Origin: Steroidobacteraceae bacterium
GTDB lineage: Bacteria; Pseudomonadota; Gammaproteobacteria; Steroidobacterales; Steroidobacteraceae
DNA: 47,099 nt
Reading direction: 5' to 3'
NCBI GenBank assembly: GCA_019683695.1
Contig: JADGHX010000011.1
Location: 1-47,099 of the forward strand
The notes beneath the pieces were generated by a model that saw nothing but the letters and a program-made list of their open reading frames with translations, did not search any database and was not told the DNA's origin. Shown here in pieces: positions 1 through 47,099 of the stretch; within the stretch, counting starts at the first letter, position 1, and every line of letters begins with the position of its first letter. The position numbers and the translations under genes are program-made.

Positions 1-820
1 GCCCGAAACCGTGCACGGCGCGTGCGCCGTCCTGCCCCAGGTAGATCTCATTGATATAGGCATTCATGAGATCCGCCTTGGTGAAGTGCAGCTCGAGCGC
101 GATGGCCATCACCGCTTCACGGATCTTGCGGCTCAGCGTCTGATCCGTCGTGAGGAAGTAGCTGCGCACGAGCTGCTGGGTGAGCGTGCTGCCGCCCTGT
201 GCGATGCCGCCCGCCTTCAGATTGGCCCAAAGCGCGCGCGCAATGGCCGTGGGGTCCACGCCGTGATGCGTATCGAACTTGCGGTCTTCCACCGCCTTCA
301 GGGCGGCAGGCAGGAGCGGCGGCACCTCCTCCGGCGTGACCACGATGCGATCCTCACCGTGCGTGGGGAAGATGCTGCCGATCAGCAGGGGCTCGAGGCG
401 CGCGACCGCGATTTCCTCACCGCGACTGTCACGCAGCCCGGTGATGGAGTTCACATCCGTGGTGATGGTGAGCACTTGCGCGGGGCGCACCTCGTCCGCG
501 AAGCGCGCGGCGCGCAGCGCCACGTCGAAGCGCGAACCCTGGCGGCGATAGGTGCCCGGGCGCTCGAGCCGCTCGACCTCGGTGTATTGCAGCCGGTGCA
601 GCTCCTCTTCGAGATCCCTGGCGGAGAACTCCAGGCCCACGTACAGCTCGACGGGCGCGGCGTACACCTGCGCGGGCAGCGTCCAGCGGCGGCCCTCGAA
701 CTGCCGCGTGACCATGCGATCGAGGTAAACGGCATACAGCACGGCGCCGGCGAGCGCCACGAGGGCGACGGCGATCAGCGGACGCAGGAGACGACGCGGT
801 TTCCAGCGGGAGCGGGCCAT
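1..820 (-). CDS. mrcB: Penicillin-binding protein 1B, N-terminal part (3' end outside window)
   Basis: Bifunctional class A peptidoglycan synthase of the inner membrane, with glycosyltransferase and transpeptidase activities. The ATG at 820 gives a basic cytoplasmic tail, one membrane anchor (about residues 12-32), then YLDRMVTRQFEGRRWTLPAQ, which matches the start of the UB2H domain that binds the LpoB activator in E. coli. Further on are VEDRKFDTHHGVDPTAIARA and GGSTLTQQLVR, the glycosyltransferase motifs with the catalytic Glu in EDR, and the visible part ends at NEIYLGQDGARAVHGFG. About 273 codons are visible. The gene begins 38 bp after the lysC-lysA fusion on the same strand, so the two may be co-transcribed. 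The transpeptidase domain is not in the window. Confidence 0.95.
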   Translation of the reverse strand, partial: MARSRWKPRRLLRPLIAVALVALAGAVLYAVYLDRMVTRQFEGRRWTLPAQVYAAPVELYVGLEFSARDLEEELHRLQYTEVERLERPGTYRRQGSRFDVALRAARFADEVRPAQVLTITTDVNSITGLRDSRGEEIAVARLEPLLIGSIFPTHGEDRIVVTPEEVPPLLPAALKAVEDRKFDTHHGVDPTAIARALWANLKAGGIAQGGSTLTQQLVRSYFLTTDQTLSRKIREAVMAIALELHFTKADLMNAYINEIYLGQDGARAVHGFG

Positions 821-858
821 CAAGGGCTCACGGACGGCGCATCAGGCGCTCACGCCGC

Positions 859-3444
859 TCAAATGCAGATCTCCTCTGCCGGTTCCCGCAGGTTGTACCG
901 GGAGCTCATGGCATGACCATACGCGCCCGCATTGGCGATGAGGAGCACGTCGCCTTCCCGCGTCGGCGGGAGCAGGCGGTCGTGGCCAAGGATATCGGCG
1001 CTTTCGCAGATGGGGCCGACGATGTTCACCAATTCGGTACCGGGCTCTTCGGGTCGCGACAGGTTCACGATCTCGTGATACGAGCCATAGAGTGCCGGCC
1101 GGATGAGGGAGTTCATTCCGGTGGCAATCCCCACGTAGCGCACGCCGTTCTTGACTTTGAGCTGCGTGACGCGCGCCAGGAGCACACCGGCGCCGGCCAC
1201 GTAGTACCGTCCCGGCTCCATCCAGAGCTCGATGCCGTCGTTCGCGGCCTTCACGGCGGCGAGCACCGTATCGAGCTTCGCGAGATCGACGCCCGGCTGA
1301 TCGAGGCGCTCGGGCACGCCGAGCCCCCCGCCCACATCGAGGACGCGCACATCCGGGAGCCGGTCGCGCAACCCGGCCAGGAGCTCGGCCGTCTGCTCCC
1401 AGTTGCGCACGTCGAAGACGCCGCTGCCGTTGTGGGCGTGCAAGCCGACGATGCGAGCCCCCGCTGCGCGCGCCAGCTTCGCGAATGCATCGATTTCGGT
1501 GAGCGGCACGCCGAACTTGGAATGTGTGCCGCCCGTGCGCACGTGCGAGTGATGACCGCGACCGGTGCCGGTGTCGATGCGCACGAAGATCTCGCGCCCC
1601 CGAAAGACCTCCGGCCAGTGCTCCAGCGCGTATGCGTTGTCCACCGTGACCTGCACGCCCTGCTGGAAGGCCCACACATATTCCTCGCGCGGCGCGAAGT
1701 TCGGCGTGAAGAGGATGTGTGAGCGTTCCGCGCCCGGGACGGCTTCGAGCACGCGCTCCACCTCGCCGCGCGAAACACACTCGGCGTGAATGCCTTCCGC
1801 ATGCAAGGCGCGAAGCAGCTCCGGATGCGGATTGGCCTTCATCGCATAGTGCGCGCGCGAAACGGACTTGAGCGCGCGCACCGCCTGCGCGGCCGTGCGC
1901 ACACTCGCAAGGTCGTACACGTATGCGGACTGCCGCTGCTCCATCAGCGCCAGCAGCTGATCCCGCTTCGTGCGCCACCACGGCACGGCGCGCTCCACTT
2001 GCGCCACCGGCTTGGCGAAGAGCTGGTCCCACGTGGGGCCGAGCACGCGATCGCCCGGCACGGGCCGGATCAGCAGCTCATGCAGCTGATCGACCAGCCG
2101 GTCGCCCTGCCCTTCGTCCACCACGAACGTGAAGTTGAGATCGTTCGCCGCCTGGCTCACGAGATAGATCTTCTGCTCCGCGAACAGCTCGAACGCGTCG
2201 CCGAGCTGATGCAGGATCGCGCGGATGTTGCGACCCACGAGGCTCACGGAGGCGCACGGGCCGATCACCTGCACGCGGCAGAGCTTTGACAGGTCGGCCA
2301 CCAGCGCATCGAGCAGCCGGCGATCGAGCGTGTTCGCCGCCGGGTCCAGCGACACGGTAACGTTCGTTTCCGAGGTGGACACCAGATCCACGGACATGCC
2401 GTGATCCTTGAACACCTGGAACGCGTCCGCGAGAAACCCCACCTGATGCCACATGCCGGGGCTGTCCATCGCGATGAGGGTGATCCCCTTCTTGATGCAG
2501 ACCGCCTTCACCTGCGCCGCGCCGTCGCCGCCTTCGGCGGTGAGCACGGTGCCTTCGAAGTCCGGCATCTGCGTGGCGAAGACGTAAAGCGGAATGCCGT
2601 ACTGCCGCGCCGGCAGGATGCAGCGAGGGTGCAGAACCTTCGCGCCGTTGCTCGCGATCTCCTGCGCCTCGTCGTAATGCAGAGCGCGAAGCAGCCGCGC
2701 CGTCGGCGTCGAGCGCGGGTTCGCGCTGAACATGCCGGGCACGTCCGTCCAGATTTCGAGGCGGGACGCGCTCAGTTTCGCGGCGAGATACGCGGCGGAG
2801 GTATCCGAGCCGCCGCGCCCGAGCAGCACGGTGTTGCCGTGCTCGTCGCTCGCAATGAAGCCCTGGGTGATGACCACCGGCGCGAGCGCCGCAAGCCGCG
2901 CCTGCAGCGCCTCGTCCGGCGCGAAGTTGCAGGTGGCCGAAAGCAGGCTGGCCTTGGCGTTCGAGCCGCGCCGCTCCTCGGCCTTCAGCATCGTGCGCGC
3001 ATCCGCCCACGTCACCGGAATGCCTTGTGAGGCGAGAAAGCGCGCGCCGAGCTCGGTGGCCATGAGCTCACCCGTGGACATGACGCGCGCGCGGATCTTG
3101 TCGCTCACCTCGCCCACGAGCGCGACGCCCGCGGCGATCTGCTTCAGATCCGTGAAATGCTGCTCGAGCTCCGGAGTGACCGGCACGCCCAGCTCCGCCG
3201 CGAGCTGGCGGTGACGATCCTCGATGGCGGCGAGCGCCTCTTCATGCTTCTGGTGAAGCGCGGCGTCGAGCAGCTTTTCGAGCTTGTCCGTGATGCCCGT
3301 GACGGCCGAGTGCACGACGAGCACGCGCGCGCCAGTTGCGCTGCGCGCCTTGACGACGGACGCGATGTTCCGCCAGTTGTTGAGCGAAGAGACACTGGTG
3401 CCGCCGAACTTGAGGACGACCCAGGAGGAAAGCGCGCGCGCCAC
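859..3444 (-). CDS. lysAC: Bifunctional aspartate kinase / diaminopimelate decarboxylase fusion
   Basis: A single 861-residue protein carrying the first and last steps of lysine synthesis: ATP-dependent phosphorylation of aspartate, and PLP-dependent decarboxylation of meso-diaminopimelate to lysine. The N-terminal kinase has KFGGTS (12-17), LGRGGSDTSA (208-217) and DVPGMFSANPR (about 234-244). Tandem ACT domains (about 315-460) carry MSVDLVSTSE and probably sense lysine. The decarboxylase half begins near 475 and includes HYAMKANPHP with the PLP lysine K536, then HAHNGSG, DVGGGLG (phosphate grip), MEPGRYYVAGAG and ICESADIL. The start is GTG (reverse strand, 3444). The same fusion order is known in Xanthomonas and relatives. 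The small 71-codon gene lies upstream and mrcB follows. Confidence 0.96.
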   Translation of the reverse strand: MARALSSWVVLKFGGTSVSSLNNWRNIASVVKARSATGARVLVVHSAVTGITDKLEKLLDAALHQKHEEALAAIEDRHRQLAAELGVPVTPELEQHFTDLKQIAAGVALVGEVSDKIRARVMSTGELMATELGARFLASQGIPVTWADARTMLKAEERRGSNAKASLLSATCNFAPDEALQARLAALAPVVITQGFIASDEHGNTVLLGRGGSDTSAAYLAAKLSASRLEIWTDVPGMFSANPRSTPTARLLRALHYDEAQEIASNGAKVLHPRCILPARQYGIPLYVFATQMPDFEGTVLTAEGGDGAAQVKAVCIKKGITLIAMDSPGMWHQVGFLADAFQVFKDHGMSVDLVSTSETNVTVSLDPAANTLDRRLLDALVADLSKLCRVQVIGPCASVSLVGRNIRAILHQLGDAFELFAEQKIYLVSQAANDLNFTFVVDEGQGDRLVDQLHELLIRPVPGDRVLGPTWDQLFAKPVAQVERAVPWWRTKRDQLLALMEQRQSAYVYDLASVRTAAQAVRALKSVSRAHYAMKANPHPELLRALHAEGIHAECVSRGEVERVLEAVPGAERSHILFTPNFAPREEYVWAFQQGVQVTVDNAYALEHWPEVFRGREIFVRIDTGTGRGHHSHVRTGGTHSKFGVPLTEIDAFAKLARAAGARIVGLHAHNGSGVFDVRNWEQTAELLAGLRDRLPDVRVLDVGGGLGVPERLDQPGVDLAKLDTVLAAVKAANDGIELWMEPGRYYVAGAGVLLARVTQLKVKNGVRYVGIATGMNSLIRPALYGSYHEIVNLSRPEEPGTELVNIVGPICESADILGHDRLLPPTREGDVLLIANAGAYGHAMSSRYNLREPAEEICI

Positions 3445-3555
3445 GAAGTGACCCCGGTGATGGCTGGTTGAGAGACGTTACGGCGGTCCGGCGCCGCGGA
3501 TGCCGGGCGCCGCGAGCCCACGCCCGGGCACCCTGTGGCCGGCCCGAAGCCGCAA

Positions 3556-3771
3556 TCAGATGTCGTCGAAGGAATCCTTCAGATCCTTCTGGAGCTTGCG
3601 GTCTGCGAGCACCTCTTCGAGTCGGCTCCAGGCCGCCTTGCCCTTCTTGCCCTGAGTGCGCACGCGTTTGTCCACCCGATCGAGCAGCCGGTCGTAGTCC
3701 GTGTTGTCGTCGGACACGTTACCCAGGAACTCCTCGTCGAGATCGAAGCTCTCGTTGTCGCGCTCGGACAT
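3556..3771 (-). CDS. Small acidic hypothetical protein (PA3496-like)
   Basis: A 71-residue soluble protein. It has an acidic N-terminal half (SFDLDEEFLGNVSDDNTDYD) and a basic middle (RVRTQGKKGKAAW), and ends ADRKLQKDLKDSFDDI. The frame is open further upstream, but that extension would run into the end of the SAM hydrolase gene and is compositionally unlike protein, so the ATG at 3771 is preferred. No Shine-Dalgarno sequence is obvious. The shape, an acidic start followed by a rigid basic helix and a C-terminal LKD(S/F)DD-like tail, recalls the small PA3496 family of gammaproteobacteria. That assignment is tentative and its function is not known. Confidence 0.7.
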   Translation of the reverse strand: MSERDNESFDLDEEFLGNVSDDNTDYDRLLDRVDKRVRTQGKKGKAAWSRLEEVLADRKLQKDLKDSFDDI

Positions 3772-3868
3772 CGGTGCAGGTTTCTGTGATTTGGTAGTTG
3801 ATTCAAGGACTTGGCACGCCTCCAAGGCGCGCAGGGAGGCAGCGAATATATACGATCCGCGCCCCCGT

Positions 3869-4690
3869 TCAACCCTTCGGACGGGAAAGGGGAGCGGCGT
3901 GGTCACGCACGGTGACCGGAGCGCCCCGGCCCAGCCCCAGCCCTTCGGCGGCGCTCTGCTCCGCCCGGGCGATCTCGATGACGCCGAAGGAGTTGACGAG
4001 CGCCAGGTACTGGCCGGGCTGGGTGTCGCCGTAGGTGCGCAGGAGCGGGAACACGTGCGTGCCGGCGTGCACGCGCGGCTCGCGGAAGCCCTCGATGAGC
4101 GGGCCGTCGATGTTGGTGATGAGATTGCCGAAGTGGTCCAGGGCGATGACCACGCCGCTCACCGAGCCTGCCTCGACCGTGGGCTCGTCCACCCACGCGG
4201 GCACGACGCTCGTGACGCGCTCGCCCAGGTCGGAGAGCGCGCAGCGGCCGGCCGCGAGCTCGGCCGCAATGGGCGCGAAGATGTCCCGGCCGTGGAAGGT
4301 GGCGCTCGGGCTGTGGATGCCGAACTTGGCCAGGCGGGGTGCGGTGAGCCGGACCACGGCGGCTTCGGGGTGCCGCGTGACGATCGGGGCGAGCAGGCCG
4401 TTGTCCGGTGCCAGGAACCAGTGGCCGGCCGCGGACACCGCGATGATGTCCCGTGAGGTGCCCACGCCGGGGTCGACCACTGCGATGTGCACGGTGCCCG
4501 GCGGGAAGTACGCGAACGCGCGCGCCAGCCAGAACCCTGCCTCCGCGGGCCAGTGGACGACGATCTCGTGCGTGAGATCGATGATCCGCGCATCCGGCAG
4601 GCGGCGCAGGATGACGCCCTTCATCACGCCGACGAATGGGCCCTGGTGGCCGAAATCGGTGGTGATCGTGATGACGCCGGACGGTTTCAT
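3869..4690 (-). CDS. S-adenosylmethionine hydrolase (adenosine-forming), SAM hydroxide adenosyltransferase family
   Basis: A 273-residue enzyme of the DUF62/fluorinase-like superfamily, which uses water to split SAM into adenosine and methionine. Diagnostic motifs are TTDFGHQGPFVGVMKG (10-25, with the substrate-binding Asp12), IIDLTHEI (36-43), VVDPGVGT (71-78), a middle DNGLL segment, and NLITNIDG in the C-terminal beta domain. The length is typical for the family. The fluorinase-specific insertion is not evident, so a halogenase role is unlikely. The gene is the first of the minus-strand group running toward mrcB. A 600-bp non-coding stretch lies upstream. The physiological reason for SAM hydrolysis by this family is unclear. 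Confidence 0.92.
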   Translation of the reverse strand: MKPSGVITITTDFGHQGPFVGVMKGVILRRLPDARIIDLTHEIVVHWPAEAGFWLARAFAYFPPGTVHIAVVDPGVGTSRDIIAVSAAGHWFLAPDNGLLAPIVTRHPEAAVVRLTAPRLAKFGIHSPSATFHGRDIFAPIAAELAAGRCALSDLGERVTSVVPAWVDEPTVEAGSVSGVVIALDHFGNLITNIDGPLIEGFREPRVHAGTHVFPLLRTYGDTQPGQYLALVNSFGVIEIARAEQSAAEGLGLGRGAPVTVRDHAAPLSRPKG

Positions 4691-5290
4691 TGAGGCTCCG
4701 ATGGTGCGCGCGGGAGATTGTAGTTCATCGGCGGATGCCGTTGCGGCCGGCGAACGGTCCGAAGTTCAGTGCTCGTGGTCAAGACTCTCGGTCAAGAGTG
4801 GTACTCGTGGGGCGGCGATCGGCCGCGCGAGGGTGTGCCGCTCGCAACCGGCGCGCGGAATCGGCTGGTGCCGTTGATGGCCGCCGCCCGGTGCTTGTCT
4901 GCATGAGGGAGTGGGTCGGCGAGTTGCGCAGAGGCTTCGGATAGGAAACGCGCGGGCGGCTGCGTGCCTGCGCGCAGGAAGCTCCCGTCACACCCTCGCA
5001 CGTCCGCTCGCCTCGTGCCCGCGTTGGGGGTGTGGCTTCGTTCGTGAAGAGGGTTGCTTCGGTTACGAACGCGCGGCGGCTGCGTGCGTGCGCGTCGGAA
5101 GCGCCTGTCGCAATCCGCACGGCCGCTCGCTCGTGCCGCGTTGGGGAGCGTGGCTTCGGTCGTGAAGAGGGTGGTGGCTTCGGTTACGAACGCGCGGGCG
5201 GCTGGTCATGGAACGCGTGGTGGTGTCCGCGTGATGCCAATGTGGCGCGCGTGAGGTCGGGCGGCGGGGCACACTGCTAGACTCGCGTAT
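4691..5290. other. Intergenic region between divergent genes, no coding sequence supported
   Basis: About 600 bp between the starts of the SAM hydrolase gene (minus) and the membrane/spermidine-synthase gene (plus). Short open frames exist in several phases but none has a good ribosome-binding site or protein-like composition. The main content is the 121-bp tandem repeat at 4931-5206. The period is not a multiple of three, so a frame reading through it shifts at each copy, which argues against coding. Confidence 0.7.
4931..5206. repeat. 121-bp direct tandem repeat, two copies plus partial third
   Basis: The string AACGCGCGGGCGGCTG (one copy lacks a G) recurs at 4947, 5068 and 5189, an exact spacing of 121 bp each time. 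The first two copies are similar over their whole length: shared blocks include GGCTGCGTG, GGAAGC, GCACG/GCACGG...CCGCTCG, GCGTTGGGG and TCGTGAAGAGGGT, followed by GCTTCGGTTACGAACGCGCGG leading into the next copy. The third copy stops after about 17 bp. The copies differ by scattered substitutions and small indels. No terminal inverted repeats or ORF mark it as a mobile element. Confidence 0.85.
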
Positions 5291-8200
5291 ATGCCCGCCT
5301 TCAGCCTGTCTGTCGGTCGCACGGGCTCGCCGGCCGACAGAACCCGGGAATCTCTTGCCACAGTGCTGCTCGGAACGTGCTTCCTGCTGAGCGGTTTTGC
5401 CGCGCTCGTCTACCAGACTGCGTGGACGCGCCAGTTCGCATTGGTGTTCGGCACATCGGAGCTGGCGATCGCCACCGTGCTGGCGGCATACATGGGCGGT
5501 CTCGCCGCCGGCGCGTGGATCGTGGAGCGGTGGCTTCCGCGTGTTGTTCGCCCGGTGCTTGTTTATGCGGGGCTCGAGCTCGGCATCGGATTGAGCGCGG
5601 TCGTGCTCGTGCCCGTGCTCGTTCATGCATGCAATGCGGGGCTCGTCGCCCTGTTCGGCAATCAGCCTGCCCCACCAGACAGCGCGGATACCGCGCTATC
5701 GATTTTCTATCTCGTGAGCGCATTCGTGGCGCTGGCTGTGCCCACTACGCTGATGGGCGCAACACTGCCACTGCTCGCACGTCATGCCGTGCGCGATGAA
5801 AGTCAGATCGGCAGTCGCATCGGCACGCTTTACGCGATCAACACCGCCGGTGCCGTTGCGGGTGCGCTGGTTACCGCATTCTGGCTGCTGCCCATTGCCG
5901 GGCTTGCATGGACGGTGCGCACAGCCGCCGCCGTGAACGTGCTCGTGTTCGTGTTGGCGGCTCTGCTCGCGAGAGGTACCGACGTCGTGCCTGCTTTGAC
6001 GCACGGTCGACGCCCTGCTCCGGCTCGCGTGCGCAGCGTGCCCGCGCCCGAATGGATCCTCCCGCTGATCCTGCTTTCGGGGGCGGTCTCGTTCTTTCAC
6101 GAGGTGCTCTGGACGCGAATGCTGACGCATGTGCTGGGAAGCAGTGTCCAGGCGTTCGGCGTGATGGTGGCCACGTTTCTCGCGGGCATCGCACTCGGCG
6201 GCAGCGCAGGCGCCTTCCTGGCCCGCACGCGTGAGCGATCCGTAACGGCTTTCGCGCTGAGTCAGCTGGCATCCGCCATCACGGCTGGTGCCGCATCTGT
6301 GATGGTGGGGCGATACGTGCCGCCCCCTCAGCACACGTTGATCGCCGCACTCTACGGCGCGGGTGTGCTCATCCCGCTCACCTTCTTCATTGGAATGACC
6401 TTTCCGCTCGCCGTGCGCATTCTTGCGCGCGACGTCGTGGATGCGCCGGTCGCCAGCGCGCGTGTGTATGCGTGGAACACGGTGGGCGCAATTGCAGGCG
6501 CGCTGGCCGCGGGCTTCGTGCTCATCCCGTGGCTCCGATTCGAAGGATCGGTTCGCGTGGCAGTGACATCGAGCTGCGCGCTCGCGGCCGCTGCGGCCTG
6601 GATACTCATTCCCCCGTCGCGCAAGTTTGCCGCGGCGGTCACCGTGTTCGCGGTCGCGATCTCCGCACTCTTCCGTCCCGGCGTTCCGGATGCACTGCTG
6701 CGCGCGTCCCCGCTGAACATTCGCAACGACGGACGCATGGTCCACTACTCCGTGGGACGAAGCGCCAGTGTCGTCATGCTGGAGCAGGATGGCACGCTCA
6801 TGCTCCGCACGAACGGCTTGCCGGAAGCGCTGATCGAAACCTCCGGCTCCCCGCCGCGCGTGAGCGGAGAATCCTGGCTCACGCCACTCGCCGTCATGGC
6901 GCGTCCGCACGTCCGGGACATGCTCATCGTCGGCTATGGGGGCGGCAGCGTCGTTGAAGGCGTGCCGCCGAGTGTGCGGAACATCGATGTCATCGAGCTC
7001 GAGCCGGAAGTGCTCGCGGCCAATCGCGCGACACAGGCGCTCCGCAAAGGTGACCCGCTTGCGGATCGGCGCCTGCATGTCATCGTGAATGATGCGCGCG
7101 GCGCCTTGAGCCTCACCTCGCGCAAGTACGACGCCATCGTCTCGCAACCGTCGCATCCGTGGACGGCAGCCGCTTCCCATCTCTACACGTTCGAATTCAT
7201 GCGCCTGGCCCGGGAGCACCTGAACGAGGGAGGCGTCTTCGTCCAGTGGATGAATGTCACCTTTCTCGATGAGCTCCTGCTTCGCTCGCTCACCGCGACG
7301 CTCAGCGCCGCATTCGGCGAAGTGCGCATCTACAGGCCGGATCCGAACACGCTCGTGTTCCTCGCCTCCGCCACGGCCCTTCCCGTGGAGCGCGCGATGG
7401 CGCGAACAGGCGCGCCGCTGTCTGGGGCGCGAGCGCACTATGCGAAGCTCGGCATCAACACGCTCGAGGACGTGGTTGCGGCGCTCGCGGTGGATTCGGA
7501 TGGCGCGCGCGCCCTGGCCGCCGGCGCGCCGCTCGTCACGGACGATCACAACCGCATGGCCACCTCCAGCGTGTATCGCCTGAACGGCGGCATGACGCCC
7601 GAGGAAATCGGACGCCTGCTCGCCGACTACGATCCCCTGCAGCGCGCGGACAGCGTGGTGTACCGGGAGCTGCGCCACCGGCTTTCGTTCGGCTACATCG
7701 CGCGCCGGCAGGCGATGTTTGCCTCGCTCGACCCGAGTGCCATCGAGCGGATCACCGCGATGGAAGCGGTGCTCGGCCCCACGGCCGCCGGGGCTGCCGT
7801 ACACATCACCCGACTTGCAGCCCTCGGCGAACAGGACTCGGCCGCTGACGCGGCTCGCGAAGCGCTGCGGAAATTTCCCGGAAACCAGGCGCTGCGCCAG
7901 CTTTATCTGCAGCGTTGGATCGGCGCGCTGGCCCGCGACAGGGCGCCGCCGGAGATCGCGGCCAAGGCCGACGCGCTGGGGGAAGGCGCCGCGGCAGTGA
8001 TCCACGCCACGCGCCTGGAAGGCGAGCGGGACTTGGACGGGCTGCGACAGATCGACCCCGTGCTCGCGCGCCTGCCGTGGACAGACCCGTGGAAGCTCGA
8101 ATCGGTGCAGCTGCGTGCGGGCTGGCGCGGCCGCATTTCCGCAGGCCCGCTCCGCGAGAAGCTGGGGAAGGAGTGCATCGCTCTCGTGGATGACGCCATC

Positions 8201-8491
8201 GTGGTGCAACCGACGCTCATCTTGTATCAGGATCGTGCGCGCTGTGCTCTCGCCGCGGGCCGCTACGATGCATTGGTGGAATCCCTGTGGTACTTCGGCC
8301 AGGGCCTGTATGCCACGAGCCTGCGCCTCGCCCCCGAGGATCGCGCTCGCACAAAGCACGACCTGCAAACGGTAATCAATGTGCTGCGAACGGCCGTGCC
8401 TGCCACCGAACCCAGCGACGCACAGATCGCACGCCGGCAGGAAGTGATCGCGAAGCTCCGGGAAAACATCCGTCGGCTCGAAGCGCTCTGA
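5291..8491 (+). CDS. Large membrane protein with spermidine-synthase-like domain and helical C-terminus
   Basis: A 1066-residue fused protein. Residues 20-450 hold about a dozen hydrophobic helices (LLSGFAALVYQTAWTRQFAL is a typical first segment of the fused MFS/spermidine synthase family). Residues about 540-700 form a Rossmann methyltransferase-like domain with MLIVGYGGGSVVEG, VIELEPEVLAANR and HVIVNDARG. The C-terminal 300 residues are alpha-helical and TPR-like, probably periplasmic or cytosolic docking helices. Where true spermidine synthases carry their catalytic Asp (DxxDP), this protein reads AIVSQPSHPWTAA, the usual form in these fused membrane homologues, so putrescine aminopropyltransfer is doubtful. 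It stands alone on the plus strand. The function of this fusion family is not established. Confidence 0.88.
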   Translation: MPAFSLSVGRTGSPADRTRESLATVLLGTCFLLSGFAALVYQTAWTRQFALVFGTSELAIATVLAAYMGGLAAGAWIVERWLPRVVRPVLVYAGLELGIGLSAVVLVPVLVHACNAGLVALFGNQPAPPDSADTALSIFYLVSAFVALAVPTTLMGATLPLLARHAVRDESQIGSRIGTLYAINTAGAVAGALVTAFWLLPIAGLAWTVRTAAAVNVLVFVLAALLARGTDVVPALTHGRRPAPARVRSVPAPEWILPLILLSGAVSFFHEVLWTRMLTHVLGSSVQAFGVMVATFLAGIALGGSAGAFLARTRERSVTAFALSQLASAITAGAASVMVGRYVPPPQHTLIAALYGAGVLIPLTFFIGMTFPLAVRILARDVVDAPVASARVYAWNTVGAIAGALAAGFVLIPWLRFEGSVRVAVTSSCALAAAAAWILIPPSRKFAAAVTVFAVAISALFRPGVPDALLRASPLNIRNDGRMVHYSVGRSASVVMLEQDGTLMLRTNGLPEALIETSGSPPRVSGESWLTPLAVMARPHVRDMLIVGYGGGSVVEGVPPSVRNIDVIELEPEVLAANRATQALRKGDPLADRRLHVIVNDARGALSLTSRKYDAIVSQPSHPWTAAASHLYTFEFMRLAREHLNEGGVFVQWMNVTFLDELLLRSLTATLSAAFGEVRIYRPDPNTLVFLASATALPVERAMARTGAPLSGARAHYAKLGINTLEDVVAALAVDSDGARALAAGAPLVTDDHNRMATSSVYRLNGGMTPEEIGRLLADYDPLQRADSVVYRELRHRLSFGYIARRQAMFASLDPSAIERITAMEAVLGPTAAGAAVHITRLAALGEQDSAADAAREALRKFPGNQALRQLYLQRWIGALARDRAPPEIAAKADALGEGAAAVIHATRLEGERDLDGLRQIDPVLARLPWTDPWKLESVQLRAGWRGRISAGPLREKLGKECIALVDDAIVVQPTLILYQDRARCALAAGRYDALVESLWYFGQGLYATSLRLAPEDRARTKHDLQTVINVLRTAVPATEPSDAQIARRQEVIAKLRENIRRLEAL

Positions 8492-8657
8492 GCGTCATCG
8501 CCCGTCCTGAGCATGCATAGCGACGTGGTCGTACCCGACGGCACGATCATCGGCTGGAGTTCCGCAGGCCCAGTGGAGCGAACGTCTGGAGCTCCGCAGA
8601 TCACCCTTGTTACACGCGACCTGCAGGGCGCCGAGGCAGCGACGAACACCGATTTCC

Positions 8658-8694
8658 GATCGGTCGCCTGACCGATCTGTGGCTCGCGCGAGCC
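8658..8694. promoter_or_regulatory. Two adjacent palindromes upstream of the histidine kinase gene
   Basis: GATCGGTC (8658-8665) and GACCGATC (8670-8677) are a perfect inverted repeat with a 4-nt loop. They are followed by the perfect 14-bp palindrome GGCTCGCGCGAGCC (8681-8694). The pair lies 45-80 bp before the kinase start, in a 247-bp gap that otherwise holds nothing recognisable. There is no T-tract. It could be an operator for the two-component genes or a weak terminator for the gene before it; the sequence alone does not decide. Confidence 0.4.
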
Positions 8695-8738
8695 GTGCTT
8701 GACTCAGCGGCGCTCGCAATCCACGGTTACACGCGCCC

Positions 8739-9494
8739 ATGACGCATCCGCCACAACCACCCGACGAGCAGTGGGCGCTTCTGCAGCGACTCACACATGT
8801 GTCGCGTCTCGCCACTCTGGGCGAAATGGCCGCGGGTATCGCGCACGAGCTGAACCAACCCCTCACCGCGATCGCAAGCTATGCGCAAGCGTGCGACTGG
8901 TTGCTCGCACGCGGCAGCACGGATACCGCGGAGATTCGTGAAGCGCTCCAGCAGATCACCGCTCAGGGTCTGCGCGCGGGCGAGATTCTTCGTCGCCTGC
9001 GGTATCTGGTCCGCACTCCGGACAGCACGCGCGCCCTCGCGGACGTGAGCGAGCTGGTCGAGGAGCTGCAGGGCCTCATCCAATCCGATGCTCGCCTGCA
9101 CGACGTGCGGCTCAGCTTCGAGCTCGCCCGGAACCTGACTGCGGTGCAGCTGAACCGCCTCGAGATCCAGCAAGTTGTACTCAATCTGGTACGTAACGCC
9201 ATCGAGGCCCTGCAAAGCGTGGCGCCTGCGCAGCGGAACTTGCGCGTTCGAACCGCGCATGGCGGCGATGCGGCCGAGATCACCGTGATCGACTCCGGGC
9301 CGGGCGTGGACCCACGCATCGAGAGCCTGCTCTTCTCCCCCTTCGTCACGACAAAGCCGACGGGCGCGGGGCTCGGTCTCGCGATCAGCCATTCTATTGT
9401 CCGGTCGCACGGAGGAACGCTAGGTTACCGCCGTGGAAGCGAGGGCGGCGCCTGCTTCCTGATAGGCTTACCTCACGCACAAGGTGGCGCGTGA
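8739..9494 (+). CDS. Sensorless histidine kinase (FixL/TtrS-type transmitter)
   Basis: A 251-residue protein consisting almost only of a transmitter module. The H-box TLGEMAAGIAHELNQPLTAI has the phospho-acceptor at H36. The N-box is QVVLNLVRNAIEAL, the G1 box VIDSGPGVDP, the F-box PFVTTKP and the G2 box GAGLGLAISHSIV. Only about 25 residues precede the H-box. There is no PAS, GAF or membrane segment, so any signal must come through a partner protein. The sequence belongs to the HisKA family of FixL-like kinases. The stop codon overlaps the GTG start of the FixJ-type regulator (GTGA), so the pair is translationally coupled and almost certainly cognate. Confidence 0.93.
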   Translation: MTHPPQPPDEQWALLQRLTHVSRLATLGEMAAGIAHELNQPLTAIASYAQACDWLLARGSTDTAEIREALQQITAQGLRAGEILRRLRYLVRTPDSTRALADVSELVEELQGLIQSDARLHDVRLSFELARNLTAVQLNRLEIQQVVLNLVRNAIEALQSVAPAQRNLRVRTAHGGDAAEITVIDSGPGVDPRIESLLFSPFVTTKPTGAGLGLAISHSIVRSHGGTLGYRRGSEGGACFLIGLPHAQGGA

Positions 9495-10153
9495 CGAAAG
9501 AGCCTTCTGCACTCGTTTTCGTAGTGGATGACGACGAGGCGGTGCGCAGCTCCACGAAGCTGCTGCTCAAGTCGGTTGGCCTGGCCGCGGTCAGCTATGC
9601 GTCGGCTCAGGAATTTCTCCAACATTACGATCCGCAGCAGCCCGGCTGCGTCGTGCTCGATGTGCGCATGCCCGGCATGAGCGGCCTCGAGCTGCAGCAG
9701 CTGCTCAATCTGCGCGGCGCCACCCTTCCGGTCATCTTCATCACGGGCCACGGCGACATTCCCATGGCCGTGGAAGCCATGCAGCACGGAGCCTTCGATT
9801 TCCTGCAGAAGCCCTTCCGCGATCAGGACCTGCTCGACCGCGTGCAGAGAGCCCTGCAGAAGGACCGCGCCACGCGCGCGCAGCTTCGCGAGAAAGCGCG
9901 CATTCGCGAGCGCCGCGCCTCGCTCACGCCGCGCGAGCGGGAGATCCTCGAGCTCATGACGCGCGGCAAGCCCAACAAGGTGATGGCCGCGGATCTGGGC
10001 GTGAGCCAGCGTACCGTCGAGATTCACCGCGCACGCGTCATGGACAAGATGGGCGCATCCTCCCTCGCCCAGCTGGTCCGCATGGTGATGGAGCTCGACG
10101 AGCCCGACCCGGCGCAACCCGCGCCGCCCGACTCGAGTTATACCGCTCGCTGA
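9491..10153 (+). CDS. FixJ-family response regulator (receiver plus LuxR-type HTH)
   Basis: A 220-residue transcription factor. The receiver domain (about 8-125) has the acidic pocket VVDDDE (11-16), the phospho-acceptor D57 in VVLDVRMPGMSG, ITGHGD and the conserved Lys in LQKPF. A linker helix leads to the LuxR/FixJ HTH: LTPREREILELMTRGKPNKV, then MAADLGVSQRTVEIHRARVM, where the recognition helix is SQRTVEIHRARVM. Translation starts at a GTG that overlaps the kinase stop. FixJ relatives activate promoters after dimerisation upon phosphorylation. No target can be named from this window. The gene ends 4 bp before the convergent FMN reductase gene. Confidence 0.94.
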   Translation: MTKEPSALVFVVDDDEAVRSSTKLLLKSVGLAAVSYASAQEFLQHYDPQQPGCVVLDVRMPGMSGLELQQLLNLRGATLPVIFITGHGDIPMAVEAMQHGAFDFLQKPFRDQDLLDRVQRALQKDRATRAQLREKARIRERRASLTPREREILELMTRGKPNKVMAADLGVSQRTVEIHRARVMDKMGASSLAQLVRMVMELDEPDPAQPAPPDSSYTAR

Positions 10154-10157
10154 AGGC

Positions 10158-10751
10158 TCACCCCGGCGCGCGGGCCGGCAAGGTTCTCGCGAGCGTCACC
10201 AGGTTCTGCAGCAGCTCACGGATGAGCTGCTTCGCCGTCTCGTTCGTGAGCTGGCCATCGGCATCGAACTGGTTCCGCGCTTCCGCGATCATCACTTCCG
10301 GATAGAGCACCGACGGCATCTTCAGAAACACGAACGACTGCCGCAGGTGATACTGGGCCCGGGCGGCGCCGAGCTTCGAGGTGGACGCACCCAAGATGGC
10401 CGCAGGCTTGCCGGTCCAGGCGCTCTTGCCATAGGGACGCGATGCCCAGTCGATCGCATTCTTGAGCACGCCCGGCATGGAGTAGTTGTATTCAGGCAGT
10501 GCAAAGAGGATGGCATCCGCCGCCAGGATCTGCCGCTTCAGCTCGACGACCTTTGGCGGCGGTGTCTGCTCGTCATCCTCATTGAAGCCGGGAAGCCCGC
10601 AAATGTCCGCGGTCTCGATGACCGCGTCCGCTGGCGCCAGCTTCTGCGCGGCGCGCAGCGTCAGGCGATTGTAGGAATTCGCTCGAAGGCTCCCGGCGAT
10701 ACCCAGAATCCTCAGCGGCGTATTCACTGCGGCGGCTCCCGTCGTGGGCAT
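10158..10751 (-). CDS. NAD(P)H-dependent FMN reductase
   Basis: A 197-residue flavodoxin-fold oxidoreductase. The FMN phosphate loop is GIAGSLRANSYNRLTLRAA (about 17-35), and the flavin-ring and family signature PEYNYSMPGVLKNAIDWASR is in the middle, followed by KPAAILGAST and RAQYHLRQ. These are the marks of the NADPH-dependent FMN/azo/quinone reductase (SsuE/ChrR-like) family. The substrate, which could be quinone, chromate or azo dye, cannot be decided. It lies 17 bp downstream of the L,D-transpeptidase gene on the same strand, so the two are probably one transcription unit. Confidence 0.93.
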   Translation of the reverse strand: MPTTGAAAVNTPLRILGIAGSLRANSYNRLTLRAAQKLAPADAVIETADICGLPGFNEDDEQTPPPKVVELKRQILAADAILFALPEYNYSMPGVLKNAIDWASRPYGKSAWTGKPAAILGASTSKLGAARAQYHLRQSFVFLKMPSVLYPEVMIAEARNQFDADGQLTNETAKQLIRELLQNLVTLARTLPARAPG

Positions 10752-10768
10752 CGGGAGCCCGCGACGCG

Positions 10769-12082
10769 CTACGGGTGGTCCGACGCGGTCGCAACAGCCG
10801 TACCCGCATCCGCGGGATAGGCGGCCTCCGGCCCAATGGGCTCGGCGGTTGCAGTGGCAGGATCTCCCGCCGGGAAAGTGCGCGCACCCGGGGCAGCCGC
10901 AGGTGCGGCGCTCGCATCGGGTGGCGGCAGCGTTGACGTCATCGCCGGCGCAGGCTCCCGCAGGATGACGGCGGGCGGCTCGGCAGGTGCTCCTGCCGAC
11001 TCGCGCGCGAGTGCGGCAGTCGATGCCGCATCTTGCGGCTCCTGTGCATCGGACGGTGACACACCCGTATCGCTCTCAGCGACGGGCACAGTCGGGTTGC
11101 TGTCCGGGAATACGGGTGGCAGCGGTTCCGGCGCCGGCGTGAGGTCAGCCTCGAGGCCCACCACCGTGGGAATTCCATTCGCCTTCTGCAGGGTCTCCTC
11201 CGCGAGCTCCCAATGCACCGCCATCGTGGTCGTGCCCAGCGCCTGATCGAGCATGGCCGCGAACTGCTCGAGATCCGGCTCGTAGGACTGACCTTCCCGA
11301 TCGACCGGCGGGTGCGCCTCCACGAGCAGCTCGCCATCGACGAAGGCCACCTTCACCGGCTCGTTGAGGATGCGAACCTTCGTGCCCACGGGCACGAGCG
11401 GAAACAGCTCCTCGATATCCTCCGGATACATGCGGATGCAGCCGTGCGTCACGGCCATGCCCACTGCCAGCGGATTGTTGGTGCCGTGAATGAGATACGC
11501 GCCGCCGGGGATGCCGAGCCGCATCTTGTACTTGCCGAGCGGATTGTCCGGGCCGGGCCCGACCACCTTCGGCAGGGGCTCACCGCGCGCGGCGTGCTCC
11601 TTGCGCACGGATTCCGGCGGGTACCAGTTCGGATTCTTTTCCTTGCTGACGATGCGCGTCTCACCGAGCGGCGTGTGCCAGTCCATCTTGCCGATGCTGA
11701 TCGGATACGTGAGGACGTATGGCGTCTCGCCCTTCTTCGGTTTCGGAAAGTAGTACAGCCGGTGCTCGGGCAGATTGATGACGATGCCCTCGCGCGGCCC
11801 GGGCGGCAGGATGCGCCGGTTCGGGATGATGAGATCCTTCCCCGCCCCCGGCACCCACGCATCGATTCCCGGATTCACCCGCGCGATCTCTTCCCAGCCG
11901 AGGCTGTAGCGCCGGGCCAGGTCGGTGAACGTGTCCTCGTACACCGTGGTGTGGTGGATGACTTCGCCGAAGACGGGCGGCGCCCCTTCGGGAAGCTCGT
12001 AACGCGTGGCGCTCGCCGGCACGGCCACGCCCAGCAGCCACGCGCCGAGCAGCGCGAGCGCGGCAGCTTTCAGTGCGGACAT
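10769..12082 (-). CDS. LysM-containing L,D-transpeptidase (YkuD family), secreted
   Basis: A periplasmic cell-wall enzyme that forms 3-3 cross-links or attaches proteins to peptidoglycan. The ATG at 12082 gives a signal peptide (MSALKAAALALLGAWLLGVA, cleavage after ASA). A LysM-like segment follows (about 39-87: HTTVYEDTFTDLARRYSLGW...NPGI...LIIPNR), then the YkuD domain (about 98-250) with IHGTNN and the catalytic motif THGCIRM (nucleophile C215). The last 130 residues are Pro/Ala-rich low complexity. A TTG seven codons upstream (12103) is possible but has no better ribosome site. It is divergent from the methyladenine glycosylase gene by about 80 bp. Confidence 0.92.
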   Translation of the reverse strand: MSALKAAALALLGAWLLGVAVPASATRYELPEGAPPVFGEVIHHTTVYEDTFTDLARRYSLGWEEIARVNPGIDAWVPGAGKDLIIPNRRILPPGPREGIVINLPEHRLYYFPKPKKGETPYVLTYPISIGKMDWHTPLGETRIVSKEKNPNWYPPESVRKEHAARGEPLPKVVGPGPDNPLGKYKMRLGIPGGAYLIHGTNNPLAVGMAVTHGCIRMYPEDIEELFPLVPVGTKVRILNEPVKVAFVDGELLVEAHPPVDREGQSYEPDLEQFAAMLDQALGTTTMAVHWELAEETLQKANGIPTVVGLEADLTPAPEPLPPVFPDSNPTVPVAESDTGVSPSDAQEPQDAASTAALARESAGAPAEPPAVILREPAPAMTSTLPPPDASAAPAAAPGARTFPAGDPATATAEPIGPEAAYPADAGTAVATASDHP

Positions 12083-12161
12083 GCGACGTCGATTGGCGTG
12101 CAAGGCGTTGATTCTGGCCGAAACCGGGCGGGGATTCTGGCGTAATCGCGGCGCGCTGTCG

Positions 12162-12851
12162 ATGTACCGGAAGAGAGGGCCCTCACGTTATGCTCTGCGC
12201 GCCTTGCGAACACCTGCCCCGCTCCCAGTCTCCCTCCCTGCTGCGGCTACGCCGGGCGAGCGGCTTTCGCGCGCCTTCTACTCGCGCAGCACCCTGATCG
12301 TGGCCCGGCAGCTCATCGGCATGCATCTCGTGCATGAGGAATCCGGCGTGCGCCGTGTGGGCCGCATCGTCGAAACCGAGGCGTACATGGGCCCGGAGGA
12401 TCAGGCGGCGCACTCCGCGCGCGGCCGCACGGAGCGCAACAGCGTGATGTTCGGCCCGCCGGGGCACGCCTACGTGTATTTCATCTATGGCTTCTGGAAT
12501 TGCGTGAACGTGGTGACGCGCGAAGAAGGCGTGCCCCACGCCGTGCTGTTGCGCGCGCTGGAGCCGGTCTCAGGGATCACGGACAAGACGTGGGGCCCGG
12601 GTCTCCTGTGTCGTGCGATGAACATCGACCGCCGCCTGAACGGCACGGACCTCTGCGGCTCGACGCTGTGGATCGAGAAGCCCGCCGGCGAGCCGAAGCG
12701 CCGCGTGCGCATGACGCGCGCGACCCGCATCGGCGTCGACTACGCGGGCGATTGGGCCAGGCGCCTGTGGCGCTTCTACGATCGCGACTCCCCCTTCGTC
12801 TCCACGGCACCGGCCGCGAAACGGGCGCGACTCTTCAGGTCCCCGGCGTGA
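12162..12851 (+). CDS. mpg: DNA-3-methyladenine glycosylase (AAG/MPG type)
   Basis: A base-excision repair enzyme that removes alkylated purines, homologous to human AAG rather than to E. coli Tag or AlkA. Key segments are LSRAFYSRSTLIVARQLIG, GRIVETEAYMGPEDQAAHSA (catalytic Glu at E71 or E73), MFGPPGHAYVYFIYGFWNC (DNA-intercalating Tyr and active-site pocket), AVLLRALEP and GPGLLCRAMNID. The frame stays open further upstream, but that would overlap the divergent transpeptidase coding region. The ATG at 12162 leaves a 35-residue basic/Pro-Ala leader before the domain, giving 229 residues. A start nearer the domain is also possible. It is convergent with the ACT-domain gene, 7 bp apart. Confidence 0.93.
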   Translation: MYRKRGPSRYALRALRTPAPLPVSLPAAATPGERLSRAFYSRSTLIVARQLIGMHLVHEESGVRRVGRIVETEAYMGPEDQAAHSARGRTERNSVMFGPPGHAYVYFIYGFWNCVNVVTREEGVPHAVLLRALEPVSGITDKTWGPGLLCRAMNIDRRLNGTDLCGSTLWIEKPAGEPKRRVRMTRATRIGVDYAGDWARRLWRFYDRDSPFVSTAPAAKRARLFRSPA

Positions 12852-12858
12852 GCGCGCT

Positions 12859-13113
12859 TCAGGCGTAATGCCAGTACGCCCGGCTCACGAGCGGGATCTG
12901 GCCCACCTTCTCGGCGATGAGCGTCATGCGGCTTTCCTCGACGCCGGCAATGTCCACCTGAATGCTGAGCGCATCGGCGCTCGTGAACTCGGCGATCACC
13001 CGCCGGGGCAGCACACCGAGATTGTGGAAGCGCTCGAGCACGCGCAGGAGCGCGCCGGAATCCGCCTCAGCGATCACCTTGAGGCGCAGAACGGACAATG
13101 GACTCACAGACAT
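12859..13113 (-). CDS. Small ACT-domain protein (IlvM-like)
   Basis: An 84-residue protein made of a single ACT fold. The sequence LRLKVIAEADSGALLRVLERFHNLGV and then SIQVDIAGVEESRMTLIAEKVGQI has the beta-alpha-beta-beta-alpha-beta spacing and hydrophobic pattern of acetolactate synthase small subunits such as IlvM. No large ilv subunit is adjacent in this window, so whether it regulates acetolactate synthase or another enzyme is unknown. The ribosome site is GAGGG, 9 nt before the ATG, and its first bases form one arm of a long inverted repeat (see the leader element at 13125-13207). Confidence 0.75.
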   Translation of the reverse strand: MSVSPLSVLRLKVIAEADSGALLRVLERFHNLGVLPRRVIAEFTSADALSIQVDIAGVEESRMTLIAEKVGQIPLVSRAYWHYA

Positions 13114-13124
13114 GACACCCGACC

Positions 13125-13207
13125 CTCATTCCCGGAACGAAACGCGCGACGACACCTGACACCCGGCTTTCCGCGAAAGCCGGCCTGGTAATTCGCCGGG
13201 GAATGAG
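13125..13207 (-). promoter_or_regulatory. Structured 5' leader of the ACT-domain gene
   Basis: Read on the minus strand, CTCATTCCCCGG (13207-13196) pairs with CCGGGAATGAG (13135-13125), about 11 bp with one bulge. The enclosed stretch contains a perfect 9-bp hairpin CCGGCTTTC-GCG-GAAAGCCGG (13183-13163). The 3' arm runs into the GAGGG ribosome site of the ACT gene (13127-13123), so the outer stem could hide it. A -35-like TTGACA lies at 13282-13277. The nested stem shape suggests RNA-level control, but no known riboswitch class is recognised. Confidence 0.45.
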
Positions 13208-13415
13208 AACGGATCGGATCATGTCTGCATGCGTCATCATCGAGGCGCAACGAGCATCGCGCGCCGGAGCCGCCGCTGTCAAATGCGTCGGTAACCGTCG
13301 CGCGCGGCGATGCCGTGTCTTCTCTGGGGAAAGCCGTGCGCGGCCTATCGGTCGAGACCGCGCGCTCGCGCCCCCCGCCAAGGCATGACTGTGGCTGCCC
13401 ACACTGCGCGCGACC

Positions 13416-14375
13416 TCACTGCTGCTGCGGGAGCGTGAGCACGCGCCTCAGCAGCGGCCCGGAGTCGCGCAGCGAGCCGATGTTGAACAGATCCGGCCGC
13501 AGCACGCGATAGCGCTCCACCGCAACGAACAGCGTCGATGGATCACGCTCGAGCCGGCGCGCCACTTCCGCGAGCGTGGCGATGCCGCGCTCCGTGGCGT
13601 ACCACGTGATCAGCGCGCGTGCGAGCGCAAGCCGCCGTTGCCGCGAACGCGAGAGCACGTCGGAGCGCTCGAGGCCCAGCGTGCTCGAAACGGTATCGAT
13701 CACCTCATCGAGCGAGTGACTGCTGCGATACAGACGCTGATGGCGCGGCACCACCTGCAGGAACGCGCGATCGCCGAGCACGCGCGGATCGTCCTGACAG
13801 CCCTTCTCGAGCAGATCGTCGTCTGCGCCCTGGGCCGCTTCGCTCATGAACCGGCGGTACTCCTGGCGCGCTTCACCGAAGCGCGGAGCGAGCATGCGCA
13901 GGACGGTGCCCATCGAGAGCCAGGGCACGTGGGACGTGCCCAGATACGCGTTGTGGCTGCTGAGTGTGTACTCCGCGGGATCCTTCACGATGCCGGCGCG
14001 CACCGGCATGAGATGGATGTGCCGGATGAGCCGCAGGAGGTATCTGTCCGGATCGACGAGCAGCGCGTGATAGCGCTGCTGGAAGAGATGCCCGGAGTCG
14101 CCGTGTCTGCGATGGACCCTGCGCGCGTGCTGACTCGTGAGGCGCTGCATGAGCCGGCCCACGGGCAGATCCGCGATCTGCACGACGAAATGGATCGCAT
14201 CGCGCGTCCAGTAGAACGCGTGCACGCGCGTGCGACAGCGCAAGATCATCGCCGCGAGCAGCTGCTCGAACGTGGCGTAATCGCTCGCATCGGTGAAAAT
14301 GGGCTGCCGCGCGTTACCGCGCTGGACAACGTAATACAGCCCGCCCGGGACGTGTAATCTGGATCGGCGTGACAT
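13416..14375 (-). CDS. REP-associated tyrosine transposase (RAYT) homologue with altered active site
   Basis: A 319-residue protein of the Y1/TnpA-REP family. The N-terminal domain (about 5-145) begins with RLHVPGGLYYVVQRGN and ends PVRAGIVKDPAEYTLSSHNAYLG, both family hallmarks. In active members the metal site reads NHxH within a segment such as HAYVLMPNHVHLLV; here it reads HAFYWTRDAIHFVV, so the first His is Ala (A60) and only H62 remains. The catalytic Tyr in the canonical RYIHLNP is replaced by His (H119, RHIHLMP). The C-terminal part (about 215-300) is a DnaA-like/HTH helical domain (LARALITWYATERGIATLAE). The frame is intact, which suggests a DNA-binding protein without nicking activity. 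Inverted repeats lie upstream at 14559-15072. Confidence 0.87.
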   Translation of the reverse strand: MSRRSRLHVPGGLYYVVQRGNARQPIFTDASDYATFEQLLAAMILRCRTRVHAFYWTRDAIHFVVQIADLPVGRLMQRLTSQHARRVHRRHGDSGHLFQQRYHALLVDPDRYLLRLIRHIHLMPVRAGIVKDPAEYTLSSHNAYLGTSHVPWLSMGTVLRMLAPRFGEARQEYRRFMSEAAQGADDDLLEKGCQDDPRVLGDRAFLQVVPRHQRLYRSSHSLDEVIDTVSSTLGLERSDVLSRSRQRRLALARALITWYATERGIATLAEVARRLERDPSTLFVAVERYRVLRPDLFNIGSLRDSGPLLRRVLTLPQQQ

Positions 14376-14558
14376 CCCTGCCCCCTTCCCCGATCAAAGA
14401 CGCAGCGGCGGTGTGTCGGGCCGCGCGTGGCCAGCCATGGCCTGTGTTGAAGACGATCCCTGTCTCATTTATGGAGCCGCTCCCGTGACGGGAGCTGTGG
14501 CGCGGCAAATCGTGCGACATCACGATGCGATCCGCAACCCCCGCACGCCGTGCGACGA

Positions 14559-14714
14559 GGCGGTTACTGCCTCCGCACCGAAGGAGCCCGGACGACCCTC
14601 CTTTTCGTCCGACGCCCGAGGCGTCATATCCCTATCGTGCGGACAACCTGTGTGCGCTGAATTCCCTGGACACGGACCGCTCGACAAACGCGCTCGCCGG
14701 AGACAGTAACCGCC
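14559..14714. repeat. 17-bp inverted repeat pair, REP-like
   Basis: GGCGGTTACTGCCTCCG (14559-14575) and CGGAGACAGTAACCGCC (14698-14714) are inverted copies with one mismatch, separated by 122 bp. The pair lies 184 bp upstream of the RAYT homologue. REP-type targets of RAYTs usually occur as inverted pairs near the gene, which makes a REP doublet a reasonable guess. Genome-wide copies would be needed to confirm it. Confidence 0.5.
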
Positions 14715-14903
14715 ACTTCCTGTATCTGCATCGGACCTGCCGGATATCTCAGTCCCGCTACGCCACGTGGCTGAGAATATTTCCGCCATGTCATCGGCCG
14801 GTGCGGGCCGGCCGGCCTGTGCGACCGGGGCAGCGCGCCGTCGTGGACCGGGTCGCGGAAGGGCGTCTTCTCGCGCGGTGCCCCGCGGCCCCGAAGCGGG
14901 GGT

Positions 14904-15072
14904 ATGAACGGTTTGTGCGGGTGCCACGGCGGGGCCTCGATCGAAGAGGGGTTTGCAGGCACCGGCCGGAAGACGCATCCCTGCGGGCCTGCTGAAAACA
15001 CGTCCTGTGTTTTCGGCTGCCTCCAAACCCCTCTTCGACCGAGTCCTCGCCGGGAAAGGCCGTGCCGTTCAT
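14904..15072. repeat. 169-bp imperfect palindrome (two inverted repeat units around a hairpin)
   Basis: The outer arms are ATGAACGG (14904-14911) and CCGTTCAT (15065-15072). The strongest inner arms are TCGAAGAGGGGTTTGCAGGC (14941-14960) and TGCCTCCAAACCCCTCTTCG (15018-15037), inverted with one mismatch. The centre is a perfect hairpin GAAAACAC-GTCCT-GTGTTTTC. It reads as two inverted copies of one unit of about 65 bp, like a BIME/REP doublet or a MITE. There is no ORF. Confidence 0.65.
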
Positions 15073-15227
15073 GCCCGGAAAGGGCGCTGCGTCTCTTCCA
15101 CCGGGGCCCTTGCCGGAAGGGGCCGTACCGCCGCCGCTCGAGCCGGAGGTTCGGTCCCTGAGCAGCAGTGCCCCGGGTTCGCTTTCCGCGGGCCGGGCGA
15201 AAAAAGTTTTTCTCGCCGGCGCGGCGA

Positions 15228-15247
15228 TACTGTATCTTCGTACAGTA
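15228..15247 (+). promoter_or_regulatory. LexA operator (SOS box)
   Basis: TACTGTATCTTCGTACAGTA matches the E. coli-type LexA consensus TACTGT(AT)4ACAGTA at CTGT-N8-ACAG and in the flanking TA pairs, with perfect dyad symmetry of the outer eight bases on each side. It ends on the A of the ATG of the zinc-ribbon gene. A GATACT at 15226-15231 could be the -10 element, so bound LexA would block the promoter. The match is strong, though whether this organism's LexA uses this motif is inferred. Confidence 0.75.
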
Positions 15248-15639
15248 TGAACGCGGCACCTCCTGTTCCTTACTTCTGTTGCCGGATGTGCGGCTCCCGC
15301 GAATACGAGCGCGTGGTCGTGCGCCGGCGTGACGGCAAGCCCTACGACACAGCGTTTTTCGCGTGCATGGGCTGCACCACCATGTTCGGCGACCCCACGA
15401 AGTACTCCGCGCCGCCGCCACCGCTCAAGGTCACGCGCATCGATGCGCCGGTGTCCTTCCGGCGCTCCCCGCAGGTCGGGCGCTTCAAGGGTGCGGCCGA
15501 GCCGGAAGCCCCTTCCGGCAGTGTTGCGGCCGAGGCGGCCGAAGCGCCGGCGGCGAAGATCGGCTCGCCGCCCGCGCCCGCGCGGCTCAGAGCAGCTCGT
15601 TCTGCGGGTCGGCCTCGTCCTTCGCCAGTGGACGGATGA
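15247..15639 (+). CDS. Putative SOS-regulated zinc-ribbon protein
   Basis: A 130-residue protein. The first 50 residues carry two knuckles, CCRMCG (C12, C15) and ACMGC (C40, C43), spaced as in a zinc ribbon, with the basic strand RVVVRRRDGK between. The rest is Pro/Ala-rich and probably disordered. The ATG at 15247 directly abuts a LexA box and has no Shine-Dalgarno sequence. Met14 (15286) is an alternative start but would remove the first knuckle. The 3' end overlaps the convergent SRAP gene by 53 bp. No family name is recognised. A DNA-damage role is inferred only from the operator and the neighbour. Confidence 0.7.
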   Translation: MNAAPPVPYFCCRMCGSREYERVVVRRRDGKPYDTAFFACMGCTTMFGDPTKYSAPPPPLKVTRIDAPVSFRRSPQVGRFKGAAEPEAPSGSVAAEAAEAPAAKIGSPPAPARLRAARSAGRPRPSPVDG

Positions 15640-16294
15640 GGTCCGGGTCGTCGTACTTCGCGGAGCTCACGCGCGGGCTCACGGGCCACGCGACCATCAG
15701 GTCCTCCGGATAAGGCACGAGCGCGGCACGCGCATCGTCCAGCGTGCCTGAGAGCCAGGCCTCGTGATCCTCCTCGCGCAGGATCGCTGGCATGCGCTGC
15801 CCCGTGTTGTGGATCTCGGCGAGGAGCCTGTTGGCCGGCAGCGTGATGAGCGTGCACGACTCGAGCATTCCCTGCGCCGTGCGCGAGCGGTCCCAGAGGC
15901 CCGCGAACCCGAAGATCTCGCGATCGGCGAGCTTCACGAAGAACGGCTGTTTGCGCGAGCCCTGCTGCTGCCACTCATAGAAGCCCGCCGCCGGCAGGAT
16001 GCAGCGCTGGCCGCGCGCCCACGGCCCACGGAAGCTCGCGGTGGTGGCCAGCCCTTCCACACGCGCATTGAACGTGGGAAATTTCGGCGCCACGCCCGCC
16101 GCCCAGTACGGCACGAGACCCCAGCGCACCAGGACGGCTTCGTTCGGCGCGGGTCCGCCGGGCCGCGCGCGGCGGACGATCGGCACCGTCGCCGTCGGGG
16201 CGACATTGAAGCTCTGGATCCATTTCGGAGGTCCGTGAACGCGCCAGTAGCGGTCGGCCGCCTCCTGCTCGCGGATGATGTAACGACCACACAC
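15587..16294 (-). CDS. SRAP-domain protein (YedK/HMCES family), abasic-site DNA-protein crosslinker
   Basis: A 235-residue protein that protects abasic sites in single-stranded DNA by forming a thiazolidine crosslink through its N-terminal Cys. It starts M-CGRY with catalytic Cys2 exposed after Met removal. Other family residues are FNVAPT (Asn/Pro region), VRWGLVPYWA, FNARVEG, RCILPAAGFYEW (catalytic Glu) and EIHNTGQRMPAIL (catalytic His). The start is GTG with the ribosome site GAGGA 7 nt upstream, which fixes Cys2. No LexA box was seen directly upstream, unlike its convergent neighbour. Members of this family are often linked to SOS genes. Confidence 0.94.
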   Translation of the reverse strand: MCGRYIIREQEAADRYWRVHGPPKWIQSFNVAPTATVPIVRRARPGGPAPNEAVLVRWGLVPYWAAGVAPKFPTFNARVEGLATTASFRGPWARGQRCILPAAGFYEWQQQGSRKQPFFVKLADREIFGFAGLWDRSRTAQGMLESCTLITLPANRLLAEIHNTGQRMPAILREEDHEAWLSGTLDDARAALVPYPEDLMVAWPVSPRVSSAKYDDPDLIRPLAKDEADPQNELL

Positions 16295-16399
16295 AGTCCA
16301 TTCCTCGATCCGGATGGCCCGTGAGCTTGGCTTAGTTTCCCGTTACTTGCGACTATTCGCGGCCGGTTTCCCGATCATTCAGTCGCGCAGGGGGTATCA

Positions 16400-18469
16400 A
16401 TGGGCGGACGAATTCTGGGTGTCGTTCTCGCGGTGATTGCCGCGTTCGCGGTCGGCGGCATCGCGTTACAGCGGGACGAGCCCATCAACGCGCTGTGGAT
16501 CGTCACGGCGGCAGTCTGTATCTACCTCCTCGGCTATCGCTTCTACGCGGCCTGGATCATGGCGAAAGTGCTGTCGGCGGACCCGACGCGCGCCACGCCG
16601 GCCGAGCGCCTGAACAACGGGCGCGATTTCGTGCCGACGCATCGCTGGGTGGTGTTCGGGCACCATTTCGCCGCCATCGCAGGCCCCGGGCCGCTCGTCG
16701 GACCCACGCTCGCGGCACAGTTCGGGTATCTGCCCGGCACGCTCTGGATTCTCGTCGGCTCGGTGCTCGGTGGGTGCGTGCAGGACATGGTGATCCTGTT
16801 CCTCTCCACCCGGCGCAACGGGCGCAGCCTCGGCCAGATGGCCCGCGATGAGCTCGGGCCGTATGGCGGCTTCGCGGCGCTGATCGGCACGCTGATGATC
16901 ATGATCATCCTTATCGCCGTGCTCGGCCTCGTGGTCGTGAACGCCATGAAGCACAGCCCGTGGGCCACCTCGACCATCGCGATGACGATTCCGATCGCGG
17001 TCTTCATCGGGTTCTACCTGCGGCGGCTGCGGCCGGGTCGGGTGCTCGAGGCCTCGATACTGGGCGTGGCGCTGCTCGTGATGTCCGTGTGGCTCGGCGG
17101 CGTGATCGATCACAGCCCGACGCTGCGCGCGTTCTTCGATCACCCGGGCGCCCCGCTCGCCCTTGCCGTGATCGCCTACGGCTGGTTCGCGGCGATTCTT
17201 CCGGTGTGGATGCTGCTCGCGCCGCGCGATTACCTCTCCACGTTCCTGAAGCTCGGTGTGGTGGCGCTGCTCGCCATCGCCATCGTCATCATGCACCCGA
17301 CGCTCAAGATGCCCGCGATCACGCAGTTCATCGACGGCACGGGTCCGATCTTCAGCGGCAAGCTGTTCCCGTTCGTGTTCATCACGATCGCGTGCGGGGC
17401 CATCTCGGGCTTTCATGCGCTCGTCTCGAGCGGCACGACGCCGAAGCTCATCACGAATGAAACCGATGCGCGCCTTGCCGGCTACGGCAGCATGGCGCTC
17501 GAATCCTTCGTGGCCATCATGGCCATGATCGCCGCCACCCTGCTCGATCCGGGCGTGTACTTCGCCATCAACACCGGCACGGGCGTCGTCGGCGCGGCGG
17601 CCGCCGAGGCCGTGGCCACCATCTCGAGCTGGGGATTCCCGGTCACCGTCGAGCAGATGCAGGAGCTCGCGCGGGAGATGGGCGAGAGCACGCTCTTTGC
17701 CCGCACGGGCGGCGCCCCGTCGCTCGCGGTGGGCATGGCCAGCATCTTCAGCTCGAGCTTCGGTTCGAGCCTGACGAGCGTGTGGTACCACTTCGCGATC
17801 ATGTTCGAGGCGGTGTTCATCCTCACGACCGTGGATGCGGGCACGCGCGTCGGCCGCTTCATGGTGCAGGACATGCTCGGGCAGGTGTGGAAGCCCATGG
17901 CGAACACATCCTCGTACCCCGCCACGCTGATCGCGAGCACGCTGATCGTCGCCGGCTGGGGATACTTCCTCTACATCGGCGTCATCGATCCGAACGGCGG
18001 CATCAACATTCTCTGGCCGCTGTTCGGCATCGCGAATCAGATGCTCGCGTGCATCGCCCTGTCCGTGGCGACGGGCATCATCGTGAAGAAGGGCAAGATC
18101 CGATACGCGCTCGTCACCGGCGCGCCACTCGCCTGGCTCGCGTTCGTCACCACGGTGGCGGCGTTCCAGAAGGTGTTCAGCAGCGATCCGAAGCTCGGCT
18201 TCTTCGCCGCCGCGAACAGCCTTGCCGAGAAGCTCGCCGCCGGCACGTTGCCTGAGGCGCAGGCCGCCGTGGCGCCGCAGCTCATCTTCAACCAGCAGCT
18301 CGATGGCTGGCTCACGGTGTTCTTCACACTCGTGCTGTGGTTCATCATCGGGGACATGCTGCGCGTGGCCTACCGCCGTATCACGGGCCTCCCGCTGCCG
18401 GCCAGCTCCGAGGCGCCCTACGAGCCCACCCGGCTCAACGGCATCACGGGAGAGACTCAGCACGCATGA
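16400..18469 (+). CDS. cstA: Carbon starvation protein CstA, peptide/pyruvate transporter
   Basis: A 689-residue inner-membrane protein with about 16-18 hydrophobic segments. Family marks are NNGRDFVPTHRWVVFGHHFA followed by IAGPGPLVGPTLAAQFGYLP (about 72-112), then SVLGGCVQDMVILFLSTRRN, GAISGFHALVSSGTTPKLI and FGIANQMLACIAL. CstA and its relative BtsT take up peptides or pyruvate when carbon is scarce. The SD-like GGGGGT lies just upstream. The stop overlaps the start of ybdD (ATGA), the standard cstA-ybdD arrangement. Confidence 0.95.
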   Translation: MGGRILGVVLAVIAAFAVGGIALQRDEPINALWIVTAAVCIYLLGYRFYAAWIMAKVLSADPTRATPAERLNNGRDFVPTHRWVVFGHHFAAIAGPGPLVGPTLAAQFGYLPGTLWILVGSVLGGCVQDMVILFLSTRRNGRSLGQMARDELGPYGGFAALIGTLMIMIILIAVLGLVVVNAMKHSPWATSTIAMTIPIAVFIGFYLRRLRPGRVLEASILGVALLVMSVWLGGVIDHSPTLRAFFDHPGAPLALAVIAYGWFAAILPVWMLLAPRDYLSTFLKLGVVALLAIAIVIMHPTLKMPAITQFIDGTGPIFSGKLFPFVFITIACGAISGFHALVSSGTTPKLITNETDARLAGYGSMALESFVAIMAMIAATLLDPGVYFAINTGTGVVGAAAAEAVATISSWGFPVTVEQMQELAREMGESTLFARTGGAPSLAVGMASIFSSSFGSSLTSVWYHFAIMFEAVFILTTVDAGTRVGRFMVQDMLGQVWKPMANTSSYPATLIASTLIVAGWGYFLYIGVIDPNGGINILWPLFGIANQMLACIALSVATGIIVKKGKIRYALVTGAPLAWLAFVTTVAAFQKVFSSDPKLGFFAAANSLAEKLAAGTLPEAQAAVAPQLIFNQQLDGWLTVFFTLVLWFIIGDMLRVAYRRITGLPLPASSEAPYEPTRLNGITGETQHA

Positions 18470-18645
18470 AGAAGGTGGTGAAAACCGTCTGGGAGTGTGT
18501 TCGCACGGTAACGGGCGACAACGCGTACGACCGTTACCTGCAACATCACGCCCAGAACCATCGCGGAACCCCGCCGCTCTCGCGGCGGGAGTTCTACGCG
18601 CAGTACACGGACCAGAAGTGGAGCGGCATCAACCGCTGCTGCTGA
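18466..18645 (+). CDS. ybdD: YbdD/YjiX family small protein
   Basis: A 59-residue protein whose ATG overlaps the cstA stop codon. The sequence MKKVVKTVWECVRTVTGDNA followed by YDRYLQHHAQNH and PPLSRREFYAQYTDQKW is the YbdD/YjiX (DUF466) pattern. It ends in a Cys-Cys pair. These small proteins accompany CstA and BtsT transporters across proteobacteria and are thought to assist transport. The overlap implies translational coupling. Confidence 0.93.
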   Translation: MKKVVKTVWECVRTVTGDNAYDRYLQHHAQNHRGTPPLSRREFYAQYTDQKWSGINRCC

Positions 18646-18778
18646 TCGTGCCCATCCGATGAAACCGGAGCGCACCGCTCGGCCCTGACGAGGCGGTCGC
18701 ATCCGGCGGTGTCTGCGGCCTGTCGGCCGCCGGCCCGGCGCTGGAACGTTCGTCTGCCTTGCAAAGAGGGAGGGTCGA

Positions 18779-19873
18779 ATGCTGTTGCGTCATCTGCTCC
18801 GGCCGCTCGATCCGACATCCCTGCTGCTCATTGCCGTGTTCACGGCGGGGTTCCTCATCGGGATGATGGGCGGGTTTCCCGCCATGGTGCTGTCCCTGCT
18901 GCTCTTCTCCTGGCTCTTCAAGTACGCCTACATCCTCCTGGACAGTGTGGCGAACGGCGTGCAGGACACGCCGGTGTTGTCACTGGAGATGCTGAATCCC
19001 TTCGACGAGCAGCGGCCGCTCGCGCAGCTTGTGATCTGCGCATGCGTTGGGTGGCTCTGCTGGTGGGTGGGCGGATGGCTCGGCGCGGCGCTTGGCATTC
19101 TCGGGCTGCTGTATCTGCCAGCCTCCGTCGCGGTGCTGGGCGTGTCCGCGCGCGCGGTCGATGCCATCAACCCCGTTGCGCTCACCCGGGTCATCACGCG
19201 GCTGGGCGGATACTACGTCGCCATTCTCGGGCTGGTGGCGCTCTACGCGCTCACGATCCTCGCGCTCGAGAAGCTCCGCGTGCCGGCGATCATCGGACTA
19301 CCGGTCACGCTGTTCTGCATCCTCTCGTTCTTCTGTGCCATCGGCGGTGCTCTCTTCGAGCGACGGCACGCGCTCGGTCTCGAGGCAACCCATGCCCCAG
19401 AGCGCAAGCAGGAGGAGCAGGAGCGCGAACGCTCGCGACTTCGGGCCAGAGCGTTGGATGAGGTCTATGCCGAAGCGCGCAGCGGAAACCTGCAGGCCGC
19501 CCGGGAGTCGTTGCTGCGCTGGCAGCGCGACACCGATGCGGAGCGCTTCGAAAGCGACGCGCATTTCTTCTTCACGCGCGCACGCGAATGGCCGGATGAC
19601 AAGGCCTTCACGTTCCTGGCGCGCCAGCTCATCACGCAGGCTTTGGAACGCGGGAAAACCGGCACCGCCGTCGAGCTCGCAGCCGGCATTCCCGAGCGCG
19701 TGCCGGCCATCGTGCTGGGCACCGCCGCAGACACGTTGAAACTCGCGTCTCTCGCCCGCGCCGCCGGACGCCGCTCACTCGCGCTCCGCATCCTCACGCA
19801 GTTCGAGCGACGCTTTCCCAATGATGCGCAACTCGCGGAGGCCACGACTCTGCGCCGCGAGCTGGAGCGCTGA
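18779..19873 (+). CDS. Membrane protein with C-terminal helical-repeat domain, unknown function
   Basis: A 364-residue protein, not recognised as a named family. Residues 15-55 hold two close helices (LLLIAVFTAGFLIGMMGGFP, then SLLLFSWLFKYAYIL). Further hydrophobic segments are at about 82-125, 140-165 and 172-192, giving five or six spans. A charged linker (HAPERKQEEQERERSRLRAR) leads to about 150 helical residues resembling TPR units (LDEVYAEARSGNLQAARESL, LALRILTQFERRFPNDAQLA). The ribosome site AGGGAGGG before the ATG is strong. It stands alone, 133 bp after ybdD; that gap contains a GCGGCC/GGCCGC hairpin (18715-18730). A GCACCG/CGGTGC hairpin follows the stop. Confidence 0.75.
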   Translation: MLLRHLLRPLDPTSLLLIAVFTAGFLIGMMGGFPAMVLSLLLFSWLFKYAYILLDSVANGVQDTPVLSLEMLNPFDEQRPLAQLVICACVGWLCWWVGGWLGAALGILGLLYLPASVAVLGVSARAVDAINPVALTRVITRLGGYYVAILGLVALYALTILALEKLRVPAIIGLPVTLFCILSFFCAIGGALFERRHALGLEATHAPERKQEEQERERSRLRARALDEVYAEARSGNLQAARESLLRWQRDTDAERFESDAHFFFTRAREWPDDKAFTFLARQLITQALERGKTGTAVELAAGIPERVPAIVLGTAADTLKLASLARAAGRRSLALRILTQFERRFPNDAQLAEATTLRRELER

Positions 19874-20127
19874 CGCACCGACCGACGGTGCCCGTGGCTG
19901 CGCCGCTGGATGCGTGCGGTCTTGGGCCAAGAGCGGGAACGCTCATGGCACCGCCAGACACGACCACCATCCACGCGTCTTCAAGGCGCCGGCAGCCGGG
20001 CATGCCGGAAATGCGGCGGGCGAGCGCGCGCAGCCGTGCTGTGACTGCCAGGAAGACTCGCGTCACCCTGAGCACGATTCATGCGGGCCGCAGCCGATTC
20101 ACGCGTCGAGTTTCTCCGCCGCTGCCA

Positions 20128-20823
20128 TCAGCAGCAGTGCACCTGCTCCAGGTACGGGTACGCTTCCCCTCTGCCGGCGAGCCGCAGCACGAAACCGAAG
20201 CGGTCCACGTCCGTGCACAGATCGAAGTCCGCTTCGGGCGCCCACGTCGCCTCGGGGTCGAAGAACTTGCGGGCGGAAGGGGCGCTGCGCAGCCTTTCCC
20301 GGATGGTCGATACGTCGTAAGCCTCACCTCGCAAGCGCGCAACGAGCAGCTCGGCACAGAGATCGTCCTCGAGCGACCGCGCGATGGCCCGCTCCCCCAT
20401 TCGCACGATCGTGACGAAGCCGGGCGCAAGCGACTTCACGTACGCACAGATCGCGCCGGCATTCACGAGACTGCCGGTGAGCAGAACGTCCGCTTCAACA
20501 GCGTTCACCAGCCCCTGCGTGCCTGCATGAGTGGTATGCAGCAGCGTGCGGCCACGCAGATCGGCGCCGACAATCTCCGCAGGTGAGTTGCCGAAATCGA
20601 AGCCTTCGAGCTTGCGCGCCTCCCGCTCGCCGATGGCGAGCCAGCCGGGATGGGACTGCCGCAGCGAGCGCGCGACCTCCGCATCCGCCAACGGGATGAT
20701 GCGCTCGGCGCCTCGGTCGAACGCATAGCACGCCACCGAAAACGCGCGGAACACGTCGATGACGATGGTCACCCCACGCGCGCGCCGTGCCCCCGCGACG
20801 AAATCCACAACTTCGATCTGCAT
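20128..20823 (-). CDS. 2-phosphosulfolactate phosphatase-like protein (ComB family)
   Basis: A 231-residue protein of the ComB phosphatase family, Mg2+-dependent acid phosphatases first known from coenzyme M synthesis in archaea but widespread in bacteria that lack coenzyme M. The signature starts VTIVIDVFRAFSVACYAFDR (family form IDVLRAT), followed by IGEREARKLEGFDFGNSP and GRTLLHTTHAGTQG, then LTGSLVNAGAI. It ends in Cys-Cys. It begins 21 bp after cbbR on the same strand, so the two should be co-transcribed, which links it to the Calvin cycle. The true substrate is unknown. No sulfolactate pathway genes are nearby. Confidence 0.85.
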   Translation of the reverse strand: MQIEVVDFVAGARRARGVTIVIDVFRAFSVACYAFDRGAERIIPLADAEVARSLRQSHPGWLAIGEREARKLEGFDFGNSPAEIVGADLRGRTLLHTTHAGTQGLVNAVEADVLLTGSLVNAGAICAYVKSLAPGFVTIVRMGERAIARSLEDDLCAELLVARLRGEAYDVSTIRERLRSAPSARKFFDPEATWAPEADFDLCTDVDRFGFVLRLAGRGEAYPYLEQVHCC

Positions 20824-20844
20824 GATGCTCCGGTTCTGTCTCGT

Positions 20845-23393
<2,549 letters not shown>

Positions 23394-23489
23394 AGCGACT
23401 GGACCCGACACGACCAGCGTCATGGCGCTGCGGCGCCTTCGGCACGCACGGACGGAAGTCCGGCGCGACCCACAAACGAGGCTTTCATC

Positions 23490-23912
23490 ATGCGAGTCAC
23501 GCAAGGCACGTTCTCGTTTCTTCCCGATCTGACGGACGATCAGATTCGCCGTCAGGTGCAGTACGCGCTCGACAAGGGCTGGGCGCTCGGCATCGAGCAC
23601 ACGGACGATCCGCATCCCCGCAACACGTACTGGGAGATGTGGGGGCAGCCCATGTTCGACCTGCGTGACGCCGCCGGCGTGATGTCGGAGCTGCGCAGCT
23701 GCCGCGAAGCCCATCCCGGACACTACATCCGCATCAATGCCTTCGATTCGGAGCGCGGGTTCGAGACGGTGAGGCTCTCGTTCATCGTTCAGCGCCCCGC
23801 GGAGGAACCGGGTTTTCGCCTGGAGCGCACGGAAGACCGCGGCCGCATGATCCGCTACCGCCTGCATCCCTATGCAACCGACAAGCCTTCCGGCAGCCGT
23901 TACGGCAAGTAG
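23490..23912 (+). CDS. cbbS: RuBisCO small subunit, form IC
   Basis: A 140-residue small subunit of the L8S8 enzyme. It begins [19 protein letters not shown]; the [13 protein letters not shown] opening and the long C-terminal extension (about residues 105-140, [20 protein letters not shown]) are features of the red type, where the tail forms a beta-barrel at the holoenzyme pore. [20 protein letters not shown] is the central conserved block. It lies 96 bp after cbbL. The ribosome site ACGAGG is about 10 nt before the ATG. Confidence 0.97.
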
Positions 23913-23921
23913 GAGCGCAGT

Positions 23922-24869
23922 GTGTTGGATACCGTGAAGATCAACTCGCCACCTACGGAAGGCCAGCAAACGCCCGCGACGGTGGACCTGCGCGCCCTGT
24001 ACGCCGAAACGCAGATCGAGGCGCTGCTCACGGAGCTCGACGAGGAGCTGATCGGGCTCGCGCCCGTCAAGCGCCGCATCCGGGAGATCGCCTCCTTTCT
24101 GCTGGTGGCGCGGGCGCGCGAGCGCCTGGGCTTCTCCTCCGCGCCGCCGACGCTGCACATGGCCTTCACGGGCAATCCCGGCACCGGCAAGACCACCGTC
24201 GCTTTGCGCATGGCGAGCATCCTGCATCGCCTCGGCTATTCCCGCAGAGGGCATCTCGTGTCCGTGACGCGCGACGATCTCGTGGGGCAGTACATCGGCC
24301 ACACGGCTCCGAAGACGAAGGAGGTGCTGAAGCGCGCGATGGGCGGCGTCCTCTTCATCGACGAGGCGTACTACCTCTACCGGCCGGAGAACGAGAAGGA
24401 CTACGGGCAGGAAGCGATCGAGATCCTGCTGCAGGTGATGGAAACGCAGCGCGAGGACCTGACCGTCATCCTCGCCGGCTACACCGATCGCATGAACACG
24501 TTCTTCCACTCGAATCCGGGATTCCGCTCGCGCATCGCGCATCACATCGATTTCCCGGATTACACGGACGAAGAGCTCCTCGCCATTACCGAGAAGCTCG
24601 CGCGTGACGCGGAGTATCGCCTGAGCGAGAGCGCGCGGGAGGCGTTGCGCGAATACATCGTGCTGCGCAGGCAGCAACCGAACTTCGCGAATGCACGTTC
24701 GCTGCGCAACGCCTTCGATCGTGCGCGCCTGCGGCAGGCCATGCGGCTGTTCCAGCTCGATGGCGAGGTGGACGCCACGAAACTCATGACGCTGGAGGAC
24801 AGTGACATCCGCGCCAGCCGCGTCTTCGCGGAGCCGCGGTCAGACGACGACGCGACACGCCTGAACTGA
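23922..24869 (+). CDS. cbbX: Red-type RuBisCO activase CbbX (AAA+ ATPase)
   Basis: A 315-residue hexameric AAA+ remodelling enzyme that pulls the C-terminus of form IC/ID CbbL to release inhibitory sugar phosphates. Walker A is GNPGTGKT (84-91), Walker B is [12 protein letters not shown], and the pore-loop region is [18 protein letters not shown] and [17 protein letters not shown] follow, then the sensor-2 arginine in [13 protein letters not shown]. Translation starts at GTG, 9 bp after cbbS, with AGGAG upstream. Its presence fits the form IC assignment. Confidence 0.97.
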
Positions 24870-24902
24870 ACAACGCTCAACAACAGCAAGGGGCATGCGG
24901 TC

Positions 24903-25949
24903 ATGACGGGCGCCGAAACACTTGAGGAACATCTGACCCGCTGGGCAGGGCATGACGCGGTACGCATGGACGTTGCCGCAACGATTTGCGCAATCGCGAG
25001 CGCGTGCCGCTCGATCTCGCAGCTCATTGCGGCCGGGGCGCTGGCCGGCGCACTCGGCGCCACGCGCCACGATCACGGCGCAGGGGACGTGCAGAAGGCG
25101 CTGGACGTGCTGGCCAACGATCTGCTCATCTCCGCGCTCCGGAACATGCCGGTCGCCGCGCTCGCCTCCGAGGAGCTCGAGCATCCGCTGCCGCTTCAGC
25201 CGGAAGGCTCCCTGCTCGTCGCAGTGGATCCGCTTGATGGCTCCTCCAACATCGACACGAACGTCGCGGTCGGCTCCATCTTCTCGGTTCTGCCCATTCC
25301 GCGAGCCGTTTCGCCGGCGGACACCGCAGCATTTCTGCAGCCGGGCAACCGCCAGATCGCGTCGGGCTATGCGATCTATGGGCCGCACACGGCGTTCGTG
25401 CTCACGTTGCGCAATGGCACGCACGTTTTCACGCTGAGCCGCAACGATGGCCAGTTCTGGCTCACTGGCGAGAACGTGCGCATTCCACCGAAAACGCGCG
25501 AGTTCGCCATCAACGCCTCGAACCATCGTCACTGGGACGAGCCGATCCGCATCTACGTGGACGATTGCCTGAAGGGCACCGAGGGCCCGCGCGGCGAGGA
25601 CTTCAACATGCGGTGGATCGCCTCGATGGTCGCCGAAGCGCATCGCGTGCTGGCGCGCGGCGGCATCTACCTGTACCCCGGCGATCTGCGCGACGGCTAT
25701 CACCAGGGACGCCTGCGCCTGATCTACGAGGCGAATCCCATTGCCCTGATCATGGAACAGGCGCACGGGGCAGCCTCCACCGGGCTCGAGCGCATTCTGG
25801 AGGTCACCCCGCTCAGCATTCATCAGCGCGTGCCGCTGCTGTTCGGATCGCGGGATGAAGTGGCCCGTCTCGAGCGCTACCACCTCGATCCCTACCCTGT
25901 GGGCGAACGCTCCCCGCTCTTCGGGCGGCGCGGCCTGTTCCGGAGCTGA
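24903..25949 (+). CDS. cbbF: Class I fructose-1,6-bisphosphatase
   Basis: A 348-residue enzyme that dephosphorylates fructose 1,6-bisphosphate in RuBP regeneration and may also act on sedoheptulose 1,7-bisphosphate. Metal-ligand motifs are ASEELE (E90, E91) and VDPLDGSSNID (108-118, D109, D112). Further marks are NVAVGSIFSV, YAIYGPHTAFVLTL, FNMRWIASMVAEAHR, GGIYLYPGD and LIYEANPIALIMEQAHGAAS. It lies 33 bp after cbbX with an AAGGGG ribosome site. An ATG at 24903 is used, and the first HTH-free N-terminal helix fits the family. Confidence 0.96.
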   Translation: MTGAETLEEHLTRWAGHDAVRMDVAATICAIASACRSISQLIAAGALAGALGATRHDHGAGDVQKALDVLANDLLISALRNMPVAALASEELEHPLPLQPEGSLLVAVDPLDGSSNIDTNVAVGSIFSVLPIPRAVSPADTAAFLQPGNRQIASGYAIYGPHTAFVLTLRNGTHVFTLSRNDGQFWLTGENVRIPPKTREFAINASNHRHWDEPIRIYVDDCLKGTEGPRGEDFNMRWIASMVAEAHRVLARGGIYLYPGDLRDGYHQGRLRLIYEANPIALIMEQAHGAASTGLERILEVTPLSIHQRVPLLFGSRDEVARLERYHLDPYPVGERSPLFGRRGLFRS

Positions 25950-25954
25950 CCATC

Positions 25955-26830
25955 ATGTCCATCCTGCATCCCATCATTTCGGTCACGGGGTCCTCCGGAG
26001 CGGGGACCACATCCGTGCGGCGCACGTTCGAGCAGATCTTCCGGCGCGAGAAGATCAAGGCCGCCTTCATCGAGGGCGACGCCTTCCATCGCTACGATCG
26101 CGCGGAGATGAAGCGCGTGATGGCCGAGGAAGCGCAGAAGGGCAATCGGCACTTCAGCCATTTCGGGCCGGAAGCCAATCTGCTGGCGGATCTGCAGGAG
26201 GCCTTCCGGCAATACGGCAAGAACGGCACGTGCCGCACGCGACACTACGTGCACGATGCGCAGGAGGCGAAGCAGTTCGGCGCACCGCCGGGCACCTTCA
26301 CCGACTGGGAAACCATCGGCGAAGGCAGCGACCTGCTCTTCTACGAGGGGCTGCACGGGTGCGTCGTGACCGATGAGATCAATGTCGCGCAGCACGCCGA
26401 TCTGCGGCTCGGTGTGGTACCCGTCGTGAACCTCGAATGGATTCAGAAGATCCACCGGGATCGTGACACACGCGGGTACTCCACCGAAGCCGTCGTCGAT
26501 ACGATCCTGCGCCGCATGCCGGACTACGTGAACTACATCTGCCCGCAGTTCACGCAGACGCACATCAACTTCCAGCGCGTGCCGATCGTGGACACGTCGA
26601 ACCCCTTCATCGCGCGCTGGATTCCGCCGGCGGAGGAATCGCTCATCGTGATCCGCTTCGCCAATCCCCGCGGCATCGATTTCCCGTATCTGCTTTCGAT
26701 GATCTCCGGCAGCATGATGTCACGCCCGAACTCCATCGTGATTCCCGGCGGACGGCTGGACCTCGCCATGCAGCTGATCCTGACGCCCATCATCCTGCAG
26801 CTCCTCGAGAAGAAGAGGCGGGCCCAATGA
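25955..26830 (+). CDS. cbbP: Phosphoribulokinase, class I
   Basis: A 291-residue kinase that makes ribulose 1,5-bisphosphate from ribulose 5-phosphate and ATP. The P-loop is GSSGAGTTS (12-20). Other class I (bacterial, octameric) marks are [64 protein letters not shown] and [20 protein letters not shown]. It starts 5 bp after cbbF and overlaps cbbT by 4 bp (ATGA). Length and motifs are complete. NADH activation is known in this class but cannot be read from the sequence. Confidence 0.97.
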
Positions 26831-28827
26831 ATCTCCAGGACCCCGTGACGGCCGCCCTTCGCATGCTCGCGATGGATTCGGTCGAGCAGGCGAAGTCCGG
26901 ACATCCCGGCATGCCGCTCGGCATGGCAGAGATTGCGTCAGTGCTCTGGCGCGGCCACCTGCGACACAACCCGGCCAATCCCGCATGGCCTGATCGCGAT
27001 CGCTTCGTGCTCTCGAACGGCCACGGGTCGATGCTGCTCTACGCGCTCCTGCACCTCACGGGCTATGACCTGCCGATGCAGGAGCTGAGACGCTTTCGTC
27101 AGCTGCATTCGCGCACACCGGGGCATCCCGAGTACGGCGTCACGCCCGGAGTGGAAACGACCACGGGGCCACTCGGTCAGGGCTTCGCCAATGCGGTGGG
27201 CATGGCTCTGGCAGAACGCACGCTCGCCGCGCAGTTCAACCGGCCGGGGTTCAATATCATCGACCACCGCACGTATGTGTTCGTGGGGGACGGATGCCTC
27301 ATGGAAGGCATCAGCCACGAAGCCGCCTCGCTCGCCGGGCGGCTGGGCCTTGGCAAGCTCATCGTGTTCTACGACGACAACGGCATCTCGATCGACGGGC
27401 GCGTCGAGGACTGGTTCTCGGACGATACACCCGCGCGCTTCGCCGCGTACGGCTGGCACGTGCTCCAGGTGCAGGACGGGCACGATCCCGGGAGCATCGA
27501 GGCCGCACTGTGCGAAGCGCAGGCGCAGACGGCTCGCCCGAGCCTCATCTGCTGCAAGACGATCATCGGGTGCGGCGCGCCGGCCAAGGCAGGCCATCAC
27601 GATTGTCACGGCGCTCCGCTCGGTGCAGAGGAAGTCGCGCGCACGCGCGAGGCACTGGGATGGGCGCACGCGCCCTTCGAAATTCCCGCGAGCGTGTACG
27701 CGGCGTGGGATGCGCGTGCGCTCGGCGCGCGGCGTGAGCAGGAGTGGCGCACCCTCTTCGCCCGATATCGCGAGGACTATCCGGAGCTCGCATCCGAGCT
27801 GGAACGCCGGTTCTCCGGCGCGCTGCCCGCCGATTTTCCGAAGGGGGTCCGCGAGGCCCTGGCCACCGCGGCAGCGAAGACCGATGCGGTCGCGACCCGC
27901 AAGGCCGGCCAGAGCGCGCTCGCGCTGTTTGCGAAACATCTTCCCGAGCTGATCGGCGGCTCGGCGGATCTCACGCATTCGAACCTCGTCATTCACCCCG
28001 GCTCGCGCCCCGTGACCGCGGACGCGAGCGGCAACTTCGTTCACTTCGGCGTGCGCGAGTTCGGCATGGCCGCGATCGCCAACGGAATCGCGCTGCATGG
28101 GGGCTTTGTGCCGTACGTGGCTACGTTCCTCACGTTCAGCGATTACGCGCGCAACGCGCTGCGCATGAGCGCCCTGATGGGCCTGCGGGTCGTCTGCGTG
28201 TTCACCCACGATTCGATCGGGCTCGGCGAGGACGGTCCGACGCATCAGCCGATCGAGCATGCCGAATCGCTTCGTCTCATCCCGAACCTCGACGTGTGGC
28301 GCCCGGCCGATGCGACCGAAACGTATGCCGCGTGGGCGGCCGCTCTTGCCCGCTACGATGGTCCGAGCGCCCTGCTCCTCTCGCGTCAGGCCCTGCCCGC
28401 GCAGCCGCGCACGGAAGAGCAGCGGGAATCCATTACCTGTGGCGCGTACGTGCTCCGGCAAACTGCGAACCGGCCGGATGCCGTGCTCATCGCCACCGGC
28501 TCGGAAGTGCAGCTCGCGATGCGCGCGGCCGATGCGCTCGAAGCGGAGAACATCCAGGTTCGCGTGGTCTCCATGCCTTGCGTGGAAGCCTTCGAGCGTC
28601 AGCCGGAACCCTGGCGTGAGAGCGTGGTGCCCGATGGCGTTCCGGTGATCACGATGGAAGCCGGCGCGACGCGGGGCTGGTGGAAATATGCGGGCCGTGC
28701 CGGCGCGGTGATCGGCATCGACCGGTTCGGCGAATCCGCGCCCGACAAGGACCTCTGGCCCCATTTCGGTCTCACCGCGGAGCGCGTCGCGAGCACGGTG
28801 CGGGAGCGGCTTGCAGCACAGACCTGA
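26827..28827 (+). CDS. cbbT: Transketolase
   Basis: A 666-residue thiamine-diphosphate enzyme that moves two-carbon units in the regenerative phase of the Calvin cycle and in the pentose phosphate pathway. [11 protein letters not shown] (24-34), [34 protein letters not shown] (GDG 154-156), the Mg/TPP-binding [23 protein letters not shown] and the C-terminal domain [10 protein letters not shown] are all present. It overlaps cbbP by ATGA and closes the operon visible here. About 300 bp without a gene follow. Confidence 0.97.
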
Positions 28828-29133
28828 GCACGCCGGGTCGCGTGCCGCAGGTTCATTATCCTTTGGTCTAATCCAGGGTCGCCTCGCGCGCCGGAATGTG
28901 CGCGAAGAGCAATGCACATGCGTGGAGTGCCGTTCCACGGTATGGCCCGTCCAAATTCGCCGACGGGATCCGTCCGCTTCGCCGGTAAAATGCCGGCCAC
29001 TTGAGTGCCGTATCACGAGCGCTACCCTGCCGCGATTTCGACGACGAATCCGCCCTCGCCGCAGGCGAGCGCGCGCGGCTCATGCGCGAAGTGCACGCCG
29101 AAGCCGACTTCACAGCAGAGGACTCGAAAGAAG
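28828..29133. other. Intergenic region after the cbb operon
   Basis: About 306 bp with no supported gene. It contains an AT-richer patch near 28852-28873 (TTCATTATCCTTTGGTCTAA) that might be a promoter for the downstream secreted protein, and a small GCCGG/CCGGC hairpin near 28979-28995. No intrinsic terminator with a T-tract was found after cbbT. Confidence 0.5.
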
Positions 29134-30120
29134 ATGAACTCATTTGCCTTGCGCTCTTCCCGAATCGCATCGCTGTGTCTCGCCATGGCGATCGGTGCGG
29201 CGGCGGCCGCTCACGCCGCGACTCCGCCTGCGCAGATCGTGATCCCCGGCGAGCGCGTCTTTCCGGAAAGCCTCACGTCCACCTCGGACGGCACGGTCAT
29301 CATCGGCAGCCTCGGAGCGCGAACGATCTACCGCGCCAAACCCGGCTCCGGCACAGCCGAACCCTGGATCCAGCCCGGCACGAATGGCCTGCAGGGCATC
29401 TTCGGCGTGTTTGCGGACGAGAAGTCGAACACGCTGTGGGCCTGCTCCGGCGGTTTCGGTCCGCCGCCGCCCGGCGCGGCGCCGTACGTGCCCACGCTCC
29501 ACGCCTTCGACCTGAAGACCGGTGCCCCGAAAGGCAAGTATCCGCTGCCGAAATCCGATGGCGCCTGCAACGACATCGCCATCGATGCAAACGGCACCGC
29601 GTATGCCACGGACACCGCGAACATGCTGATCGTGCGTCTGCCGAAAGGCGCGAAGGCGCTCGAGATCTGGGCGGGCGGGGACGGCGCCTTCGGCCCGAAG
29701 GGCGGCGTGCTCGATGGCATCGCCGTGCTCGGCGATCGCGTGCTCGTCAACGCGCTCTTCACGAGCAAGCTGTTCAGCGTTCCGATCAACAAGGATGGCC
29801 GCGCGGGCAAGGTCACCGAAGTGAAGCTCGATGGTGCCCTCACGCGACCCGACGGCATGCGCAGCTTCGGCAAGAGCAGCCTCCTCGTGGCCGATGCGGG
29901 CCCTGACAACAAGGGCCGTCTCGCGCGCGTCGATCTGAAGGGCGATACCGGCAAGGTCACGTCGGTGAAAGAGAACTTCCCGGGCGGGCCGGTCGCCGTG
30001 ACGGTGGTCGATGGCACGGCGTACGTGCTCGAGGGTCAGCTCATGCTCATGATGCGCCCGGACCCGAACGCGAAGCCGCAGCCCTTCCGCGCCACGGCTG
30101 TTCCGGTCGGCACGCCCTGA
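29134..30120 (+). CDS. Secreted SMP-30/gluconolactonase-like beta-propeller protein
   Basis: A 328-residue protein. The frame is open back to 29005, but the ATG at 29134 gives a proper signal peptide (SFALRSSRIASLCLAMAIGA, cleavage after AHA) with AAAGAAG upstream. The mature part has repeating beta-propeller blades: PESLTSTSDGTVIIGSLGAR, LQGIFGVFADEKSNTLWACS, NDIAIDANGTAYATDTANM, LDGIAVLGDRVLVNALFTSK and TRPDGMRSFGKSSLLVADAG. This recalls the SMP-30/strictosidine-synthase-like fold. The substrate is unknown, and some such proteins have no enzyme activity. It is not obviously part of the cbb operon. Confidence 0.8.
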   Translation: MNSFALRSSRIASLCLAMAIGAAAAAHAATPPAQIVIPGERVFPESLTSTSDGTVIIGSLGARTIYRAKPGSGTAEPWIQPGTNGLQGIFGVFADEKSNTLWACSGGFGPPPPGAAPYVPTLHAFDLKTGAPKGKYPLPKSDGACNDIAIDANGTAYATDTANMLIVRLPKGAKALEIWAGGDGAFGPKGGVLDGIAVLGDRVLVNALFTSKLFSVPINKDGRAGKVTEVKLDGALTRPDGMRSFGKSSLLVADAGPDNKGRLARVDLKGDTGKVTSVKENFPGGPVAVTVVDGTAYVLEGQLMLMMRPDPNAKPQPFRATAVPVGTP

Positions 30121-30206
30121 AGGCGGAACGCCCGCACGTCACCGCGCGGCACATAACCTGCTCCCGCTGAAGCTCACAGCAGCGCATCCGGTGAGCGGAG
30201 GTCATG

Positions 30207-30647
30207 ATGAGCGCGGTCGTAGCAGGCTTGTTCAAGGATCACACGACGGCGGAAAACGTGCGGACCGCCCTCGTGCAGGAGGGCTTTCCGACGGACCGTG
30301 TCGAGCTCACGTCCCGGCGCGAGCCGGGGCAGCCCGCACTCGGCCCGTCGGACCGCCCCGCCGCACAGCTCGAGGACTATTTCGGGCAGCTCTTTCCCGA
30401 GGGCGAGGCGCAGGAGGACATCCGCACCTTCATCGACGGCATCCGTCAGGGCAACGCGGTGGTGGTCGTCCAGCCACGTGGTGACATCGAGACGCGACGC
30501 GCGATCGAGATCCTGAATTCATCGCAGCCCATCCGGGTGCGCGAGCACGATCTCGACAAACAGGAGCTGGAGCAGGCCGCCTCGCCTGCGCGGCACACGG
30601 TGGTCGAGAAGCTCGTCTCGAAAAAGAAGCGCAGGGAAGACAGCTGA
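30207..30647 (+). CDS. YflT/general-stress-17M-like domain protein
   Basis: About 146 residues. The N-terminal block VVAGLFKDHTTAENVRTALV followed by QEGFPTDRVEL matches the ferredoxin-like repeat of heat-induced stress protein YflT (general stress protein 17M). A second half (IRTFIDGIRQGNAVVVVQPR) looks like a degenerate repeat. The tail is strongly basic (KLVSKKKRREDS). Two ATGs stand in tandem, at 30204 and 30207. GGAGGT ends at 30202, so the second ATG has the better spacing. No operon partner is evident. Confidence 0.75.
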   Translation: MSAVVAGLFKDHTTAENVRTALVQEGFPTDRVELTSRREPGQPALGPSDRPAAQLEDYFGQLFPEGEAQEDIRTFIDGIRQGNAVVVVQPRGDIETRRAIEILNSSQPIRVREHDLDKQELEQAASPARHTVVEKLVSKKKRREDS

Positions 30648-30811
30648 GGCCCGCTGCAATCGGGACGGAATTCAGGTCTGCCGCGCGCGGTTGCCACGGA
30701 TGGGCATCGTCTCGCCTTGTGCGAAACGGAGCTCGCGGAGCGCGCCAAGAGCCGTGCGCAATGGCGCGGGCTGCAGCGATAGGGAAATCGCGCCGCGCGG
30801 CCGGCGTGAGC

Positions 30812-31984
30812 TTATTCGGCCGGCACGATCACATCTTCGCGCGCCGCGTTCACCACGGGCCGGAGCAGGCGCGAAAGACCCCGGACGCTGGCAAGCCGGA
30901 GCGCGGCGTCGCGCGCCAGGATTCCCGCGGGCGTGGCGGGCACGAGCCAGTCCGCGGCTCTGCGACCCGCTCGCCGCAGCTGCGCGAGCGGTGGACGCAC
31001 GCGATGCTCGTAACGCGCCAATGCCTCTTTCACGTCGGTAGTGCCATTCAGCTCTTCACCCAGCACATAGGCGGCAGCGAGGGACAGCGACGCACCCTGT
31101 CCGGGCAGCAGCGACACCGCCTGACACGCATCGCCGAGCAGCGCGATGCGTCCGCGATACCAGTGCGGCAACACGACCTGCGCGGCCTGCTCGTAGAGAA
31201 ACGTCGGCAGCGCCTTCGCTCGCTCCAGCACGAGCGGCACATACCAGCCGAGATCGCCATATTCGGCTTCGAGCGCTTCAAAGGGGGACTGCGGCGGAGC
31301 CGTCTGCGGCGCCCGATGCACGAAGAATGCGGCGACATTGCCTTCGCGCACGGCGAACAGCCCCACCTCACGCCTTGGCACGGACAGGATGTGAAGGTCG
31401 TTGCCCAACTCGTCCCGCACCTCGGGGGCGTGGATGACGAAGGTGCTCGTATGGAACCCCAGATAGTGCGACCAGACGCTCCCTTCGCCGAACACCAGAT
31501 CCCGGATGCGCGAGCGGACGCCGTCCGCACCGATCAGGACGTCCCCTCGCTCCACGTCTCCGGAGCTGAGCTCGACCTCCACATGCCCCACGGGCGTGCG
31601 CACGTACACGATGCTGCAGTGGAAGCGCAGTTGAACGTTGGAGGGAAGCTGCTCGAGGATCGCCTGCTCGAGGTCGGCGCGCATGAGGTTCATGAGCCGG
31701 CCGTCGAGCAACTCCTGAAGCGTGCGATACGGGAGACGCGACGTGGTGCGTCCCGATGCGTTGAGCCAGCGCACCGAGCTCATCTCGTACGCCAGCGGCA
31801 GCAAGCGCGGCATGAGGCCCATGCGGCGGGCCGCTTCGTAACCCGAGCCGAACAGCTGGATCAGGTAGCCCTCGCCGCGCGCGGCGCTGCCCTCATCGAG
31901 GATCGTCACCTGCCACCCCTTCTGGGCGAGACACCTGCCGAGTGTCAGACCCGCGATGCCGGCGCCAGCGATGAGGGCTTTCAT
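30812..31984 (-). CDS. FAD-dependent monooxygenase (PHBH-type)
   Basis: A 390-residue flavoprotein hydroxylase. The ATG at 31984 starts MKALIAGAGIAGLTLGRCLA with the dinucleotide-binding GxGxxG at the very N-terminus. The open frame extends 74 codons further but without protein-like sequence. VLIGADGVRSRIR is the DG motif and GRIALLGDACQAVSLLPGQG, continuing ASLSLAAAYVLG, is the GD motif that binds the FAD ribityl chain. It belongs with the tetracycline-oxygenase/UbiH-like group. The substrate is unknown. It is divergent from the aroG leader. Confidence 0.9.
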   Translation of the reverse strand: MKALIAGAGIAGLTLGRCLAQKGWQVTILDEGSAARGEGYLIQLFGSGYEAARRMGLMPRLLPLAYEMSSVRWLNASGRTTSRLPYRTLQELLDGRLMNLMRADLEQAILEQLPSNVQLRFHCSIVYVRTPVGHVEVELSSGDVERGDVLIGADGVRSRIRDLVFGEGSVWSHYLGFHTSTFVIHAPEVRDELGNDLHILSVPRREVGLFAVREGNVAAFFVHRAPQTAPPQSPFEALEAEYGDLGWYVPLVLERAKALPTFLYEQAAQVVLPHWYRGRIALLGDACQAVSLLPGQGASLSLAAAYVLGEELNGTTDVKEALARYEHRVRPPLAQLRRAGRRAADWLVPATPAGILARDAALRLASVRGLSRLLRPVVNAAREDVIVPAE

Positions 31985-32037
31985 GACATGGGCTGAGCAA
32001 TCGCTGTGCCGTTGCGCACGCAAACCGCAACGCTTGG

Positions 32038-32067
32038 TTGTCAGAAGCGCAAGCGCTGTGCTATTAC
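32038..32067 (+). promoter_or_regulatory. Candidate sigma-70 promoter of the aromatic leader and DAHP synthase gene
   Basis: TTGTCA (32038-32043), an 18-bp spacer and TATTAC (32062-32067) resemble the -35 and -10 hexamers. Transcription would start near 32074, only about three bases before the ATG of the leader peptide at 32077. That would explain the absence of a Shine-Dalgarno sequence there: the leader would be read from a near-leaderless mRNA. Confidence 0.55.
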
Positions 32068-32076
32068 TTCCCGCGC

Positions 32077-32160
32077 ATGAATTCCGCAGCCCGTTCCTAC
32101 CGCTATTTTTACTTTTTTTGGCCGCAAGCCATGGCGGTGGATGGGCTGCACTCGAACTGA
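32077..32160 (+). CDS. Aromatic-amino-acid leader peptide of an attenuator
   Basis: A 27-residue ORF with ATG at 32077 and TGA at 32158. Residues 8-15 are YRYFYFFW: three Tyr, three Phe and one Trp in eight codons (32098-32121). It sits between a promoter-like sequence and an intrinsic terminator that precedes the DAHP synthase gene. This is the layout of pheL/trpL-type leaders, in which a ribosome stalled for lack of charged tRNA prevents terminator formation. The mix of all three aromatic residues fits an enzyme that feeds all three pathways. The peptide itself probably has no other role. Confidence 0.82.
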   Translation: MNSAARSYRYFYFFWPQAMAVDGLHSN

Positions 32161-32201
32161 ACGCAAGACAGTCAACCGACGAGTAACCCTGAAAACCGCC
32201 A
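32121..32201 (+). promoter_or_regulatory. Alternative RNA pairings of the attenuator
   Basis: Segment 1, GCCGC (32121-32125), just after the Trp codon, can pair with GCGGT (32134-32138) in segment 2, with an 8-nt loop. Segment 2, TGGCGGT (32132-32138), can instead pair with ACCGCCA (32195-32201), which is part of the 5' arm of the terminator. A ribosome stalled on the YRYFYFFW codons would cover segment 1, free segment 2 and so favour the antiterminator. A further pairing, GCAGCCC (32086-32092) with GGGCTGC (32143-32149), encloses the aromatic codons. The pairings are read by eye. Confidence 0.6.
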
Positions 32202-32219
32202 GCCACCTGGCGGTTTTTT
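32192..32219 (+). terminator. Intrinsic terminator (attenuator) before the DAHP synthase gene
   Basis: AAAACCGCCAG (32192-32202), loop CCAC and CTGGCGGTTTT (32207-32217) form a perfect 11-bp stem followed by a T-run ending at 32219. It lies 34 bp before the GTG start of the DAHP synthase gene and 31 bp after the leader peptide stop. It is the clearest rho-independent terminator in the window. Confidence 0.9.
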
Positions 32220-32253
32220 GTTGCCGCGGGTGGCCCGAGAAAAGAGGCTCCCC

Positions 32254-33354
32254 GTGAACAGTCGCACGCTCAACACCCGCACCGACGACCTGCGCATCCG
32301 CGAGATCCGCGAGCTCATCACGCCCGAGGATCTCATGCGCGAGCTGCCCTGCACCGCGCGCGCGTCCGGCACCGTGACGGCCACGCGCGCCGCGCTCCAC
32401 GACATCCTGCACGGACGTGACGACCGGCTCGCCGTCGTGATCGGTCCCTGCTCGATTCACGATACTGCCGCCGCGAGGGAGTACGCCGGGCGTCTCGTGG
32501 AGCAACGCCGCCGGTTCGCGGGCACACTGGAAATCGTGATGCGCGTGTATTTCGAGAAGCCGCGCACGACCGTCGGCTGGAAGGGCCTCATCAACGATCC
32601 GCATCTCGACGGCAGCTTCCGCATCAACGAGGGCCTGCGCCTGGCGCGCGGCCTGCTGCTGGACGTGAACGAGCTCGGTCTGCCGGCCGGCTGCGAGTTC
32701 CTGGACATGATCACCCCGCAGTACATCGCGGACCTCGTGTCCTGGGGCGCCATCGGCGCGCGCACCACCGAGAGCCAGGTGCATCGCGAGCTCGCGTCGG
32801 GTCTCTCCTGCCCCGTGGGGTTCAAGAACGGTACGGATGGCAATGTGCGGATCGCCGTGGACGCGGTGCAGGCGGCCGCACACGTGCATCATTTCCTCGC
32901 CGTCACGAAGCAGGGTCGCAGCGCCATCGCCACCACGGCCGGCAACTCGGACTGCCATGTGATTCTCCGCGGCGGGAAGGTGCCCAATTTCGATGCGGAG
33001 AGTGTCGATGCGGCGTGCCAGGTCATTGCTGCCGCCCGGTTGCGCCCGATCGTGATGATCGATGCGAGCCACGGGAACAGCGGCAAGCGGCACGAGCGTC
33101 AGCCTCACGTGGTCGATGCCATCGCCGCGCAGATCGAGGCCGGCGACGCGCGCATCGGAGGTGTGATGATCGAGAGCCACCTCGTTGCCGGCCGGCAGGA
33201 TCTCGTGCCGGGCCGACCGCTCACCTACGGCCAGAGCATCACCGACGCCTGCGTAGATTGGAAGACGTCCGTCGCGATGCTGGAGCGGCTTGCCACCGCG
33301 GTGGAGAAGCGGCGTGCCGCGCTCGCCGTCACGCGTGCGAGAGGGGCCCGCTGA
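32254..33354 (+). CDS. aroG: 3-deoxy-7-phosphoheptulonate (DAHP) synthase, class I alpha (AroG/AroF type)
   Basis: Condenses phosphoenolpyruvate and erythrose 4-phosphate, the entry step of the shikimate pathway. The GTG at 32254 with AGAGG 6 nt upstream gives 366 residues. The open frame continues back into the terminator, so that part is not coding. Motifs are TDDLRIREIREL, VVIGPCSIHD (61-70, metal-ligand Cys66), RVYFEKPRTTVGWKGLINDP, GARTTESQVHRELASGL followed by SCPVGFKNGTDG, and IDASHGNSGK. Whether it is feedback-sensitive to Phe, Tyr or Trp cannot be assigned by eye. An attenuator precedes it. The 3' end overlaps the convergent permease gene by 26 bp. Confidence 0.96.
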   Translation: MNSRTLNTRTDDLRIREIRELITPEDLMRELPCTARASGTVTATRAALHDILHGRDDRLAVVIGPCSIHDTAAAREYAGRLVEQRRRFAGTLEIVMRVYFEKPRTTVGWKGLINDPHLDGSFRINEGLRLARGLLLDVNELGLPAGCEFLDMITPQYIADLVSWGAIGARTTESQVHRELASGLSCPVGFKNGTDGNVRIAVDAVQAAAHVHHFLAVTKQGRSAIATTAGNSDCHVILRGGKVPNFDAESVDAACQVIAAARLRPIVMIDASHGNSGKRHERQPHVVDAIAAQIEAGDARIGGVMIESHLVAGRQDLVPGRPLTYGQSITDACVDWKTSVAMLERLATAVEKRRAALAVTRARGAR

Positions 33355-35161
33355 GCCAGATCCACTCCGCGAGCCACACGCTCACGACGCTGATGAGGAT
33401 CGTGAGCGGAACGCCTACGCGCAGGAAATCGCCGAATGTGTACTGCCCGGGGTTGAGGATCAGCAGATTGCCGTGATGCCCGATGGGCGTGAGGAACGCC
33501 ACGACCGCCCCGAGCGCCGTGCACACGATGAACGGTTGCGGTGGCAGACCCAGTGCCACCGCCACCGCGAGTGAGATCGGGCCGAGCAGCACCACGGTGG
33601 CGGCGTCGGACAGGATTTGCGTGAGCAAGGCCGCCGACCAGAACAGCGCCATCAGCACGGCGGTGGGGCTCCACCCCGCCGTCAGCTGCAGCAGGTGATC
33701 CGCGAAGTAGGCGGCGGTGCCGGTCTTCTCCATCGCGAGGCCGAGCGGGACGACCCCGGCGATCATCACGTAGATGCGCGTGTCGATTTCCCGATAGGCC
33801 TGTTCCACGCCGACGCATCGTGTGACGACGAGCGCCACCGCCCCGGCAAGGAAGGCGAACTGCACGGGCATGATGCGCGAGGCGGCGGCCGCCACGACCG
33901 CGACAACGATGCCGAGGGCGATGGCCGCACGGCGCCGCCGTCGCTCCTCCGCCGCGAAGGGCACCATCATCAGAAAGCCGCGATGATCGGCCAGCTCCGC
34001 AAACGTGCGCGGCGCGCCCCAGAGCACGAGCAGATCGCCCTCGCGCAAGCGCACCTGCGAGAGCTCCTCGCGCATCCAGCCCTCGCGCCGCCAGAGCCCG
34101 ACGACCACGACGCCCAGCGTCTTCAGGAAATCCACGTGGCCGATGGTGCGGCCCACGAAGGGCGAGTGAGGGGCCACCACCACCTGCACGAGCTGATATT
34201 CCTCCGTCTTGTCCGCGCTCTTTGGCTTCGGCTTCTTGCGCTTGCGGACGGCTTCGTCGGCGTATTTCGCAATGGCGTGCAGGGCGAGCCCGGGCTCGTC
34301 GCGAATGGATGCGAACTCATCCGGCGAGGCGCGCACGATGAGCACATCGCCCGCGCGCAGCAGCGCGTTCTCGCCGCTGGGCTCGCGATGCGGGGTGCCT
34401 TCCCGAAGCCACTCGACGATGCTGAGGCGCCGCTGGAAGTGCTCCTGGAACTCCGTGATCGACTTGTCGATCCAGGGCGAATCCTTCTCCACGATGAGCT
34501 CGGTGTAGTAGCGATCGAGCCGGAGGTAGTCCGTCTCCGCCATGCGCGCCACGTGCCTCGGCAGGAGCCAGCGGCCGAGTGTCATGTAGAGGATGCCGAG
34601 AACGACCAGCGCAAGGCCGATGGGCGTGATGCTGAACACACCCAGGCTCGCGTCCGTCTGCCGTTCGAGCAGGTTGTTGGCGAGCAGGAAGGCCGGAGCG
34701 CTGAAGAGCGTGAGCGTGGTGCCGAGCGATGCGGCGAGTGACATGGGCATGAGCAGCCGCGAGGCCGGCAGATGCTGCTCGCGCGCGAGGCGCATCAGAA
34801 TGGGCAGCATCATCGCCGTGACCATCAGGTGATGGGTGAATGCGGCCATGCCGGCGACGGCGGGCATGAGGACAACGATCGCGCGCCACTCACGGGCTCC
34901 GGCCGCGCGGGCGATCATCGCACCGATGCGCTCGGTGAGGCCGGTGGCGCTCAACGCCGCGGAGATGACGAACACGGCGGCGACGATGATGGCGGGCTCG
35001 CTCGAGAAGCCCGACAACGCTTCGGCGGGCGTGAGAATGCCGGTGAGGGCGAGCGCCAGCACCGTCAGCATCGCCGCCACATCGATGCGGACCCGTTCGC
35101 TGATGAACAGGGCGAGCGTCCCGACCAGGATCAGGAGAAAGACAATCTGCTGGGTTTCCAT
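33329..35161 (-). CDS. SLC13/DASS-type permease with TrkA-C (RCK_C) domains
   Basis: A 610-residue inner-membrane anion transporter. N-terminal helices begin IVFLLILVGTLALFISERVR, and AALSATGLTERIGAMIARAA is typical of the citrate transporter/ArsB-like family. The central soluble part (about 205-390) carries two TrkA-C domains (EYQLVQVVVAPHSPFVGRTI; LSQVRLREGDLLVLWGAPRT). The C-terminal helices end with LSDAATVVLLGPISLAVAVA and FLTPIGHHGNLLILNPGQYT. Relatives move sulfate, dicarboxylates or other anions; the substrate here is undetermined. It overlaps the end of aroG by 26 bp, tail to tail. Confidence 0.93.
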   Translation of the reverse strand: METQQIVFLLILVGTLALFISERVRIDVAAMLTVLALALTGILTPAEALSGFSSEPAIIVAAVFVISAALSATGLTERIGAMIARAAGAREWRAIVVLMPAVAGMAAFTHHLMVTAMMLPILMRLAREQHLPASRLLMPMSLAASLGTTLTLFSAPAFLLANNLLERQTDASLGVFSITPIGLALVVLGILYMTLGRWLLPRHVARMAETDYLRLDRYYTELIVEKDSPWIDKSITEFQEHFQRRLSIVEWLREGTPHREPSGENALLRAGDVLIVRASPDEFASIRDEPGLALHAIAKYADEAVRKRKKPKPKSADKTEEYQLVQVVVAPHSPFVGRTIGHVDFLKTLGVVVVGLWRREGWMREELSQVRLREGDLLVLWGAPRTFAELADHRGFLMMVPFAAEERRRRRAAIALGIVVAVVAAAASRIMPVQFAFLAGAVALVVTRCVGVEQAYREIDTRIYVMIAGVVPLGLAMEKTGTAAYFADHLLQLTAGWSPTAVLMALFWSAALLTQILSDAATVVLLGPISLAVAVALGLPPQPFIVCTALGAVVAFLTPIGHHGNLLILNPGQYTFGDFLRVGVPLTILISVVSVWLAEWIWLSGPLSHA

Positions 35162-35547
35162 TCAGAGGCGGCGAATGCGAACTATCGTGCCGTCGTTATC
35201 GTGCGACAGTATGCCTGATCCGAAGCCGGGACGACGGCGTGGCGCGCCCGGGGCGGCCTGCGTCCATTCCCGCTGTGGACAGCAAGCACGCGCATGCTTG
35301 CATGGGCAGGTCGGGCGTGGCTGAGGGTGCGCCTGCTCCCGGCAGCCGCACAGCCGGGGATGCACCCTTTGCAGGCGCCCTCCCGATTCGGACGACGAAT
35401 TTCGGATCCCCGCCACGCGCTCGCCGCCACTCAGCAGGACCCGCTCGGCGCACTGACGCGGCGTCGCCCGCTGGCGACGTGGAACTGGCGCGCTCGCTCG
35501 ACGTTGAGCGGAACGTTGTGCCGGCGTGTTTTCACAAGAGGCGGCAG
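35162..35547. other. Intergenic region with two hairpins
   Basis: About 390 bp between divergent genes. It contains GCAAGCA/TGCTTGC (35282-35288 and 35295-35301) and, just after, a stronger stem made of AGGGTGC/GCACCCT (35324-35330, 35362-35368) with an inner CTCCCGGC/GCCGGGGA pairing. Neither is followed by a T-run. Open frames through here lack ribosome sites. Confidence 0.5.
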
Positions 35548-35991
35548 ATGTCGGGCAAGGCGGATCACCAGGCGCGGCCGTGTGAGATCGAAGGCTGCCC
35601 GCGCATCACACTGGAAGACTATTTCCGGGTAATCGACGAGCATCTGAAGCGTAACCGTCTCGAGCAGGCCCTGCGCCTCAGCGCTGCCCTTCCAAAGATC
35701 TGCTCTGCGCTCGAGCATCCGCGGCTGGTGACTTCCGCCACACACTGCATCTGCTGGTGTGATGCGTGGGTCGCTTCGGATGCCGATGGTGCCAACGTTA
35801 ATCCTCTCAGTCGTGTGTATCTGCACTGCGAAGAAGAGCCGATGCGCGAGTGGATCGAGCTGGACGATTCATTCGCACGCTCAGTGAGCGAATCGCTCCT
35901 GCGCGCCTCGCGCGCATGGTATCTGCGTCGCGGCGCATACGATCTCACCGTACAGCAGAACCTGGGAAGACTCGCGTTGACTGTCGATTAA
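35548..35991 (+). CDS. Hypothetical protein, unknown family
   Basis: A 147-residue protein with ATG at 35548 preceded by AAGAGGCGG. The frame is open upstream but the added sequence looks non-coding. It is soluble, with a helical N-terminal half (ITLEDYFRVIDEHLKRNRLE, QALRLSAALPKICSALEH), a Cys-rich patch THCICWCDAW, an acidic segment CEEEPMREWIELDDSF and a C-terminal helix with WYLRRGAYDL. No family or catalytic motif is recognised. It lies alone, 78 bp before the SDR gene on the same strand, and may share its transcript. Confidence 0.65.
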   Translation: MSGKADHQARPCEIEGCPRITLEDYFRVIDEHLKRNRLEQALRLSAALPKICSALEHPRLVTSATHCICWCDAWVASDADGANVNPLSRVYLHCEEEPMREWIELDDSFARSVSESLLRASRAWYLRRGAYDLTVQQNLGRLALTVD

Positions 35992-36069
35992 CGACGACGC
36001 TGTCTCTGCGCAGCGACTGGGAATGAAATCTGCTGTGCGCGCCGGTTCGAGCCAGATCAGGAGCGTTGC

Positions 36070-37143
36070 GTGCGATTCTTCGTTACAGGAGCGACGGGTT
36101 TCATCGGCAGCCACTTTGTCGAGCATGCGATTGAAGCCGGGCATCACGTCACAGGACTCTTTCGCCCGGCTCGTCGCGATGGGGCGACACACGCGCGACT
36201 GCGTCAGCTCGGAGTCGATCTGCGGCCCGGGGATGTGCAGGACGCGGCGTCATTGCGCGAGGCGATGGATGACGCGGACTGCGTGTGTCACTTCGCTGCG
36301 GCGTTCCGCGAAGCGGTCACGGATGAGGATCATTTCCGACGTGTGAATGTCACCGGCACTGCGAATCTGCTGAGCGCCGCGCATGAGCGCGGTGTCCCGC
36401 GATTCGTTCTGTGCAGCACCGCAGGAATCTACGGGCGACGGGTGCCGGGTGTGATCAACGAATCCTCCCCCGTGCAGCCCTTCAATGCCTATGAGCGGAG
36501 CAAGGTCGCCGCCGAAGAGGAAGTGCGCCGCACGGCCACGGCGCTCGGCATGGAATACGTGATTCTGAGGCCCACCGCGGCGTACGGGCCGCGCGATCAG
36601 CGCCTGCTCAAGTTGTTCCGAAGTGCAGCCAGGGGCCGCTTCCCGCTCTTCGGTCGCGGCGACGGACGGCGCCACATGGTGTTCGTCTCGGATCTCTCGA
36701 ACGCCTTCCTGCGCGCCTGCACGCGCCCGGGCGCGGCGAATCAGGAAATGATCATTGCCGGCCCCGAGGCCGTGCGCCTGTGCGACATGCTGGCGACGCT
36801 TGCGGAGCTGGCGAATCGCCGCAGCTGCGGGCCGCGGCTACCCCTGCGCCCCATGCTCGGCGTCGCCGCACTCACTGAAGACGTGTGCACACGGCTGAAG
36901 ATCAAACCGCCGATCTACCGCCGCCGCATGGATTTCTACACGAACGATGCGGCATTCGATTGCTCGCGTGCGCGCGAAGTGCTCGGGTGGGAACCGCAGG
37001 TCTCACTGCGGGAAGGTCTCGCCCGCACCTTGCAATGGCATGACCTCACTGGCAGTGCCGCCGCGGTGGCCGGCTGGCTGTGTCTCATGAACGCCATCGA
37101 GATCACGCATGCGGCGTTTGGACAGGGCCTGACTTTTCCGTAG
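36070..37143 (+). CDS. NAD-dependent epimerase/dehydratase (extended SDR)
   Basis: A 357-residue Rossmann enzyme. The cofactor motif is FVTGATGFIGSHF (4-16), then DVQDAASLREAM, VCHFAAAF and the catalytic YERSK (Tyr and Lys of YxxxK) preceded by LCSTAGIYG with the Ser/Thr. RPTAAYGPRD and GDGRRHMVFVSDLSNAFLRA follow. It is typical of sugar-nucleotide epimerases or dihydroflavonol-reductase/3-beta-hydroxysteroid-like SDRs; the substrate is not determinable. The start is GTG at 36070 with CAGGAGC upstream. The 3' end overlaps the convergent flippase-like gene by 41 bp. Confidence 0.9.
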   Translation: MRFFVTGATGFIGSHFVEHAIEAGHHVTGLFRPARRDGATHARLRQLGVDLRPGDVQDAASLREAMDDADCVCHFAAAFREAVTDEDHFRRVNVTGTANLLSAAHERGVPRFVLCSTAGIYGRRVPGVINESSPVQPFNAYERSKVAAEEEVRRTATALGMEYVILRPTAAYGPRDQRLLKLFRSAARGRFPLFGRGDGRRHMVFVSDLSNAFLRACTRPGAANQEMIIAGPEAVRLCDMLATLAELANRRSCGPRLPLRPMLGVAALTEDVCTRLKIKPPIYRRRMDFYTNDAAFDCSRAREVLGWEPQVSLREGLARTLQWHDLTGSAAAVAGWLCLMNAIEITHAAFGQGLTFP

Positions 37144-38062
37144 CGAGCCGCTCCGGCTGTGCGAGGTACATGAGGCCGCAGGCCGCGCTCACGGGCAGCA
37201 CCACGAGGCGGATGATGACTGCGGCCAGCACGGCCGACTCGTAATTCACACCGAGGGCCACCGCGGTGCCCGCGATGGATCCTTCGACCACGCCGATGCC
37301 GCTGATGGAGATGGGAAGCACCGAGGCGATGCCGGCCGCCGCCGTGATCAGCAATGCGGCGGCCACCGAGATCCGCGCGCCCGTGCCGGCGAAGGCGAGA
37401 TACACGACCGCCGCGGCCATGAACTGAAACAGGAACGACGTCGCGATGAGCGGCAGCCATTCCAGGCGCGGCCGGGCGATTCGCCGGAGGTTCTCCCATA
37501 CAGGCTCGAGCGCACGGATGGCAAACAGTCGTTCCCTGATGCGCCGGAATGTGCCCGCCCACAGCATGAGGCCAAGCGCTGCGGCGACCGCGATCGCCGG
37601 CAGGGCAAAGTTGACATACCAGGTTGCAAGTTCGTTCGTACCGGCCAGCAGCGCCGCACCGGCCAGCCCATTGAGCAACATGGCGGCAAGCCCGACCATG
37701 CGCTCGACGAGCACAGCGGAAACGGCTGCGGAGCGCTCGCCGGCGGCGCCGCTCGTGCGCACGATGCGGTACACGTCTCCGCCGATGGCCGAGGGCAGGA
37801 AGTTATTGAAGAAGAACCCATAACACCCGGTCCGGAAGAGATACAGCCAGGCGAAACGCCGGTCGTGCAGACGCAGGGACCACGACCACTTCCACGCATT
37901 GACCGGCAACTCCAGCGCCACCACCAGCATTGCCAGGGCACCGAGCTGCCAGTTCAGGCGTGCGAGGTGCGCGGGCAATTCGCGCCAGTCGACGCCCAGC
38001 GCCAGCGCGGCAAGCAGCGCGCAGGCAATCAGCACCTTCAGTTTGCGTGGGAGTTTGGGCAT
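37103..38062 (-). CDS. Flippase-like integral membrane protein (LPG synthase TM region family)
   Basis: A 319-residue protein with about 8 hydrophobic helices. The ATG at 38062 starts MPKLPRKLKVLIACALLAAL; an upstream open extension is not credible. Typical segments are YLFRTGCYGFFFNNFLPSAI followed by GGDVYRIVRTSG, AAVSAVLVERMVGLAAML and LPISISGIGVVEGSIAGTAV. These belong to the UPF0104/AglD-like family related to the membrane part of MprF, some members of which act with glycosyltransferases or move lipids. The neighbourhood (SDR, polysaccharide genes) supports an envelope role. The substrate is unknown. Confidence 0.88.
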   Translation of the reverse strand: MPKLPRKLKVLIACALLAALALGVDWRELPAHLARLNWQLGALAMLVVALELPVNAWKWSWSLRLHDRRFAWLYLFRTGCYGFFFNNFLPSAIGGDVYRIVRTSGAAGERSAAVSAVLVERMVGLAAMLLNGLAGAALLAGTNELATWYVNFALPAIAVAAALGLMLWAGTFRRIRERLFAIRALEPVWENLRRIARPRLEWLPLIATSFLFQFMAAAVVYLAFAGTGARISVAAALLITAAAGIASVLPISISGIGVVEGSIAGTAVALGVNYESAVLAAVIIRLVVLPVSAACGLMYLAQPERLATEKSGPVQTPHA

Positions 38063-38102
38063 GAGCCTGTCGGAGCACGAACTGTGCCGGAGCAGCGCGG
38101 CA

Positions 38103-38930
38103 TCAGGATCCGTGCGACTTCGTCTGTTGCATCCCCCACTTGTACCGCCAGTAGATGTGCTTCGCGAGGCCCGTGAGGTCCGGGTACATGGATGCATAGT
38201 TCACGCCGCACGAGTCCAGCACCAGCTTGATGCGCGAACAGTTCGCCCGGCCCGGTATGCGCCATTCGTGCAGCCGGCCGATGCGCCGGAAGTCCTCTGT
38301 CGGTCTCGGGTGAACGGTGAAGATGCTCCACTGGGGCGCAATGCGCGGCGTGATATGCGAGGGACGGTAGACCGACACTTCGCGGATCGCGAATGGATCG
38401 TCGGTGGGCCCGATCACAGGCAGATCCTTCACGCCGTAGATGATGGCGGGGCCTTCGGTGCCGGAGCGCTCGACTGCAAAGAACGCTGCGATGAGCAGAC
38501 TCTCCGTCCAGTCGAGCAAGCGCGTCTGCATGCCGTGATGCTGGGCGATCGCCAGCCACTCGAGATCGTGATTCGCAGGCGGGCGGTACTCGAGGTACGG
38601 CAGAGCATCGTTCTTGAAGCGGTCGAGCGCGGCACGCTCGTCGCGTTGGGTGAACCTCACCTTGCGCGATGAACCCAAATCGCGACTCACACGCCCCGCA
38701 CCCGGTCGCAGCGGATGGGCCGTGGACGCTTCGCCCCGGAAGATCCACGGCTCGCCCGCCACCTCCTCGGCCCATCGGGCCAGATCCATCCACGAGCGAA
38801 TGACGGTGCTGCGGCCCGGACTCGCCCTGGCCGGATCTCGTCGCCGCGCGCGAACAGTTCGGCCCTTCCCTGCCCGAGCGCGCGAGGTGTCGCCACCGAG
38901 CGGGCCCGATACGCGATGCGTGCTTCCCAC
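38103..38930 (-). CDS. FRG-domain protein
   Basis: A protein of up to 275 residues with an FRG domain, named after the FRG motif seen here in EPWIFRGEASTAHPLRPGAG. The central signature is HDLEWLAIAQHHGMQTRLLD followed by WTESLLIAAFFAVE. FRG proteins are common in bacteria and phages, sometimes in defence or toxin-like loci, and their biochemical activity is mostly unknown. The start is uncertain. The ATG at 38930 keeps the helix TVIRSWMDLARWAEEV that usually opens the domain but adds an Arg-rich lead; the ATG at 38789 cuts into that helix. It is 40 bp upstream of the flippase-like gene on the same strand. Confidence 0.82.
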   Translation of the reverse strand: MGSTHRVSGPLGGDTSRARAGKGRTVRARRRDPARASPGRSTVIRSWMDLARWAEEVAGEPWIFRGEASTAHPLRPGAGRVSRDLGSSRKVRFTQRDERAALDRFKNDALPYLEYRPPANHDLEWLAIAQHHGMQTRLLDWTESLLIAAFFAVERSGTEGPAIIYGVKDLPVIGPTDDPFAIREVSVYRPSHITPRIAPQWSIFTVHPRPTEDFRRIGRLHEWRIPGRANCSRIKLVLDSCGVNYASMYPDLTGLAKHIYWRYKWGMQQTKSHGS

Positions 38931-39081
38931 GGCCTCGCCTCAGCAAACGTCATTCCGCAGCGCCTGCGAAACGCTGCGCCGCGAGGGAGCCGCCCTGCTG
39001 GATCGAAAATCGCTACGCCCAGCTCAATCGCGTCCCACGAGCGACCGCCACAGCGGCACCTTCGCCGCAGGAGCCGCGCGC

Positions 39082-39873
39082 TTGATCATCGACGCATTCA
39101 TTCACCGGCTCGAGCGATTCGCAGTCCTCTCGCCAGAAGAGAAGGCCGCCGTGCGCAGCGCGTGCTCGAGCACGCGGAGTCTGCCTCCGCGATTCGAGCT
39201 CCTGCGCCAGGGCGAAAGCACTACGGGAACGAACCTGATCCTCTCCGGGTTCGCATGCCGCTACACCATGCTTCCGGGTGGCCGCAGGCAGATCACGGCG
39301 TACCTCATACCCGGTGACCTGTGCGACGTACGCGCCTGCATGCTCGACGGGATGGATCATTCGATCGGCACGTTGAGCCCCGTCGAGGTGGCACAGCTGT
39401 CGCACGACAGCATGCTGGAGCTCACGCAACGCGTGCCTGGCCTCACGCGTGCGGTGTGGTGGTCCACACTCGTTGAGGAGGCAACCACACGCGAATGGGT
39501 GCTGAACGTGGGGCACCGAACGGCTCTGTCACGTACGGCGCATCTCTTTTGCGAGCTCTTCTCGCGAATGCACGCGGTTGACCTCACACACCAGAACATG
39601 TGCGAGATCCCGATCACGCAGAGCGACCTCGCCGATGCGCTCGCCCTCTCCCCCGTGCACGTGAATCGCACGCTCATGAAGCTGCGTGCGCTGAAGCTCG
39701 CCACGTTCCGCCATCAGCATCTGACGATTCACGACTTCAAGGGCCTGCAGGAGGTCGGTGGATTCGATCCCGCCTACCTGCGGCTCGAGGATCCGAGCCC
39801 CTTCAGTGAGGTGCGTCGCCCCGGGGCGTCACCGCCGCCGCGCCCCGATCACGCGGAGACGACGATGCTCTGA
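39082..39873 (+). CDS. Crp/Fnr-family transcriptional regulator
   Basis: A 263-residue regulator. The TTG at 39082 is chosen because AGGAG lies 8 nt upstream; the frame is open far upstream but overlaps the divergent FRG gene. The cyclic-nucleotide-binding-like beta roll covers about 15-125 (LLRQGESTTGTNLILSGFAC, GDLCDVRACML). A dimerisation helix follows, then a winged HTH (ITQSDLADALALSPVHVNRT, then LMKLRALKL). It lacks the N-terminal Cys cluster of FNR. The recognition helix SPVHVNR has Val where FNR has the Glu that reads TTGAT. Three FNR-type sites lie 100-180 bp downstream, before the polysaccharide operon. Confidence 0.88.
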   Translation: MIIDAFIHRLERFAVLSPEEKAAVRSACSSTRSLPPRFELLRQGESTTGTNLILSGFACRYTMLPGGRRQITAYLIPGDLCDVRACMLDGMDHSIGTLSPVEVAQLSHDSMLELTQRVPGLTRAVWWSTLVEEATTREWVLNVGHRTALSRTAHLFCELFSRMHAVDLTHQNMCEIPITQSDLADALALSPVHVNRTLMKLRALKLATFRHQHLTIHDFKGLQEVGGFDPAYLRLEDPSPFSEVRRPGASPPPRPDHAETTML

Positions 39874-39976
39874 AGATGCGGCTTTGGGTGCAGGGCTCTG
39901 CGGCAACGCCCGTGCTCAAACCATTGTCCTTTGGCGCCGCGATGAAGCCGGGCATTGACTGCACAGCGCGCCGGAA

Positions 39977-39990
39977 TTGATCCACGTTAA
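39977..39990. promoter_or_regulatory. FNR/DNR-type site A
   Basis: TTGAT-CCAC-GTTAA. The first half matches the FNR/CRP-superfamily half-site TTGAT exactly and the second half matches three of five bases of ATCAA. It shares AATTGATC-NN-CGTTA (starting one or two bases upstream) with site C, exactly 60 bp further on. Confidence 0.5.
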
Positions 39991-39995
39991 GGCGG

Positions 39996-40009
39996 TTGAT
40001 CGAGATCAA
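39996..40009. promoter_or_regulatory. FNR-type site B, perfect palindrome
   Basis: TTGAT-CGAG-ATCAA is the exact FNR/Anr consensus TTGATNNNNATCAA. It lies 122 bp downstream of the Crp/Fnr-family gene and about 160 bp before the first glycosyltransferase of the polysaccharide operon. The likely binder is an FNR/Anr-type regulator, either encoded elsewhere or the adjacent family member. Confidence 0.72.
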
Positions 40010-40036
40010 GCCTTGCCACTCATCTCAGGTCCGAAA

Positions 40037-40050
40037 TTGATCTGCGTTAT
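40037..40050. promoter_or_regulatory. FNR/DNR-type site C
   Basis: TTGAT-CTGC-GTTAT. It has an exact first half-site and a weak second half. It overlaps a possible -10 element TTATAC (40047-40052), a position where a bound regulator would repress rather than activate. Confidence 0.45.
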
Positions 40051-40166
40051 ACGCACGTCTGACTGATCCAGTTACATGCGCTCGTTCATACGCGCACTTG
40101 CGTATTCGGGGCACACAACGTGCTGCCGCTGGACACGCATTCGCACAAGCTGTGCGCGAGGCCTGC

Positions 40167-41183
40167 ATGAAGATCCTCGATACTCGATGGCTCGGGCGTC
40201 ACGGCATCGGCCGCTTCGCCGCGGAGCTGCGCGCGCGTCTTCCCGGATTCCAGGACATCGGCTTGCGGGGACGCCCATCGAGCCCCGCGGATCCGTGGCG
40301 GCTCCAGGCGTATCTGCGCACCTTGCCGGCAGACCTCTTCTTCTCGCCCGGTTACAACGCGCCTGTTCATGCGACCTGCGCGTTCGCCTTCTGCGTGCAT
40401 GACCTCAATCACCTGCAGGTGCCCGACAACTCGACTCCGCTCAAGCGCATGTATTACGAGCAGCTCATCAAGCCTGCGGTCCGCAGAGCCGCGGTCGTGT
40501 TCACGGTATCGGAGTTCTCTCGCGCCGCCATCGCCGAATGGGCGGGCGTGAAGGCGGACGGCATCGTGAACGTCGGCAATGGCATCTCCGCCCCCTTCAT
40601 CCCGGAGGGTCCGCGCGTCACGTTGGCGCAACCGTATTTCCTGTACGTGGGCAATCATCGTCCCCACAAGAACTTCGCGCGCCTGCTGCAGGCGTTTGCC
40701 GTGTCCGGCCTCAGGGACGATTACCTCCTCGTCAGCACGGGCGAAGGATCCCGCGAGCTGCACGCCGAGATTCACAGGCTCGGGCTGCACGGCCGCGTGC
40801 GCTTTCGCGGTCTGGTCTCGGACGAAGACCTTGCAGCGCTGTATCGGGGCGCGACGGCACTCGTGCTTGTCTCACTGTACGAGGGCTTCGGCCTGCCCAT
40901 TGTCGAGGCCATGAGCTGCGGCGCCGCCGTGCTGACATCGACGACGGCCTCGATGCCCGAAACCGCCGGTGGAGCCGCATTGCTCGTGGATCCACGCCGC
41001 ACCGACGCGATTGCCGAGGGACTGCGGCGGCTCGCGTTCGATTCCGGCCTGCAAAGCCAGCTGCGGAGCCGTGGACTCGAGCGCGCACGCGACTTCTCGT
41101 GGGACGAGACGGCGCGGAAGGTGCAGCAAGCGCTCGAACGCATCGGACACTCGACAAAGGAGCGGGCATGCGCGTGGCACTAG
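40167..41183 (+). CDS. Family 4-type glycosyltransferase (GT-B fold)
   Basis: A 338-residue cytoplasmic sugar transferase and the first gene of the polysaccharide operon. The ATG at 40167 starts MKILDTRWLGRHGIGRFAAE; the frame is open further upstream without support. The acceptor domain includes FAFCVHDLNHL and FTVSEFSRAAIAEW. The donor domain has YFLYVGNHRPHKNFARLLQA, RVRFRGLVSDEDLAALYRGA and the E-x7-E motif in YEGFGLPIVEAMSCGAAVL. The likely donor is a nucleotide sugar such as GDP-mannose, but this is not determinable. The 3' end overlaps the next gene by 16 bp. Confidence 0.92.
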   Translation: MKILDTRWLGRHGIGRFAAELRARLPGFQDIGLRGRPSSPADPWRLQAYLRTLPADLFFSPGYNAPVHATCAFAFCVHDLNHLQVPDNSTPLKRMYYEQLIKPAVRRAAVVFTVSEFSRAAIAEWAGVKADGIVNVGNGISAPFIPEGPRVTLAQPYFLYVGNHRPHKNFARLLQAFAVSGLRDDYLLVSTGEGSRELHAEIHRLGLHGRVRFRGLVSDEDLAALYRGATALVLVSLYEGFGLPIVEAMSCGAAVLTSTTASMPETAGGAALLVDPRRTDAIAEGLRRLAFDSGLQSQLRSRGLERARDFSWDETARKVQQALERIGHSTKERACAWH

Positions 41184-42328
41184 TCCACTACTGGCTCGTC
41201 AACTGGCGAGGCGGCGAGCGGCTGTTCAAGGCCATCGCCGACCTGTTTCCCCAGGCCGACATCTATACCCATGTTGCCGATCCGGAGCTGCTGGCGCGCG
41301 AGCTGCCGAATCGCAGTGTCAACACCACCTTCATCTCACGCTTGCCACGCGCGCGGCGCTACTACCAGAAGTATCTCCCGTTGATGCCGATGGCACTCGA
41401 AGCGCTCGACCTGCAGAGCTACGAGCTCGTGATCAGCAGCGAGTCCGGCCCTGCGAAGGGCGTCGTCGTAAGCCCGCACGCGACCCACATTTGCTACTGC
41501 CACTCGCCGATGCGGTATGTGTGGGACCGGTACTACGACTACCGCAACTTCTACGGTGGCCTGAGCCGTTTCGCAATGGTCCCTCTCATGCACTACATGC
41601 GGCTCTGGGATCAGCTCTCAGCGCAGCGAGTGGACTACTACATCGCCAACTCTCACTTCGTCGGCAAACGCATACACAAGTACTACGGGCGCCACGCGGA
41701 AGTGATCTATCCGCCCGTCGCGATCCGCGAGTTCGATACGACTCGCCCCGCGGAGGACTTCTACCTCTACGTCGGTCGCCTCGTGCCCTACAAGCGGCCC
41801 GATCTGCTCGTGGAGGCCTGCACGCGCCTGAAGCGACGCCTCATCGTCATCGGCGACGGCGAGATGCTGCCGCGACTGAAGCGCATCGCGGGCCCGACCG
41901 TCGAGTTGCTCGGCGCGCAGGAGTTCGACGTGATCCGCGATCACTACGCCCGGTGCCGCGCGACGCTGTTCGCCGGCGTCGAGGACTTCGGCATGGTTCC
42001 CGTGGAAGCCATGGCTTCGGGCAAGCCCGTGATCGCCTACGGGCACGGCGGCGCACGCGAGACGGTGGTCGATGGCCTGAGCGGTGTGCTCTTCGACGAG
42101 CCCACCCCCGAGTCCGTGATGGATGCGATCCGCCGATTCGAGCGCAGCATGGACCGCTTCGATCGCCGCGCCATCTGCGCCCACGCCGCGCAGTTCTCCG
42201 ATCTGGTGTTCCGCGAGCGCTTCTGCGCTTACCTGAGCAATGTTGTTCCGGGTGCGCTCAAGGAATCCGCGGAGGCGCACACCCGTACCACCCCGGCCGC
42301 ACAGCGTGTACGCCGGATCGCCATGTAG
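41168..42328 (+). CDS. Family 4 glycosyltransferase (WbaZ/GumH-like)
   Basis: A 386-residue GT-B enzyme. The ATG at 41168 is fixed by AAAGGAG 6 nt upstream, inside the end of the previous gene. It begins MRVALVHYWLVNWRGGERLF, the opening of a mannosyl/rhamnosyltransferase group common in exopolysaccharide clusters. Other parts are ICYCHSPMRYVWDRYYDYRN, FVGKRIHKYYGR, FYLYVGRLVPYKRPDLLVEA and GVEDFGMVPVEAMASGKPVI with the conserved Glu pair. The C-terminal 20 residues are basic and Thr/Ala-rich. Confidence 0.93.
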   Translation: MRVALVHYWLVNWRGGERLFKAIADLFPQADIYTHVADPELLARELPNRSVNTTFISRLPRARRYYQKYLPLMPMALEALDLQSYELVISSESGPAKGVVVSPHATHICYCHSPMRYVWDRYYDYRNFYGGLSRFAMVPLMHYMRLWDQLSAQRVDYYIANSHFVGKRIHKYYGRHAEVIYPPVAIREFDTTRPAEDFYLYVGRLVPYKRPDLLVEACTRLKRRLIVIGDGEMLPRLKRIAGPTVELLGAQEFDVIRDHYARCRATLFAGVEDFGMVPVEAMASGKPVIAYGHGGARETVVDGLSGVLFDEPTPESVMDAIRRFERSMDRFDRRAICAHAAQFSDLVFRERFCAYLSNVVPGALKESAEAHTRTTPAAQRVRRIAM

Positions 42329-42358
42329 CCGCACATCGCCAGCACCGCACCGAACGAG

Positions 42359-43270
42359 ATGGAACAGGCTGTTCGAAAACGCCGCACCGCTCACCTGGCG
42401 CCCGTGCCATGCGTGCCGGAAAGCGATATCAGCCTGAAGGAGCTGGTGCGCACGCTCTGGCGCGGCAAGTGGATCATCCTCGCGTGCGCGATCGCGCTCG
42501 GCGCCGTAGCCACTGCCGTCGGAATGTCCAAGCCAACGCTTTACCGCGCCTCTGTGGTCGTCGCGCCCGTCTCCACTCCCGCGAACGCAAACGACGCCAC
42601 CAACGCGCTGCTCTCGCAGTTCAGCAACATCGCCGCACTCACGGGCCTTCCCCTCGGGAATTCGAATGGCCGCGCCGAAGCGCTCGCCATACTGGACTCC
42701 TCGAGCCTCGTCACCGCCTACATCCGCCGGAACAATCTGATTCCGCTGCTGTACCCGGATTTGTGGGACGCCACCGCACGCCGGTGGCGCGTGCAAAGCG
42801 AGGCGGAAGTTCCCACGCTCTGGCAGGCGAGCCAGTTCTTCTCGAACAACGTGAAGAGCGTGACGGAAGACACCCGCACGGGAACACTCACGCTCACGAT
42901 CACCTGGACGGACCCCACCCTCGCGGCGCGCTGGGCCAACGGCCTCGTGGCACTCACCAACGAGTATCTGCGCAGCAAGGCCATTGAGGAGGCCGAGCGC
43001 AAGATCGCATACCTGCAGGGCGAGGCCGCCAAGACCAGCATCGTTCAGGTGCAGAACGCCATCTATTCCCTGCTCGAGCTGCAGATCAAGAGTGCCATGC
43101 TGGCTCGCGGCACCCCTGAATACGCGCTCCGCGTCGTCGACGCGGCGGTTCCGCCCGAGCGACCTGCCGCACCACGCCCATTGCTGTGGACCCTGGCAGG
43201 ACTGTGCACCGGATTCTTCGCCGGCGCGTTGTTCGTCCTGGCGCGCACGGCCTGGCGCGCCTCACCGTGA
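42359..43270 (+). CDS. Wzz-type polysaccharide chain-length determinant
   Basis: A 303-residue polysaccharide co-polymerase. The N-terminal Wzz domain is preceded by ISLKELVRTLWRGKWIILAC, with TM1 at about 36-55. The periplasmic part begins PTLYRASVVVAPVS and includes a coiled segment (EYLRSKAIEEAERKIAYLQG, EAAKTSIVQVQNAIYSLLEL). The Pro-rich exit VVDAAVPPERPAAPRP precedes TM2 (LLWTLAGLCTGFFAGALFVL). There is no C-terminal BY-kinase domain, so it is of the Wzz/PCP-1 kind. The stop overlaps the GTG start of the flippase gene. Confidence 0.9.
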   Translation: MEQAVRKRRTAHLAPVPCVPESDISLKELVRTLWRGKWIILACAIALGAVATAVGMSKPTLYRASVVVAPVSTPANANDATNALLSQFSNIAALTGLPLGNSNGRAEALAILDSSSLVTAYIRRNNLIPLLYPDLWDATARRWRVQSEAEVPTLWQASQFFSNNVKSVTEDTRTGTLTLTITWTDPTLAARWANGLVALTNEYLRSKAIEEAERKIAYLQGEAAKTSIVQVQNAIYSLLELQIKSAMLARGTPEYALRVVDAAVPPERPAAPRPLLWTLAGLCTGFFAGALFVLARTAWRASP

Positions 43271-44547
43271 GTGCGTCCGGCAACACACCGGCCCGCGCGA
43301 CACACGGGCTTCGGAGGAACATTCTGGCGTTGTATGTCGTGCAGGTGCTCAATTTCGCCCTGCCGCTGATCAGCGTCCCGTATCTGGTTCGCGTCCTGGG
43401 TGCCTCATCGTATGGCCTGCTCGCACTCGCCGGCGCACTCATCGTGTACTTCGCCGCGTTCACCGACTTTGGCTTTGGCATCGCCGGAACGCGCGCGGCC
43501 GCCGCGGCGCGAGACGACCCGCGACAACTCGGGGCCTTGCTTGCAAGTGTCACCGTCGTTCGGCTCGGGCTCATGTGTGTCGCACTGCTTGCACTTGCGG
43601 CGCTGCTCATCAGCGCCCCGAGATTCGCAGAGCATGCGGCGGTGTATGCTGCCAGCTCCCTGACCCTGTTAGGCACCGCGCTCTTCCCCAACTGGCTGCT
43701 ACAGGGTGTCGAAGCCATGCGCACGCTCGCCCTTGCGACGGTGACGGGCCGGCTCGTTGCTGTGGGCCTGATCTTCGCGCTGGTGCACGATCCCGCCGAC
43801 ACGGCACTTGCGGCGGGCCTGCAGGCGCTTTCGCTGCTCATTGCACTCGTTGTCGCCGCAAGACCGCTGATCCAGCTCGTTCCCGTGCAGCACTGGAAAG
43901 TGGATCGGCAACAGATCCCGGCGCTCTTCGCCGACAGCCGCAACGCCTTTGTCTGCTCGGGCGCTGTCACCCTGTACACCAGCGCCACCACCGTGGCGCT
44001 CGGCTTCTTCGCGCCAACGTCACTCGTGGGTGCATTCAGCGCTGCAGCGAAGATTGTCGCGGCGATCTCCTCGATGCTGTGGGCGCCGATCTCGCAGGGC
44101 GTCTATCCGCGTCTTTCGGCACTCCTCTCCCGGCGCGACGCCGCTGCCTCGGAGCGGCTGCAGGCGCTCATTCTGCGCGCGCTGCTTCCGCTTGCCGTGC
44201 TGATCACCGTCGCGCTGTGGCTGCTTGCGGAACCGGTGGTCCGTATCGTTCTCGGCTCGGGGATGGAGCCCGCGATCGGCGTGCTTCGGGTGCTCGCGCC
44301 GCTTCCGGCGCTCATGATCCTCAGCAACTACTTCGGCGTTCTCGTGCTCTTCGCGCACGGGGAGTTCGCGGCAGCCTCCCGTTTTCAGGCGGCCGTTGCC
44401 GTCGTGTCGCTCGTCTGGCTGCTGCCGCTCGTGCAGCTGGGCGCCGCGGAAGGCGCGGCATGGAGCGCACTCATCACGGAAACGGTCATCACCGTCGGTT
44501 TCATCTATCTGTGTCGTACGCGGGGTCTTCTTGCATGGTCGTCGTAG
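43267..44547 (+). CDS. wzx: Polysaccharide flippase (Wzx/PST family)
   Basis: A 426-residue membrane protein with about 12 helices. The GTG at 43267 overlaps the wzz stop (GTGA), and an upstream open extension would lie inside wzz. It begins with a short polar lead, then LRRNILALYVVQVLNFALPL followed by ISVPYLVRVLGASSYGLLAL, the standard opening of Wzx-like undecaprenyl-linked oligosaccharide flippases, and FTDFGFGIAGTRAAAAARDD. It moves lipid-linked repeat units across the inner membrane. No Wzy polymerase is seen in the window. Confidence 0.92.
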   Translation: MSASGNTPARATHGLRRNILALYVVQVLNFALPLISVPYLVRVLGASSYGLLALAGALIVYFAAFTDFGFGIAGTRAAAAARDDPRQLGALLASVTVVRLGLMCVALLALAALLISAPRFAEHAAVYAASSLTLLGTALFPNWLLQGVEAMRTLALATVTGRLVAVGLIFALVHDPADTALAAGLQALSLLIALVVAARPLIQLVPVQHWKVDRQQIPALFADSRNAFVCSGAVTLYTSATTVALGFFAPTSLVGAFSAAAKIVAAISSMLWAPISQGVYPRLSALLSRRDAAASERLQALILRALLPLAVLITVALWLLAEPVVRIVLGSGMEPAIGVLRVLAPLPALMILSNYFGVLVLFAHGEFAAASRFQAAVAVVSLVWLLPLVQLGAAEGAAWSALITETVITVGFIYLCRTRGLLAWSS

Positions 44548-44641
44548 CTGCTGGCTTTGCTCAGGTCATCGGGGCGGCGCTCAAGTGCGCCGAGGGGGCC
44601 CTGGTCCGCAAGGAATACACGACAGGGAGGGCTTCCGCGGC

Positions 44642-45340
44642 ATGAAGAAGCTCCTCAGAGCGGCACTCCATCGGATACTGGATGGCTATATCAACGATCG
44701 CGCGCATAACGTGGATTTCCAGCGCGATCTGCTCGCTGCAGCGGCCACGGCCCGCTTCGTTGAGCGCTACGCGGCGTCCGCAGAGGTTTTTCATGCGCGC
44801 ACGGATCTTCTGCGGTACGCCGCGACGCTGGCCAGGGACCAGCCGGGCCTGATCTGCGAGTTCGGCGTTTTTCGCGGCTCGAGCGTGAATCTCATCGCGC
44901 AGTGCCTGCCGGACCGGCCTGTCTACGGATTCGACTCGTTCGAGGGCCTGCCTACGCGCTGGCGATCCGGGTTCGAGCGCGGCAGTTTCGGAACGGGCGG
45001 CACGCTGCCTCGCGTGCGCCCAAATGTCCGACTGGTGAAGGGCTGGTTCTCGCAAACGCTCGAGCCGTTCCTCGCAAGCCACGCAGACCCGGTGGCGCTC
45101 GTGCACATCGACTGCGACGTGTACGACTCCACCCGTACCGTTCTTGAAGCGCTCGCGCCTCGCATCCAGCCCGGAACGGTGTTGGTGTTCGACGAGTACT
45201 TCAACTATCCGGGCTGGCAGAAGCACGAGCACAAGGCCTTTCGCGAGTTCATCCGCACCCATGGCGGGGAATACGCATACGTCGCGTACAACGCAGACAA
45301 TCAGCAGGTGGTTGTGAAATGCATCGGATCGTCGCAGTAA
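44642..45340 (+). CDS. TylF-like SAM-dependent methyltransferase of the polysaccharide operon
   Basis: A 232-residue class I methyltransferase, probably acting on a sugar. The ATG at 44642 has GGAGGG about 11 nt upstream. CEFGVFRGSSVNLIAQCLPD is the SAM-binding loop, YGFDSFEGLP is the TylF/MycE signature, and ALVHIDCDVYDSTRTVLEAL followed by VLVFDEYFNYPGWQKHEHKA carries the metal-binding Asp residues of this family. It is 94 bp after wzx on the same strand, and its 3' end overlaps the next gene by 22 bp. The methylated position cannot be predicted. Confidence 0.88.
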   Translation: MKKLLRAALHRILDGYINDRAHNVDFQRDLLAAAATARFVERYAASAEVFHARTDLLRYAATLARDQPGLICEFGVFRGSSVNLIAQCLPDRPVYGFDSFEGLPTRWRSGFERGSFGTGGTLPRVRPNVRLVKGWFSQTLEPFLASHADPVALVHIDCDVYDSTRTVLEALAPRIQPGTVLVFDEYFNYPGWQKHEHKAFREFIRTHGGEYAYVAYNADNQQVVVKCIGSSQ

Positions 45341-46290
45341 CGCCGGCCGGCCGGAAGCGGTATCTGGAGCTTCTGGCGCACTACGTGCTTGCGGATGTCA
45401 CGCTCGAAGAGTGGCAGCTGTGGGACAACTGCCGCGACCCGCGAGACCGCGTTTTCCTGGAAGAGCTCGCACAACGCCACCCCGGGCGCGTGAAGCTCGT
45501 GCGTCTGCCGGGGGCGGATGGCGGCCTGCGCTCGATCAATCGCTTTTACCCGACGCTCAACGATCCGAATGCGTTCTACATCAAGCTCGACGACGACATC
45601 GTCTGGCTGCCCCGCCATTTCGGCGCTCGGCTGTATCAGCAAGCGGCGGCCGAGCGCACGCAATATATCTGGTGGTCCCCTCTCATCATCAACAACGCGC
45701 TCTGCTCGTGGCTGCTGAAGTACTACAGCCAGGTGAGCATCGATGCGGACCTCACCGCGCAGGCGGGATGCGTGCACGCCTGGCGCAGCCCGGCGTTTGC
45801 GGTTCATCTGCATCGCGCCTTCATGGAGGCGGTGCGCTCGCGCGCCCTCGACGCGTTCGAGGTGCCGGACTTCGCCGTGAGTCTCGCGCGTTTCTCCATC
45901 AACTGTATCGGCTTCTTCGGCAGCGACGTCCTTCGCCTCGGCGCCGCGTTCTGTCCAACCGAGGTGGACGACGAGGAGTGGATCTCCGCCGTGCTGCCCT
46001 CGCGCGTCGGCCGACCGGGCCGCATCGCAGGTCACCTGCCCGTGAGCCATTTTTCCTTCTACACGCAGGAGCACCACCTCATCGCCTCCGGCGTGCTCGA
46101 TGAGTACTACCGGCTGGCGGGCCTGCAGCCGGGCAGGTTCGAGATCCCGCCGCTTCCCTTCAAGCATCGCCTGAAGCGGCATCTGATCGCGCGCTGGCTG
46201 GAGGCCCGCGATGCGTACGTCATCGCGCTGCCAAACGGCGATCGGCCCGAGTCGGGAGCTCTTCAATGTCTCACTCCATCGCAGCAGTAG
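45319..46290 (+). CDS. Putative glycosyltransferase (GT-A-like), polysaccharide operon
   Basis: A 323-residue protein starting MHRIVAVTPAGRKRYLELLA inside the end of the methyltransferase gene. FYIKLDDDIVWL (about 91-102) looks like a DxD metal/nucleotide-sugar site of a GT-A fold, with RSINRFYPTLNDPNA before it and PTEVDDEEWISAVLP later. The basic C-terminal stretch FKHRLKRHLIARWLEARDAY resembles a membrane-surface helix. No exact family is recognised, so the call rests on the DDD motif and on its place between a methyltransferase and a GT2 gene. It overlaps the next gene by 25 bp. Confidence 0.75.
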   Translation: MHRIVAVTPAGRKRYLELLAHYVLADVTLEEWQLWDNCRDPRDRVFLEELAQRHPGRVKLVRLPGADGGLRSINRFYPTLNDPNAFYIKLDDDIVWLPRHFGARLYQQAAAERTQYIWWSPLIINNALCSWLLKYYSQVSIDADLTAQAGCVHAWRSPAFAVHLHRAFMEAVRSRALDAFEVPDFAVSLARFSINCIGFFGSDVLRLGAAFCPTEVDDEEWISAVLPSRVGRPGRIAGHLPVSHFSFYTQEHHLIASGVLDEYYRLAGLQPGRFEIPPLPFKHRLKRHLIARWLEARDAYVIALPNGDRPESGALQCLTPSQQ

Positions 46291-47099
46291 TCGTAACGTA
46301 CAACCGCAAGCGCATGCTGCTCGAATGCCTGCGGGCGCTTCTGGCGCAGACGCGTCCGGTCCAATGCATTTACGTGATCGACAACGCGAGCAGCGATGGC
46401 ACGCAGGAGGCGCTGGCCGCAAACGGGTTGCTCGCGCACGAGCGCATCTCCTACACGCGCCTCGATCGCAATACGGGCGGCGCGGGTGGATTCAGCCACG
46501 GCATGCGCAAGGCCATGGCCGACGGCCACGACTGGTTCTGGGTGATGGATGACGATGCGGAACCGGCGGTGGATGCGCTCGAGCGACTCCTCGCCGCGCT
46601 GCGGCCGGAGGACGTGCAACCCCCACCGCTCTGCAGCCTCAAATGGGACGGGCACGGCCGGTTGCTTCTCGCGTATCTCGGATTCATCGACTGGAGCTAT
46701 CGTCCGCTCGAATGCGTCCGCCCCATCCCCGACAGCGCGCTGTCCGATGGCCCGACGGTGGACATCGAAGCCGCCACGTTCGTCGGGCTCATGGTGCCGC
46801 GCTGGCTCGTGGAGCGCATCGGCTATCCGAAGCAGGAATTCTTCATTCACGCGGACGACATCGAGTATTGCCTTCGCATGCGCGGCATCACGAAGATCCG
46901 CCTCGTTCGCGACAGCAGGATGCTGCACAAGGAAGAGATTCGGGCCGCGTACAACGAGGTGGCGCTGCTCGGCCGCTCATCACTGCGCATCCGGTTCGAG
47001 CGGTACTGGATCTCCTACTACGCAACGCGCAACTACATCTGGCTCGCGCGCCGCTATGCGGAGGGGCGCGCCATGATCTTCGGGCGGGTGGGACTGACG
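46266..47099 (+). CDS. Family 2 glycosyltransferase, partial (runs off the window)
   Basis: 278 codons visible, with no stop before the edge. It begins MSHSIAAVVVTYNRKRMLLE, the GT2 opening, with YVIDNASSDGTQEALAANG, LDRNTGGAGGFSHGM and WFWVMDDDAEP (DxD metal site), and later FFIHADDIEYCLRMRG with the acceptor-activating acidic pair. This arrangement is that of the rhamnosyl/galactofuranosyltransferase group of GT2 (GlfT-like opening). The ATG lies within the end of the preceding gene. The missing C-terminus probably continues for a short distance beyond the edge. Confidence 0.92.
   Translation, partial: MSHSIAAVVVTYNRKRMLLECLRALLAQTRPVQCIYVIDNASSDGTQEALAANGLLAHERISYTRLDRNTGGAGGFSHGMRKAMADGHDWFWVMDDDAEPAVDALERLLAALRPEDVQPPPLCSLKWDGHGRLLLAYLGFIDWSYRPLECVRPIPDSALSDGPTVDIEAATFVGLMVPRWLVERIGYPKQEFFIHADDIEYCLRMRGITKIRLVRDSRMLHKEEIRAAYNEVALLGRSSLRIRFERYWISYYATRNYIWLARRYAEGRAMIFGRVGLT

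Follow-up and report, generated by a model that had tools for sequence, protein, structure and literature searches.

The nearest precedent for the element described here is the aroR-aroF system of Corynebacterium glutamicum, in which a short leader with a Phe-Tyr-Phe run stands before the operon of 3-deoxy-7-phosphoheptulonate (DAHP) synthase (PMC11802643, PMC4046766). Stalling of the ribosome upon Phe limitation is reported to raise transcription in this system, and the availability of Tyr to have no effect (PMC11802643). Like our element, aroR-aroF has a short leader containing aromatic codons in front of DAHP synthase; it differs in belonging to an actinobacterium and in that the passages dealing with aroR mention no Trp codon, the two having been compared by function and residue content alone. 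The pheA, pheST and trp attenuators of E. coli likewise have leader peptides with the cognate codons (PMC11802643), but, unlike the leader before aroG, each of them reads one amino acid and controls other target genes. It was suggested already in 1980 that aroF of E. coli is subject to attenuation (Camakaris 1980, as cited in PMC2659441 and PMC8632094). In Sinorhizobium meliloti, the attenuator of trpL contains a leaderless leader ORF (PMC7298713, PMC10117765); the leaderless start is a likeness to our element, where it is deduced from the position of the −10 box, whereas trpL serves Trp only and controls trpE(G). Finally, there are predicted upstream ORFs. For example, uORFC-13-1 before aroF of Acholeplasma contains aromatic codons, at least one of them for Phe, but it is given by its source for Acholeplasma and environmental sequence only and has a ribosome-binding site (PMC8632094). 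At shikimate genes, two further candidates, published in 2019, contain codons for F and Y and, by their description, resemble the aroG leader in being predicted uORFs with aromatic codons (PMC6429828).

DAHP synthase governs the carbon flow to all aromatic amino acids. E. coli splits the control of this enzyme over three isoenzymes, with TyrR and TrpR as repressors. That one leader can read several end products of a shared pathway is known from the enterobacterial thrL (Thr, Ile) and ilvL (Ile, Val, Leu), which differ from the aroG leader in serving the aspartate and branched-chain families rather than the aromatic one. Among the matches listed in the open-licence literature there was no proteobacterial aroG leader. 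Judged on this literature, the mechanism (ribosome-mediated attenuation) is classical, and what appears to be new is a leader with all three aromatic amino acids that is often apparently leaderless, and a broad family of such leaders in alpha-, beta- and gamma-proteobacteria. The initial annotation had considered a mixed aromatic leader not to be a textbook case. This needs amending, since an aromatic leader before DAHP synthase has its precedent in aroR. Many proteobacteria (among them Burkholderia, Xanthomonas, Bradyrhizobium and Mesorhizobium) appear to use one RNA that reads the charging of aromatic tRNAs directly. The family is a natural set for testing how the codon order of a leader weights several amino acids, and the aroG leader offers a control point for aromatic production strains.

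The locus was found in a stretch of 47,099 nucleotides from a Steroidobacteraceae bacterium (contig JADGHX010000011.1), which in its whole length is called the window in the following. The features on which the argument is built are these:

32038..32067, forward strand: promoter-like pair TTGTCA (32038-32043) and TATTAC (32062-32067) with an 18-nt spacer, from the looser pair scan
32077..32160, forward strand: leader peptide ORF of 27 codons from ATG 32077 to TGA 32158-32160, read from the sequence, with a layout conserved in relatives
32086..32149, forward strand: predicted protecting (1:2) hairpin (−34.6 kcal/mol by folding), which would hide segment 2 when no ribosome is stalled
32098..32121, forward strand: putative control codons Y R Y F Y F F W, from footprint folding and from the enrichment of aromatic codons 5' of segment 2
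32132..32138, forward strand: segment 2 (TGGCGGT), 5' strand of the antiterminator, within the leader ORF, from sequence, covariation and folding
32191..32202, forward strand: segment 3, the 5' arm of the terminator, of which 32195-32201 is complementary to segment 2, from sequence, alignment and covariation
32192..32219, forward strand: intrinsic terminator with an 11-bp stem (32192-32202/32207-32217), loop CCAC and T-run 32214-32219, from sequence and folding, the hairpin being conserved
32241..32247, forward strand: AAAGAGG, likely ribosome-binding site of aroG, read from the sequence
32254..33354, forward strand: aroG, type I DAHP synthase, GTG start, 366 amino acids, from profile matches

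The leader ORF translates into MNSAARSYRYFYFFWPQAMAVDGLHSN, and seven of its 27 codons are aromatic (Y32098, Y32104, F32107, Y32110, F32113, F32116 and W32119). When both strands were scanned, a short ORF with at least five aromatic residues in eight occurred in the window only once, and this one is followed by a terminator. A chance origin of this arrangement was rejected, since 100 Markov-1 simulated strands of window length contained no single case (0.04 such ORFs per strand, 0 with a terminator). The leader RNA (32074-32225) folds with a z of −4.7 relative to shuffles, and the terminator stretch (32180-32225) has a folding energy of −22.5 kcal/mol and a z of −5.7, none of 200 shuffles being as good. 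A pattern scan of the window for terminators did not list the one before aroG, which we attribute to the T-run rule of the scan because in this terminator the T-run forms part of the stem. The initial annotation had recognized from the letters a 27-codon ORF with YRYFYFFW, a perfect 11-bp terminator with a T-run, and an aroG with its own ribosome site 34 bp further on; the ORF is present at 32077-32160, the terminator is borne out by folding, and AAAGAGG precedes the GTG at 32254, which lies 34 nt behind the T-run. It had also set two pairings against each other. One of them, between 32132-32138 (TGGCGGT) and 32195-32201 (ACCGCCA), is indeed a perfect pairing of 7-mers. The other, between 32121-32125 and 32134-32138, is real (5 bp including one G-U, −7.8 kcal/mol) but far smaller than the hairpin predicted for 32086-32149.

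The promoter-like pair, also claimed from the letters, was found again, ranking best in a looser scan for promoter pairs. A strict sigma-70 scan of the window reported no site at TTGTCA/TATTAC because the −10 box ends in C and the required final T is therefore absent. From this pair, transcription is predicted to start at about 32074-32076, which would give a leaderless or nearly leaderless leader mRNA, there being 9 nt between the −10 box and the ATG. The same close spacing is found in the family (149 elements taken into the promoter analysis): of 115 confident promoter calls, 70 have a −10 box that ends 5-12 nt 5' of the ATG, versus 40 of 362 in shuffled sequence. A distance of 25-45 nt is no more frequent than in the shuffled controls (34 of 115 elements versus 105 of 362), and only its often high scores suggest that there is a second promoter group, in Burkholderiales, at this distance. 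SD-like 4-mers were seen in one of 54 leaders, a count without a control set that was made on the 54 members of a 55-locus list with enough upstream sequence. Because the −10 box is close to the ATG and SD-like 4-mers are few, most leaders of the family are probably leaderless or nearly so.

Taken together, the element is very probably a ribosome-mediated transcription attenuator controlling aroG. Its anatomy, terminator and competing pairings are read directly from the sequence, and comparison with relatives adds their conservation and the linkage to DAHP synthase; from these we infer the start site, the translation of the leader, the stalling and the amino acid sensed in practice. RNA polymerase would start at or next to the ATG of the leader and a ribosome would translate it. 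If charged Tyr-, Phe- or Trp-tRNA were short, the ribosome would stall within YRYFYFFW and keep 32086-32149 open, so that 32132-32138 would be free to pair with 32195-32201; with this antiterminator formed, the terminator would come too late and aroG would be transcribed. If all three tRNAs were charged, the ribosome would proceed over segment 2 or leave, segment 2 would be covered or else sequestered by the 1:2 hairpin, and with the terminator formed, transcription would stop at about 32219.

How the window's RNA would behave along this path was calculated by folding it with a ribosome assumed to occupy 14 bases 5' and 15 bases 3' of the first P-site base. Without a ribosome, the hairpin 32086-32149 conceals 32132-32138 and the terminator forms. 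With the RNA made up to 32202 and no pairing allowed around the ribosome, placing the A site on any one of the seven aromatic codons yields an antiterminator probability of 0.97; on Pro 32122 it falls to 0.08, and for the four later codons tried it is 0. The last control codon is therefore also the last one at which stalling is predicted to work. These values depend on the assumptions made: with pairing across the ribosome allowed, they are 0.26 at F32116, 0.001 at W32119 and 0.54 for a ribosome close to the leader's end (N32155). When the 3' arm of the terminator is emerging (RNA to 32213), the antiterminator still has 0.22 to 0.96 over the stalled states, and with the RNA through 32219 the terminator is favoured in every ribosome state that was run. 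Since the complete RNA favours the terminator, the switch must be kinetic, its outcome being set by timing. The same folding was applied across the family to 147 of the 154 elements linked to a DAHP synthase gene. With the ribosome at a middle aromatic codon, the terminator arm is paired upstream with a median probability of 0.99 versus 0.55 when the stretch before the terminator is shuffled, the observed value exceeding the shuffled one in 2819 of 2940 comparisons. However, in 66% of the 147 elements when no ribosome is present, and in 63% when one stands at the stop codon, the 5' arm of the terminator is paired upstream at more than 0.5; because so many already pair the arm upstream, the strong protecting hairpin is a feature of the window and not a rule of the family.

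The family was collected with a covariance model (R1) that was built from an alignment of 45 elements (A1). In the genome of the window, the sole convincing match is the window locus itself (E 6e-20), the next one being partial with an E of 0.03. Within the taxonomic family of the window, 18 of 100 genomes (its own included) match R1 at E ≤ 1e-4, all over the full model. Of the 369 genomes sampled from the class, 107 match at E ≤ 0.01, and just seven of these matches are strong and full-length (at least 59 bits); among the matches listed, most of the others reach only the terminator end. In the class of Bradyrhizobium (the genome of L028), there are matches at E ≤ 1e-5 in 16 of 385 genomes; L175 and L176, which score lowest, have no aromatic leader. 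For the order of Paraburkholderia (the genome of L025) the figure is 85 of 300 at the same threshold; the full model is covered in 81, four of which stand before another gene. The R1 searches of the window's own family, of the class of Bradyrhizobium and of the order of Paraburkholderia each include a few training genomes. At the best 80 named DAHP synthase loci the element is found in 57 at E ≤ 1e-4, a number that is not independent because 42 of the 45 training sequences of R1 fall within those 80 loci. Carriers include Burkholderia, Massilia, Cupriavidus, Xanthomonas, Stenotrophomonas, Dyella and Rhodanobacter as well as Bradyrhizobium, Mesorhizobium, Devosia, Methylosinus and Leisingera; the element is also present at L005, L018 and L080. 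The loci of Pantoea, Erwinia and Pectobacterium among these best 80 gave no R1 match at E ≤ 1e-4. When the window and 20 relatives were compared with Rfam, every family stayed below its gathering score. For this reason Phe_leader (RF01859), to which the window scores 19.4 bits (E 0.72; gathering score 55), and the other listed Rfam families were rejected as the identity of the element.

From the loci L002-L099 (80 named and 18 other), 54 were taken forward to the step that gave the R1 matches. Of 194 R1 matches, 166 were kept and 28 shorter than 95 nt were left out, of which 24 are palindromic terminators matched from the opposite strand, L255, L257 and L258 are best matches that are only partial, and one is another site in L185. 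Removal of four identical elements and of eight without DAHP synthase left 162 and 154, respectively, the latter being the non-redundant linked set. The proposal that an attenuator controls a DAHP synthase gene is supported by its anatomy, by the conserved pairing and by the linkage, the switch itself being predicted. Of the elements found with R1, 110 are not identical to any from the search by DAHP synthase, and 102 of these directly precede a DAHP synthase gene on the same strand. The total of 158 of 166 is made up of these 102 of 110, of 52 elements that had been fetched via DAHP synthase similarity and are thus linked by construction, and of four duplicates. Eight of the 110 have no downstream DAHP synthase. 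In L164 the contig ends right after the leader; L175, L176 and L250 have no aromatic leader and are false matches; and L251, L253, L254 and L256 have an aromatic leader ahead of a gene that is not for DAHP synthase.

A perfect hairpin with a T-run is present in 151 of the 154 linked elements, a strict rule failing for L069, L245 and L248. The aromatic codons, whose loss in relatives would have spoken against the initial annotation, are conserved, since 150 of the 154 linked elements (window included) have at least four aromatic residues in eight; the independent subset gives 99 of 102. In the 111 elements with a clear segment match, 741 of 1695 codons before segment 2 are aromatic versus 23 of 874 from segment 2 to the stop codon, and segment 2 follows the final aromatic codon at a distance of at least 12 nt in 75 of 104 elements, of 9-11 nt in 21 and of less in eight.

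Which amino acids are read is less clear than that there is an attenuator. Our tentative proposal, which may well turn out otherwise, is that the elements form one hitherto uncatalogued alpha/beta/gamma-proteobacterial RNA family in which an often leaderless leader would work like an OR gate on Tyr-, Phe- and Trp-tRNA charging and would set how the shikimate pathway is entered; codon order would weight the amino acids, and the run would end exactly at the limit of stalling. A shortage of Trp alone would probably, if not with great certainty, be sufficient for the attenuator to act. It is also quite possible, though we would count on it even less, that the same attenuator effectively reads only one or two amino acids, most likely Phe and perhaps Tyr, and that the single Trp codon at the end of the run, or the Tyr codons, are incidental. 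The earlier claim that one leader serves all three products describes the codons of the window; in the family, all three occur in 88 of the 150 leaders. Of the same leaders, 143 have both F and Y and only 90 have W (93, 52 and 51 of the 99 in the independent subset for F and Y, W, and all three, respectively), and a W codon lies 5' of segment 2 in 59 of the 111 elements with a clear segment match. Such numbers speak for a reading of one or two amino acids, but the 88 leaders with all three include those of Bradyrhizobium, Paraburkholderia and Xanthomonas. The folding, too, points both ways. W32119 is the last codon at which stalling is predicted to work, and it fails when pairing across the ribosome is allowed; without pairing around the ribosome, however, it equals the other aromatic codons. 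The example of C. glutamicum, where aroR with its Phe-Tyr-Phe reportedly answers to Phe limitation and not to Tyr (PMC11802643), favours the narrower reading, and since Tyr is without effect there, three kinds of codons do not prove that three amino acids are sensed.

Whatever amino acids are read by the attenuator, segment 2 is kept as RNA. A stretch of at least 6 nt in the leader that is identical to the 3' arm of the terminator is present in 115 of 151 elements, three of these stretches being T-rich and unlikely to be segment 2; in 36 of 151 the match is 5 nt or shorter. The GGCGG of segment 2 is distributed over the three reading frames as 84/14/10, where the off-frame case of L032 is probably a second copy mistaken for segment 2. 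Nucleotides are therefore kept while the amino acids vary, which means that it is the RNA that is conserved; on the evidence of the three frames, a conserved peptide was rejected as the only explanation. Indeed, the peptides of the 154 linked elements vary widely outside the aromatic run. On A1 (45 sequences), 87.9% of the cells of the 2:3 helix are paired versus 17-61% when the strands are slid by 1-3 columns, and 13 cells are changed on both sides versus 4.6 in shuffles, none of 500 reaching 13. The number of pairs changed on both sides (2 versus 1.7; 380 of 500) and the number of further pair types (6 versus 4.9; 42 of 500) are not beyond the shuffles for this helix on A1. In 138 elements the variable base beside the core of segment 2 is paired in 98 versus 82.1 expected (0 of 10,000 permutations), and the base on the other side of the core covaries weakly (41 paired versus 35.4 expected; 83 of 10,000), where it should be kept in mind that the permutations and shuffles ignore shared ancestry. 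The compensatory changes that had been anticipated in relatives are thus there to a certain extent: the antiterminator pairing is conserved and includes some two-sided changes, by statistics that do not consider ancestry.

The three frames also bear on the idea that the leader is a small protein or a trans-acting RNA, that the terminator ends the transcript of the leader itself, and that aroG is driven mainly from elsewhere. There is a model for this in S. meliloti, where rnTrpL and peTrpL work in trans (PMC7298713, PMC10117765), and the layout of the leaders is conserved. But peptides that diverge outside the aromatic run, a segment 2 in three frames, and a DAHP synthase gene downstream of 102 of the 110 independently found elements make it very unlikely. 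Control of aroG by a DNA- or RNA-binding regulator of the TyrR/TrpR type or by a metabolite riboswitch, with the leader ORF as a by-product, has its parallel in the repression of aroH and aroF of E. coli by TyrR and TrpR (PMC11802643) but is most improbable of all, given that no Rfam family attains its gathering score in the window and 20 relatives and that conservation in A1 is mainly in codon class, segment 2, a TCCC-type motif and the terminator.

The enzyme under the control of the putative attenuator matches TIGR00034 above the cut-off (532.1 bits, E 4e-160) and PF00793 with an E of 9e-95; with the AroG-specific NF006723 it scores 547.5 bits, slightly below the cut-off of 568 bits. Proteins matching AroG are found in 16 of 40 genomes searched, five at an identity of at least 62% (own genome included), nine at 49-53%, and the remaining two only at an E of about 1e-4. 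Seven of the nine genomes with the 49-53% proteins were searched with R1 in the family sample and gave no match, and the leader therefore follows one subtype of DAHP synthase. The genome of the window contains a second DAHP synthase, of class II (G000:C209), as do 35 of the same 40 genomes, its own included. The leader-controlled AroG is thus an additional enzyme, and we infer that the class II enzyme may provide the base supply.

In the four genomes represented by loci L251, L253, L254 and L256, the aromatic leader and terminator are followed by an ORF of 204–206 amino acids, and not by a DAHP synthase gene. The leader peptide in L253, L254 and L256 is identical or nearly identical to that of the L251 element:

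L251:1396-1561, + strand, aromatic leader and terminator element, peptide MITFSAVFNAYFYWYRSS...

A Pfam search with the L251 protein encoded downstream of the leader gave nothing over the cut-off. The L251-type element is possibly an aromatic attenuator of the uncharacterised gene that follows it.

The window's own genome also carries a DAHP synthase of the other class:

G000:C209:6626-7933, class II DAHP synthase

Proteins resembling type I DAHP synthase, with 49–53% identity to the AroG of the window, are found in the same-family genomes G002, G005, G014, G018, G019, G023 and G024, in all of which a search with R1, the covariance model of the element, found no such element.

An aromatic-rich ORF also precedes the DAHP synthase of an Anaerolineae MAG (L075):

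L075, ~200 to 110 bases upstream of the match start at 2001, aromatic-rich ORF, MSRYFSFFSWYGYFAAGQ...

The R1 search of L075 gave no match, and its hairpin, judged by eye, differs from that of the R1 family. The ORF may be of independent origin or may have been acquired by transfer.

Common across A1, the alignment of the 45 elements used to train R1, is a short motif immediately 5′ of the terminator, which might be an extension of the antiterminator:

A1 columns ~136-145, window ~32185-32190, TCCC-type motif

In the window, the aroG locus is flanked by two genes on the opposite strand, which by motifs in their translations appear to be:

30812 to ~31990, − strand, FAD-dependent monooxygenase-like
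33329-35161, − strand, SLC13-type transporter-like with TrkA-C-like domains
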